Below are positions 1 through 43,722 of a stretch of 43,722 bases of DNA, in pieces. The notes beneath the pieces are model-generated. The model had not been told where the DNA came from and searched no databases. It saw nothing but the letters and a program-made list of their open reading frames with translations. The number at the start of each line of letters is the position of its first letter. The first letter of the stretch is position 1. The position numbers and the translations under genes are program-made. This DNA comes from a virus. The stretch lies in IMG/VR virus record IMGVR_UViG_3300030450_000167, positions 1-43,722 of that record. One strand, written 5' to 3'.

Positions 1-1
1 T

Positions 2-367
2 GATAAAGAAGAAGTATACTTAATGGATAAATTAGAAGCTGACCCTCAATTAAGTATAATTTTTGATAAGCTAATGAATACAGCTACAGAATTTGCAGGA
101 TCTGGTCCAGTTGAAGGACCGGGTTCCGCAGTCTCCGATTCGATACCCGCAAGGTTATCTGATGGAGAATTTGTTGTTACTGCAAAAGCAACTGACGAAA
201 TAGGTTCTGATAACTTAGAGTCTATGATGAGAGATGCAGAAGCTGCTTCAGATCAACGACAAATGGCGCAAGCAGGAGGAGTAATCCGTGAAGACCTTAA
301 AGATGATAAAGATGATGATATCAAAAAAGGTATGATGGGAGTAAATCCTCGTATGCAAATGGGATAA
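2..367 (+). CDS. Portal-proximal phage protein, C-terminal part (5' end cut by window)
   Basis: The reading frame is open to the left window edge, so this is probably the tail of a longer gene. The first ATG inside is at 23 and lacks a good ribosome binding site. The visible part has a Gly/Pro-rich turn followed by a conserved-looking stretch (SDSIPARLSDGEFVVTAKAT). I recall this stretch from proteins next to or fused to portal genes of marine podoviruses. The C-terminus is strongly acidic (DDKDDD) and then Met/Gly-rich. It lies just upstream of scaffold and capsid genes, where portal-associated genes usually sit. The function is unknown; a virion or head-tail connection role is inferred from position. 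Confidence 0.6.
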   Translation, partial: DKEEVYLMDKLEADPQLSIIFDKLMNTATEFAGSGPVEGPGSAVSDSIPARLSDGEFVVTAKATDEIGSDNLESMMRDAEAASDQRQMAQAGGVIREDLKDDKDDDIKKGMMGVNPRMQMG

Positions 368-414
368 AGCTACCCTATTTATAGGCACTTTATCAACTTT
401 AGTAAACCCGAAAG

Positions 415-482
415 GCTACCTTTACAAGACAAGCCCTGCTTATGTTGGCCTTTAAGCAGCCACCTTTGTTAAGAAAGCCCTG
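415..482 (+). repeat. Two 24-nt imperfect direct repeats with hairpins in the leader before scaffold
   Basis: Two copies of GCYACCTTT-N7-AAGCCCTG start at 415 and 459, giving a period of 44 nt. A perfect 7-bp stem (436-442 with 453-459, loop 10 nt) lies between them. A smaller AAAGG/CCTTT hairpin sits at 411-423, and a CCTA/TAGG hairpin at 374-385. The block is more GC-rich than its surroundings and has no T-tract, so it is not an intrinsic terminator. It could be an untranslated regulatory leader or RNA-processing site for the scaffold-capsid message. The role is inferred; the repeat and stem are directly visible. Confidence 0.55.
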
Positions 483-498
483 AGTAGGAGAATAGAAA

Positions 499-1362
499 AT
501 GACCGAAATAACTGAAACAGAGGAACAAGCAAACCCGTATAATCAAAAGAAATCTTGGCATAACGTGAAAGAACAGCAGTTTATATCTGCTGATAATCCT
601 TATTTTGAAGATCCTGCCGAGCAGGAAATAAATTCAAAAGAGGATAAGCCAGAAGCAAAGGAAGCTAAAAAGGATAAACCTTATAAGCGTCCTAATTATA
701 AAAAACGTTACGATGATTTAAAATCACACTATGATCGAAAACTTAATGAGTTTAAGACTAGAGAACAGGAACTTATAGAAAAAGCTACTCAAAATAAAGC
801 TTCTTATAAAGCTCCTAAAACTGTAGAAGAACTTGAACAATTTAAATCTAAGCATCCTGATATTTTTGAAGTAGTAGAAACTGTAGCTCATATGCAAAGT
901 GAGGAAAAGGCAAAAGTTCTAGAAGAACGTCTTTCAGCCCTCCAAGACAGAGAAACAGAACTAGTACGAAAAGATGCAGAAAAAAGATTAAGGGATAATC
1001 ACCCTGATTTTGATGATATAAGAAATAGTGAGGATTTTCATTCATGGGCAAAATCACAACCTGATTCTATCCAAACGTGGATTTATAATAATGCTGGAGA
1101 TGCTGATCTTGCTAGTAGAGCTTTAGATTTATTTAAAAAGGATATGGGAGTAGGTACTTCTAAGAAAGTTAAAAAGTCAGCTTCTAGACAGTCCAAAAAA
1201 ACTGCTGCCGATATGGTATCTACTAAAACAACTACAGTAGATCCTCGACAGGATAAAATTTGGACAGAAAGGGAAATAGCTGCTATGCCTATGGAAGAAT
1301 TTGATAGATTTGAAGATGAAATTAATCAAGCTATTTCAGAAGGTAGAGTAGTAAAACAATAA
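499..1362 (+). CDS. Capsid scaffolding protein (putative)
   Basis: The product is 287 residues, highly charged, rich in Lys and Glu, and has no hydrophobic core or Cys. A central Lys/Glu/Gln-rich stretch (about residues 60-155) should form a coiled coil, as in podoviral scaffolds. The C-terminal third has a basic patch (about 220-240, KKVKKSASRQSKK) of the kind that binds the capsid shell. AGGAG at 486-490 lies 8 nt before the ATG. The gene directly precedes the major capsid gene, the standard scaffold position. The assignment rests on composition and position, because scaffold sequences diverge too much for motif matching. Confidence 0.75.
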   Translation: MTEITETEEQANPYNQKKSWHNVKEQQFISADNPYFEDPAEQEINSKEDKPEAKEAKKDKPYKRPNYKKRYDDLKSHYDRKLNEFKTREQELIEKATQNKASYKAPKTVEELEQFKSKHPDIFEVVETVAHMQSEEKAKVLEERLSALQDRETELVRKDAEKRLRDNHPDFDDIRNSEDFHSWAKSQPDSIQTWIYNNAGDADLASRALDLFKKDMGVGTSKKVKKSASRQSKKTAADMVSTKTTTVDPRQDKIWTEREIAAMPMEEFDRFEDEINQAISEGRVVKQ

Positions 1363-1388
1363 TTAACTTACTTTAAGGAGGAAATCAA

Positions 1389-2378
1389 ATGGCATATAAT
1401 CAATCTGATCAGTATTTTGAGCCTAGCACAGATACTGATGCCAACTTTGCTAACTCCACAAGTGGGCAAAATAATTCGTTTTTCCTTCCGGCAGTCTACT
1501 CTAAAAAGGTTCTCAACTTCTTTAGGAAGGCTTCGGTTGCGGAAGCGATTACAAATACCGATTATTCGGGTGAAATTGCCAACTTCGGAGATTCAGTAAA
1601 GATTATTAAAGAGCCTGAGATTACTGTGTATCAGTACGAACGTGGTGCAGACGTAACTCAGACAAAGCTAACTGACCAAGAGTTGACGCTTGTTGTCGAT
1701 ACGGCTAACGCCTTTAAGTTCAAAGTGGACGACATTGAAAGTAATATGTCCCATGTGAACTGGCGGGAAGTAGCCTCATCTTCAGCGGCGTATGCTCTTA
1801 AAGATGCTTTCGATGAGGGCGTTATTGCTGCTATGTTTAGTGGAGTGTCAGCTTCTAGTCCAAACCATATTTTAGGTTCGGATAATGCAACTGACCTTGC
1901 TGCTGGTACATTTGACGGTACAGGTAATCTAGATATCGGTTTCGCTGGATCAGAGCATGATCCTCTAGATGTTTTAGGACGTATGGCTCGTCTTTTAGAC
2001 GATTCAAATATTCCTGAAGAGGGGCGTTGGTTTGTAGCTGCGCCTGATTTCTATGAGGTTCTTGCTGGTACAGCATCAAAACTGCTATCATCAGATTACA
2101 ACGCTGGTCAAGGTTCGATCAGGAATGGTCTAGTAACTTCTGGCAAAATTCGTGGATTTAGTATGTACAAGTCTAATAACATTGCAAGCACATCTAATGC
2201 TGCTGGCAAATGTATTGCTGGTCATATGTCTTCTACGGCTACTGCACAGACAATTACTAGTACAGAAGTCTTACGTGATCCAGATTCGTTTGGGGACATT
2301 GTACGAGGACTCCATGTTTATGGGGCTAAAGTACTACAGTCTAGCGCACTCGTTTCTGCGTTTTACGGTATTGACTAA
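1389..2378 (+). CDS. Major capsid protein
   Basis: This is a 329-residue protein with the length and composition of an HK97-fold or T7-like major capsid protein. An N-terminal arm rich in Asn, Ser and Asp is followed by FLPAVYSKKVLNFFRKASV and a stretch typical of marine podovirus capsids (GDSVKIIKEPEITVYQYERG). AAGGAGG at 1375-1381, 7 nt before the ATG, is the strongest ribosome binding site in this arm. Codons end in G or C more often than in neighbouring genes, which fits high expression. Scaffold lies upstream and an intrinsic terminator directly downstream. The HK97 fold is inferred; the identity is fairly secure from context and sequence. Confidence 0.88.
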   Translation: MAYNQSDQYFEPSTDTDANFANSTSGQNNSFFLPAVYSKKVLNFFRKASVAEAITNTDYSGEIANFGDSVKIIKEPEITVYQYERGADVTQTKLTDQELTLVVDTANAFKFKVDDIESNMSHVNWREVASSSAAYALKDAFDEGVIAAMFSGVSASSPNHILGSDNATDLAAGTFDGTGNLDIGFAGSEHDPLDVLGRMARLLDDSNIPEEGRWFVAAPDFYEVLAGTASKLLSSDYNAGQGSIRNGLVTSGKIRGFSMYKSNNIASTSNAAGKCIAGHMSSTATAQTITSTEVLRDPDSFGDIVRGLHVYGAKVLQSSALVSAFYGID

Positions 2379-2386
2379 TCAGATTT

Positions 2387-2414
2387 GGGAGTCTGCAAAG
2401 GCTCCCTTTTCTTT
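2387..2414 (+). terminator. Rho-independent terminator after the capsid gene
   Basis: A 7-bp stem GGGAGTC/GGCTCCC (2387-2393 with 2400-2406, one T-G pair) has a 6-nt loop. It is followed by TTTTCTTT at 2407-2414. It starts 9 nt after the capsid stop codon, so it should trim capsid-rich messages while letting some transcription continue into the tail genes. Confidence 0.85.
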
Positions 2415-2444
2415 AACTTAATAATTAAATAATGGAGAAAAATT

Positions 2445-3032
2445 ATGGCAAGTCCAGTTATTGAAATAAGAGACACAGGCCGAAACTCGGCTAGAACAGG
2501 AGATGTTCGTGATCTCGCTGACAATGTAGTCAGTTCTTGGACATCAACAACGACAGGTACTATTGCAGTTACAGACGATACCAATACTGATGTCAGTTTT
2601 ACGCAACCAGCAGATACGATTCTTCGTAATCTGATTGCTATTCCAGCAGGTAACATTGTTACAGGCGGTAGTAGTGGTAATGACGTAGACTTCTCATTAG
2701 GAACTTCTTCGGGTGGTACTCAAATTATTGCCACTGAAGCTATTCTAGATGATGGTGGTTCAGCAGTTACTTGGTCAGCTAATGCACCTTTGTATCTTAT
2801 TCAAGATTCACATGGTCATGCAGCTAATGCGTTTGTTAGTACTAGTGTTACGGCAGGTGTCGTAGGTGGTCCTGCAACTTCAGAAGCAATTGTTATTGCT
2901 GCTACATTGTATTCGGCTTCAGCTAGAACTTTGTATGCTAGACTCACTCCGATTGGGGCTGATCTTGCAACGGCTGCAACAACAGTCACCTTCTTGGCTG
3001 AGTTCTTACATCTTGGCGTATTGCCTGATTAA
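2445..3032 (+). CDS. Putative structural protein next to capsid (decoration or head protein)
   Basis: The 195-residue protein is rich in Thr, Ser, Ala and Gly, with alternating beta-type sequence and almost no charge after the first 25 residues. GGAG at 2434-2437 lies 7 nt before the ATG. It is the first gene after the capsid terminator and precedes the tail-tube genes. Position and beta-rich low-charge composition suggest a capsid decoration or head-completion protein. I do not recognise a domain, so the role is an inference. Confidence 0.6.
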   Translation: MASPVIEIRDTGRNSARTGDVRDLADNVVSSWTSTTTGTIAVTDDTNTDVSFTQPADTILRNLIAIPAGNIVTGGSSGNDVDFSLGTSSGGTQIIATEAILDDGGSAVTWSANAPLYLIQDSHGHAANAFVSTSVTAGVVGGPATSEAIVIAATLYSASARTLYARLTPIGADLATAATTVTFLAEFLHLGVLPD

Positions 3033-3048
3033 GCAAAGATCTAGTTAG

Positions 3049-3222
3049 ATGCCACAGTTAGGAAGCGATAAAAATCCTATTGTAATGAACCATAAGGGGA
3101 AGAGTACCCGTACTTTAGGACTTTTAGGGAGGCAATATTCTGGAAATAATATGGAAAACTATAAAAACAATTATGACAGAATATTTAAAAATAAAGTAAA
3201 GGTAGGAGAAAATAATGCCTGA
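3049..3222 (+). CDS. Small basic protein of unknown function (57 aa)
   Basis: This short frame starts just after the previous gene and overlaps the next small gene by 8 bases, the tight packing seen throughout this arm. The product is Lys/Asn-rich and basic (for example MNHKGKSTRTLGLLGRQY in the middle) with no membrane segment. No clear Shine-Dalgarno sequence precedes the ATG, so translation may depend on coupling to the upstream gene. Its reality is supported mainly by gene packing. No function can be proposed. Confidence 0.45.
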   Translation: MPQLGSDKNPIVMNHKGKSTRTLGLLGRQYSGNNMENYKNNYDRIFKNKVKVGENNA

Positions 3223-3355
3223 ATTAAAATATGGTAGTGTTGTAAATTATCCAGATATTACAGAAATGGAAGGTTATTACGACAATTCTGAAGATAAACA
3301 AAATCGTGACTCAGATGAAAAACAAGGTGTAACTGATAATAAAGAATCAGACTAA
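3215..3355 (+). CDS. Small acidic protein of unknown function (46 aa)
   Basis: A good ribosome binding site (GGTAGGAG) lies just upstream of the ATG. The stop codon overlaps the ATG of the next gene in a TAATG junction. The product is acidic and hydrophilic (NSEDKQNRDSDEKQ in the second half), probably disordered, with no Cys. Small acidic genes often sit between head and tail genes in marine phages. The role is unknown. Confidence 0.6.
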   Translation: MPELKYGSVVNYPDITEMEGYYDNSEDKQNRDSDEKQGVTDNKESD

Positions 3356-4122
3356 TGGCTACTACATATCTTACATTAACAAATGAGGTTTTACGGGAGC
3401 TTAATGAAGTTCAATTAACATCTTCTAATTTTTCTGATGCTATAGGAATACAAGCCTTTGTACAAGAATCAATTAATAGATCATTGAATGATATAGCAAA
3501 TGAAGAACCTCAACTTCCTTTCTTTGCCGCAGCAGCTAGTGGAGGTACAGATCCGTTTTATGGAAATGTTACTGTTGCTAGTGTAGAAGGTCAGCGATGG
3601 TATACTTTAAAATCTGGTAGCTCTAGTATAACTACAGATTATTCTTCTATAGATTGGGATGATTTCTATATTACAACGATTAGTGTATCTGGAGAATCAG
3701 CACCTTATGTATCTAAAAGTTTAAAATTTATTACATTATCTGATTGGCGTAGGTATCTTAGAGATTCCGAAAATGCAGATGATGCAGATACTCAAGTCTA
3801 TGGCGAACCTAAATATGTAATAAGAAGTCCTGATCATAGAAAGTTTGGATTAAGTCCTATACCAGATAAAGTATATAATGTACATTTTTATGCTTACACA
3901 ATACCTACAGCTTTATCTGCTCATGGAGATGCAATAGTTCTTCCAGATCAATATTCGCCTATTATATCAGCTAGAACTAGATATTATGTTCATCAATTCA
4001 AAGATAATCTTCAACAAGCAGCTTTTGCTTTAGAAGATTACAAAAAAGGAATGAAGAATATGAAATCTAATTTAATTAATCCACAACCAAAAGTTATGTC
4101 AGACGATAGGATTTATTTCTAA
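3355..4122 (+). CDS. Tail tubular protein A-like / tail adaptor protein
   Basis: The product is 255 residues. The N-terminal helix region (TNEVLRELNEVQLTSSNFSDA, near residues 8-28) is followed by a helix with VQESINRSLNDIANEEPQLPF, the pattern of head-tail adaptor proteins of marine podoviruses. A mid-domain beta region and a helical C-terminus with YYVHQFKDNLQQAAFALEDYKKGMK complete it. It overlaps its neighbours by one base on both sides (TAATG). It is followed by a large beta-rich protein, matching the gp11-gp12 order of T7-like phages. The name rests on resemblance and gene order. Confidence 0.7.
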   Translation: MATTYLTLTNEVLRELNEVQLTSSNFSDAIGIQAFVQESINRSLNDIANEEPQLPFFAAAASGGTDPFYGNVTVASVEGQRWYTLKSGSSSITTDYSSIDWDDFYITTISVSGESAPYVSKSLKFITLSDWRRYLRDSENADDADTQVYGEPKYVIRSPDHRKFGLSPIPDKVYNVHFYAYTIPTALSAHGDAIVLPDQYSPIISARTRYYVHQFKDNLQQAAFALEDYKKGMKNMKSNLINPQPKVMSDDRIYF

Positions 4123-5738
4123 TGGCAGCATCTCAACCCTTTTCTATTGCACTTCAAGGTGGTTTAGATAAAGCTAGTAATGCAATAGATCTTACTCAAA
4201 AGCCGGGAGTAGCCACAAGGCTTAGTAATTTTGAAGTCTCTACCAGAGGAGGCTATAGACGTATTAATGGCTATACTCAGTTTGGAGATGGGACAAGACC
4301 AAATAGTTCTAATGCTGTATTAGGAATGCACGTTTACGGAGATGGAGTTATAGTTGCATCAGGTACAAACTTATACTTTAGTCAAGACGGAGATAGTTGG
4401 CTTCAAATTAATAGAGATAGTGTAGCTGGTGGTGGAGATAATTATAGTACCTTTACAGGGCGTAGTGCACTTGCTAGAACAAGTCAAAGTAAAGCACACT
4501 TTGCTACTTATGAAGGAAATACTGCTTATGGAGAAGTTATTGTAACTGACGAAGGTTCTGGAGCAAAACCCTTTTATTTTAAAATGACAGGGACTGATTC
4601 AGCTTTAAGTAGTAGAACTTATTTTGCTAAAGAAATAACAGTTAGTGGCACACATTATCCTAAATACTGTGTAATACATGATAAGCATTTAGTAGTTGCT
4701 GGAGCAGCTACAGCTTTAAATACTATATTTTATAGTGGAACAAGTGATATAGATGATTTTACATCTTCAGGTTCTGGTAGTATTGTATTAGATGATCAAG
4801 TAGTAGGTTTGAAATCCTTCCGTAATGAGCTATTTATATTTTGTAAAAACTCAATTTATAAATTACAAAATATAAATGATTCAAGTAATATAGCGGTAAC
4901 GCCAGTTACGAAAAACGTAGGCTGTGTAGATGGTAAAACTATTCAAGAGTTTGCAGGAGATCTTATTTTCTTAGCACCTGATGGATTTAGAACTATTGCA
5001 GGTACAGCTAGAATTGGTGATATAGAATTAGGAACTGTAAGTAAAGCTATTCAACCTCTTATAAATGATATTATAGGAAACACAGCTACTTTTGAATATA
5101 GTAGTGTTGTTCTTAGAGATAAGTCACAGTATAGATTATACTATAGTACATCTTCAGCTTCTACAGCTAACTCAAAAGGTATTATAGGTACTTTAACGTC
5201 CAGAGGATTTGAATGGTCTGAAACACAAGGAATACAAGCTTGTGCTATTGCTTCAGGATTTAACTACTCAGGGAAAGAAAAAAGATACCACGGAGATAGA
5301 ACAGGTTATATTTATAATCACGATACAGGAAATGATTTTAATCCTGCTGGAACTTCTACAAATATATTAGCAGAATATCAGTCACCTGATTTTGATTATG
5401 GAGACTTCGGAACTTTAAAAACTTTAGACCATGTTAAAGTTTCTTTATTTCCAGAGGGAGCAGTTGAGCCTACACTTAGAGTTCGCTTTGATTACGACAG
5501 TACAGACAGATTACAACCTACTGATGTAGGAATTATATCTGCGACACCTTCAGTTTTTGGAGATGCTTCAGCCCTTTTTGGAACAAGTACTTTTGGCGCA
5601 CCGGAGCAACCTTTAGTTAGGTCTTCGTTACAAGGAAGTGGACACAGTAACTTCTTTAAAATATTTAGCGAAGATACAAAAGCTCCTTATACCATCAATG
5701 GATTATACATTAATTATAGACCTTCAGGAAGATTATAA
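4122..5738 (+). CDS. Tail tubular protein B-like / tail nozzle protein
   Basis: The product is 538 residues, nearly all beta-sheet type sequence. It opens with a Gln/Gly segment (ALQGGLDKASNAIDLTQKPG) and RLSNFEVSTRGGYRRINGY, a signature I associate with nozzle or tail-hub proteins of marine podoviruses. Repeated aromatic-Gly strands suggest a beta-propeller body. It follows the adaptor gene and precedes the fiber gene, consistent with the distal part of a short tail. It has 1-base overlaps with both neighbours. Confidence is moderate because gp12-like proteins diverge widely. Confidence 0.7.
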   Translation: MAASQPFSIALQGGLDKASNAIDLTQKPGVATRLSNFEVSTRGGYRRINGYTQFGDGTRPNSSNAVLGMHVYGDGVIVASGTNLYFSQDGDSWLQINRDSVAGGGDNYSTFTGRSALARTSQSKAHFATYEGNTAYGEVIVTDEGSGAKPFYFKMTGTDSALSSRTYFAKEITVSGTHYPKYCVIHDKHLVVAGAATALNTIFYSGTSDIDDFTSSGSGSIVLDDQVVGLKSFRNELFIFCKNSIYKLQNINDSSNIAVTPVTKNVGCVDGKTIQEFAGDLIFLAPDGFRTIAGTARIGDIELGTVSKAIQPLINDIIGNTATFEYSSVVLRDKSQYRLYYSTSSASTANSKGIIGTLTSRGFEWSETQGIQACAIASGFNYSGKEKRYHGDRTGYIYNHDTGNDFNPAGTSTNILAEYQSPDFDYGDFGTLKTLDHVKVSLFPEGAVEPTLRVRFDYDSTDRLQPTDVGIISATPSVFGDASALFGTSTFGAPEQPLVRSSLQGSGHSNFFKIFSEDTKAPYTINGLYINYRPSGRL

Positions 5739-8700
5739 TGGGAACAACTTATACACGACAGAGTTCGATAGCTGATGGTGATACAATCACGGCTGCGCTT
5801 TTCAATAACGAATATAACCAAATACTAAACGCCTTTGTTTACGCATCTAGCGGAACAACCGGACACCAACATGACGGTACTGCTGCTGAAGGTGGTAATA
5901 TTCATACGATAGGCGATCAGGATTTTCTTAATAAAATTGTAGCAGATAGCTCTAATAATCGTTGGGGCTTCTTTGTAGAGGTTTCTTCTGCTGCTGTCGA
6001 ACAAGTACGAATACAAGATGGAGCTATTGTACCAGTTACAGATAACGATATAGATCTAGGTACAAGCTCACTAGAATTTAAAGATGGTTACTTTGATGGA
6101 ACTGTCTATGCAGATGCTATAAACTTTAATGGTACTGCAATTTCAGCCACGGCTGCTGAATTGAATATTATGGATGGTGTAACAGCCACTACAGCCGAAT
6201 TAAATATTATGGACGGTGTGACTGCAACAGCTACTGAACTTAATATAATGGATGGAGATACAAGTGCTACGTCTACAACACTAGCAGATGCTGATAGGGT
6301 TGTCGTTAATGATGGTGGCACGATGAAGCAAGTTGCTTTGACAGACTTTGAAACTTATTTTGAAAGCTCTATAGACACTATAGCAAACTTTGAAGTCACC
6401 ACAGAATTACAAACTCCGCTTATTGCATTTACAGATGGCGATGATGCTATTCAGATTGCAGATGGTGGTGGAGTTACAATGGCTGCTGGCCTTACTTCTA
6501 CGGCAGCAGCAAACTCATTAGGAGCTACAAGCTTTAATGATGCAGATATTACTAATGTAGGAGACATACAACTAGATTCTATTACAGGTGATGGAGACAC
6601 TAATACAAGTGTAACCTTCTCAGGCTCTGATGTTATTACAGTAACAACAGGCGGTGAGACACAGATCACTTTTAATAATGGAACTATCCTTCCAACAACT
6701 GATAATGACATTGATCTAGGTTCTAGCTCTTACGAGTTTAAAGACCTTTATATAGACGGTACAGCTAATATAGATTCTTTAGTAGCTGATACGGCTGACA
6801 TTAACGGAGGTAGTGTAGACGGAGCTACTTTAGGCACTAACAGTGCAATTACACAAGCTGTTATTGACAATGTTAATATCAACGGAGCTACGATAGGTCA
6901 TACAGACGATACAGATCTTATTACTCTTGCAGACGGTGTAGTTACAGTCGCAGGAGAATTGGATGCTACTACATTAGATATATCAGGTAATGCTGATATT
7001 GATGGTACTCTTGAAGCCGATGCTTATACAGTCGATGGAACTACATTGGCTGAATATATTGCAGACACAGCAGGAGCAATGGTATCAAGTAATACTGAAA
7101 GCGGTATTACAGTTACTTATCAAGATGCTGATAATACTATAGACTTTTCAGTAGATGCAGCACAGACAGGTATTACATCTATCTATGCTACTGATCTAAT
7201 AATGGGTGAGGACTCTCAGACAGCAATAGATTTTGGAACAGCAAATGAAATTGATTTTAAGGTAGATAACGCTGCTAGACTCACACTTACATCAGGAGCT
7301 TTATATCCTGTAACAGATAACCAAATAGATCTTGGAACAAGCTCATTAGAATTTAAAGATGCTTTCTTTGATGGTACTGTAACTTCAGATGCTTTTGCAG
7401 GGCCGTTGACAGGCGATGTAACTGGAACATCTTCTAAAGTTACAGTCACAGATAGTACAGCCAATACAAATTTCCCTGTAGTTTTCCATGACGAGTCTGA
7501 CGGACTTTTAGACGACACAGGAGCTTTACGATACAATCCAAGCACGGGAGAACTACTAGTACCTAAACTGACTGTAGCAGGTACAACGACTACAGCAGAT
7601 ACAGTTACAATGGAAGCTTCTAATGCTATAATCTTTGAAGGAGCTACAGCAGATGCACACGAAACTACGCTATCTATTGTAGATCCTACAGCAGACCATA
7701 CACAATACTTAATTAATCAAGGTGGGTATATACCTGTTCTAGCAGCAGCAACTACGACTGCTATCACTTCTACTCCTGCTGAACTAAATGTTCTTGATAA
7801 TGTAACGGCAGGGACAGTATCTGCTAGTCTTGGAGTTGTTGTAGATAGTAATAAAGACATAGGCTCATTTAGAAATGTTACTTTAACTGGAGAACTAGAT
7901 GCAGGAAGCCTAGACATATCAGGCGATGCAGATATAGACGGCACGACTAATTTAGATGCTGTAGATATTGATGGTGCTACTCAGATTGATGCTACCGTTA
8001 CTGTTGGTGTAGACGATACTGGATACGATGTGAAATTCTTCGGGGCTACGTCTGGAGCTTATATGCTTTGGGACGAGTCTGCTGATGATTTGAAATTGGT
8101 AGGTGCAGCAGGTCTAACGGTTGCTGGAGATATTGATGTAGACGGCACAGCCAATCTCGATGTAGTAGACATTGATGGTGCTGTGGATATGGCTTCTACG
8201 CTACAGGTTGACGGAGCCATTACTTCTTCTGACGGAATGGTGCTTACCACAGCCGATAACACAGATACTTTACAGTTAATATCTACAGATGCAGATGCAA
8301 ATAGCGGCCCAAATCTTAATTTCTACAGAAACTCCTCTAGTCCAGCAGATGATGATCTTACAGGAGGTATCACTTTTAATAGTAGAAATGATAACTCTCA
8401 AGATTTTCAAGCTGTAAGAATAAGGTCATATTCTACAGACGTTTCTGATGGAACTGAGGATAGTGCATTAGATATAGCTACTATGACAGCAGGTGTTTTA
8501 GGTAATAGATTGGACATTTTGCCTACTGAAACTATTATTAACAATGGATCAATAGACGCTGACTTTAGAGTTGAATCAAATGGACAAACCCATGCTTTGG
8601 TTGTCGATGGTGCTTTAGATAATGTTGGTGTTGGTTATTCTGCTGCACACACAGCAACTAACAAAGGAGTAGCGATTTTAAGTGGTGGTGCTGGTGGCGG

Positions 8701-9697
8701 TATTCAGATAAACCGAGAAGATGGTAGTTATCCTAGCTCTGGAGAATCATTAGGTTCCATAGGTTGGAAAGGTGCGGATAGTGCTAATACTAATGCTGCC
8801 GCAGGAGCATCTATAGCTGGTATTGCTGCTGAAAATTATAGTGGCAGTACAGAAGCTACAGATTTAGCTTTTAATACTAAACCAACAGGAACTGGCCCCG
8901 GTTCTGCTCCAACAGAAAGGATGCGTATTACTTCCGCTGGCAAAGTAGGGGTAAATTGCACAAGTCCTCAAACACAGTTTGTTGTACAACATTCTGATGG
9001 TGGAAGTGGTATTGAATTATCAATGGGTGCTTCGTTGAACTATATTCAATCTTACAGTAGATCAGCCTCTGATTATATAACCTTAAAAATTGATGCTGAA
9101 GATATAAGATTTGGCACTAATGATGGTACTGAAAGAATGCGTATTCTTTCTGGTGGAAACATATGTATAGGTAGAACTAATGCTACTTTTAATGATACCG
9201 CAGGAATAAATTTAAACCCTGGATCAGACAGTGCCTTTATAAATGATGGACAATGTTTATCTTTAAATAGAACAGGAAGTCATGGAGTCATTACAGGCTA
9301 TTACTACGATAGTTCTAGTGTTGGGACTATAAGTACAAACGCTAATTCCTTGCCGTCTGATAGAAACTTTAAAAGAGATATTAGTGATTTAGATTTAGGT
9401 TTAAATCTAGTAAATAAATTAAAGCCAAGCCAATATAACTACAAGATTGATAGTGAAGATTGTCCTAAAATGTATGGCTTAGTTGCACAAGATTTAGAAC
9501 AATCTTTAGAAGAGGTAGGCATAGAAAAAAACAGTACATGGTTATTACAACATGAGCCTAATGAAGATGAAAAACAATCGGATTATAATTTAGATTATTT
9601 GAAACTGACTCCTATTTTGATTAAAGCTATTCAAGAACAACAAGAACAGATTGAAGCTTTGCAGTCTGAAATTAATATACTCAAAGGAGGAGACTAA
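5738..9697 (+). CDS. Tail fiber with C-terminal S74 intramolecular chaperone
   Basis: This 1319-residue fiber probably forms a trimer. Its shaft is built from repeated modules. Three TDNDIDLGTSSLEFKD-like blocks lie near 6028-6126, 6688-6780 and 7306-7400. Several AELNIMDGVTA-type repeats occur near 6148-6250, and many IDG/LDISG beta-helix strands follow. The C-terminus is a peptidase S74 chaperone: SDRNFKRDI holds the Ser1207-Lys1212 dyad (spacing 5, as in endosialidase-type chaperones), followed by KMYGLVAQDLE and a terminal coiled coil (EQQEQIEALQSEI). The chaperone should cut itself off before Ser1207 after trimer folding. Host binding is likely by the region before it. Confidence 0.88.
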   Translation: MGTTYTRQSSIADGDTITAALFNNEYNQILNAFVYASSGTTGHQHDGTAAEGGNIHTIGDQDFLNKIVADSSNNRWGFFVEVSSAAVEQVRIQDGAIVPVTDNDIDLGTSSLEFKDGYFDGTVYADAINFNGTAISATAAELNIMDGVTATTAELNIMDGVTATATELNIMDGDTSATSTTLADADRVVVNDGGTMKQVALTDFETYFESSIDTIANFEVTTELQTPLIAFTDGDDAIQIADGGGVTMAAGLTSTAAANSLGATSFNDADITNVGDIQLDSITGDGDTNTSVTFSGSDVITVTTGGETQITFNNGTILPTTDNDIDLGSSSYEFKDLYIDGTANIDSLVADTADINGGSVDGATLGTNSAITQAVIDNVNINGATIGHTDDTDLITLADGVVTVAGELDATTLDISGNADIDGTLEADAYTVDGTTLAEYIADTAGAMVSSNTESGITVTYQDADNTIDFSVDAAQTGITSIYATDLIMGEDSQTAIDFGTANEIDFKVDNAARLTLTSGALYPVTDNQIDLGTSSLEFKDAFFDGTVTSDAFAGPLTGDVTGTSSKVTVTDSTANTNFPVVFHDESDGLLDDTGALRYNPSTGELLVPKLTVAGTTTTADTVTMEASNAIIFEGATADAHETTLSIVDPTADHTQYLINQGGYIPVLAAATTTAITSTPAELNVLDNVTAGTVSASLGVVVDSNKDIGSFRNVTLTGELDAGSLDISGDADIDGTTNLDAVDIDGATQIDATVTVGVDDTGYDVKFFGATSGAYMLWDESADDLKLVGAAGLTVAGDIDVDGTANLDVVDIDGAVDMASTLQVDGAITSSDGMVLTTADNTDTLQLISTDADANSGPNLNFYRNSSSPADDDLTGGITFNSRNDNSQDFQAVRIRSYSTDVSDGTEDSALDIATMTAGVLGNRLDILPTETIINNGSIDADFRVESNGQTHALVVDGALDNVGVGYSAAHTATNKGVAILSGGAGGGIQINREDGSYPSSGESLGSIGWKGADSANTNAAAGASIAGIAAENYSGSTEATDLAFNTKPTGTGPGSAPTERMRITSAGKVGVNCTSPQTQFVVQHSDGGSGIELSMGASLNYIQSYSRSASDYITLKIDAEDIRFGTNDGTERMRILSGGNICIGRTNATFNDTAGINLNPGSDSAFINDGQCLSLNRTGSHGVITGYYYDSSSVGTISTNANSLPSDRNFKRDISDLDLGLNLVNKLKPSQYNYKIDSEDCPKMYGLVAQDLEQSLEEVGIEKNSTWLLQHEPNEDEKQSDYNLDYLKLTPILIKAIQEQQEQIEALQSEINILKGGD

Positions 9698-10041
9698 TGG
9701 CAATATCTTATGCATGGGATGTGAAAACTGTAGATACTTATCCTACAAAAGATTCTAAAGCTGATGTAGTTCATAACGTACATTGGAGACTAACAGCTAC
9801 AGACGGCTCTAATAACGACTCGGATGGGAATCCACAAACTGCTACAGCAATAGGCACTCAACCACTAGATACTTCAGACTTATCAAGTTTTACAGCTTTT
9901 GCTAGTCTTAATTCTGCAACGGTTCAAGGATGGGTAGAAGCAGCTTTAACCTCTGATAAAGTTGCTGAAATTAAAACAAATCTGAATGCTGAAATAGCTA
10001 AAAAAGTTACGCCAACATCAGTACAAAAAACAATAGGATAA
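9697..10041 (+). CDS. Conserved phage protein of unknown function (114 aa)
   Basis: The product is 114 residues, soluble, with a short beta region (AISYAWDVKTVDTYP, then VHNVHWRLTATDGS). A C-terminal helix ends in Lys/Thr-rich sequence. I recall similar small proteins immediately after tail-fiber genes in marine and cyanophages, without a known function. It overlaps the fiber stop codon (TAATG), so it is translated with the fiber. A fiber-associated or tail role is inferred from position only. Confidence 0.6.
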   Translation: MAISYAWDVKTVDTYPTKDSKADVVHNVHWRLTATDGSNNDSDGNPQTATAIGTQPLDTSDLSSFTAFASLNSATVQGWVEAALTSDKVAEIKTNLNAEIAKKVTPTSVQKTIG

Positions 10042-10044
10042 TTT

Positions 10045-10290
10045 ATGGAACTTTCAGCTTACATACTTTGGAACGGCTTTATAACTTTGGTACTAGCTCC
10101 TATTTTTTACACGATCAGAGCAAACACAGCAGAAAATAAAAGGATTGATATTCTTTTAAATAAGACGCGAGAAGAATTAGCAGGTAACTATGTTACTAAA
10201 GCACAGCTGGCAGACGATATTGATAGGATTTTAGAAAGTATTGGAAAGCTTGAGAAGAAAATAGATAGACTTTTTGATAGGAATTTATAA
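10045..10290 (+). CDS. Small membrane-anchored coiled-coil protein
   Basis: The product is 81 residues. One hydrophobic segment (about residues 5-24, AYILWNGFITLVLAPIFYTI) is followed by an Arg/Lys/Glu-rich helix with heptad spacing to the end (DRILESIGKLEKKIDRLFDR). The shape is like small phage membrane proteins found between fiber and internal virion genes. It might be a spanin-like or holin-accessory protein, but the lysis genes are 11 kb away, so a virion or membrane-docking role is equally possible. It shares one base with the next start codon. Confidence 0.55.
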   Translation: MELSAYILWNGFITLVLAPIFYTIRANTAENKRIDILLNKTREELAGNYVTKAQLADDIDRILESIGKLEKKIDRLFDRNL

Positions 10291-13016
10291 TGGCTAGAAA
10301 GAATAAAAGAGCAAGGGCAAACTATTTACGAAAAGACTATCGTAAAGGTGGTAGAGTTGGTTTTGATAAAGGAGGCCATACTCGCAAGGACCAAAGAACA
10401 CCAGAAGATAAAGCTGCTGGTGATCCACCGGAATACGCATGGTCCCCACATGATCCTAATGCGCCGGGACATGATAACGATACACCTAGGGCTGGTGATA
10501 ATACACTGAGAGATATTTTTGATGAAGAAAGACGTTCTAGAGTTACTGAAACTGGTAGAACTGCTACAGATATAGCTCAAGGAATACTACCTCCAAAAGC
10601 TGTTCCTACACCTGATGTTGCTAAAATTTCTCAAGAAGGGACTACAGCAGAAGCAGCTAGAATGGTTGGAGATACTAGTATTACTGGTCAAACTATGGGG
10701 CGTACTACTCCAGAAACTGCTACAACAATTTCAGATATAGGACAAGCTAGAGATCCAAATCAAGTTCAAGCAGCAAAAATGACAGCAGATTTAGTTTCTC
10801 AGGTTCCTCAAATTCAAGGAGTTATAGGACAACTTTCTCCAGAAGCTATTGCTCAAGTAGATGAAATAAGAAACTTATCAGGTCCAGCAGAAGCAGCAAA
10901 AATTACTCAAGCTGCTGTAGATTCTTCAAAAGCTAATACAGTAGACGCTATAATTTCTACAGGGGCTTATGTACCACAAGTAAGTGGAATTGCTGGACAA
11001 GTATCAGATACACCAGATGCTGAACTTCAGACAAGGAATGCTATTACTGGACAAGCTGCTACAGGAGAAGCTGCTCAAATTATTAATACATTAGGTTTTG
11101 AAGCAGCACAAAGAAGCTCTGTACAAGGAACTGCAAGATCAGGTGCTGCTGCTACAATGATAGCAGAAACTAGTGCTATACCTGAAGATATTGCAGCAGC
11201 GATTGTAGAAGATCCTGCAACAATGGAAGCACAAATAGCTAATGAAGATGTAACAGTTCAAGCAGCCGTTGCAGCTTTACCTACAGAAGCTCTTATGTCT
11301 GCACAGATGGAATCATTAGTAGGTGGTCTAGAATCAGGAAATATACCTGCATGGGCAAAACCTGCTGTAGATATGGTTTCTCAAAATATGGCTCAAAGAG
11401 GATTAGATGTTTCTACAATAGCTAGAGATTCTTTATTTAATGCTATTATTCAAAGTGCTTTACCAATCGCACAAAATAATGCACAGGCTTTACAAGCAAG
11501 GGCAACTCAAAATTTATCAAATCAGCAACAGGCTAATTTAACAGAGGCTCAACAAGAGCAACAGCTTCGTATGCAGAACTTGGCTAATCGTCAAGACGCT
11601 GCTAGTCAGACTGCACAAATGGCACAACAAATGGGAGTGCAACAAGGTCAGTTTAGACAAGAAGCAGTCATGGCTTCTGCTGCTCAACAACAGCAAACTA
11701 GAGTACAAAACTTACAGAACAGACAATACTCTACAGCCTTAAATGCTCAAAACCAGCAAGCAATGGCTGTACAAAATTTGAATGTTGGTGTACAAACAGA
11801 CCTTGCAAACTTACAGATTCTTAATGAAACTGAAAGAGAAAATATGTCTGCCGATCAACAAGGTAGACTATTAGAATATCAAACTGCTACTCAGTTTATG
11901 AATCAAAATGCAGCCTTTACTCAAGACATGAGGAAAGCTAATTTATCCTCAGAACAACAAGTAAGATTAGCTAATTTAACTGCTTTAAATCAGGCAAGTT
12001 CTGAAAATTTAAGTGCTTCACAACAAACAGAACTTACAAATTTAAATAAGCGTATGCAAATGAATCTGCAAAATGCAGAGCTTGCACAGCAAATGGGTGT
12101 AGCTCAGTTAAATGTAGATCAACAACGTGCTATGCAAAATGCAACAATGGTTGCGAACATGGATATGTCTAAGTTTACGACTGAGCAACAAGTGGAATTA
12201 GCTAATAGTCAATGGATGCAAACTGCTACTACGACTAATTTAAATGCAGAACAACAAGCAATTTTACAGAACGCAACAGCGTTAGCTTCTTTAGATATGG
12301 CTACTTTAGATCAACGAACTAGAGTAGCTGCACAAAATGCACAATCATTTTTATCAATGGATATGTCAAATTTATCTAATGCTCAACAAGTAGCTATGTT
12401 AATGGGTCAGCAAGAACAGCAAAGATTATTAAGTAATCAATCAGCTACTAATGCTGCAAGACAAATAAATGCTGCCAATGAAAATCAAACTAATCAATTT
12501 ATGGCAAATTTATCTGCTCAAATAGATCAGTTTAATGTTCAAAATTTAAATGCAGCTAGACAGTTTAATACACAACAATTAAATGCTGCTGAAATGAGAA
12601 GGGCTGGTTTAGAGTTTGAGGAAAATAAAGCAAATGCTGCAATTCTAAATAGAGTTTCAGAATTTAATTCACAAATGGATTATAATAGAGAGCAATGGAA
12701 CGCTCAGAATGAGCAAGCGGTTCGTATTTCTAATACGACATGGAGAAGGCAAGCAAATACGGCTGATACCGCTGCTCAGAATGCAGTTAATCAACAAAAT
12801 GCTCAAAATGCTTTTGCTTTAACTAATGCTGCTCAATCTTTTCTATGGCAAGAATTAAGAGATCAGGCAGACTATGATTTTAAATTTGCAGATAATGAAG
12901 CCACTAGAAAAGTTCAAGCAATGATAGCTGCTTCTAGTGCAGAAGGAAGTGCTGCTACTAATTGGAGTTCTAACTTCGACAGCATTAGTAAAGTTATAAA
13001 TCAATTGTGGACATAA
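10290..13016 (+). CDS. Large Gln/Asn/Ala-rich internal virion or tail protein with hendecad repeats
   Basis: The product is 908 residues. The N-terminus is basic with a Gly-rich motif (YRKGGRVGFDKGGH) that I recall as a common opening of marine phage virion proteins. Residues about 90-400 are Ala/Thr/Ile-rich helices. Residues 518-715 hold 22- and 33-residue repeats with an 11-residue sub-period. The rest is Gln/Asn-rich helix up to a short unique C-terminus. There is no catalytic motif and no Cys. It lies first in a row of large virion genes, so it is probably a rod-like core or ejection protein. The function is inferred from composition and position. Confidence 0.6.
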   Translation: MARKNKRARANYLRKDYRKGGRVGFDKGGHTRKDQRTPEDKAAGDPPEYAWSPHDPNAPGHDNDTPRAGDNTLRDIFDEERRSRVTETGRTATDIAQGILPPKAVPTPDVAKISQEGTTAEAARMVGDTSITGQTMGRTTPETATTISDIGQARDPNQVQAAKMTADLVSQVPQIQGVIGQLSPEAIAQVDEIRNLSGPAEAAKITQAAVDSSKANTVDAIISTGAYVPQVSGIAGQVSDTPDAELQTRNAITGQAATGEAAQIINTLGFEAAQRSSVQGTARSGAAATMIAETSAIPEDIAAAIVEDPATMEAQIANEDVTVQAAVAALPTEALMSAQMESLVGGLESGNIPAWAKPAVDMVSQNMAQRGLDVSTIARDSLFNAIIQSALPIAQNNAQALQARATQNLSNQQQANLTEAQQEQQLRMQNLANRQDAASQTAQMAQQMGVQQGQFRQEAVMASAAQQQQTRVQNLQNRQYSTALNAQNQQAMAVQNLNVGVQTDLANLQILNETERENMSADQQGRLLEYQTATQFMNQNAAFTQDMRKANLSSEQQVRLANLTALNQASSENLSASQQTELTNLNKRMQMNLQNAELAQQMGVAQLNVDQQRAMQNATMVANMDMSKFTTEQQVELANSQWMQTATTTNLNAEQQAILQNATALASLDMATLDQRTRVAAQNAQSFLSMDMSNLSNAQQVAMLMGQQEQQRLLSNQSATNAARQINAANENQTNQFMANLSAQIDQFNVQNLNAARQFNTQQLNAAEMRRAGLEFEENKANAAILNRVSEFNSQMDYNREQWNAQNEQAVRISNTTWRRQANTADTAAQNAVNQQNAQNAFALTNAAQSFLWQELRDQADYDFKFADNEATRKVQAMIAASSAEGSAATNWSSNFDSISKVINQLWT
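11841..12434 (+). repeat. Hendecad (11-residue based) coding repeat array
   Basis: Within the 908-residue protein, units opening with NLSxxQQ-type sequence begin at residues 518, 551, 573, 606, 628, 650, 672 and 694. The spacings are 33, 22, 33, 22, 22, 22 and 22, all multiples of 11. Each unit is helix-forming and shares the pattern N-L-S/N-x-x-Q-Q-x-x-L/A. DNA identity between units is low, so the array is old or held by protein-level selection. An 11-residue period favours a right-handed coiled coil. Confidence 0.75.
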
Positions 13017-13038
13017 TTTTAATTTGAGGAATAAATAA

Positions 13039-14193
13039 ATGGCAAATATATTTTCAAAGGCATGGAAAGGAATTAAAAAAGTCGCTAAAAAAATTGGCAA
13101 AGGAATTAAAAAGGTTGTCAAAAAAATAGGTCGTGCTGTAGGCAAACTAGGTATTGTAGGTCAGATAGGCATGATGTTTTTAATGCCTTATGCAATGCAA
13201 GGACTTGGTAGTTTATTTGGACAATTTGCAGGTGGTGTTGCAGATACTTGGGCTAGTTCACTACTTAGTAAATCTAATATTGCTGCTAAAGCTTTAGGTC
13301 ATACAATGAACGCAATACATACTGTAGGAACTACGGTTATGAAACCCTTTACATTTATTAGAGATCAAATAGGTAAATCTATTGATTGGATTGGAGAAAC
13401 AACAGGAACCAGTTCTTTGACAGATGGAGTTAATAAGCTAATAGGTTATGATTCTAAAAAAGTTTCAGCAGATGTGGGAATTACTGAAATTTCAGATAGT
13501 TCTCTTATGGGTTCTGGAGGATCGGCAACTGAAACTTTAGGTGGAGAATATATACAAAGCGATGCTTTTACGCCAGAAGGAATGAAATCAGTTTCTGAAG
13601 TAGATTATATACAAAGAATGAGAGACTCAGTAGATGTAAATAATCTAACGGCAAGTACTACTCCTGCTGGAACTCTAACTGATACAGGAGCAACCTTTAA
13701 AAGTGAAAGTATTTTAGGTCGTACTAATGTAGGACCAGAAGTTACATCACCAAGTCCTATTTCTATTGAAGATATATCTGCACAAACTTTCCAAGCCTTA
13801 GAAGAAGGACAGCCGTGGACATCAAAAGCTAAAGAGTGGGTTATAGGTCAAAGAGACTCTGTTGTTAATTCCTTTAAAGACTTTGATGTTGGAGAGGATA
13901 TAATTAATCCAGCTATTAGACAAGGAGGAGCTAGTAAACTTGCCTATACAATAGCAGGAGATCCTCCACAACAAAAAATATTACAGACTATTCGAGAAGA
14001 ACCTAATCTATTTGCTTTAAGTAATATGTTTGGAGATAGTTCAATATTTAGAAATGTAAATATGATGAGTGAGCAACGAGGAAATGTTTGGGCAGGAACT
14101 AACCTATTAAACTATGATTATGTAAAAAGTGTAGGTAACGATGGTACAGCAGATTATTATAATAATATGCGTGGTTTAGAATTAATGGCATAG
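13039..14193 (+). CDS. Putative internal virion protein with cationic amphipathic N-terminal helix
   Basis: The product is 384 residues. Residues 7-35 are almost only Lys, Gly, Ile and Val (WKGIKKVAKKIGKGIKKVVK), then continue into a hydrophobic, Met/Gly-rich stretch (about 36-65). This combination resembles a membrane-active cationic helix joined to a membrane-inserting segment. The remaining 300 residues are hydrophilic, with Thr/Ser-rich linkers and no recognised domain. TTTGAGGAATAAATAA before the ATG supplies a ribosome binding site. Neighbours on both sides are large virion-type genes. A role in penetrating the host membrane during DNA ejection is an inference. Confidence 0.55.
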   Translation: MANIFSKAWKGIKKVAKKIGKGIKKVVKKIGRAVGKLGIVGQIGMMFLMPYAMQGLGSLFGQFAGGVADTWASSLLSKSNIAAKALGHTMNAIHTVGTTVMKPFTFIRDQIGKSIDWIGETTGTSSLTDGVNKLIGYDSKKVSADVGITEISDSSLMGSGGSATETLGGEYIQSDAFTPEGMKSVSEVDYIQRMRDSVDVNNLTASTTPAGTLTDTGATFKSESILGRTNVGPEVTSPSPISIEDISAQTFQALEEGQPWTSKAKEWVIGQRDSVVNSFKDFDVGEDIINPAIRQGGASKLAYTIAGDPPQQKILQTIREEPNLFALSNMFGDSSIFRNVNMMSEQRGNVWAGTNLLNYDYVKSVGNDGTADYYNNMRGLELMA

Positions 14194-14202
14194 GAATAAA
14201 AA

Positions 14203-14808
14203 ATGGCACAACAACAATTAGGATCTTATGATCCAGCAGGTATAGAAGCTTTTGTAAATCATCAGCCTCCTATACCCGGACAATCTTTAACCTCTTCTCC
14301 TGAAGAAATCAGACCATTTGAAGGGCAACCTGAATATACAAATTTCAGAGAAGCCTTAGACGATACAGTATCTGAACTCTTAAAGGAAGAAGTTTTTATG
14401 CCATTAATGAAAGCCATTAATAGTGGTATGCCTCTTACAGATATAGCTTTAAATATTTTGTATACAGGATTTCGAGAAGGCAAATGGAATCCAGATTTGT
14501 TGATGATGTTAATAGAGCCTTTGATTTTTGTTTTAATGGCTCTATCAGAAAAATCAGGAATTGAATATAGAATAACTGGTGATGAAGAAGATGATTTGGA
14601 TGAAGAAGAATCATCAGTTATGACTGAAACAAGAGCAAAACATTTAAATTCTATAGTAAATAAAAAAACGGGTCAGCTTTCTTCTGTGCCTCAAGGAGCT
14701 ATTCCTTCAGAAATTATGGAACAAATTCAATCAATAGAAGTACCTGAAAGTTTACTTCAGAGAACTGAACAGCCTCAAGAAGAAACCTTGCTAGGTAGAA
14801 CGGAGTAA
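14203..14808 (+). CDS. Conserved phage structural-region protein (201 aa)
   Basis: The product is 201 residues. The N-terminus has PPIPGQSLTSSPEEIRPFE, a motif I recall from a small protein family in T4-like cyanophages and other marine phages. A helical middle follows (LLKEEVFMPLMKAINSGMPL, then a hydrophobic MLIEPLIFVLMAL helix around residues 100-113). The second half is acidic (GDEEDDLDEEES) and probably disordered. It sits between two virion genes. The family function is unknown to me; a neck or core role is only a guess from context. Confidence 0.55.
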   Translation: MAQQQLGSYDPAGIEAFVNHQPPIPGQSLTSSPEEIRPFEGQPEYTNFREALDDTVSELLKEEVFMPLMKAINSGMPLTDIALNILYTGFREGKWNPDLLMMLIEPLIFVLMALSEKSGIEYRITGDEEDDLDEEESSVMTETRAKHLNSIVNKKTGQLSSVPQGAIPSEIMEQIQSIEVPESLLQRTEQPQEETLLGRTE

Positions 14809-14811
14809 GTT

Positions 14812-17004
14812 ATGGGTTTATATGACACAGGATCAGGAGAATCTTCTGTAGAATTTGCTGAAAAAACTTTTTCAGAAGTACGACAAAGAAAAGATGCAAT
14901 AGCTAAAGATCAAGAGAAATTTAGTAAAAGATTAGCTCTTGCAAATTTAGCTGTACAAGGAACTAATGCAGTTTTAAATAGCAGGGCTGATGCTCTTGAA
15001 AGAAATCAAGCTCCTCAACGAGCAGCTTATGAGGCTACGCTTGAAAATAGCTCTTCTTGGAGAGGAGTTTTTAATGGAATTAAATCTGCTGGTCAAACAA
15101 ATTCTGATTATCTTTTAAATAAATATTATCAAAATGCTTTGTCTGCTATGTCTAATAAATATTCTGGTGTGGCTGAAAATGATCCTAATTTTAATAAATT
15201 AGTAATGGAAGAAGCAGAAAGATTACGAGATGAAAATTTAGAATCTTTTAATAATTTAGAGAAAGCTGTTTTTAGTATGCCTACTTTTGAAGATTTTCCA
15301 GAATTTTATGAGTCTCATAATACATTACCTAGAGATGTTGGATCATGGATTTCAAATGGAGTATCATCAATCTTTAATAGACATACTGAAGAAAGTATAA
15401 CACTACAGGGACAGCAAATAGCTGATGATCAAAAACAAAGTCGTGATGCTTTATTTGGAACTGAAATAGGTCAACAATTAACTGATATTCAAAACACTAT
15501 AGACTTATTTGATAATAATGGATTTCTTACTCAAGATCTTAGTAGTAAAATAGAAGCAGGAATAGCTAATGGGGATATTTTAGGAGAGGCTGGAGAAATT
15601 ACAACTAGAACTTCCACAGAACAGTTATTAGACGGATCTATAAAAGAAGTAGTTCAAACAATTCAATTGTTAACAGATGCAGGAACGGGTGAGAAAAGAA
15701 TAAATATACTTGATGAAATTGAAAATATAATTCGTCCAGATGCTCCTGTTATTGGAATGATAGAGCAATTAAATTTTACAAAAGGTCAATTAACCCATGA
15801 AGGAGCTATTAAATTTAATCAAATAACGAAAGAACTACAAGATATAGAAGGAATGTATTCTAATACACAATTAACTAATAAAGGATTTTTGGAAGCAATA
15901 ACTCGACTAGATCCCTCTGATTACAAAAGAGATTTATCGAACGAGCTTCAAATATTAACTTCATCTACTCAACTAGCAGATATACAGTATCAGTCTTTAT
16001 TAAATACAGAATTTACTGATAATGAAGCGGAGGGTTTAGTTATTAGATCTCGTAGTACTGGTAAAATTATAGTAAATCCTAATCGGGAAGATGCTTTAGG
16101 AAAATTAACACAAAAAGGAATAGACAAAAATTTACTTATAGAAGAAAATATTAAATTCTTTGGAGCAGGAACTAATTTAGTAGACCGATTTCTTAATCCT
16201 ACTAGAGTAATGGAAGCAGAAAGTTCTCCCACTCGTGGAGAAAGCTTATCAGGGTTAGTGTATTCTGATAGGTATTCTGGTGTTTTTGAAAATGAAGAAC
16301 AACAACGTAATATTTCAGAAGCTCTTGCTCGTATGGCAGATGATCCTAGTAATCTTCCTAGTTTTATAGGTGATGTTATAGCAGATGCTGTTCAAGATAA
16401 TCGAGATAAAGGTATTTATGTATTAAACGAAAATAATCCTTTTTCATTAGGTGAAATTACAGATCAATTTACAGGAACTACTTTAGAAGAAGATACTACC
16501 GATAAAAATATTTTATTACTTTGGGATAAGCCAAATCAACGTCTTAGTTATATAACTACAGAAGAAGGTACTCCTACTACTATTTCACAGAATATTAATA
16601 ATTTGAAGGACTATCAAACTGATGAGTGGTTACAAAATATTGAATATGGTCAACACATACGAAATTTACAAGAACAAATAGACTCTAGTTCTGGAAATGC
16701 AAAGGAAAAGTTTCAAGAAACTTTAAATGCTTTATTAGAGAATCCTCCTGCTTTATCTCTATTAAAGAGAGAGGGTACTAGCTTTAGAACTTATCCAGCA
16801 GGAACTGCATTGTTACAACCAGATACTACTCTAAGATCTATTACAGATACCACTACTTTTAAAGGATTAACTTGGGCTAGTACTGTAGATGAAATTAAAA
16901 CTCATTTAGAAAATTTAATATCAAATCCCGAAACTTCTGATCTGGTATTACAAGATGCCCAAGCTAGATTATCACAGTTAAATAATTACATAGATAACCA
17001 ATAA
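14812..17004 (+). CDS. Large virion-region protein of unknown function (730 aa)
   Basis: The product is 730 residues, mostly helical, acidic and Asn/Asp-rich, without Cys, membrane segments or a recognised motif. The N-terminal 60 residues look like coiled coil (SEVRQRKDAIAKDQEKFSKR). Its position between the 201-residue protein and the 1596-residue protein, with a 1-base overlap into the latter, matches the internal core protein block of podoviruses (gp14-gp16 in T7). I infer an internal virion or ejection protein by order and size. Nothing in the sequence fixes a function. Confidence 0.55.
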   Translation: MGLYDTGSGESSVEFAEKTFSEVRQRKDAIAKDQEKFSKRLALANLAVQGTNAVLNSRADALERNQAPQRAAYEATLENSSSWRGVFNGIKSAGQTNSDYLLNKYYQNALSAMSNKYSGVAENDPNFNKLVMEEAERLRDENLESFNNLEKAVFSMPTFEDFPEFYESHNTLPRDVGSWISNGVSSIFNRHTEESITLQGQQIADDQKQSRDALFGTEIGQQLTDIQNTIDLFDNNGFLTQDLSSKIEAGIANGDILGEAGEITTRTSTEQLLDGSIKEVVQTIQLLTDAGTGEKRINILDEIENIIRPDAPVIGMIEQLNFTKGQLTHEGAIKFNQITKELQDIEGMYSNTQLTNKGFLEAITRLDPSDYKRDLSNELQILTSSTQLADIQYQSLLNTEFTDNEAEGLVIRSRSTGKIIVNPNREDALGKLTQKGIDKNLLIEENIKFFGAGTNLVDRFLNPTRVMEAESSPTRGESLSGLVYSDRYSGVFENEEQQRNISEALARMADDPSNLPSFIGDVIADAVQDNRDKGIYVLNENNPFSLGEITDQFTGTTLEEDTTDKNILLLWDKPNQRLSYITTEEGTPTTISQNINNLKDYQTDEWLQNIEYGQHIRNLQEQIDSSSGNAKEKFQETLNALLENPPALSLLKREGTSFRTYPAGTALLQPDTTLRSITDTTTFKGLTWASTVDEIKTHLENLISNPETSDLVLQDAQARLSQLNNYIDNQ

Positions 17005-20000
17005 TGAAAAATTCTAATCAAGATAATAATAATCGAAGGCATATAGAACGCTGGAGAAATATTACAGGTAATGACATGCTCGGTGCTACAGAAGAAGAGG
17101 CTATGTCTTATGCTAGAAAAATGGGGCTGTCTGATAGTCTACGAGGAATTACTCAAATTCTTGGAGAAACTTTTAATTGGGATGAAACAGTTGAAGATTT
17201 AAAGAAAGATGATCGTAGGCTTCAAAAAATTTTAGACAACGAAGAATATGGTACTAAAGCTATGGCTAATTTCATAGGTTCAGCAGCCCTTCTTGATCCT
17301 TTAAACTTAGTTCCTGTTGCTGGATTAATGGCAAAAGCAAACAAGCTTCGCCATATTGTAACTTACGGAGCAGGTATTGGAGGAGTTTATGGTTCATTAG
17401 GCTATGTAAGTAGGGATAACCCCGGATTATTTGCAGAAAATCAAAATAGGATAGAGAATGCAGCTATTGGTGCTGCGGCTGGTGGAGTATTAGGAGGAAT
17501 TGCTGGAGGTGCTGGACATTTAATTAATAGAATGAGAGGAAGGCCAAGTCCTTTAGATCCTGATAACGTATCATCTAAAGCAACGCCTAAACAAGAAACT
17601 GCTGCTAAAGAAAATGAAATAGATGTTTCAAGAAGACAAGCAGAAAAAGATAGGGCACAAGATTTTCCTTTAGATCCTACTTTAGAAACTACTAAACCTG
17701 TTACTATTCCTAAATTTTTAACAAGGGATCAAGAAAAAAACATCACTGTCCCCGGTAAAACAATTGATTTTACAGGAAGATCTATTTTAGATGATACAGA
17801 TATTTTAGAACCAGCTACTCCTATAACTAGAAATTATAGGGCTATGAAACCTTATAATAAAGGAGAATGGGTTGTATCCTCTAATATAGATAATACTAGA
17901 ACACAAGAAATTATTGATACTTCTACAGGATTAAAGACTGAAACTTTTTTTGATTATACTGGAAAACAAATTTCCTCTCCTCAGTATGCGTATGATTTAA
18001 TTAATCCTAATGCTTCATTATTAAAAAATGAAAGAGAACTTTATAGGGTTCAAAAAATTCAGGACGAATGGCAGATTCTTAGAATCTCTCAAAATCTAGA
18101 TAAAGATGGGGATATTGTAGGAAAAGAAACAGTTCTTAGTGAACTATTTAAAGAACAAGGGGCAGATGCTTTATTTTCTGGAAGATTTGCTAGTCCTTAT
18201 AAAGCTAGACAACACGTTAATTATATTATAAGAAGACAAAGAATTTTAAATTCACAAGATAAAGCAGGATCTTCTGATCTTATAAATGATATAGAAAGAG
18301 TAGAATCTAGGGCTTCTAATCAGGGACAAAATCCTAAGACAGCTAGTGATGAAGTTATTAGTAAAAGACTTGGAGAAGAAATTGATGAGGCAACAAGTAA
18401 TCCAGCTTCTATAACTAAACCTGTAGAAAATTTTTATCAGCGTATTGCTGGAGATGCCTTAAAAAATTATATTTTTAATTTTTGGGGAACCTCTTTTTCT
18501 GCGGCAGGAGGAGGAATATATGGATATAATTCAAGTAATAATCCTAATGCTACTGTAAGTCAAAGAATGGCTGATGCTGCTTTATGGTCTATGGGAGCAG
18601 GAGCTTCCGTTAATATGGCAGGAAGACTTAGAGTAATGACAGGTAATGAAACTTGGGGTGAGTTCATGTCAAGTATGGTTGTTAATGATTATGGATTAAG
18701 TCAAAAATATAAAGACAGAAGGTATGAAGGTCTTGTAGGTAGAAACCAAATTATGCAGGATTTTCAAGGATTACTAATTCCCATAGCAAGAGGATTAACT
18801 CCTGTAGAAAATAGAATGTTGCACAATATTATGACCGGAGATTTTCCATCATTAAATAAATTAGAAGATGAGTTTGGAAAACTAAGTCCTCAGAAAAGGG
18901 AAGAGTTAGATATTTTTAATGCTGAAAAACGTAGATTAATTAAAAAGTATGGTCAAGAAATGGTAGATTTATCATTATTAGATGAAGAAGTATTTAATAA
19001 AAATCTAGATACTTATGTACATAGAACCTATAGGAAACATTTAAAATCAAATAAAAAAGGAGATCCTACATTTCAGACAGGACTAAGAAAACTTACTTTA
19101 ATTGGAGATGAATTTAAGCCGAGAGGTTTAGAAGAGAAAATATCTTATACAACATTTTTTGATAAAGAAGGTAAAATCAAACAAGAATATCTTGACGATG
19201 GGTTTGAGCTTTTAAAAGATTTAAGAGAAACCAAAAAAATTGCTCCTACTACTTGGGATAGAGAATTTAAAAAAATATTAGCAGGTGAATCTTCTAAATA
19301 TAAAGACTATGATTTTGTTAGAGAAGTTAGACATACTGATGATCCTAAAAAAGATAAGGTTCTTATACGGAAAAAAACAGGGCAGGTTTTAGTTAGAAGA
19401 CAATGGACTAAAGAAGAAAGAGTTAAGTGGGGAGAAATTGAAGATGCTTCTTATGCTATAGGAGAAACTGGCAGATTAATGGCACACGATATTTCAATGT
19501 CTAAATTTTTTAATACAATAGCTGAAGACATAGATGAAAATAATTTAAAATTTGCAGTTACTAAAGAACAATTAGATAATTTAGATGAAGCAACTCAAGC
19601 TTTATATAGTGTTGTTCCTGAAACAAAGATTAAAGGGACTTCTAATATCTACGCATATGGTAAATTAGGCAAAGACAAAATGTACGTTCAAACGCCAATT
19701 TTAAATGATTTAAAAAACATGCTTCGTTTAAAAGAAACTCAAGATGCTAGAATAGCTAAATTTGCTAAGGGTGTTGAAGGATTAACAACTACTTGGAAGA
19801 AGTTAAAGACTGCTTGGATTCCAGCCGTTCATGTTAATAATACAATCTCTAATGTAGGGCTTTTAGATTTGTCTGGAACTCAAATTTCATTGCTTCCTAA
19901 AGCTGCTTTGGAATTTTCTAAAGCTATAAGAGATCCTGAAAATGCTTCTAGATTAGCTAAAGATGCAAAATTATATGGAGTTTATGATGTTGATATAGTA

Positions 20001-21794
20001 AGTAAAGAATTTGGAAATGATATAGCAAATGCTTTTGAAGAAACATTTAAGAAAGAAACAGATCAATTTTTACCGGAAGATGTTTTAGGATTTACAGGAC
20101 TTGTAGGAAAAGCTTTAAATAAAGTTAAAAACTTAACTATTAAAAAAGCAGAGAGAGCTTATCAATTTGAAGACCATGTATTTAGATATACTGTCTTTAA
20201 AGACAGAGTTAATAAAATGGGAGGTATTGATAATATTTCTGAAGCTCAAAAAATAAAGGCTGCTCAAGAAGCTCGTAAATGGTTTATTGATTATGATATT
20301 AATGCTCCTTTAATTAATTGGATGAGAAGATACCCTACGCCCTTTCTCAGTTATACCTATAGAGTGATTCCTTTAATAGCTGAAGCAGCCGTTATGAGGC
20401 CACATAAATTTGCTAAGTGGGCATTAGCGGGTTATATGTTAAATCAAGCTGGACAAAAATTTGGGGAGGGAAATCAAGAGGCAGAAAGACTAACGGCAAG
20501 AGATGAGCTTTCTAGAACTTTATATGATGTTCCTTTTATGCCTCCTACACTTGTTAAAATGCCCTTTAGATCTGCTTATGGAGACTCACAATATTTAGAC
20601 GTTAGTCGTTGGGTTCCCGGTGGAGATATTTATGAGCAAAGAGAACAGGGAGTACCCGGACTACCTTCTCCGTTTCAACCTTCTTTTGGAATATGGGGAG
20701 ATTTATGGAATACCTTTGCAGTCCAGAAAGATGCTTATACAGGACAGGATATAGAAGGAGTAGGGACAGATGATTTAGCATTAATTAAAGATTTTGCAAG
20801 AAAAATGATACCTAATATTCCTGTTGTTCCCGGTTCGTATGCTTGGGATCGAAGACAAATAGCTAATAACTTACAAAAAGGATATGAGGTAGGTAAAGTA
20901 GAAGGAATAGAAGGAGATGTTTTAAAATCAGTTTATACTGGATCTCCTTATGGTGCTAACTATAGTCCTCTTGAAGCATGGCTATATGGTTTTGGTGTAA
21001 AATTACGACCACAAAATATTCATAAAAATAGATTATTAAAAGAATTTGAGTACACCCAACAACGAAGAGAAATAGATAGAAAATATTCAGATGCTAGAAC
21101 TGATTTAGATAGAGGTAGAATAGACTTTGAAGAACTTCAATCTATATTTAATCAAGCAGATGAAGATATTTTACGATTAGAGGCAGAATGGCAATCTTAT
21201 AATTCTTTACTTTCTAAGTATTTATATCCTAGTTCTTCTAATGAATCTACTAGACAAAGAAGAGTAACAGGAGGTTTAATAAAAGGAGAAGATGTTCCCT
21301 TTGCTAAAGAAGATCCTGCTACTAGAATAAACCCTTTAACTGGAGAACCCTATGTAGAAGAAGGATTACTGGAAGCCCTGCAAAGACGACAAGAAGATAG
21401 AATCTTAATGAATAGAGGAGGATTACTTAGCACCCTAAAGAAACGAAGACAAAGTTATAAAGACGGTGATGAAGTAAAAGGAGGTGATCCTGTATCTACC
21501 GACAGAGATAAATCTATGCGGGGATTTTTAGGTCCAATTGTAAGTAATGTAACAGGTAAAACCCACACTGAATTATCTGTTACTTTTGAGGATGTTCTTG
21601 GTGGTAGACCTATTCCTTTATTAGTTCCTACTTTAACAGAAGAAGATCAAGATTGGTTTAGGGAAAATAATGCTGAAGGTAATCCTAGAATAGTTCCTGA
21701 TTCTATTAAGCAAAAGGCTATTATCCATGCTCTTGAAAGGGACAAACAAGGTTTAGATCCTTTTTATCAGGACGGTGAAGATGAGCAACGATAA
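17004..21794 (+). CDS. Giant internal virion / DNA ejection protein
   Basis: This 1596-residue protein is the largest in the window. Near residues 90-180 it has hydrophobic Gly/Ala-rich segments (LLDPLNLVPVAGLMAKANK, then two GAAAGG-type helices) that could enter a membrane. A second hydrophobic patch lies near 490-540. The centre is a long helical, charged region. The last 120 residues form a separate-looking module (MRGFLGPIVSNVTGKTHTEL, then IPLLVPTLTEEDQ, then DPFYQDGEDEQR) that I recall at the ends of other marine phage virion proteins. I see no lysozyme or transglycosylase motif. It overlaps the lysozyme gene by 14 bases. Confidence 0.65.
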   Translation: MKNSNQDNNNRRHIERWRNITGNDMLGATEEEAMSYARKMGLSDSLRGITQILGETFNWDETVEDLKKDDRRLQKILDNEEYGTKAMANFIGSAALLDPLNLVPVAGLMAKANKLRHIVTYGAGIGGVYGSLGYVSRDNPGLFAENQNRIENAAIGAAAGGVLGGIAGGAGHLINRMRGRPSPLDPDNVSSKATPKQETAAKENEIDVSRRQAEKDRAQDFPLDPTLETTKPVTIPKFLTRDQEKNITVPGKTIDFTGRSILDDTDILEPATPITRNYRAMKPYNKGEWVVSSNIDNTRTQEIIDTSTGLKTETFFDYTGKQISSPQYAYDLINPNASLLKNERELYRVQKIQDEWQILRISQNLDKDGDIVGKETVLSELFKEQGADALFSGRFASPYKARQHVNYIIRRQRILNSQDKAGSSDLINDIERVESRASNQGQNPKTASDEVISKRLGEEIDEATSNPASITKPVENFYQRIAGDALKNYIFNFWGTSFSAAGGGIYGYNSSNNPNATVSQRMADAALWSMGAGASVNMAGRLRVMTGNETWGEFMSSMVVNDYGLSQKYKDRRYEGLVGRNQIMQDFQGLLIPIARGLTPVENRMLHNIMTGDFPSLNKLEDEFGKLSPQKREELDIFNAEKRRLIKKYGQEMVDLSLLDEEVFNKNLDTYVHRTYRKHLKSNKKGDPTFQTGLRKLTLIGDEFKPRGLEEKISYTTFFDKEGKIKQEYLDDGFELLKDLRETKKIAPTTWDREFKKILAGESSKYKDYDFVREVRHTDDPKKDKVLIRKKTGQVLVRRQWTKEERVKWGEIEDASYAIGETGRLMAHDISMSKFFNTIAEDIDENNLKFAVTKEQLDNLDEATQALYSVVPETKIKGTSNIYAYGKLGKDKMYVQTPILNDLKNMLRLKETQDARIAKFAKGVEGLTTTWKKLKTAWIPAVHVNNTISNVGLLDLSGTQISLLPKAALEFSKAIRDPENASRLAKDAKLYGVYDVDIVSKEFGNDIANAFEETFKKETDQFLPEDVLGFTGLVGKALNKVKNLTIKKAERAYQFEDHVFRYTVFKDRVNKMGGIDNISEAQKIKAAQEARKWFIDYDINAPLINWMRRYPTPFLSYTYRVIPLIAEAAVMRPHKFAKWALAGYMLNQAGQKFGEGNQEAERLTARDELSRTLYDVPFMPPTLVKMPFRSAYGDSQYLDVSRWVPGGDIYEQREQGVPGLPSPFQPSFGIWGDLWNTFAVQKDAYTGQDIEGVGTDDLALIKDFARKMIPNIPVVPGSYAWDRRQIANNLQKGYEVGKVEGIEGDVLKSVYTGSPYGANYSPLEAWLYGFGVKLRPQNIHKNRLLKEFEYTQQRREIDRKYSDARTDLDRGRIDFEELQSIFNQADEDILRLEAEWQSYNSLLSKYLYPSSSNESTRQRRVTGGLIKGEDVPFAKEDPATRINPLTGEPYVEEGLLEALQRRQEDRILMNRGGLLSTLKKRRQSYKDGDEVKGGDPVSTDRDKSMRGFLGPIVSNVTGKTHTELSVTFEDVLGGRPIPLLVPTLTEEDQDWFRENNAEGNPRIVPDSIKQKAIIHALERDKQGLDPFYQDGEDEQR

Positions 21795-22206
21795 ACTAAT
21801 AGAAATGTTAAAGATCCATGAAGGCGTGGAAACTCATGCTTATAAGTGTAGTGCTTCTAAGATTACTATAGGTGTTGGAAGAAACATAGATCCAGAAGGG
21901 GGCATTGGGTTATCAGAAGATGAGATAGATTATCTATTACAAAATGATATTGACCGTATTATAACTGAACTAGACTTTGAGTATGGTTGGTTTTCAGATC
22001 TTAACGAAGCTAGGCAGGACGCAATGGTTGATATAAGTTTTAACTTAGGTCAAACAAGATTAAGAAAATTTCAAAAGGCTTTAACCGCAATGGCTAGAAG
22101 TGATTGGGATAAGGCAGCAGATGAATTTATGGATAGTAAGTGGTCTAAACAGGTAGGGAATAGAGCTAAAGAATTAACAAGGATTATACGAACTGGTGAG
22201 TACTAG
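21781..22206 (+). CDS. Endolysin, GH24 (T4-type) lysozyme
   Basis: The enzyme cleaves the glycan of peptidoglycan at the end of infection. I chose the ATG at 21781 (AGGA at 21769-21772, spacing 8) over the GTG at 21775, which sits too close to that site. The 141-residue product aligns with T4 lysozyme through HEGVETHAYKCSASKITIGVG: catalytic Glu14 and Thr29 are present, with Cys23 in the place of the T4 Asp20, at the same +9 and +15 spacings. MVDISFNLG matches the conserved second half. There is no signal peptide, so it needs a holin, supplied at 26450. The gene overlaps its neighbours on both sides. Confidence 0.93.
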   Translation: MSNDKLIEMLKIHEGVETHAYKCSASKITIGVGRNIDPEGGIGLSEDEIDYLLQNDIDRIITELDFEYGWFSDLNEARQDAMVDISFNLGQTRLRKFQKALTAMARSDWDKAADEFMDSKWSKQVGNRAKELTRIIRTGEY

Positions 22207-22460
22207 TGCTGTTATATTTAGAAACAGATTTAGACAGGGCTTACAAATTAGATTGTAAAGCAAGAACTAAACAAAATCAGCCTTGGATTAAAAGAGAAAT
22301 CTTCAGAGGACTCTACGAAGATTTAGTTGAAGTGTATTTACAAAAGGCTCAGGAGCATGTCTTTGTAGACATAAGTTTTGAGGAAGTACCGGGATGGGTA
22401 CTAAGCGAAGTAGAAAGGACACTAACAAACGATGTTGAGTTTACTAGGGAGGAAAAATAA
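22206..22460 (+). CDS. Small protein of unknown function in the lysis block (84 aa)
   Basis: It starts with GTG inside the lysozyme stop codon (TAGTG), so it is translationally coupled to it. The product is 84 residues, soluble and helical, with a Trp-Ile-Lys-Arg motif in the first third (NQPWIKREIFRGLYEDLV) and an acidic C-terminus. It has no membrane segment, so it is not itself a holin. I do not recognise the family. Position suggests a lysis accessory or a small late function. Confidence 0.55.
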   Translation: MLLYLETDLDRAYKLDCKARTKQNQPWIKREIFRGLYEDLVEVYLQKAQEHVFVDISFEEVPGWVLSEVERTLTNDVEFTREEK

Positions 22461-22465
22461 AAGAT

Positions 22466-23551
22466 ATGGCAAACTTTGTTTTCGACAAATATTTTATTAT
22501 AATTTTTATTTTGATTTTATTTATACTACTTCCAGACGAAGTATTTTCACAACAAACGGGAACGTGTGCAGCGGGTTCACAGTATTGTGAAACTAATACT
22601 CTTGTAACAACTACAACGGGTACTAATACCAATACAAACACCAATACAAACACCAACACTAATACGAATACAAATACGAATAGCAATACGAATGTTAATA
22701 CGTCTACTTCTACTGCAACGAATACTAATACAAATAATAATATAAACAGTACCTCGTATACTGGAGCGTCTACAAATACGAATGTTAATACTAATACATC
22801 GTCAAATACAAACAGTAATACAAACGTAAACACTAACACAAACAACAACAACTCAACAGTTAGTTCGTCTTCTACTGCTAGTAATACTAACGTAAATACT
22901 TCTACAGTTAATCAAGATGTAAGTAGTAACAACGTAAACACATCAACCAGTACTAATAATAGTACAGCTACCAATACAAACAATAACAATTCAGTCTCCG
23001 AAAGCACTTCATCTTCGGATGTCACTACAAACAACACTAACGTCAATACTAATGAGAACATTAACCGTAATGAAACGGTGCAGAGAATTGAACAGGAGAT
23101 TAAAAGTCCTCCTCCAAGTGCAATCGCACCTAGTATAGGTAGTTCTTATTCACAAGACCTCTGTACAACAGGAGTGAGTGGTGCTATGCAGACTCAAATC
23201 TTCGGGTTCTCTGGAGGCAGAAGCATAACAGACGAGAACTGTGAGCGTATCAAGCTTTCAAAAACCTTATATGACATGGGAATGAAAGTCGCTGCGGTTA
23301 GTTTAATGTGTCAGGATGATAGAGTATTTTCAGCTATGGAAATGGCTGGAACACCTTGCCCTTATATGGGAAGTATAGGAGAAGAAGCTCAAGATAGTTG
23401 GGATAGGAATCCACAGGATCAACCAGCCGGAATGGTAGGGGTTTCGCACAACTTTAAAGAAGCCGATAGTAATTCTGATTATGCTTATCGTGTCTGGACA
23501 AAGGAAGAGTTTTGTAATGAAATGCCTGACGAATCTATTTGCCAGTCTTAG
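22466..23551 (+). CDS. Secreted Asn/Thr-repeat protein with conserved C-terminal domain
   Basis: The product is 361 residues. A hydrophobic N-terminus (residues 9-24, with a likely cleavage after VFS at 29) should direct Sec export. Residues 44-205 are almost only Asn, Thr and Ser in alternation, with some Val. The last 150 residues are a separate domain: PPPSAIAPSIGSSYSQDLCT, a Gly/Phe-rich turn, then LSKTLYDMGMKVAAVSLMCQ and AGTPCPYMG, with five Cys that may pair in the periplasm. I recall this C-terminal domain from marine phage genomes, with no function attached. It overlaps the next secreted gene by 35 bases, so the two are probably made together. Confidence 0.65.
   Translation: MANFVFDKYFIIIFILILFILLPDEVFSQQTGTCAAGSQYCETNTLVTTTTGTNTNTNTNTNTNTNTNTNTNSNTNVNTSTSTATNTNTNNNINSTSYTGASTNTNVNTNTSSNTNSNTNVNTNTNNNNSTVSSSSTASNTNVNTSTVNQDVSSNNVNTSTSTNNSTATNTNNNNSVSESTSSSDVTTNNTNVNTNENINRNETVQRIEQEIKSPPPSAIAPSIGSSYSQDLCTTGVSGAMQTQIFGFSGGRSITDENCERIKLSKTLYDMGMKVAAVSLMCQDDRVFSAMEMAGTPCPYMGSIGEEAQDSWDRNPQDQPAGMVGVSHNFKEADSNSDYAYRVWTKEEFCNEMPDESICQS
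22625..23070 (+). repeat. Low-complexity AAY-ACN codon repeat region
   Basis: The stretch begins with nine perfect Asn-Thr codon pairs (22625-22678) built from synonymous hexamers of the form AAYACN. It continues with degenerate Asn/Thr/Ser/Val pairs. The third codon positions vary (AAT, AAC, ACC, ACA, ACG, ACT), so protein sequence rather than DNA repeat identity seems to be maintained. Changes in hexamer number would keep the frame. Confidence 0.85.
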
Positions 23552-25853
23552 CTTACTTCTAACGGGACTTGCTAGTGCAACTGACTTCACTATAGGGTCA
23601 GCGTCTATTCTCGATCTGAGGAACCAGTCAGGCACCTCACAATGGAATATATCAGATGATAGTAGGTCAGGAGCAATTAATTTAGGATTTACGTTTGGAT
23701 TTTATGGTAATGAATACACTCAAGGATATATGTCTACGAATGGTTGTTGGTCATTTACGACAGTCTATTGCAACGATTACACACCTGATCCATTGCCTGA
23801 TACAGTTTATACTATCTACCCGTTTTGGACTGATCTTATCAGGGATAGTGGCTCTCGAATGCTTACCAAGTATTTTGATAATCCTAGCGGTGATGATTAT
23901 TTTATAGCTGGCTGGTATGATCTTCGAGAATATAATAGGTCTTCAGATAACACGTTTGAAATGTGGCTATACGAGAACTCTAATAACATTGAGTTCAGGT
24001 ATGAAGAATTAAATATCAACAGCCACGATGTTTTAATAGGAATACAGGGAAGTTCTACAGAATACGAGCAGTACCTATTTCATGACGAATGCTCTACAGG
24101 ATCTACAAATTCTAGTTCTTGTGTAAGCACCGATTGGAACAATACGGTCCACAATACAGCCTTAGAGAATAAGTCTCTAATGGTAGAGGTAGATATAACA
24201 GCGCAATGTAACGCTAATCCTCTATATTCTGTGAACTGTAATGGTTACGCACTGGCTTATTTTAATCAGCAATGCGGTATAGATGCTTTATACGATACAG
24301 ATTGTACTGGATACAATGAAGCTTATATAGCACAACAATGTATTTTTGATTCGTTATACCACACTTCTTGTTCTGGTTACGAGTCAGCTTTAGCGCAGCA
24401 GCAAGCCATCGAAGACTCTTATACAACAGAAGAAGAGTTTGAGGATGGAGGGTATAGTCAGGAAGAGTACGACATGTATGGCTTTTCTCCTGACGAAATG
24501 TATATGAGTGAAGGTTATGAATCAGAAGAGGAATTTTATGGCTATGAAACAGAAACTTGGGAAGATCCTTACTACGATCAGTACTACTATGAAGAAGATT
24601 TGGAATCGTTTGAAGCGACTTATGAAGAGGAAATAACGCTAGGAGAGCCTGAATACTTCTACGAACCTGTCTGGATTGACATGCAGTTTGATCCTACTAC
24701 TGATGAATTTGTTATTTATGATATAGATACAGAATACGAAGAGGTCTATACTGCACAGTTAAATGAGGACTATATCTTTGAAGACATGGCAATCACTGAA
24801 AACTGGTTAGCTGTTGAAGATGATTGGCTAGAGGATGAAGCTTTAGAAGAACTAGAGCCTACTCTTTTAGAAGAACAGGCTGAAGAGGTACTTGAAGAAC
24901 TAGCAGAGATAGTAGAAGAAACTGAACTGCTGTTTATTGAAGATGAAGCCTTAGAAGATTTGATAGATGAGGAAGAACTAGAACTTCTTATTAATGAAGA
25001 AGCTTATACAGAGTTAATAGAAGAAGATAATATAGAAGCTATAGAAGAACAAGAAGAAGATTTAATTGTAGAAGAAGAACCCGGAGAGATTCTTGTAGAG
25101 TCTAATTCAAGTTCATCTTCTAGAGTTAATTTTAATAAGGCTGTTGCTGTTGCTTTAAATTCAGTAAGGGACACAGGATCACAAGCTATAGGATCTTCCA
25201 GTATTTCTACAGGCTCATCAGAATCTGAAAATAATGGAGGATTTTTAAGAGATCAAGAAGAACAATCATTAGGTCTTCAAGAGTTTCAAGCAGCCGAGAT
25301 TGGTCCCGAAATATCTGCTTCGCCCTTTGAAGTAGCAGAACAGCAGCAAGAACAGCAAGCTCAGGATGAGTTTATGTTTGAAGATGGAGGAACCTTCACA
25401 CAATCTGACATGCAGTTTGAAGACGACTTCAACGAGGCGATAGCTGTAGGAGGAGACATAGGAACATTCCTAAGTCAGCAAGATCCAGACTTCGGAAGGT
25501 TTGACATAGCTCCACCAACAGTCAGCGAACAAAGGATTGCACAGGCCGTAGAATCTTTAGCAGATCAGATAGGGGCAGAGGCTGCTCAAGAGAACTTACA
25601 AGAACAACTAGATTCTATGATGCAGGATGGTGGATTTGATACTGATCAGACGGCAGCAGTAGCTTTCATGGGCTACAGAGAAGGCTTCTCACAGTACACA
25701 GGAATGATTCAAGTTCCTGATGGAGCTAGTTGGTATCTCAGCACGACTATGTATGCTGAAGAAGATGTACAAGACAATAACTTTAGCTTCTATATGATGG
25801 CTGGAAAGTCTCAGAAGAAGATAAACGAAATGGTAGACGTTGATTATAATTAA
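23517..25853 (+). CDS. Secreted nidogen-like protein with 22-residue Cys repeats and acidic tail
   Basis: I chose ATG 23517 because AAGGAAGAG (23501-23509) lies 7 nt upstream and the resulting N-terminus is a clean signal peptide (about residues 1-21, ending LASA). The 778-residue product has several parts. A nidogen-like beta domain spans about 22-225 (FTFGFYGNEYTQGYMSTNG, then YPFWTDLI). Three 22-residue repeats of the form QCxxxxLYxxxCxGYxxAxxxQ span about 229-298. A very acidic Tyr/Glu-rich region spans about 300-525. A helical Gln-rich C-terminal part ends in FSFYMMAGKSQKKINEM. Nidogen-like domains are usually extracellular adhesion modules. Its role in the phage is unknown: it could be exported to the infected-cell surface or incorporated in virions. 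Confidence 0.65.
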   Translation: MKCLTNLFASLSLLLTGLASATDFTIGSASILDLRNQSGTSQWNISDDSRSGAINLGFTFGFYGNEYTQGYMSTNGCWSFTTVYCNDYTPDPLPDTVYTIYPFWTDLIRDSGSRMLTKYFDNPSGDDYFIAGWYDLREYNRSSDNTFEMWLYENSNNIEFRYEELNINSHDVLIGIQGSSTEYEQYLFHDECSTGSTNSSSCVSTDWNNTVHNTALENKSLMVEVDITAQCNANPLYSVNCNGYALAYFNQQCGIDALYDTDCTGYNEAYIAQQCIFDSLYHTSCSGYESALAQQQAIEDSYTTEEEFEDGGYSQEEYDMYGFSPDEMYMSEGYESEEEFYGYETETWEDPYYDQYYYEEDLESFEATYEEEITLGEPEYFYEPVWIDMQFDPTTDEFVIYDIDTEYEEVYTAQLNEDYIFEDMAITENWLAVEDDWLEDEALEELEPTLLEEQAEEVLEELAEIVEETELLFIEDEALEDLIDEEELELLINEEAYTELIEEDNIEAIEEQEEDLIVEEEPGEILVESNSSSSSRVNFNKAVAVALNSVRDTGSQAIGSSSISTGSSESENNGGFLRDQEEQSLGLQEFQAAEIGPEISASPFEVAEQQQEQQAQDEFMFEDGGTFTQSDMQFEDDFNEAIAVGGDIGTFLSQQDPDFGRFDIAPPTVSEQRIAQAVESLADQIGAEAAQENLQEQLDSMMQDGGFDTDQTAAVAFMGYREGFSQYTGMIQVPDGASWYLSTTMYAEEDVQDNNFSFYMMAGKSQKKINEMVDVDYN

Positions 25854-26438
25854 ATGACTAAAAGACGTTGGAAAACAAACAGTGTTTCTAATTATATGGC
25901 GAAGGAAAATATGACAGAAGTAGAATATAAAGGAATAAAGATTGGTGGAGGTAAGCTGTTATTAATCTTACCACTACTAGGCACACTTTCTGGTGGGTTG
26001 TGGGGAGGCTTTGAATTATATACAAGGCTTCTAGACGCAGAAGCGAAGTTATCTGCACTTCAACCAGCAGCTATAACAGCAGAGATTAACAGGCTTGAGA
26101 CAGTCTATAACATTATACGAGAAGAACTCGTAGCAGACATAGCTGGAGTAGCTAGTGATATTGATACTGTGTCCCGTGACATAGATGAGTCTAATAGGCT
26201 TTCAAGAAGCATTGAATCTTCTACTGCTGAAACACAGAGGGAAGTGCGTAATGATATTTATGGTATAGAAAGGTCTATGCAGACACAGTTTCAAGATATG
26301 AACGAAGAACTTAGAGGTATGAGAAGTGATCTTGATGATGAGATCCGTACCATAGATGAAAGGCTTAGAGAAATGCGGAGTGACTTAGAAGAAAGGATTG
26401 AGCAGATCTTAGAGAATCCGCTGAACGATGTAGAGTGA
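25854..26438 (+). CDS. Membrane-anchored coiled-coil protein (possible spanin or lysis accessory)
   Basis: The product is 194 residues with one strongly hydrophobic segment (KLLLILPLLGTLSGGLWGG, around residues 34-52). A long helix with heptad periodicity follows to the end (for example DIDESNRLSRSIES and DLDDEIRTIDERLREMRSDL). ATG 25854 directly abuts the previous stop but lacks a ribosome binding site; ATG 25911 has AAGGA 4 nt upstream and may be the real start. It sits just before the 3TM holin. A single-pass anchor with a long periplasmic coiled coil resembles an inner-membrane spanin subunit, but no lipoprotein partner is seen. Confidence 0.6.
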   Translation: MTKRRWKTNSVSNYMAKENMTEVEYKGIKIGGGKLLLILPLLGTLSGGLWGGFELYTRLLDAEAKLSALQPAAITAEINRLETVYNIIREELVADIAGVASDIDTVSRDIDESNRLSRSIESSTAETQREVRNDIYGIERSMQTQFQDMNEELRGMRSDLDDEIRTIDERLREMRSDLEERIEQILENPLNDVE

Positions 26439-26449
26439 GGTAAAATAAA

Positions 26450-26839
26450 ATGATTGATAAACTAATAGGTCCAGTAACAAGTATTGTAGATAAGTTTGTA
26501 GTCGATAAAGACTTAAAGATGAAGCTACAACATGAACTAGAGACAGCATTACACAGTGCTAACATGGCACAGATAGAAGTCAACAAGGCTGAAGCTGCAC
26601 ATAAGAGTATCTTTGTAGCAGGGTGGAGGCCGTTCGTTGGATGGGTCTGTGGTGTTGCACTTAGTTATCATTTTATTCTAGCGCCTCTGCTACAGTTTGG
26701 ATTTGCTATTGGAGGAATAGATCAAGCACTGCCAGAGTTTGACTTTAGTCAGCTATCCACAGTACTGATGGGTATGCTAGGACTTGGTGGACTTAGGACG
26801 TTTGAGAAGATGAAAGGCGTATCAAGAGAGAGTAAATAA
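26450..26839 (+). CDS. Holin of the 3TM family (gene-transfer-release type)
   Basis: The product is 129 residues. An N-terminal amphipathic helix (about 1-55, with HELETALHSANMAQIEVNKAEAA) is followed by AGWRPFVGWVCGVALSYHF and two further hydrophobic segments, ending with MGMLGLGGLRTFEKMKG. The GWRPFVGW and GLGGLRTFEK motifs are hallmarks of the 3TM holin family (formerly DUF3154), which permeabilises the inner membrane to release endolysin. It lies 11 bases after the coiled-coil membrane gene, in the same late unit as the lysozyme. Confidence 0.85.
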   Translation: MIDKLIGPVTSIVDKFVVDKDLKMKLQHELETALHSANMAQIEVNKAEAAHKSIFVAGWRPFVGWVCGVALSYHFILAPLLQFGFAIGGIDQALPEFDFSQLSTVLMGMLGLGGLRTFEKMKGVSRESK

Positions 26840-26840
26840 G

Positions 26841-26999
26841 ATGGCAAGTAAAAAACTTACTAAGCGTCAAGAGACTACTCTTAAAAAGCATTCAAAGCAT
26901 CATACTTCTAAGCACATGAAAGCCATGAGAGCGTCTATGCGAAACGGTAAAACCTTCACAGAATCTCATAGACTAGCAATGAAAAAGGTAGGGAAATAA
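26841..26999 (+). CDS. Small very basic, His/Lys-rich protein (52 aa)
   Basis: The product is 52 residues, about one third Lys/Arg and five His (TLKKHSKHHTSKHMKAMR), ending RNGKTFTESHRLAMKKVGK. It begins one base after the holin stop codon and shares the final A with the next ATG (TAATG). I recall similar small basic proteins in marine phages, often near terminase genes. Nucleic-acid binding or DNA condensation is plausible from charge. No function is established. Confidence 0.65.
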   Translation: MASKKLTKRQETTLKKHSKHHTSKHMKAMRASMRNGKTFTESHRLAMKKVGK

Positions 27000-27265
27000 T
27001 GGCTCAACAAAAAGATCCAAGATTAGCAAGAGCAGGGGTGTCAGGGTTTAACAAGCCTAAGAGAACTCCGGGACATAAAACAAAGTCCCATGTTGTCGTG
27101 GCTAAAGAAGGAGACAAAGTAAAAACCATACGTTTTGGTCAACAAGGAAAGACGGGAGACAAGAAGAACACGGCAAGGTCTAGATCTTTTAAGGCACGAC
27201 ACGCCAAGAATATATCTAAGGGTAAAATGTCAGCAGCTTTTTGGTCTAACAAGGTGAAATGGTGA
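26999..27265 (+). CDS. Conserved basic phage protein (88 aa)
   Basis: The product is 88 residues with the pattern GVSGFNKPKRTPGHKTKSHV, KVKTIRFGQQG, then FKARHAKNISKGKMSAAFW near the end. This layout is a widely shared small phage protein family (to my recollection DUF6321) of unknown function, often near packaging genes. It is basic and soluble, has no Cys, and overlaps the preceding gene by one base. The family identity is fairly sure, its job is not. Confidence 0.7.
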   Translation: MAQQKDPRLARAGVSGFNKPKRTPGHKTKSHVVVAKEGDKVKTIRFGQQGKTGDKKNTARSRSFKARHAKNISKGKMSAAFWSNKVKW

Positions 27266-27269
27266 TGTG

Positions 27270-27458
27270 ATGATAAACGAAATTTATAACTGGATGGATC
27301 AGGTGATTCGACATTCCTTATCTATTTGGTTAGCTATCCTACTACTGACATTCATATGGGCTTCTACTGTATGGGCTGTTACAAAATGGATAGGATGGTT
27401 TAAAGCTTATAGCAGCTTTTTAAAAGAAGAAGGGAATAATAATGGAACAGAAAAATAG
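27270..27458 (+). CDS. Small single-pass membrane protein (62 aa)
   Basis: The 62-residue product from ATG 27270 has a Trp-rich membrane helix (about 16-40, LSIWLAILLLTFIWASTVWAV) and a hydrophilic tail ending NNNGTEK. GTG at 27267 is an alternative start with AAGGTG 10 nt upstream. Its C-terminal codons overlap the next small gene by 17 bases. The size and single hydrophobic helix would suit an antiholin or lysis helper, but this is a guess. Confidence 0.55.
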   Translation: MINEIYNWMDQVIRHSLSIWLAILLLTFIWASTVWAVTKWIGWFKAYSSFLKEEGNNNGTEK

Positions 27459-27609
27459 AATTGATAAAGCGACAGATCTTCAGCCTAAAAAATCTGAATA
27501 TACTAAAACTTTATTAAAAAATAAGCCGTACTCTAGATATAATATGAGACAGTCTAAGAACGTATCTAATCTTCGACCAGCTAGAAATAAGGGTAGAAGT
27601 AGGGTATAG
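27442..27609 (+). CDS. Small basic protein of unknown function (55 aa)
   Basis: The ATG at 27442 follows AAGGGAA at a good distance, and the frame overlaps the previous gene by 17 bases. The 55-residue product is basic and Asn/Lys-rich (SEYTKTLLKNKPYSRYNMRQ, ending in an Arg/Lys-rich tail). There is no membrane segment. It is the last gene before a structured spacer and the Hsp20 gene. It could be a DNA-binding or packaging-related small protein; nothing in it is diagnostic. Confidence 0.6.
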   Translation: MEQKNRIDKATDLQPKKSEYTKTLLKNKPYSRYNMRQSKNVSNLRPARNKGRSRV

Positions 27610-27680
27610 CTTACAGAGCTTCTTAGAAGGGCTTACAGGCGTTCTAAGGGGTATATTAGAGGCTAGTTGTAGATGGCCTC
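27609..27680 (+). promoter_or_regulatory. Structured leader before hsp20: 22-nt imperfect tandem repeat and hairpin
   Basis: GCTTACAG occurs at 27609-27616 and 27631-27638 (period 22), each followed by a partly similar stretch (TTCTTAGAAGG, GTTCTAAGGGG). The palindrome CTTCTTAGAAG lies in the first copy. A 7-bp hairpin GAGGCTA/TGGCCTC (one T-G pair, 8-nt loop) spans 27659-27680. There is no T-tract, so this is not a standard terminator. It precedes the hsp20 ribosome binding site (AAGGAG at 27696-27701) and may set its expression. Confidence 0.45.
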
Positions 27681-27707
27681 GTAACTTGCTTAAATAAGGA
27701 GTAAAAT

Positions 27708-28154
27708 ATGACTACTGAAAAATGGTTATTGGATACCAAACATCCAATGTTTTCACACTCGTTTATAGGATTTGATAAGCTTTTTAATATGCTTGCTACT
27801 TCACAACTTGATTGTTTAGGTAGGGATCGTAATAAAACTTATCCCCCTTATAATATTCTCAGAGATGAATATACTTATAAAATAGAAATGGCTTTAGCGG
27901 GAATGACAGATAAAGATATTGAAGTCGTTCTAGAAGATAAAGTTCTTACTGTCTCCTATAATAAATCTGATAAAGAAAAAACTAATCAAGAAGTACATCG
28001 TGGAATAGCTCACCGATCCTTCCGAAGAAGCTTTAATTTAGCGGATGATATAGAGGTTAAAGAAGCCAAACTATCTAATGGACTATTAACTATTACTTTA
28101 GAAAGAATAGTACCAGAGGAAAAGAAACCTAAGAAGATAAAGCTAGTAAAATAA
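27708..28154 (+). CDS. Hsp20 / alpha-crystallin family small heat-shock protein
   Basis: This chaperone holds unfolding proteins and prevents aggregation. The product is 148 residues. The N-terminus has SFIGFDKLFNML, as in IbpA-type proteins. The alpha-crystallin domain starts at YPPYNILRDEYTYKIEMALA (about residues 46-65) and contains the RSFRRSF strand and the AKLSNGLLTITL motif (Gly-Leu-Leu signature). A short Lys-rich tail with an I-K-L-type end (PKKIKLVK) completes it. The length is normal for the family. AAGGAG at 27696-27701 is 6 nt from the ATG. Hsp20 genes are also known from cyanophages; here it may help fold virion proteins or protect the host during infection. Confidence 0.93.
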   Translation: MTTEKWLLDTKHPMFSHSFIGFDKLFNMLATSQLDCLGRDRNKTYPPYNILRDEYTYKIEMALAGMTDKDIEVVLEDKVLTVSYNKSDKEKTNQEVHRGIAHRSFRRSFNLADDIEVKEAKLSNGLLTITLERIVPEEKKPKKIKLVK

Positions 28155-28155
28155 A

Positions 28156-28229
28156 ATGATGATAAGCGGCTGCTGAAGTCTACTCATCATTCTAAGGAGA
28201 TAATATGATAACTAGAATTGCAGCAGCCG
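28156..28229 (+). promoter_or_regulatory. Candidate RNA pseudoknot spanning the tonB ribosome binding site
   Basis: A perfect 7-bp stem ATGATGA/TCATCAT joins 28156-28162 with 28184-28190. Its loop holds CGGCTGCTG (28167-28175), which is fully complementary to CAGCAGCCG at 28221-28229 inside the tonB coding start. If both helices form, the result is an H-type pseudoknot whose 30-nt third loop holds the AAGGAG (28194-28199) and the ATG (28205). It could lower or regulate translation. Formation is predicted from complementarity alone. Confidence 0.4.
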
Positions 28230-28804
28230 TTTCATTTGGAACAGGAATTACGTTTGGTTTATTATTTATAATGCAGCTTCTTATATCTACAGGACAAGAA
28301 GCCATAACTGATACTGAAAAGTTTAGGTTAGGAGATTTTGTGCGTGTTGAACGTAATGAAGTTGTAGAAGTAAAGAAAGAAAAGCCTGAAAAGCCACCAG
28401 AGCCAGAAGAAATGCCTGAGATGCCAGCCCCTGATATGATGAATAACTTTGATAACTCTATGGCTGTCTCTGTATCTGCTCCTCAAATCACTACAAGTAT
28501 GCGAGTAGGTGGAGTAGGCTTTGGTATAAGTGATGGAGAATATCTACCTATTGTAAAGGTAGCTCCTGTGTATCCTGCAAGAGCTTTGCAAAGAGGATTG
28601 GAAGGCTATGTTATTGTAGAGTTCACAGTAACTAGACAGGGAACAGTAAGAGATGTAGGTGTTGTAGAATCTACAAGTACTTTGTTTGAACGTGCAGCTA
28701 TGGAAGCTGCTTCAAAGTTTAAGTATAAGCCAAGAGTAATTGATGGTGAAGCTGTTGAAGTTCCGGGTGTAAGAAATAAAATAAGCTTTGCAATAACGGC
28801 TTAG
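28205..28804 (+). CDS. tonB: TonB-like energy transducer protein
   Basis: TonB carries proton-motive energy from the ExbB-ExbD complex in the inner membrane to outer-membrane receptors. The 199-residue product has an N-terminal anchor (about 5-28), a short Lys/Glu/Pro-rich periplasmic linker (about 56-76, EKPEKPPEPEEMPEMPAP) and a C-terminal TonB domain (about 112-199). That domain includes APVYPARALQRGLEGYVIVE (Tyr123-Pro124) and FKYKPRVIDG. The anchor and the LGDFVRVER segment after it resemble TonB2-type proteins of gammaproteobacteria. The linker is short, so reach across the periplasm may be limited or need a partner. No exbB or exbD lies in the window, so it would use host complexes. 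It is a rare phage cargo gene, probably host-derived. Confidence 0.85.
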   Translation: MITRIAAAVSFGTGITFGLLFIMQLLISTGQEAITDTEKFRLGDFVRVERNEVVEVKKEKPEKPPEPEEMPEMPAPDMMNNFDNSMAVSVSAPQITTSMRVGGVGFGISDGEYLPIVKVAPVYPARALQRGLEGYVIVEFTVTRQGTVRDVGVVESTSTLFERAAMEAASKFKYKPRVIDGEAVEVPGVRNKISFAITA

Positions 28805-29302
28805 TTATAAACTATATTCAAAATTCTGTGTCTCGGCATTAAGACCTACAAGTCTTGCTCCGTTCCTAATATGGTAATGCGTTGCCATTGGAGTAAGAGG
28901 AGATAGAGTCACAACCTTTTTAAACTTTTTCTTACTTGCATATTGTAAAACTTCCTCCATTATTTTCTTACCTGCTCCTTTCTTCCTAGACCATACGGTG
29001 TAAGCAATAGCTATGCTTGCATTTTTCTCATACTTACTAACCTTACTCATGAGATCTAACTCACGAATCGTGTGAGGTATATCATTTGTGAACGCTAAAC
29101 AGATAATGGCTAGGATTTCATCACCATGCTCAAGTCCAAATATTTTTCTATCACAGGACTTTCTCCATTCTAAATCTAGTTCGGGCCTGACTGGATCTTC
29201 AGAAACATCTATAGTATGTAGTTCAATAAGTCGTGTCTTATTTATCCAGCTAGAATCTATGTAGCTTTTTCTCTTAAACCAGTTGAGTGTTTCTTTAAAC
29301 AC
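28805..29302 (-). CDS. GNAT-like acetyltransferase (putative)
   Basis: The product is 165 residues from a GTG start, with GGGG 7 nt upstream. The middle has beta-strand sequence (ILAIICLAF). The second half has AIAYTVWSRKKGAGKKIMEE, a plausible acetyl-CoA loop (R-x-x-G-x-G/A pattern), a following helix, and PMATHYHIRNGARLVGLN, which matches the N-x-x-x-x-Y-x-x-x-G-F-type end of GNAT folds. The substrate is unknown. It is the last gene of the leftward arm, and its stop codon abuts the stop codon of tonB on the other strand. I recall similar proteins from marine phages. Confidence 0.6.
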   Translation of the reverse strand: MFKETLNWFKRKSYIDSSWINKTRLIELHTIDVSEDPVRPELDLEWRKSCDRKIFGLEHGDEILAIICLAFTNDIPHTIRELDLMSKVSKYEKNASIAIAYTVWSRKKGAGKKIMEEVLQYASKKKFKKVVTLSPLTPMATHYHIRNGARLVGLNAETQNFEYSL

Positions 29303-29312
29303 AGTATTTCCC

Positions 29313-29837
29313 CTATTTATAAAATATATGATTCTCTATGGTAACTATTTCTTGTAAATAATTAGACCATTCAGGTTTCACATAATCTGCATGATACCAT
29401 AAAGCTCCTTCTGTAATATCAATTAATATCATATTAATCTGAAAATTATTAACTTCTAATATTTCTCTTGCAACTCCCATAGATTGTATCCAAGTATAAG
29501 AATCTGTAGGAGTATCAGATTTACCATCACAGAACCAACTAAATTGACATTTACCTATAATTGGAACTTCGTTTCCCATATAATTTGTACGGTATTCGGC
29601 TTGATAAATAACATCACATACAGAATCTGGAAATTGAGAACTAACAACTCTATTAATAGTTACAAACGAAACGGCTAATTTACCTGCTAACGGTTGATTA
29701 CCCGCTTCAAAATAAATATTTTTAGCCATGCATATTAATTCTTCATCAATGTCTTCCGCAACGATTGACCATTGACCAAAAGAATTAGAAGAAAATAAAA
29801 TTAATATTAAAATAAATAATACTTTTAGTTTATACAT
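29313..29837 (-). CDS. Secreted cell-wall hydrolase, SleB / Hydrolase_2 type
   Basis: This is a peptidoglycan hydrolase with an N-terminal signal peptide (residues 1-21, MYKLKVLFILILILFSSNSF). The catalytic core carries CMAKNIYFEAGNQPLAGKLA, with the probable catalytic Glu44, then VTINRV, a KCQFSWFCDGKSD segment and ALWYHADYVKPEW near the end. The order matches the SleB family (germination-specific and related hydrolases). It has five Cys, which suits a periplasmic enzyme. The start follows GAGGAAAG and overlaps the previous gene by 8 bases. It could act in the periplasm without a holin, unlike the lysozyme at 21781. It lies in the replication arm, an unusual place for a lysis enzyme. Confidence 0.87.
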   Translation of the reverse strand: MYKLKVLFILILILFSSNSFGQWSIVAEDIDEELICMAKNIYFEAGNQPLAGKLAVSFVTINRVVSSQFPDSVCDVIYQAEYRTNYMGNEVPIIGKCQFSWFCDGKSDTPTDSYTWIQSMGVAREILEVNNFQINMILIDITEGALWYHADYVKPEWSNYLQEIVTIENHIFYK

Positions 29838-30060
29838 ATTCTTTCCTCGCGTTTAAAGCTATCTCAATATTTTTATGAACATCATCAAGATTAGCTTTAG
29901 CTTCTCTTATAATACTTTTTAATAAATGATAATCTCTCTTTGTAAAAAGATGTTTAATACTTTCTATATCTGAAGAAGTTCTTTCGGTAACTAAATTACC
30001 TTTACTATCAAATATAACTTTATAGCTTACTAAAGTAGCTTCCCTTTTTTCTGTACTCAT
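29830..30060 (-). CDS. Small protein of unknown function after nrdB (76 aa)
   Basis: The product is 76 residues with an N-terminal beta segment (ATLVSYKVIFDSKGNLV). A helical C-terminal half follows (LLKSIIREAKANLDDVHKNI). Its ATG overlaps the nrdB stop codon (ATGA), so it is translationally coupled to nrdB. I do not recognise a family. Its position among nucleotide-metabolism genes is the only hint. Confidence 0.6.
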   Translation of the reverse strand: MSTEKREATLVSYKVIFDSKGNLVTERTSSDIESIKHLFTKRDYHLLKSIIREAKANLDDVHKNIEIALNARKEYV

Positions 30061-31031
30061 GATTCTATATCTCTGAATTTAAGTTTTCCAGAGTCTCCTC
30101 TTAATCCTGCCTTCATATAAGATGTAGCTCTCCCTTCAAAGAAGTTCTGATGCTCTATGCCCATGACTTCATCTAACCAGCCTAGCGGATTTTCCCGCTG
30201 ATCAAAGTTTGTTTTTAATCCTAGCTGTAACAACCTTCTATCTGCAATGTATCTATTATAAGCATACATATCTTTCTTAGTTAATCCTTGTATGTCTCCC
30301 ATGTCAAACACTAAGTCTAAGAACTTATCCTCTAGTTTAACCATCTCTCTACATATCTGATACAGTTCTTTCTTAAAGTCGTCTGTCCAGATTTCAATGT
30401 TCTCTTGTATAAATTCTCTAAACAACTTAGTCATTGCTTCAACGTGCATAGACTCATCTCGTATAGAGTAAGTAACTATCTGTCCCATACCTTTCATCTT
30501 ACCGAATCTTGGAAAGTTTAAAAGGATAGCAAAGCTACTGAATAACTGTAGTCCCTCTGTAAAGGCCGAGTAGACTGCTAAAGTTTTAGCAATACTTTCC
30601 TTGTTCTTTAGCGTAGGTTTAAAGTCTTTTACATAGTCATGCTTATCAGACATCTCCTCGTATTCAGAAAAGGCTTTATACTCAATCTCAGGCAGTCCTA
30701 CGGTATCTAGGAGAAGACTGTAAGCATGTTGATGAATAGATTCCATATTTGCAAACGATCCCATCATCATTCTAGCTTCGGGCTTCTTAAAGACCCGCAT
30801 ATATTTATCTATATAACCAGCCCCTACATCTACATCCGACTGTGTAAATAGTCTAAAGATCTGAACTAATAAGTTACGTTCAGTAGGAGATAGATCCTGC
30901 CAATCTTTAACATCTGTATGCAGAGGTACTGACTCAGGCATCCAATGCATTTGGTTTTGCAATACATAATAGTCAAACATCCACGGATGATCGAAAGGTT
31001 TATAGTAATCTCTTGTTCCTAGTAAGCTCAT
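30057..31031 (-). CDS. nrdB: Ribonucleotide reductase small (beta) subunit, class I
   Basis: The small subunit carries the diiron centre and radical needed by NrdA to make deoxyribonucleotides. The product is 324 residues. All metal ligands match the E. coli pattern and spacing: Asp66, Glu97, His100, Glu159, Glu193 and His196. Tyr104 is in the radical-tyrosine place (Glu97 plus 7), so it should be a tyrosyl-radical type enzyme. Motifs include NMESIHQHAY and RDESMHVEAM. The gene lies 488 bases downstream of nrdA with two small genes between, a phage arrangement that should still be one message. Confidence 0.96.
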   Translation of the reverse strand: MSLLGTRDYYKPFDHPWMFDYYVLQNQMHWMPESVPLHTDVKDWQDLSPTERNLLVQIFRLFTQSDVDVGAGYIDKYMRVFKKPEARMMMGSFANMESIHQHAYSLLLDTVGLPEIEYKAFSEYEEMSDKHDYVKDFKPTLKNKESIAKTLAVYSAFTEGLQLFSSFAILLNFPRFGKMKGMGQIVTYSIRDESMHVEAMTKLFREFIQENIEIWTDDFKKELYQICREMVKLEDKFLDLVFDMGDIQGLTKKDMYAYNRYIADRRLLQLGLKTNFDQRENPLGWLDEVMGIEHQNFFEGRATSYMKAGLRGDSGKLKFRDIES

Positions 31032-31033
31032 TC

Positions 31034-31264
31034 TTATAGATCTCTTTCGTATAAGTTTACAGAGAAATGATTAGTTAAAGAATTTAATTTATCTTCAGCG
31101 TTAGCTAATTTAGAAATAAGTAGATCCAATGATTCTATAATGTGAGGATGTTCAGCCACACCTACACTATGTTTTAAATAATTTTCTACGTCTACTTTGT
31201 ATTCTGCTATTTCTGCCTCGTACTTTAATTTTAAAGCTTGTACCTTTGCTCCTCTATCTGACAT
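31034..31264 (-). CDS. Small coiled-coil-like protein in RNR operon (76 aa)
   Basis: The product is 76 residues, mostly helical: ALKLKYEAEIAEYKVDVENY then HPHIIESLDLLISKLANAED. I recall similar proteins beside ribonucleotide reductase genes in marine phages, with no known function. AAGGAG sits before the ATG, which lies inside the 3' end of the previous gene (11-base overlap). It ends two bases before nrdB. Confidence 0.6.
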   Translation of the reverse strand: MSDRGAKVQALKLKYEAEIAEYKVDVENYLKHSVGVAEHPHIIESLDLLISKLANAEDKLNSLTNHFSVNLYERDL

Positions 31265-31517
31265 CTTGTTCTCCTTGTTCTGTTATATCGTATATCCAAT
31301 AATCTAAAATCATATCTCTAGGTATGACCATTGCGGTGTTTATCGTCTTCTTATCCTTCTCGTAAAAGTCTGTACATAAAACAATAGCATCGGAGTTTTC
31401 TTTTATTAAAAATCCCACAGTAGATCTAACAATAGGTTTTAATTTTCTAGCTTCCTCTAAAGCAAAGTCGTCTGTATCAATCCAAGCATCTCCCCATTTA
31501 ACTTCTACTACTTTCAT
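31254..31517 (-). CDS. Conserved small phage protein in RNR operon (87 aa)
   Basis: The ATG at 31517 is one base after the nrdA stop and is preceded by GAGGGA within the end of nrdA; an upstream GTG at 31529 is a less likely start. The 87-residue product begins MKVVEVKWGDAWIDTDDF and has a strand pair (TVGFLIKENSDAIVLCTDFY) and an IPRDMILDYW segment. I recall this protein in many phages near replication or nucleotide genes, uncharacterised. It may modulate nucleotide metabolism, inferred only from its position. Confidence 0.65.
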   Translation of the reverse strand: MKVVEVKWGDAWIDTDDFALEEARKLKPIVRSTVGFLIKENSDAIVLCTDFYEKDKKTINTAMVIPRDMILDYWIYDITEQGEQDVR

Positions 31518-31518
31518 G

Positions 31519-33414
31519 TTATCCCTCACAAGCTAAACATTCTATTTCGTCTAATTTAATTCTTGGTATTTTAACTCCTACATTTTCTGTAGTTCTAGCT
31601 GCTTCTGTTCTAAAGTAGTAAAGTGACTTGAGTTTATTTGCCCCATACCAATGAACATCATTAACATATTGCATATAATCATCATGTATTTCTTGATTCT
31701 CTGTGGCTTTTGGAAGCGTGAAGAATAAGTTTACACTTTGACTTTGACAAATAAACTCCTGTCTCTTTATCGAATGTTCAATAACCCATAGTTGATTTAC
31801 CTCCGTTGCTGTTTTAAATACATTCTTTTCGTGTTCTGAAAGAATATCTAAGTGTTGTACCGACCCATTATGTGCTAGTATATCAGCCCATAAGTCTTTT
31901 ATTTCCTCGTCCAATAATCCTTTTTCTTTAAAAAGATTTTCAAGAAATCTATTTTTAACTTGGTAATTTCCTGTAAGGGTTTTATGCGTAAAAATGTTAG
32001 CACGAAAAGGCTCAATAGAAGGAGAAGTCCCACCACAAATAATACTACTACTAGCATTAGGAGCCACAGCAAGTAAGTGAGCGTTCCTATAACCTGACCC
32101 ATGTACATCAGGAGCTTCACCACGCTCATCAGCCAATCTTTTAGAAACTTTAAGTGCTTCAGCTTTAATATGTTTAAAACATTTATAGTTAAAGCTAGTA
32201 GCATAGATACTTTCAAAGTCAATATTTTTACGCTGGAGATAGGCGTGAAATCCCATTGCTCCCAAACCGATTGACCTTTCTCTATAAGCTGAGTAGGCAG
32301 CTTTAGTAAATCCTTCTTGGCCTTCTTTAATATAGGTTTTAAATCTTTTAAAATTGGCACTATATTCTCCTAACTGTGTAGTGTCTAAAGCATTTTCTAT
32401 AAAATGTTGTAATACATTATCTAGCATTGTAATTAAATCTCTAATAAATAAAGAGTTATTCTTCCACTCATCAAAGTATTCTAAGTTTACACTAGACAAA
32501 CAACACACCGCAGTTCTCTCTTCGTTTGTTGGTAATGTTATTTCAGAACATAGGTTACTTTGTTTGATTTCTAACCCTAGATCTTTCTGTCCTTTAGGTA
32601 GATGCTCATTACAAATATCTAGATTAACTATGTAAGGCTCGCCTGTCTCTGCTCTTGCATAGATAATCTGCCACCATAGATCTCTAGCATTTATAATCTT
32701 AACAGCTTCATTAGTTTTAGGATCTACTAATCTCCAATCTAAATCTTCTTTGACTGCCTTTAAGAATTCGTTATTAAGTGTGATACCGTTGTGAAGATTC
32801 AAACACTTTCTATTAATATCTCCTCCAGATTCTTTTCTAATATTAATAAACTCTTCTATTTCTGGATGGCTAACATCCATATATGCAGCGTAGCTACCTC
32901 GTCTTGTAGTGCCTTGATTAAAGGCGAGCATCTGAGAATCTACGACATGCATGAAAGGGATAGAACCAGTAGAACGACTGCCGTGAGCAGTAGGTATACC
33001 ATTACTCCTAACATCTCCCCAAAATCCACCAATGCCTCCACCTGAGCTTGCCAACCAAATGTTCTCGTCATAATGATCAGACAAACCGCCCCTACTATCA
33101 GGGACATAATTAAGGAAGCAGCTAATAGGTAAGCCACGACTTGTTCCCCCGTTACTAAGAATAGGAGTGCTAAACATGAACCAACAATCGGAACTGTAGT
33201 TATAAAGTCTTTGAGCCAATTCATAGTCTGTTATTCCTTTGTATGTAGCTCCGAATACAGATGCTCTCGCAAATGCTTCTTGAGCGTGAGTTTCTTCTTC
33301 CCAAAAATATCTATCCTTTAAACTATTCAAACTAAAATCATTTAGTTTTTTATCTTTATCATAGTCTATTTTAATTCCTAAATATTCTTTAGGACCAACT
33401 TTATCTTCAATCAT
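31519..33414 (-). CDS. nrdA: Ribonucleotide reductase large (alpha) subunit, class I, without ATP cone
   Basis: This subunit reduces ribonucleotides to deoxyribonucleotides. The product is 631 residues. Active-site residues are visible: Cys99 (GLPISC), Asn287-Cys289-Glu291 (NLCSE), Cys304 (CCLSSVNL) and the Tyr-Tyr radical pair (SLYYFRTEA). A CxxC pair ends the C-terminal tail (CLACEG), which relays reducing power. Cys99 corresponds to E. coli Cys225, so about 125 N-terminal residues including the ATP-cone are missing. The enzyme should then escape dATP feedback inhibition of overall activity, a common feature of phage RNRs. The start overlaps the upstream gene by 8 bases. Confidence 0.96.
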   Translation of the reverse strand: MIEDKVGPKEYLGIKIDYDKDKKLNDFSLNSLKDRYFWEEETHAQEAFARASVFGATYKGITDYELAQRLYNYSSDCWFMFSTPILSNGGTSRGLPISCFLNYVPDSRGGLSDHYDENIWLASSGGGIGGFWGDVRSNGIPTAHGSRSTGSIPFMHVVDSQMLAFNQGTTRRGSYAAYMDVSHPEIEEFINIRKESGGDINRKCLNLHNGITLNNEFLKAVKEDLDWRLVDPKTNEAVKIINARDLWWQIIYARAETGEPYIVNLDICNEHLPKGQKDLGLEIKQSNLCSEITLPTNEERTAVCCLSSVNLEYFDEWKNNSLFIRDLITMLDNVLQHFIENALDTTQLGEYSANFKRFKTYIKEGQEGFTKAAYSAYRERSIGLGAMGFHAYLQRKNIDFESIYATSFNYKCFKHIKAEALKVSKRLADERGEAPDVHGSGYRNAHLLAVAPNASSSIICGGTSPSIEPFRANIFTHKTLTGNYQVKNRFLENLFKEKGLLDEEIKDLWADILAHNGSVQHLDILSEHEKNVFKTATEVNQLWVIEHSIKRQEFICQSQSVNLFFTLPKATENQEIHDDYMQYVNDVHWYGANKLKSLYYFRTEAARTTENVGVKIPRIKLDEIECLACEG

Positions 33415-33703
33415 TTGGGTACGCCTTTTTCTGACTCCATAAATGTATAGCTATAATAGCATAATGTATAATCTTTAACAGATCCCCTTGATTTTTCAGA
33501 TCTCCACTAACAGGATCAGGCTTTTTACCATAGCGCATGGCGTACTTCATAATGTTTCCCATACAAAATCCTTCACCATGTTCTGCATCTATAATCACAT
33601 CTGTTGCTTGGTACTTACCATTAGCGTAGTGCCTTTCATAAGTACTATCTATATATCTTTTTATTTGTTTAATCGTATTGTCTTCGTTAAATTTATATTC
33701 CAT
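33407..33703 (-). CDS. DUF3310-family protein (nucleotide kinase-like annotation)
   Basis: The product is 98 residues from ATG 33703, which follows the upstream stop codon by one base. The alternative ATG 33715 would add four residues. The core HYANGKYQATDVIIDAEHGE, CMGNIMKYAMRYGKK and LLKIIHYAIIAIHL is the pattern of DUF3310, a small phage helical family sometimes labelled nucleotide kinase. Activity is unproven. Position just before nrdA suggests a link to nucleotide metabolism. It overlaps nrdA by 8 bases. Confidence 0.75.
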   Translation of the reverse strand: MEYKFNEDNTIKQIKRYIDSTYERHYANGKYQATDVIIDAEHGEGFCMGNIMKYAMRYGKKPDPVSGDLKNQGDLLKIIHYAIIAIHLWSQKKAYPND

Positions 33704-33704
33704 G

Positions 33705-34307
33705 TTAAATACCATCCCTAAAATAATCTGTTAAAAAACTTTTAATATTTCTTGCCTGATAATAAGAGTCACTATACGTTCCGTCACTACGTGCTCCATG
33801 CCACTTTCCCTTACCTATTATATATTCATAAACATATTGTCTTTTATATCCCTTACCATCAAGTCTAGGTATAGCTTTACTAGTTATAGTAACTACATCT
33901 TTTTCTATTTCATAGTCTATCTTATACTTATCTAAAAGTTTCTTAACGCTTTCAATAGTTTCATTTTTAACGATGTATTCTTTTTTATTTCTTACTTCAG
34001 AGAATACAAATCTTTCCATGAAGTCTTTTATATTTATAGAGCTATAGTGCTTACTAGGTAATCCTTCCTCTACCCAAGGCGACCACCGTCCAGTAGTATA
34101 ATAATAAGCATATCTCTTTCCCGAATAATTCACCCAAAGCATTGTCGCACCTTCTCTTAGAGAATATTTAACTCCTTCTAAAGAATCTAAATATTCTAAA
34201 ACATCGTCAAGGGTTTCTTCTACATCATGCTTAAATTTTGGTTCTCCTTTTGAATTCACACCAGAAAAACTCCATTTGTATTTTTGCTTAGTATTGTTAT
34301 CCATCAT
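33705..34307 (-). CDS. Protein of unknown function (200 aa)
   Basis: The start at 34307 is preferred because GGAGG lies 5 bases upstream; a second ATG at 34304 is possible. The product has two similar halves. Each holds Tyr-rich strands that end in W and G residues: first RYAYYYTTGRWSPWVEEGLP, then RQYVYEYIIGKGKWHGARSD. Each is followed by a short helix with FMERF or FLTDYF. This looks like a tandem duplication of a roughly 90-residue domain. There is no known catalytic motif. It lies between endonuclease I and the DUF3310 gene. Confidence 0.6.
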   Translation of the reverse strand: MMDNNTKQKYKWSFSGVNSKGEPKFKHDVEETLDDVLEYLDSLEGVKYSLREGATMLWVNYSGKRYAYYYTTGRWSPWVEEGLPSKHYSSINIKDFMERFVFSEVRNKKEYIVKNETIESVKKLLDKYKIDYEIEKDVVTITSKAIPRLDGKGYKRQYVYEYIIGKGKWHGARSDGTYSDSYYQARNIKSFLTDYFRDGI

Positions 34308-34309
34308 TA

Positions 34310-34732
34310 CTACCTCCATAATTTAGGTAAATTCTCTTCACTAAACCATCTAAAATTATTCTTCTCAGCCCATTCTGCATGACTCCTTTTAGTCCCATCC
34401 TTTCTTTTTTTAGCTGCTGGCATAGGAGCCTGTGGTTTCTGAAATAAGAATACAAGTTCTGTATTTTTAGGTAAACTTTTACGAATCCATATATATTTGC
34501 TATATTCTGCGTGATCCCAAAACCTACCTTTAGCTTCTAATAAAATTAATTTAGATCCAATCTTACGAATGAAATCTACTTCATATGTTTTTTCTATTAT
34601 ATAATTTATTAAGTCTCCTCTAAGTTTCCAATTTTGTAATACATCTTTATGTAAAGTATATTCCCAAGAACTATCGTAACCCTTTGGAACATTTTTTTCT
34701 TTAGGTCTAACTTTTCTAGGTTTTCTTCTCAT
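34310..34732 (-). CDS. Endonuclease I, Holliday junction resolvase (T7 gp3-like)
   Basis: This nuclease cuts branched DNA such as Holliday junctions, needed to debranch replicating genomes before packaging. The product is 140 residues. The active-site pattern is Glu24 (SSWEYTL), Asp53 (EVDFIRK) and Glu66-x-Lys68 (LLEAKGR), as in T7 endonuclease I (Glu20, Asp55, Glu65, Lys67). GRFWDHAEYSKYIWIR and KKRKDGTKRSHAEWAEKNNF are family-typical motifs. The basic N-terminal arm (MRRKPRKVRPKEK) may contact DNA. It overlaps its upstream neighbour in an ATGA junction. Confidence 0.93.
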   Translation of the reverse strand: MRRKPRKVRPKEKNVPKGYDSSWEYTLHKDVLQNWKLRGDLINYIIEKTYEVDFIRKIGSKLILLEAKGRFWDHAEYSKYIWIRKSLPKNTELVFLFQKPQAPMPAAKKRKDGTKRSHAEWAEKNNFRWFSEENLPKLWR

Positions 34733-35049
34733 AAGATATTACCAAAAGAATTACTTCTTTTTACATTACGATTCTCAGAATATGCTTTAATATCTTCTAA
34801 TAACATATTATTAATATTAATATTTTTTTCTTTTATTAATTTTTTAATTTTTTTAATTATCCATCTATATGAATAGGCTGATAATATAATTTTATTTCCT
34901 GTATATAAATGAGTATCGGGAGGCATAAATTTTATAACATTTGTTATATTAATTTTTCTTGCTTCTTCCTCCGGTACTTGTAATTGTATCCATTCTACAA
35001 GAATTTGTAAAGCTTTTTTTCTTATTTTTTTAGATAATCTATTATTCAT
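34729..35049 (-). CDS. Unknown AT-rich basic protein (106 aa)
   Basis: The product is 106 residues, rich in Lys, Ile and Asn with a theoretical high pI (WIIKKIKKLIKEKNININNM). It is helical, with no Cys, and its codons are more AT-rich than those of its neighbours. It is linked to genes on both sides by ATGA overlaps, so it is truly translated in the replication operon. I do not recognise it. Basic charge and position between two nucleases make a DNA-binding accessory role possible. Confidence 0.55.
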   Translation of the reverse strand: MNNRLSKKIRKKALQILVEWIQLQVPEEEARKINITNVIKFMPPDTHLYTGNKIILSAYSYRWIIKKIKKLIKEKNININNMLLEDIKAYSENRNVKRSNSFGNIL

Positions 35050-35915
35050 TTAATTATCTCCAATACCTTTGGCTCCTTCTCAATGTGTGTAAAATATACT
35101 GGACCTTTAGCGTAATCAAATACTCTTAACCCTTTACCATCATTAGAATTTTTATGACATTTAAATTTATGAGGACAATAATTACACTCCTTAGCTAATT
35201 TTAAATTACCAGATAGTCCTTCTGGCACAGGGTCATAACAAAACTTAGGAGGAGTCTTTCTTTTTACAATCTTTTTAATATTTTTTATCCTAACTTTTAT
35301 ATTAGGCTTATCAAATTCTTGAGGTATATATAGTGCTATCTCTCCTGTCTCTTTATTAAGAGCTAAGAAACCTCCGTTGGATGTACCCATAGCCTCTTCA
35401 TAGGCTGCTAGTTGAGCTAAGTAACCGAAGGTATCATTCTCTGGTAAAGTTTTATTCTTAAACTTCTTAAAGGCGTAACCAGAGGCTGTCTTTACATCTA
35501 CTACTTCTCCATCTATAACACAATCCATGTGACCAACAATGCCATCAACCTTAACTTCTTTTTGTTCTGATTCAACCTTATGTCCTGAGAGCCTAACAAA
35601 GAATAATAGTAATACTTCTAACAGGTGACCATAAAGAAATTTAATATACAGGCTCTCTGGAATAGATCCAGAAGTCTTTTCAGAATTTAAATCAAACCAT
35701 AGTTGTCTATCAGGCTTACCTAAATTTGACATTCTTAGGGTAGGATTTAAATTAGAATCACTGCTTCTAGGAGTAGCCCATTCTTTTAAGGCATCAGTCA
35801 TATCATTTCCAAAATCTTTAAGTAGATTATCTGGAATAGATATAGATTCACCTTCTGATAATACAGAAATCTTTTTGTATATATCAGGAACTAATGTTTC
35901 TAAATTTTTAGTCAT
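35046..35915 (-). CDS. PD-(D/E)XK exonuclease, Cas4/RecB-like with Cys cluster
   Basis: The product is 289 residues. The nuclease core has Glu100 (YGHLLEVLLL), Asp131 (GHMDCVIDG), Asp140-x-Lys142 (VVDVKTAS) and Gln168 (YLAQLAAYEE), the order of RecB-family nucleases. The C-terminal Cys226, Cys244, Cys247 and Cys253 (CNYCPHKFKC) could hold an iron-sulfur cluster as in Cas4 and AddB. There is no cas1 or cas2 nearby, so this is a replication nuclease, probably the functional counterpart of the T7 gp6 exonuclease that degrades DNA to nucleotides and removes primers. ATGA overlaps tie it to both neighbours. Confidence 0.85.
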   Translation of the reverse strand: MTKNLETLVPDIYKKISVLSEGESISIPDNLLKDFGNDMTDALKEWATPRSSDSNLNPTLRMSNLGKPDRQLWFDLNSEKTSGSIPESLYIKFLYGHLLEVLLLFFVRLSGHKVESEQKEVKVDGIVGHMDCVIDGEVVDVKTASGYAFKKFKNKTLPENDTFGYLAQLAAYEEAMGTSNGGFLALNKETGEIALYIPQEFDKPNIKVRIKNIKKIVKRKTPPKFCYDPVPEGLSGNLKLAKECNYCPHKFKCHKNSNDGKGLRVFDYAKGPVYFTHIEKEPKVLEIIK

Positions 35916-36442
35916 ATTGCTTCTATGGTTTTAATAGCTTTTGATATAGATATATTAAACCATTCTCCTTTGTAGGTTTTTGAAATCTTTTTTAATTTGC
36001 TATGTACTTTTTGTTCTGCACTTTTCCTATCTTTAAATTTTCTATTATAACATAATTTATAATCTCTGAAAGGACTAGATGTTTGATACTGATTACATCT
36101 ATCTTTTGCATCAACTGCCATGCCTACTTTAATCCAACCATCCCAACAAGGATTAGATATAATATATACATGTCCTTCTGTAGATTTTTCATAGCCCTCT
36201 AAAGAGGCAAAGGCAGCCCCTTCAAATGTTTTAAACCTTCCCGGTTTGTATAGGGGATGCTTTCTAGAGACATACTTACCATCAACATACATTCTTTTAG
36301 TGTGTCCTTCATATTCTGTATCTTTTCTACATTCTTTACACCGTGATTGTAAACCATCTTTTTGACTAGAGTCTTGATGATATCCGCTAACATCTTTAAT
36401 CTGTTGGCAGAGGTAACAAAGTTTAGTATTAATGTGTTTCAC
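35912..36442 (-). CDS. GIY-YIG superfamily nuclease with N-terminal zinc ribbon
   Basis: The product is 176 residues. The first 40 hold a zinc-binding pattern: Cys9-x2-Cys12 and Cys35-x2-Cys38. From residue 90 a GIY-YIG type core (T5orf172/MUG113-like) runs GHVYIISNPCWDGWIKVGMA, then Arg115 in DAKDRCNQYQTSSPF, Glu143 in the SAEQKVH helix, and KGEWF near the end. These match the Tyr, Arg and Glu residues expected for catalysis. Such genes occur in phages as free-standing homing endonucleases or repair nucleases. It sits between the polymerase and exonuclease genes, a favoured homing site, overlapping the polymerase by 14 bases. Confidence 0.8.
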   Translation of the reverse strand: MKHINTKLCYLCQQIKDVSGYHQDSSQKDGLQSRCKECRKDTEYEGHTKRMYVDGKYVSRKHPLYKPGRFKTFEGAAFASLEGYEKSTEGHVYIISNPCWDGWIKVGMAVDAKDRCNQYQTSSPFRDYKLCYNRKFKDRKSAEQKVHSKLKKISKTYKGEWFNISISKAIKTIEAI

Positions 36443-38201
36443 TCCAGTTGTCTCCTATTTTATATTCGGCATCTAAAGGACATCGCATAGAATAATAATC
36501 TGCTGTTTCCCTAATTGATTCAACTGCTAATGTCCCTATAATATGAGATTGATCTTCTTTAACTTCCATCTGCCATTCATCGTGAATGTTAGCAACAAAT
36601 TTATAATCAAGTCCCATCTTTTGTAGCTTGTTATTTAATATAACTAAGCCCCTTTTCATAACAATAGATCCTCCTCCCTGTAATAAAGAATTAAGTGCTG
36701 CATGTTGATGTCTTAAAGTTATCTTTCTTCCATCTAAACCTTTTAGGTATCCTTTTTGAGAAGCCCTATCAACTCGCTTTCTAAGAGAGTTAAATGATGG
36801 TGTACGACTAAGAAAGCGTTCTCGCAATCTCTTACCCTCGACTTTATTTCCTTTAATGATTCCACCAATTTTTGCATCTCCTGCTCCGTATATGAGGGCG
36901 TAGATGAAAGTTTTTGCCTGATCTCTTGATTTAAGTCCAGCAAGTTCTTGGTTAGTGGAATGAATATCTCCGTTGATGATTTCATCAATATACCTCCTAT
37001 CATCCATATAATGTGCAAGCATTCTAAGTTCTAGTTGGCTTGCGTCTATTCCTAATAAATTATAGCCTTTATCTACAGTCCAACAAGATCTGCATTCAAT
37101 ACCATAAGGGTTATGAACACTAGGAACTTGTGCCATATTCGGGTATCTATGAGACATTCTACCAGTTATAGTTCCTGTACACATAACAAACCCATGTACT
37201 CTTTGATCTTCTTCTACTGCATCAATCCAAGATTGAATCTGAGCTATTCTCTTTTGTAATAATAAAAACTCTGCTATCAAATTAGCTTCATGTATATGAG
37301 TTATCTTTTTTAAAGTTCCTTCATCTACTATAGGCTGTCCTGTAGGAGTAAATCTTTTAGGCTTCCATCCTACATCTTGCAAATACTCACCTATTTGTTT
37401 TCTAGATCCAAGATTAAAGTGTTGTAATTTTTTTCTTATAAAAGGTTTAATCGTAACTTTACCTTTGCCAAACATCTCTATATCTTTAGCTATGATCGAA
37501 TTAAACCTATCAAACTCTTCATCAGTTAATCCCCTTTTAGATAAGGTTCCATCCTTCTTTATATAAGGAACCACTTCTTTATCATCAACCCATTTAGGCT
37601 TAAATGTTTTTTGAACCTCCTCCTCTACTTCTTTTTTTCTTTTATTTAAAGAGCTTAGTAATAGTATAGCTTTCTTTTCATCAAACTTAAATCCATTATC
37701 TCTTTGGACAGCTATTATTTTACTAGTTTCATGCTCTAGTTCTACTGATTCTTTTGAAAATCCTTTACCTTCTTCTTTTAAATGAAAAAATAATTTCTTA
37801 TTTAATCTTACATCTTTAATACAATACTGTAGCATTTCAGAAGTATACTCTTTAAAATCAGTAGGCTGTTTATCTTTATGGAATTTTAATTTAAAACCCC
37901 AAGCTTCAAGACTATGGCCTCCTTCTCTAACTGGATTAAATAATCTAGATAAAACTAGAGTATCTATAATTGTTTTATTTTTAAATAAATTAATACCTTT
38001 TAATTTTTCAATTATCGGAATATCAAAGCCTATTATATTATGACCAATTAAAGTATCTGCTTTTTCTAATAGGTGTATTCCCTCATCTATTTTATCTGGT
38101 TCAAAGGAATAAACTTTCTCGCTATTTAAATCTATAGCTACAATACACCATATTTTAGTAGCTTTTAAATCATCTGTTTCAATGTCAAAGACTAGTTGCA
38201 T
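36429..38201 (-). CDS. DNA polymerase, family A (T7-like)
   Basis: This is the replicative polymerase with a 3'-5' proofreading domain. Of 590 residues, the exonuclease part has Asp6-x-Glu8 (FDIETD), Asp60 (NIIGFD) and Asp130 in YCIKD. The polymerase part has motif A Asp386 (GIDASQLELR), motif B Arg426-Lys430-Tyr434 (RDQAKTFIYALIYG) and motif C His540-Asp541-Glu542 (HDEW). Tyr434 matches T7 Tyr526 (E. coli Phe762 position), the residue associated with T7-like lytic phages. A stretch of TAGGAGAAAGTA precedes the ATG. It is shorter than T7 gp5 (704) and lacks an obvious thioredoxin-binding insertion. Confidence 0.97.
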   Translation of the reverse strand: MQLVFDIETDDLKATKIWCIVAIDLNSEKVYSFEPDKIDEGIHLLEKADTLIGHNIIGFDIPIIEKLKGINLFKNKTIIDTLVLSRLFNPVREGGHSLEAWGFKLKFHKDKQPTDFKEYTSEMLQYCIKDVRLNKKLFFHLKEEGKGFSKESVELEHETSKIIAVQRDNGFKFDEKKAILLLSSLNKRKKEVEEEVQKTFKPKWVDDKEVVPYIKKDGTLSKRGLTDEEFDRFNSIIAKDIEMFGKGKVTIKPFIRKKLQHFNLGSRKQIGEYLQDVGWKPKRFTPTGQPIVDEGTLKKITHIHEANLIAEFLLLQKRIAQIQSWIDAVEEDQRVHGFVMCTGTITGRMSHRYPNMAQVPSVHNPYGIECRSCWTVDKGYNLLGIDASQLELRMLAHYMDDRRYIDEIINGDIHSTNQELAGLKSRDQAKTFIYALIYGAGDAKIGGIIKGNKVEGKRLRERFLSRTPSFNSLRKRVDRASQKGYLKGLDGRKITLRHQHAALNSLLQGGGSIVMKRGLVILNNKLQKMGLDYKFVANIHDEWQMEVKEDQSHIIGTLAVESIRETADYYSMRCPLDAEYKIGDNWSETH

Positions 38202-38210
38202 TACTTTCTC

Positions 38211-39869
38211 CTAAAATAATTCTTCATCACTTATAACTGTGAATAATTCATCCTCCTGTTCTTCTGATAATCTTCCTGTTTCTTTATTATAAACTAATGT
38301 AGTTGCCATTCCTACATCGCCTGTATATCTAGATTTTAATATCCTAAGTTTTGTTGTTCTAGATTCTAATTCATCATCTGACTGTTGATTTCTTTCTAAT
38401 GCAATAACACAATCGGATAATTGTGCGATACTATTAGAGCCTCTAAGATGAGATAGGTTGACAACCACTCCATTTTCATGTCCTTTGTCTCCACTAATTC
38501 TGCGTAAATGAGAAACTAAAATAACTCCTGCTCCTGTTTCCTCTACAATGCTTCTTATTCTAGTCATAATATTATCTATAGCTCTACGTTCATCTCCTTC
38601 TGTTAAGGAACTAACTAACATATGTAAGTGATCTATAACAATCCACTTACAATCACATCCTATAATAAGATACCTAAGTTTAGAAAAGATTTCGTCTATA
38701 TCATTAGTACCAAAATGGGCATGAACAAAAATATTATCATCTGCAAATACTTTTCTATACATTTCCTTTATTTTATAATCCTCAAATTCATCTCGAATAT
38801 GATCAACATATAGTCTAGCATTAGCTTCTATTGATAGAATACCATCTGTTGTTCTCTTCCAATCCTCTTCTAAGGCTATGATACCTACATTATCATTTGT
38901 AGTTTTAACTAGCCAATGCTCTAACTCTCTAGTTATACTAGACTTTCCTAAGCCAGTACCTCCAGTTAAAGTAACTAGTTCACCCTGTCTTAATCCATAT
39001 AATTTTTTATTAAGTCCTTCCCACGGATAGGGCACACTGTCTTTCTTTTCTCTTTTTAAATATTCATTTTCTTTTTCTGATATTCTTATAATACCACTAG
39101 GAGTATAAACTTTAGAATCCCACCAAGACCTTACAAACTTTTCATGTTGCTTTTTAACAAGCATTTCATTAGCATCTTTAAAACCATTAGGTAAGGTAAG
39201 AATCTTAGCTTTACCCGGCTTTAAAATTCTAGCTACTTTAATAGCTGCTTCTTTGCCCTGCTTATCTGTATCAAAACAGATAACAACATTATCAAAACTT
39301 TCTATATACTCTAAGTTTTCTTTAATATCTCCAACTGCTGAGAGTGCACCATTTTTAATAGAGACTACTGCCCACTTAGAACCTAGTAATTCATAAGCAG
39401 CCATAGCATCACATTCTCCTTCCGTAATTGTAATGTATTTCCCACCCTCTTTGAACAGATTTTGTCCAAATAACCCCGTCCCTGATGGTGACCCTCTCCA
39501 TGTGAAATCTTTTGTAGCTATATCTCTTACTTTAGTTGCCGTTAATTCATTATGAATATATAAAGGATACAAATGTTTAGAAATAATTCCTTGACTATTG
39601 AATATACTTTTAACTCCATATTTTTCTGCGGTTTGTTTAGAGATACTTCTATCAGTTAAGGGAGCAAAAATAGAATTTTCGGAAGATAAATTATTCATTA
39701 TTTCTCCTCTTGTTGGTTCTGTATAAGTTTCATTTGCATTATACTTAGGAAAAAATTTAGCACAACTAAAACATTTAGCTGATCCATCTTTATTTAAAGA
39801 TAGTGCATCACTACTTTTACAAGCAGGACAAGGTAAATGATATTTTACAAATTTCAATTTATTTTCCAC
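38211..39869 (-). CDS. DNA primase-helicase (T7 gp4-like)
   Basis: This enzyme unwinds the fork and primes lagging strands. The product is 552 residues from a GTG start with AAAGGA 7 nt upstream. A zinc finger (Cys14-Cys17-Cys33-Cys36) leads to a TOPRIM primase domain (Glu150 in TEGECDA; Asp200-x-Asp202). The helicase domain has Walker A GGTGLGKS (303-310), a catalytic Glu334 (LEED), Walker B Asp413 (VIDHLHM) and His454 (VSHLR). It lies immediately after a terminator that ends the ssDNA-binding unit, so it needs read-through or its own promoter. Confidence 0.96.
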   Translation of the reverse strand: MENKLKFVKYHLPCPACKSSDALSLNKDGSAKCFSCAKFFPKYNANETYTEPTRGEIMNNLSSENSIFAPLTDRSISKQTAEKYGVKSIFNSQGIISKHLYPLYIHNELTATKVRDIATKDFTWRGSPSGTGLFGQNLFKEGGKYITITEGECDAMAAYELLGSKWAVVSIKNGALSAVGDIKENLEYIESFDNVVICFDTDKQGKEAAIKVARILKPGKAKILTLPNGFKDANEMLVKKQHEKFVRSWWDSKVYTPSGIIRISEKENEYLKREKKDSVPYPWEGLNKKLYGLRQGELVTLTGGTGLGKSSITRELEHWLVKTTNDNVGIIALEEDWKRTTDGILSIEANARLYVDHIRDEFEDYKIKEMYRKVFADDNIFVHAHFGTNDIDEIFSKLRYLIIGCDCKWIVIDHLHMLVSSLTEGDERRAIDNIMTRIRSIVEETGAGVILVSHLRRISGDKGHENGVVVNLSHLRGSNSIAQLSDCVIALERNQQSDDELESRTTKLRILKSRYTGDVGMATTLVYNKETGRLSEEQEDELFTVISDEELF

Positions 39870-39885
39870 TACAAATCCTTTATAT

Positions 39886-39924
39886 AAAAAAAGGCTAGGT
39901 ATAATTAGTCGGTATACCTAGCCT
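39886..39924 (-). terminator. Strong rho-independent terminator (leftward)
   Basis: Read on the minus strand, a perfect 12-bp stem AGGCTAGGTATA/TATACCTAGCCT (39892-39903 with 39913-39924, loop 9 nt) is followed by seven T residues (39886-39892). It lies 7 bases after the stop codon at 39931 and 17 bases before the primase-helicase start. It ends the ssDNA-binding unit and should lower expression of the replication genes downstream. Confidence 0.93.
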
Positions 39925-39930
39925 AATAAT

Positions 39931-40173
39931 TTAATCAGCCGACTTCTGATCGTTGCTAACTTCTTCTATCTTAGCCTCATCACAATTCATAAGTAAGTCC
40001 TCTAAAGTTGACCTATGAACTTGACTAGCTATAACTAATGACTCATTCATTATTTCTAAAGTAGCAACCTTCCTAATTATGGTATTAGCAGTAATCTTTT
40101 TTTGATCATCACTAATTTGATCAGTTTCAAAACTTACTACATCTCCATCTTTTAATGTAATGTTTACAATCAT
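39931..40173 (-). CDS. Small protein of unknown function after the ssDNA-binding gene (80 aa)
   Basis: The product is 80 residues with N-terminal strands (MIVNITLKDGDVVSFETDQI) and a helical C-terminus ending acidic (EEVSNDQKSAD). Its ATG overlaps the ssDNA-binding stop codon in TAATG, so the two are coupled. Its message ends at the terminator just downstream. A replication accessory role is inferred from this isolated two-gene unit. No family is recognised. Confidence 0.6.
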   Translation of the reverse strand: MIVNITLKDGDVVSFETDQISDDQKKITANTIIRKVATLEIMNESLVIASQVHRSTLEDLLMNCDEAKIEEVSNDQKSAD

Positions 40174-40607
40174 TAGAACTCTTCTCCTCCTTCTAGTGAA
40201 TCAAACTCTGCACCGTCTTCAGTTTTGTAAGATACAAGATCCAAGACTTGCATAGCTTGAAAGTCTAATCCTTTAAAATGACCAAAGGAATTTGTAATTT
40301 CCCATTCATCATATTGTACCTTTACTTTAGAACCATTACCTACTAGAACATCTATTTCTTCCTTATTTTTATTATACAATAATGGTGCTGGTCTAGTTCC
40401 CTTTTTCCCATTAACTTTGCGTTTAATGGTAATAGCTTTACCAACTTCTTCATTATTAACTACAAGATTTTTAATCTTGAAGCCTCTATTTTCAAAGTCT
40501 GCCGCTACCTCTGGCTGAACTACCAGATCCACCGAATATACAGGCTCGTATCTAGTATTCGGTGATGTTACACTCGCCCAATAAGCGATTCCTTCTTGTA
40601 TAGCCAT
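40173..40607 (-). CDS. ssDNA-binding protein (T7 gp2.5-like)
   Basis: It coats single-stranded DNA at replication forks. The 144-residue product begins AIQEGIAYWASVTSPNTRYE and includes TIKRKVNGKKGTRPAP, VLVGNGSKVKVQYDEWEI and HFKGLDFQAMQVLDLV, the pattern I associate with single-strand DNA binding proteins of marine podoviruses. The C-terminus is acidic and ends in Phe (EFDSLEGGEEF), as in T7 gp2.5, whose tail contacts other replication proteins. AAGGAGGT (40616-40623) and a sigma70-like promoter lie upstream. Confidence 0.82.
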   Translation of the reverse strand: MAIQEGIAYWASVTSPNTRYEPVYSVDLVVQPEVAADFENRGFKIKNLVVNNEEVGKAITIKRKVNGKKGTRPAPLLYNKNKEEIDVLVGNGSKVKVQYDEWEITNSFGHFKGLDFQAMQVLDLVSYKTEDGAEFDSLEGGEEF

Positions 40608-40651
40608 ACTTTATTACCTCCTTATGATAATAATTAATTAATCACATTCAT

Positions 40652-40680
40652 ATACTAACATATTAAGTATTCGTTGTCAA
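40652..40680 (-). promoter_or_regulatory. Sigma70-type promoter for the ssDNA-binding gene
   Basis: On the minus strand a perfect -35 TTGACA (40675-40680) is separated by 17 bases from a -10 element TAGTAT (40652-40657; four of six consensus bases). The -35 overlaps the stop codon of the upstream gene. Start of transcription is expected near 40645, giving a 5' leader of about 38 nt before the ATG. Host RNA polymerase would be sufficient. Confidence 0.72.
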
Positions 40681-40862
40681 CCTCCTTCTGCATCTTTCCA
40701 AAGATCATTGTAAAAACAATAGTTTATTCTATCATTATCAGTCTTATAAGTAAATTGAACAGATAATAAATTTATTACCACTCCTTCTGTAATTTTATCT
40801 AGATGAGGCTGTTCATGTACAATTCTTTGTCCCACTTTAGGGAACTTAGTAATTTTTCTCAT
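40677..40862 (-). CDS. Small protein of unknown function (61 aa)
   Basis: The product is 61 residues, with strands around GQRIVHEQPHLDKITEGVVI and an aromatic segment (YKTDNDRINYCFYNDLW). The pattern resembles a small beta barrel. It overlaps the upstream membrane gene in an ATGA junction, and its stop codon lies inside the -35 box of the ssDNA-binding promoter. Function unknown. Confidence 0.55.
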   Translation of the reverse strand: MRKITKFPKVGQRIVHEQPHLDKITEGVVINLLSVQFTYKTDNDRINYCFYNDLWKDAEGG

Positions 40863-41095
40863 ATTCTCTGTAAGACTCCGCTTAATAAAATGAAAATTGC
40901 TATGGAATTTAAGGTTATAAGTGACCTATCTTTCCATAAACATGCTACCCAAAACCACCCTATAGCTCCAATTAAAGATAATATATTATCTAGTAAGTTG
41001 GACATCTCTGTAGCTCTAATAGCCATAGCTGCTATTAAAAATCCAGAAGATACCCACTTGATGTACCATGATAGGCCATCTTTAGGTGTACTCAT
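40859..41095 (-). CDS. Small multi-pass membrane protein (78 aa)
   Basis: The product is 78 residues with three likely membrane segments: about 10-26 (WYIKWVSSGFLIAAMAI), 34-53 (LDNILSLIGAIGWFWVACLW) and 57-75. A conserved-looking WKDRSLITLN links the last two. I recall small phage membrane proteins of this layout in early regions of marine phages (to my recollection DUF6552). It shares one base with the upstream stop codon (TAATG). A role in the host inner membrane, such as exclusion, is possible but not shown. Confidence 0.6.
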   Translation of the reverse strand: MSTPKDGLSWYIKWVSSGFLIAAMAIRATEMSNLLDNILSLIGAIGWFWVACLWKDRSLITLNSIAIFILLSGVLQRI

Positions 41096-41514
41096 TATGG
41101 TATCATGCAGAAGGAGCTTTGTAGTTGTTTATTTAATTTAACTATATCAACATCAAGAATACCGACTAGTTTTTCTAGGTCTGCCATTTCTATGGATATA
41201 TCATTTTTAAATATTTCGTTATCTTTTTCTAAATTAGCAACATCATCTTCTATATAACTAATTTTATTTTCAGATTCATCAATAGTATCTTCGGCATCTG
41301 TTAATCTATTATCAACATCATCAATTATTCTTTCATGACTGTCTACTCTATCTTCAAGTTGAGTTAACTGTTTATCATCTGGAATATCTAAAAGTTCTAA
41401 TTCTAATTCGTTTACTCTATTTAAAAGATTTTCTATCTGCTCTTTACAAGAACAGCCACAAGTAGATTTAGTATTTACTACTAATTTTTCAGACCCTTCT
41501 GTTTTAATAGTCAT
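41095..41514 (-). CDS. Coiled-coil early protein with N-terminal Cys cluster (139 aa)
   Basis: The product is 139 residues. A Cys-Gly-Cys-Ser-Cys cluster (Cys19, Cys21, Cys23) is followed by an almost continuous acidic coiled coil (for example NLLNRVNELELELL, DSHERIIDDVDNRLTDAEDT). The hydrophobic positions recur every seven residues. It may form a metal-bound or disulfide-linked oligomer. It belongs to the early operon ahead of the ssDNA-binding gene. Function unknown; a scaffold or anti-host protein is only a guess. Confidence 0.55.
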   Translation of the reverse strand: MTIKTEGSEKLVVNTKSTCGCSCKEQIENLLNRVNELELELLDIPDDKQLTQLEDRVDSHERIIDDVDNRLTDAEDTIDESENKISYIEDDVANLEKDNEIFKNDISIEMADLEKLVGILDVDIVKLNKQLQSSFCMIP

Positions 41515-41540
41515 TGAATTGCTCCTAATTTTTCCATTAA

Positions 41541-41792
41541 TTAATTATGGTGTTGTCTTTCCATATTGTTTAGATCCTGATTAGAGATAGCATTGTGTGC
41601 TATAGATTGAAAGTATTCTAACATAAGATAGCTAACACTGTAACTATTGAATATACTTTTAACTCCATCTATCCTTTCAAGCACATACTCAACACAGTCC
41701 TCAAATAAATCAAGGCGATCTTCAATAGTCCAATACTCCTCAACCAATTCTTTAACACTTTCTCTGAAGCTATCATTTTCTTTACTACTCAT
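41541..41792 (-). CDS. Small acidic early protein (83 aa)
   Basis: The product is 83 residues, helical and acidic (SFRESVKELVEEYWTIEDRL then DCVEYVLERIDG), ending in a His/Gln-rich tail (MERQHHN). The ATG overlaps the stop codon of the preceding gene (ATGA). I do not recognise a family. It belongs to the early operon of small genes. Confidence 0.55.
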   Translation of the reverse strand: MSSKENDSFRESVKELVEEYWTIEDRLDLFEDCVEYVLERIDGVKSIFNSYSVSYLMLEYFQSIAHNAISNQDLNNMERQHHN

Positions 41793-42286
41793 GCTGCTAT
41801 CTCCTTAGTCCACCAGTTAGGTTTGTCTCTACCATTATCCCACTTAGCATAGTGCTTCTCGTGTATACAGTAGTCACGATAGGCTTTGATAGGATCATCG
41901 TTCTTGTATTGGTCAGGCATACACTGTGCTATAGGTGTCATACTTCCTTGCTCTATATTTTTAGGTGCTGAAAGTAAATGTTTACCTAGTTTACTAACAC
42001 TTGCATGGTGCTTATCGTATCTAAATGTATACTCTATACCAAGTGCTAGGAAGTGTGTGAATAACCATTCGTAATTCCCACTAGATTCTCTAGCCCATAT
42101 AGTACACGGATGATTCTTGTAAGCTGTCTTGTACAATCCATTAGCATCTGCATACTCATCACCATCTAATACTCTGTGTGCAGTAGAAAGCATCTGAGCC
42201 GTTTCTAAGGGCATCTTAACTAGCATCTTATCAGGCTGTGCTTCTGCTGATTTAACAGGGCAATCACTAAAATAAAATATGTTCAT
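41789..42286 (-). CDS. Conserved phage protein of unknown function (165 aa)
   Basis: The product is 165 residues. The first part has KMLVKMPLETAQMLSTAHRV and the middle KNHPCTIWARESSGNYEWLF, then a helix with FLALGIEYTFRYDKHH, and near the end AQCMPDQYK. This His/Trp/Arg-rich layout occurs in many cyano- and marine phages and I recall it from early regions. I cannot assign an activity with confidence. AAAGGATAG before the ATG is a good ribosome binding site. It overlaps the next gene by four bases. Confidence 0.65.
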   Translation of the reverse strand: MNIFYFSDCPVKSAEAQPDKMLVKMPLETAQMLSTAHRVLDGDEYADANGLYKTAYKNHPCTIWARESSGNYEWLFTHFLALGIEYTFRYDKHHASVSKLGKHLLSAPKNIEQGSMTPIAQCMPDQYKNDDPIKAYRDYCIHEKHYAKWDNGRDKPNWWTKEIAA

Positions 42287-42289
42287 TTA

Positions 42290-42487
42290 CTATCCTTTAA
42301 AGTATTTGTCCCACTCTTCTTTATTAACCCCTAACTTTATAAAGTCTCTCTCCCAAGGAGTAAGATTAGGAAAAGCATCTTGTATTAACGTGCCACTTTC
42401 CCATGCATCTAGTTCCTTTTGAGTTACCTTTAATTCAAACGTATAAACCTTGTTAGTTAAACAAGATCGTCTAGTTATAAACATCAT
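42290..42487 (-). CDS. Small early protein (65 aa)
   Basis: The product is 65 residues with CLTNKVYTFELKVTQKELDA then SGTLIQDAFPNLTPWERDFI and a C-terminal NKEEWDKYF. I recall very similar small proteins in cyanophages and other marine phages, function unknown. Its ATG lies inside the TGA of the upstream 52-residue gene, so the two are coupled. Confidence 0.65.
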   Translation of the reverse strand: MMFITRRSCLTNKVYTFELKVTQKELDAWESGTLIQDAFPNLTPWERDFIKLGVNKEEWDKYFKG

Positions 42488-42642
42488 TTATTTTCCTTAA
42501 GTTCATAAAGTTCGTTATCTAAATCCCACTTCTGTTTATCTCTAGCTCGTTGTTTTCTGTAAGCTTTTACCTTATCCCTCTGTGTCTTAGGTTTATGAAA
42601 CTTATCCATATTTTTCTTAACTGGATTCCTACTAGGCTTCAT
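42484..42642 (-). CDS. Small very basic early protein (52 aa)
   Basis: AAGGAG lies about 8 bases before the ATG at 42642. The 52-residue product is strongly basic for its first two thirds (MKPSRNPVKK, then KVKAYRKQRARDKQ) and acidic at the end (LDNELYELKENK). The stop codon overlaps the next ATG (ATGATG arrangement). A nucleic-acid contact is plausible from charge. Function unknown. Confidence 0.65.
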   Translation of the reverse strand: MKPSRNPVKKNMDKFHKPKTQRDKVKAYRKQRARDKQKWDLDNELYELKENK

Positions 42643-42669
42643 TACTAATCTCCTTAGTTCAACAGACTA

Positions 42670-43608
42670 CTATGCGGCTATTTCTAATCCTTTAAAGACT
42701 TCTCTAACTTTATCTTGCCTCCTAACTTTAATAGCTGATATATTATTCTGAGCAGTCTTTTTACCAGCAGGAGCATGAGTAGCCCAATGCGTTAGTGTAT
42801 TATACACAGCCCATAGGTTACTGCCAAGAGCTTTTCTTTCATCATTTACATAATGATTAAATAGATTCATTAAGGTTTTATTACGATATACTTCTGGTTG
42901 ATCTAATAACTGAGAGGTACTTAAAGAATTAGAATCCTGAGAATTTAAGTATTTACAATTAGATATCTTACCAAAAATATTAAGAGATTCAAGTGAAGTG
43001 AGTTGTATATTTTTCCACTCCTTCCAACGCTCTACTTCTTTCTCATAAACTTCTAAAGATTTAGATAATTTCCTAGAAGCATGAGACATATTAAGACCTT
43101 TAGTATGCTTGGCTTTATACATTGCAAAATCTTCTATAAATACCTGACCATTTAAACATACTCCACGAACAGCCCCTATGTCTATATGAAAACACCAGCT
43201 ACCATCAAAGCTATTACGAGCTACTATTTCTAAGATACTAGAATCTCCTCTATTGGTTTCTATTTCATGGGCTGGAAAAGTATAACGGGCATAAGCTCTT
43301 GCTCCATTATGACTAGTCTCTATATTTCTTTTTACATTTGTAAGATCAAGATTAGAGTTAGTAATAATATTTTCAACAGTTCTAAAAGCATTAGGGTGTT
43401 GAGCTACTTCATAGCCGTCACTAACAACTGCAATACTTTCATTGTTGTCACTACGAACTAATGTTTTCTTATTAGGAACTGTATACTCCATATGATTATG
43501 GACTCTATAAAACATAGGTTTAGATTCCACATTAAAGTGGGCTTCTCCATAGTCTCCTAGATTATTTAAAACTTCTTGCCTTGAATTTATAGCTATTACA
43601 TTAGACAT
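42670..43608 (-). CDS. DUF932 / phage-plasmid-like protein
   Basis: The product is 312 residues. YTVPNKKTLVRSDNNESIAV leads to a VVSDGYEVAQHP motif, then FDGSWCFHIDIGAVRGVCLNG, MYKAKHTKGLNMSH, and near the end ALGSNLWAVYNTLTHWATHA. This is the layout of DUF932 proteins, common in phages and plasmids and linked by some to DNA replication or recombination, with no proven activity. It is a typical early gene. GGAGAG lies just before the ATG. Confidence 0.82.
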   Translation of the reverse strand: MSNVIAINSRQEVLNNLGDYGEAHFNVESKPMFYRVHNHMEYTVPNKKTLVRSDNNESIAVVSDGYEVAQHPNAFRTVENIITNSNLDLTNVKRNIETSHNGARAYARYTFPAHEIETNRGDSSILEIVARNSFDGSWCFHIDIGAVRGVCLNGQVFIEDFAMYKAKHTKGLNMSHASRKLSKSLEVYEKEVERWKEWKNIQLTSLESLNIFGKISNCKYLNSQDSNSLSTSQLLDQPEVYRNKTLMNLFNHYVNDERKALGSNLWAVYNTLTHWATHAPAGKKTAQNNISAIKVRRQDKVREVFKGLEIAA

Positions 43609-43620
43609 TTATCTCTCCAA

Positions 43621-43722
43621 TTATTTATTAACTTCAAGAACTTTCATAGTGCGATTAGTCTCACCTAGTTTAACAAACTTTTTAAACCATAACTCCTTAT
43701 AAGGCTTTGTTAATTCTTTGTA
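43621..43722 (-). CDS. Unknown early gene, C-terminal fragment (cut by window edge)
   Basis: A leftward open frame enters from the right edge and stops at 43621-43623, 12 bases before the DUF932 start. The visible 33 residues are basic (KPYKELWFKKFVKLGETNRT) and end MKVLEVNK. Too little is visible to name it. It shows that the leftward early operon continues beyond the window. Confidence 0.55.
   Translation of the reverse strand, partial: YKELTKPYKELWFKKFVKLGETNRTMKVLEVNK

Follow-up and report, generated by a model that had tools for sequence, protein, structure and literature searches.

TonB-dependent transport is a main route by which scarce nutrients enter marine bacteria, and it also serves phages as an entry door. 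A 43.7-kb virus record from IMG/VR, analysed here over its whole length (the window), carries on its forward strand an open reading frame (28205–28804) that a preliminary description, made from the letters alone, took for a phage-borne TonB energy transducer. The locus raises three questions: whether the gene encodes a complete TonB, where the phage obtained it, and what a virus would gain by carrying it.

The tonB gene and its place in the phage genome

A TonB_C profile search, the check suggested in that description, was positive: the 199-aa product matches Pfam TonB_C at 69 bits (cut-off 24.6; E = 5e-19; residues 120–196), and it matches TIGR01352 at 57 bits (cut-off 27.1). Its best sequence match among solved structures, found with phmmer, is the C-terminal domain (CTD) of V. 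anguillarum TonB2 (2k9k; E = 9.2e-22). In the AlphaFold model a helix at residues 2–35 is followed by a disordered middle and a C-terminal alpha/beta domain; the hydrophobic N-terminal helix, an anchor conserved in the host copies, is modelled with a mean pLDDT of 81–94 over residues 1–30. A Pro/Glu/Lys-rich periplasmic linker (KEKPEKPPEPEEMPEMPAP, residues ~58–76) lies between this anchor and the TonB_C domain (residues ~109–199). Foldseek aligned the model with TonB CTDs in the PDB at TMt 0.62–0.86 among the best matches, including the BtuB-bound E. coli TonB (2gsk, 0.86) and the FhuA-bound TonB (2grx, 0.83); a Foldseek search against viral structures (BFVD) gave no match at E ≤0.001, a search whose sensitivity may have suffered from the use of the full-length model, disordered linker included.

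Alignment with E. coli K-12 TonB places the phage Tyr-Pro (residues 123–124) on the YPARA motif and shows that YPARA, FER and the Y-x-P near the third strand are all retained. The anchor residue His20 of E. coli TonB is replaced by Gly12 in the phage protein and equally in 9/9 close bacterial copies; its absence is thus a trait of the subgroup, not a peculiarity of the phage copy, and does not define TonB2. The ORF is a complete TonB of the TonB2 type, an observation far beyond chance, and the anchor, Pro-rich linker and Tyr-Pro-bearing CTD proposed in the preliminary description are borne out by Pfam, TIGR01352, AlphaFold and Foldseek together. Its remark that the linker is short holds only against E. 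coli TonB (239 aa), since the host orthologues described below are equally long.

The gene starts with ATG, immediately preceded by a Shine-Dalgarno-like stretch read from the sequence (AAGGAGATAAT, 28194–28204, forward strand) whose AAGGAG lies 5 nt upstream. As originally described, it stands beside hsp20 (27708–28154, forward; Pfam HSP20; phrog_432, E = 2e-39), a phage-type small heat-shock protein gene, and it is the final gene of the rightward late arm, which also includes a lysis gene for a GTA-type holin with three transmembrane segments (26450–26839, forward; PF11351, phrog_3427). Three reverse-strand units converge on it: a GNAT/MCD-like acyltransferase (28805–29302), an endolysin-like Hydrolase_2 cell-wall hydrolase (29313–29837), and class I ribonucleotide reductase (RNR) beta and alpha (30057–33414). 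The beta subunit NrdB (30057–31031), by reading, keeps the metal-ligand motifs MESIHQHAY and RDESMH and is probably an iron-dependent class I enzyme. An inverted repeat with a long loop (AATGATGA...TCATCATT, 28157–28193) separates hsp20 from tonB and is not terminator-like; promoter and terminator scans gave nothing above shuffled sequences, and searches for RNA families and tRNAs found none. Further upstream, a 790-aa late protein (23481–25853) combines a weak nidogen-like (NIDO) match with a very acidic, Glu/Tyr-rich middle, and its homologues in related phages are highly variable (28–49% identity).

The genome itself is that of an HTVC115P-like podovirus. With pelagiphage HTVC115P, which has the same RNR/hsp20 junction without tonB, it shares 61% identity in the capsid protein and 49% in the DNA polymerase, and the window also encodes a primase/helicase, an endonuclease and an SU10-type adaptor protein. 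The scan of window ORFs recognised neither a terminase nor a portal, HTVC115P measures 54.8 kb, and one end gene of the window runs past the record edge, so that the record is probably incomplete. We ruled out a chimeric assembly or host contamination, because the same gene with its phage-side GNAT neighbour occurs in three contigs, and an artefact of a prophage edge was likewise ruled out for the window.

Bacterial origin and repeated acquisition

We sought relatives of the phage TonB in one bacterial genome per species. The best are nine metagenome-assembled genomes (MAGs) at 70–86% identity, followed by matches at ≤57%. All nine belong to one uncultured gammaproteobacterial family, whose chromosomal TonBs include the closest relatives (80–86% identity) and in which 16 of 22 genomes have a long match at 63–86% identity; because the MAG titles conflict on taxonomy (Proteobacteria, Gammaproteobacteria, Rhodospirillaceae), we used the family grouping instead. 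Where flanking sequence allows, the family's tonB lies in an operon ordered DUF3450(ttpB)-ExbB(ttpC)-ExbB-ExbD-ExbD-TonB-TPR(ttpD), in which TtpC is a 461-aa ExbB. The V. vulnificus TonB2 system requires both TtpB2, which belongs to DUF3450, and the TPR protein TtpD2, and its TonB2 is reportedly interchangeable between species (PMC6957404). The UBA6522-type operon is this Vibrio TonB2 system. The phage TonB resembles the chromosomal TonB2 (TtpB-TtpC-ExbB2-ExbD2-TonB2-TtpD) of Vibrio and other marine gammaproteobacteria in length, anchor, linker, CTD and all conserved residues, whereas its gene stands alone in a late arm, without exbB, exbD, ttpB, ttpC or ttpD.

The phage tonB was therefore probably taken from a presumed host within the UBA6522/SP362 group of uncultured gammaproteobacteria. 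This host assignment is drawn solely from the ancestry of the gene, and it gives a pointer to where, beyond SAR11, HTVC115P-like phages may find hosts. An attempt to confirm that host through homologues of neighbouring phage genes yielded no support: the GNAT gene had no match in the family's bacterial genomes, and hsp20 had none in the closest ones. Four of the related bacterial genomes encode 7–15 TonB-dependent transporters. In the incomplete MAGs G001, G003 and G007, the remaining TonB_C-like matches are TPR-rich or other proteins without the anchored TonB layout; the main TonB is thus probably the one that was captured.

Other phages carry the gene as well. Two more IMG/VR contigs of the window's phage type (L002 and L003) encode TonBs 89–90% identical to that of the window, with the reading frame intact in all three, and a second phage type with UvsX and DnaB (L092, L093 and the fragment L096) encodes one that is 59% identical. 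In a maximum-likelihood tree of host and viral TonBs, an analysis also suggested in the preliminary description, both phage groups nest among the copies of one bacterial family: the window group lies beside UBA6522/SP362, its exact sister being less certain, and L092 lies beside TMED78 (97/95). The well-supported branches require at least two changes of phage label, indicating that two unrelated phage types acquired a TonB of the same family independently. Both types also have a homologous Hydrolase_2 lysin (42% identity) and a homologous GNAT gene (41%) within a few kilobases of tonB, neighbours that may reflect a common gene pool rather than a functional cassette. The GNAT/MCD-like protein common to these two unrelated tonB-bearing phages (L092:14270–14680 in the second) is also 57% identical to a protein of pelagiphage Mosig.

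The gene is nevertheless rare. Among 80 loci chosen for a neighbouring RNR small subunit 84–93% identical to that of the window, 55 of which extend at least 1.5 kb beyond RNR and 35 of which show a recognised late gene, a profile search found TonB in none. In L098, the closest locus for comparison, RNR, Hydrolase_2 and hsp20 follow one another as in the window, and the place of tonB and GNAT is taken by two small ORFs that look like lipoprotein genes; tonB is thus optional at this junction. These ORFs of the tonB-free hsp20/Hydrolase_2 junction (L098:5414–5614 and 5611–5823, reverse strand) encode 66–70 aa with LSC/PSC/ISC boxes, and a similar one lies ~10 bp before tonB in L003 (7782–7991, forward). 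They matched no family and could be o-spanins or receptor-blocking lipoproteins.

Selection on the gene and comparison with other phage-associated TonB proteins

So patchy a distribution, with no copy in the 80 related RNR loci, is what one would see if tonB were a recently acquired passenger of no benefit. The divergence of the phage copies tells against this. Between the window and L002 or L003, dS is 0.46–0.52 and dN/dS 0.12–0.13, and between L002 and L003 dN/dS is 0.04; against the host copy L004, dS is near saturation. Over the 30 codons of the anchor, the window and L002 differ by 10 synonymous and 0 amino-acid changes. With copies this far apart still constrained, the frame intact in three contigs and a second, independent acquisition, we reject a neutral passenger on dN/dS and regard a chance acquisition in general as the most improbable of the alternatives considered here.

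The sequence data thus indicate purifying selection along the phage TonB, membrane anchor included. Conservation at the level of residues agrees: at the 59 columns conserved at ≥95% in 23 bacterial TonBs, the window keeps 59/59, L002 and L003 keep 58, and L092 keeps 53. In known systems the TonB anchor contacts ExbB and ExbD, and its preservation here argues for a protein that would work with the host motor. The linker equals those of the host copies in length and, over residues 58–76, matches L004 in sequence too. We therefore rejected a shortened-linker inhibitor, and the preliminary suggestion that a short linker might mark an inhibitor finds no support in a protein whose linker matches the chromosomal TonB2 orthologues and whose anchor is under purifying selection. 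Codons 62–75 of the window gene (nt 186–223) resemble host L004 more than they do phage L002 (permutation p ~0.002–0.003, uncorrected; p 0.07–0.11 with L006 as parent), a weak mosaicism that may have arisen by exchange with the host gene or, the linker being repetitive, by chance. Phage genes on both flanks, occurrence in three contigs, a tree position nested in one bacterial family and a dN/dS of 0.12–0.13 place tonB among the host-derived auxiliary genes.

Precedent for such a gene is partial: lambdoid phages carry a short TonB-CTD lipoprotein, and a complete phage TonB transducer is unreported in the libraries searched. The lambdoid protein (PHROG 1267; phage 21, JLK-2012, ST13-OXA48phi12.4), the type to which the INPHARED phage TonB-domain proteins that we examined belong, resembles that of the window in being phage-encoded, in having a TonB CTD and in lying close after lysis genes. 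It differs in its length of ~108–122 aa, its lipobox signal peptide, the lack of a membrane helix and Pro-rich linker, and its greater nearness to E. coli TonB than to TonB2. The window TonB matches PHROG 1267 at E = 0.017 only and has 199 aa with helix and linker, so its layout is not the lipobox/CTD-only one. PHROG 1267 lipoproteins may be TonB decoys.

A decoy role has to be weighed for the window gene too: an extra TonB might occupy TonB boxes or the host's ExbB/ExbD and so bar TonB-dependent phages and bacteriocins from the infected cell. Phages do block TonB-dependent receptors with small lipoproteins, among them Llp of T5 and Cor of N15 and phi80; beyond this precedent, the lambdoid lipoprotein after its lysis genes looks like a decoy, and small ORFs resembling lipoprotein genes are found at this junction in L098 and just ahead of tonB in L003. 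A decoy, however, needs only the CTD and could shed its anchor, whereas the phage keeps anchor and linker and has lost no conserved residue; a protein nearly identical to the host's own should work rather than poison; and the late arm is a place where exclusion matters less. We consider superinfection exclusion or competition unlikely, though it is the strongest of the rival readings.

The setting of the gene also invites a role in lysis, in which a membrane-anchored, periplasm-spanning late protein would act like a spanin or in the timing of lysis. The gene lies within a few kilobases of the Hydrolase_2 lysin in both phage types and near the holin in the window and L003, and in PHROGs the lambdoid TonB-CTD family bears the label 'Rz-like spanin'. 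That label, which we traced to the lambdoid lipoprotein family, covers lipoproteins with a TonB CTD (L195, L196, L197) that lie next to genuine Rz genes in JLK-2012 and phage 21, and it looks wrong. A spanin function, moreover, gives no reason for the residues that bind TonB boxes to be preserved or for the protein to stay 85% identical to that of the host, and a part in lysis or the envelope therefore seems very unlikely.

Other TonB annotations on viral contigs are of different kinds. Four IMG/VR contigs (L191–L194, phrog_34172) carry, like the window, an annotated TonB; theirs is a host gene at a phi80-type integration site, an E. coli-type bacterial chromosome gene at a prophage edge that adjoins the integrase in the contig examined, and not a phage gene. 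The Acinetobacter 'phage' records are bacterial-looking contigs. The lambda-like gut viral contigs for which VIBRANT lists a tonB are probably of the prophage-edge or lambdoid types. The 'TonB-dependent receptor' protein of pelagiphage Skadi is likewise a marine phage gene tied to the TonB system, but it is receptor-type, unlike the energy transducer of the window (PMC10504331). In the open-licence literature searched, no lytic marine phage was described with a full-length tonB, and a survey of HMO-2011-type phages did not mention TonB.

A proposed role during infection

A TonB acts with partners, and the phage appears to bring none: searches found no ExbB or ExbD in the window or in three other phage records, while bacterial genomes used as positive controls gave three to five of each. 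This supports the earlier view that the protein would have to use host complexes, its partners being absent from the phage and present around the bacterial copies. Of the roles that the preliminary description had offered, boosting or sustaining uptake appears the best supported. We think it somewhat more likely than not that the protein is a working TonB2 transducer that would join the host's TtpC/ExbB/ExbD and sustain TonB-dependent uptake during infection. The proposal builds on the computed identity, architecture, host origin and conservation of the protein; its assembly with host partners, its timing and its benefit we infer.

The phage TonB would insert in the inner membrane through its N-terminal helix and join the host's own TtpC/ExbB/ExbD motor; its linker would span the periplasm, and its CTD would bind the TonB boxes of host TonB-dependent transporters. 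With host gene expression shut off, a TonB made from the late arm would supplement the host's own or take its place, so that iron, B12 or other nutrients in short supply could still be imported until lysis. Kadner and McElhaney reportedly observed in 1978 that TonB function decays once protein synthesis stops; once a phage halts expression in its host, the TonB link could fail early, and a phage-borne tonB would restore it. TonB is also scarce in E. coli, at 300–1000 per cell against up to 14,000 for FepA (PMC11658791).

A comparable logic is seen in cyanophages, whose psbA and psbD are host-derived auxiliary metabolic genes. Like the phage tonB, they encode one subunit of a host membrane machine, are intact and under purifying selection, and were acquired more than once. 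By analogy, the rationale for psbA, supplying one scarce subunit of a host machine that turns over, may apply to tonB, which differs in acting on outer-membrane nutrient uptake rather than photosynthesis and whose turnover has been documented in E. coli alone.

The benefit could be narrower than general maintenance, for instance uptake of a specific nutrient such as iron for the phage's own class I RNR. The window encodes RNR alpha and beta, and beta, by reading, keeps the E-x-x-H and D-E-x-x-H metal-ligand motifs and the radical tyrosine position; the Vibrio TonB2 operon is iron-regulated and serves siderophore uptake (PMC6957404). Nearly all related phages, however, have this RNR without tonB, and we hold a supply dedicated to phage enzymes to be improbable. 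The same distribution implies that any benefit of sustained uptake must be conditional, and surplus TonB may even lower uptake.

More broadly, and as a tentative proposal to which we give a little less than an even chance, at least two unrelated marine phage lineages that infect one and the same uncultured family of gammaproteobacteria would each, independently, have captured its apparently main TonB and use it as a replacement part: the phage would supply the scarce subunit linking proton-motive force to the outer membrane, and the infected cell would keep importing nutrients. If this is true, the mosaicism at codons 62–75 would mean that exchange of tonB between phage and host continues.

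A full-length TonB as a recurrent, independently captured and selected phage gene extends the known class of host-derived auxiliary genes. Two independent captures of one TonB type, with purifying selection that includes the anchor, argue that energisation of the outer membrane can limit phage production. The finding suggests that some viruses keep a nutrient-uptake pump running while they replicate; if so, outer-membrane nutrient import would join the functions that phages take over.
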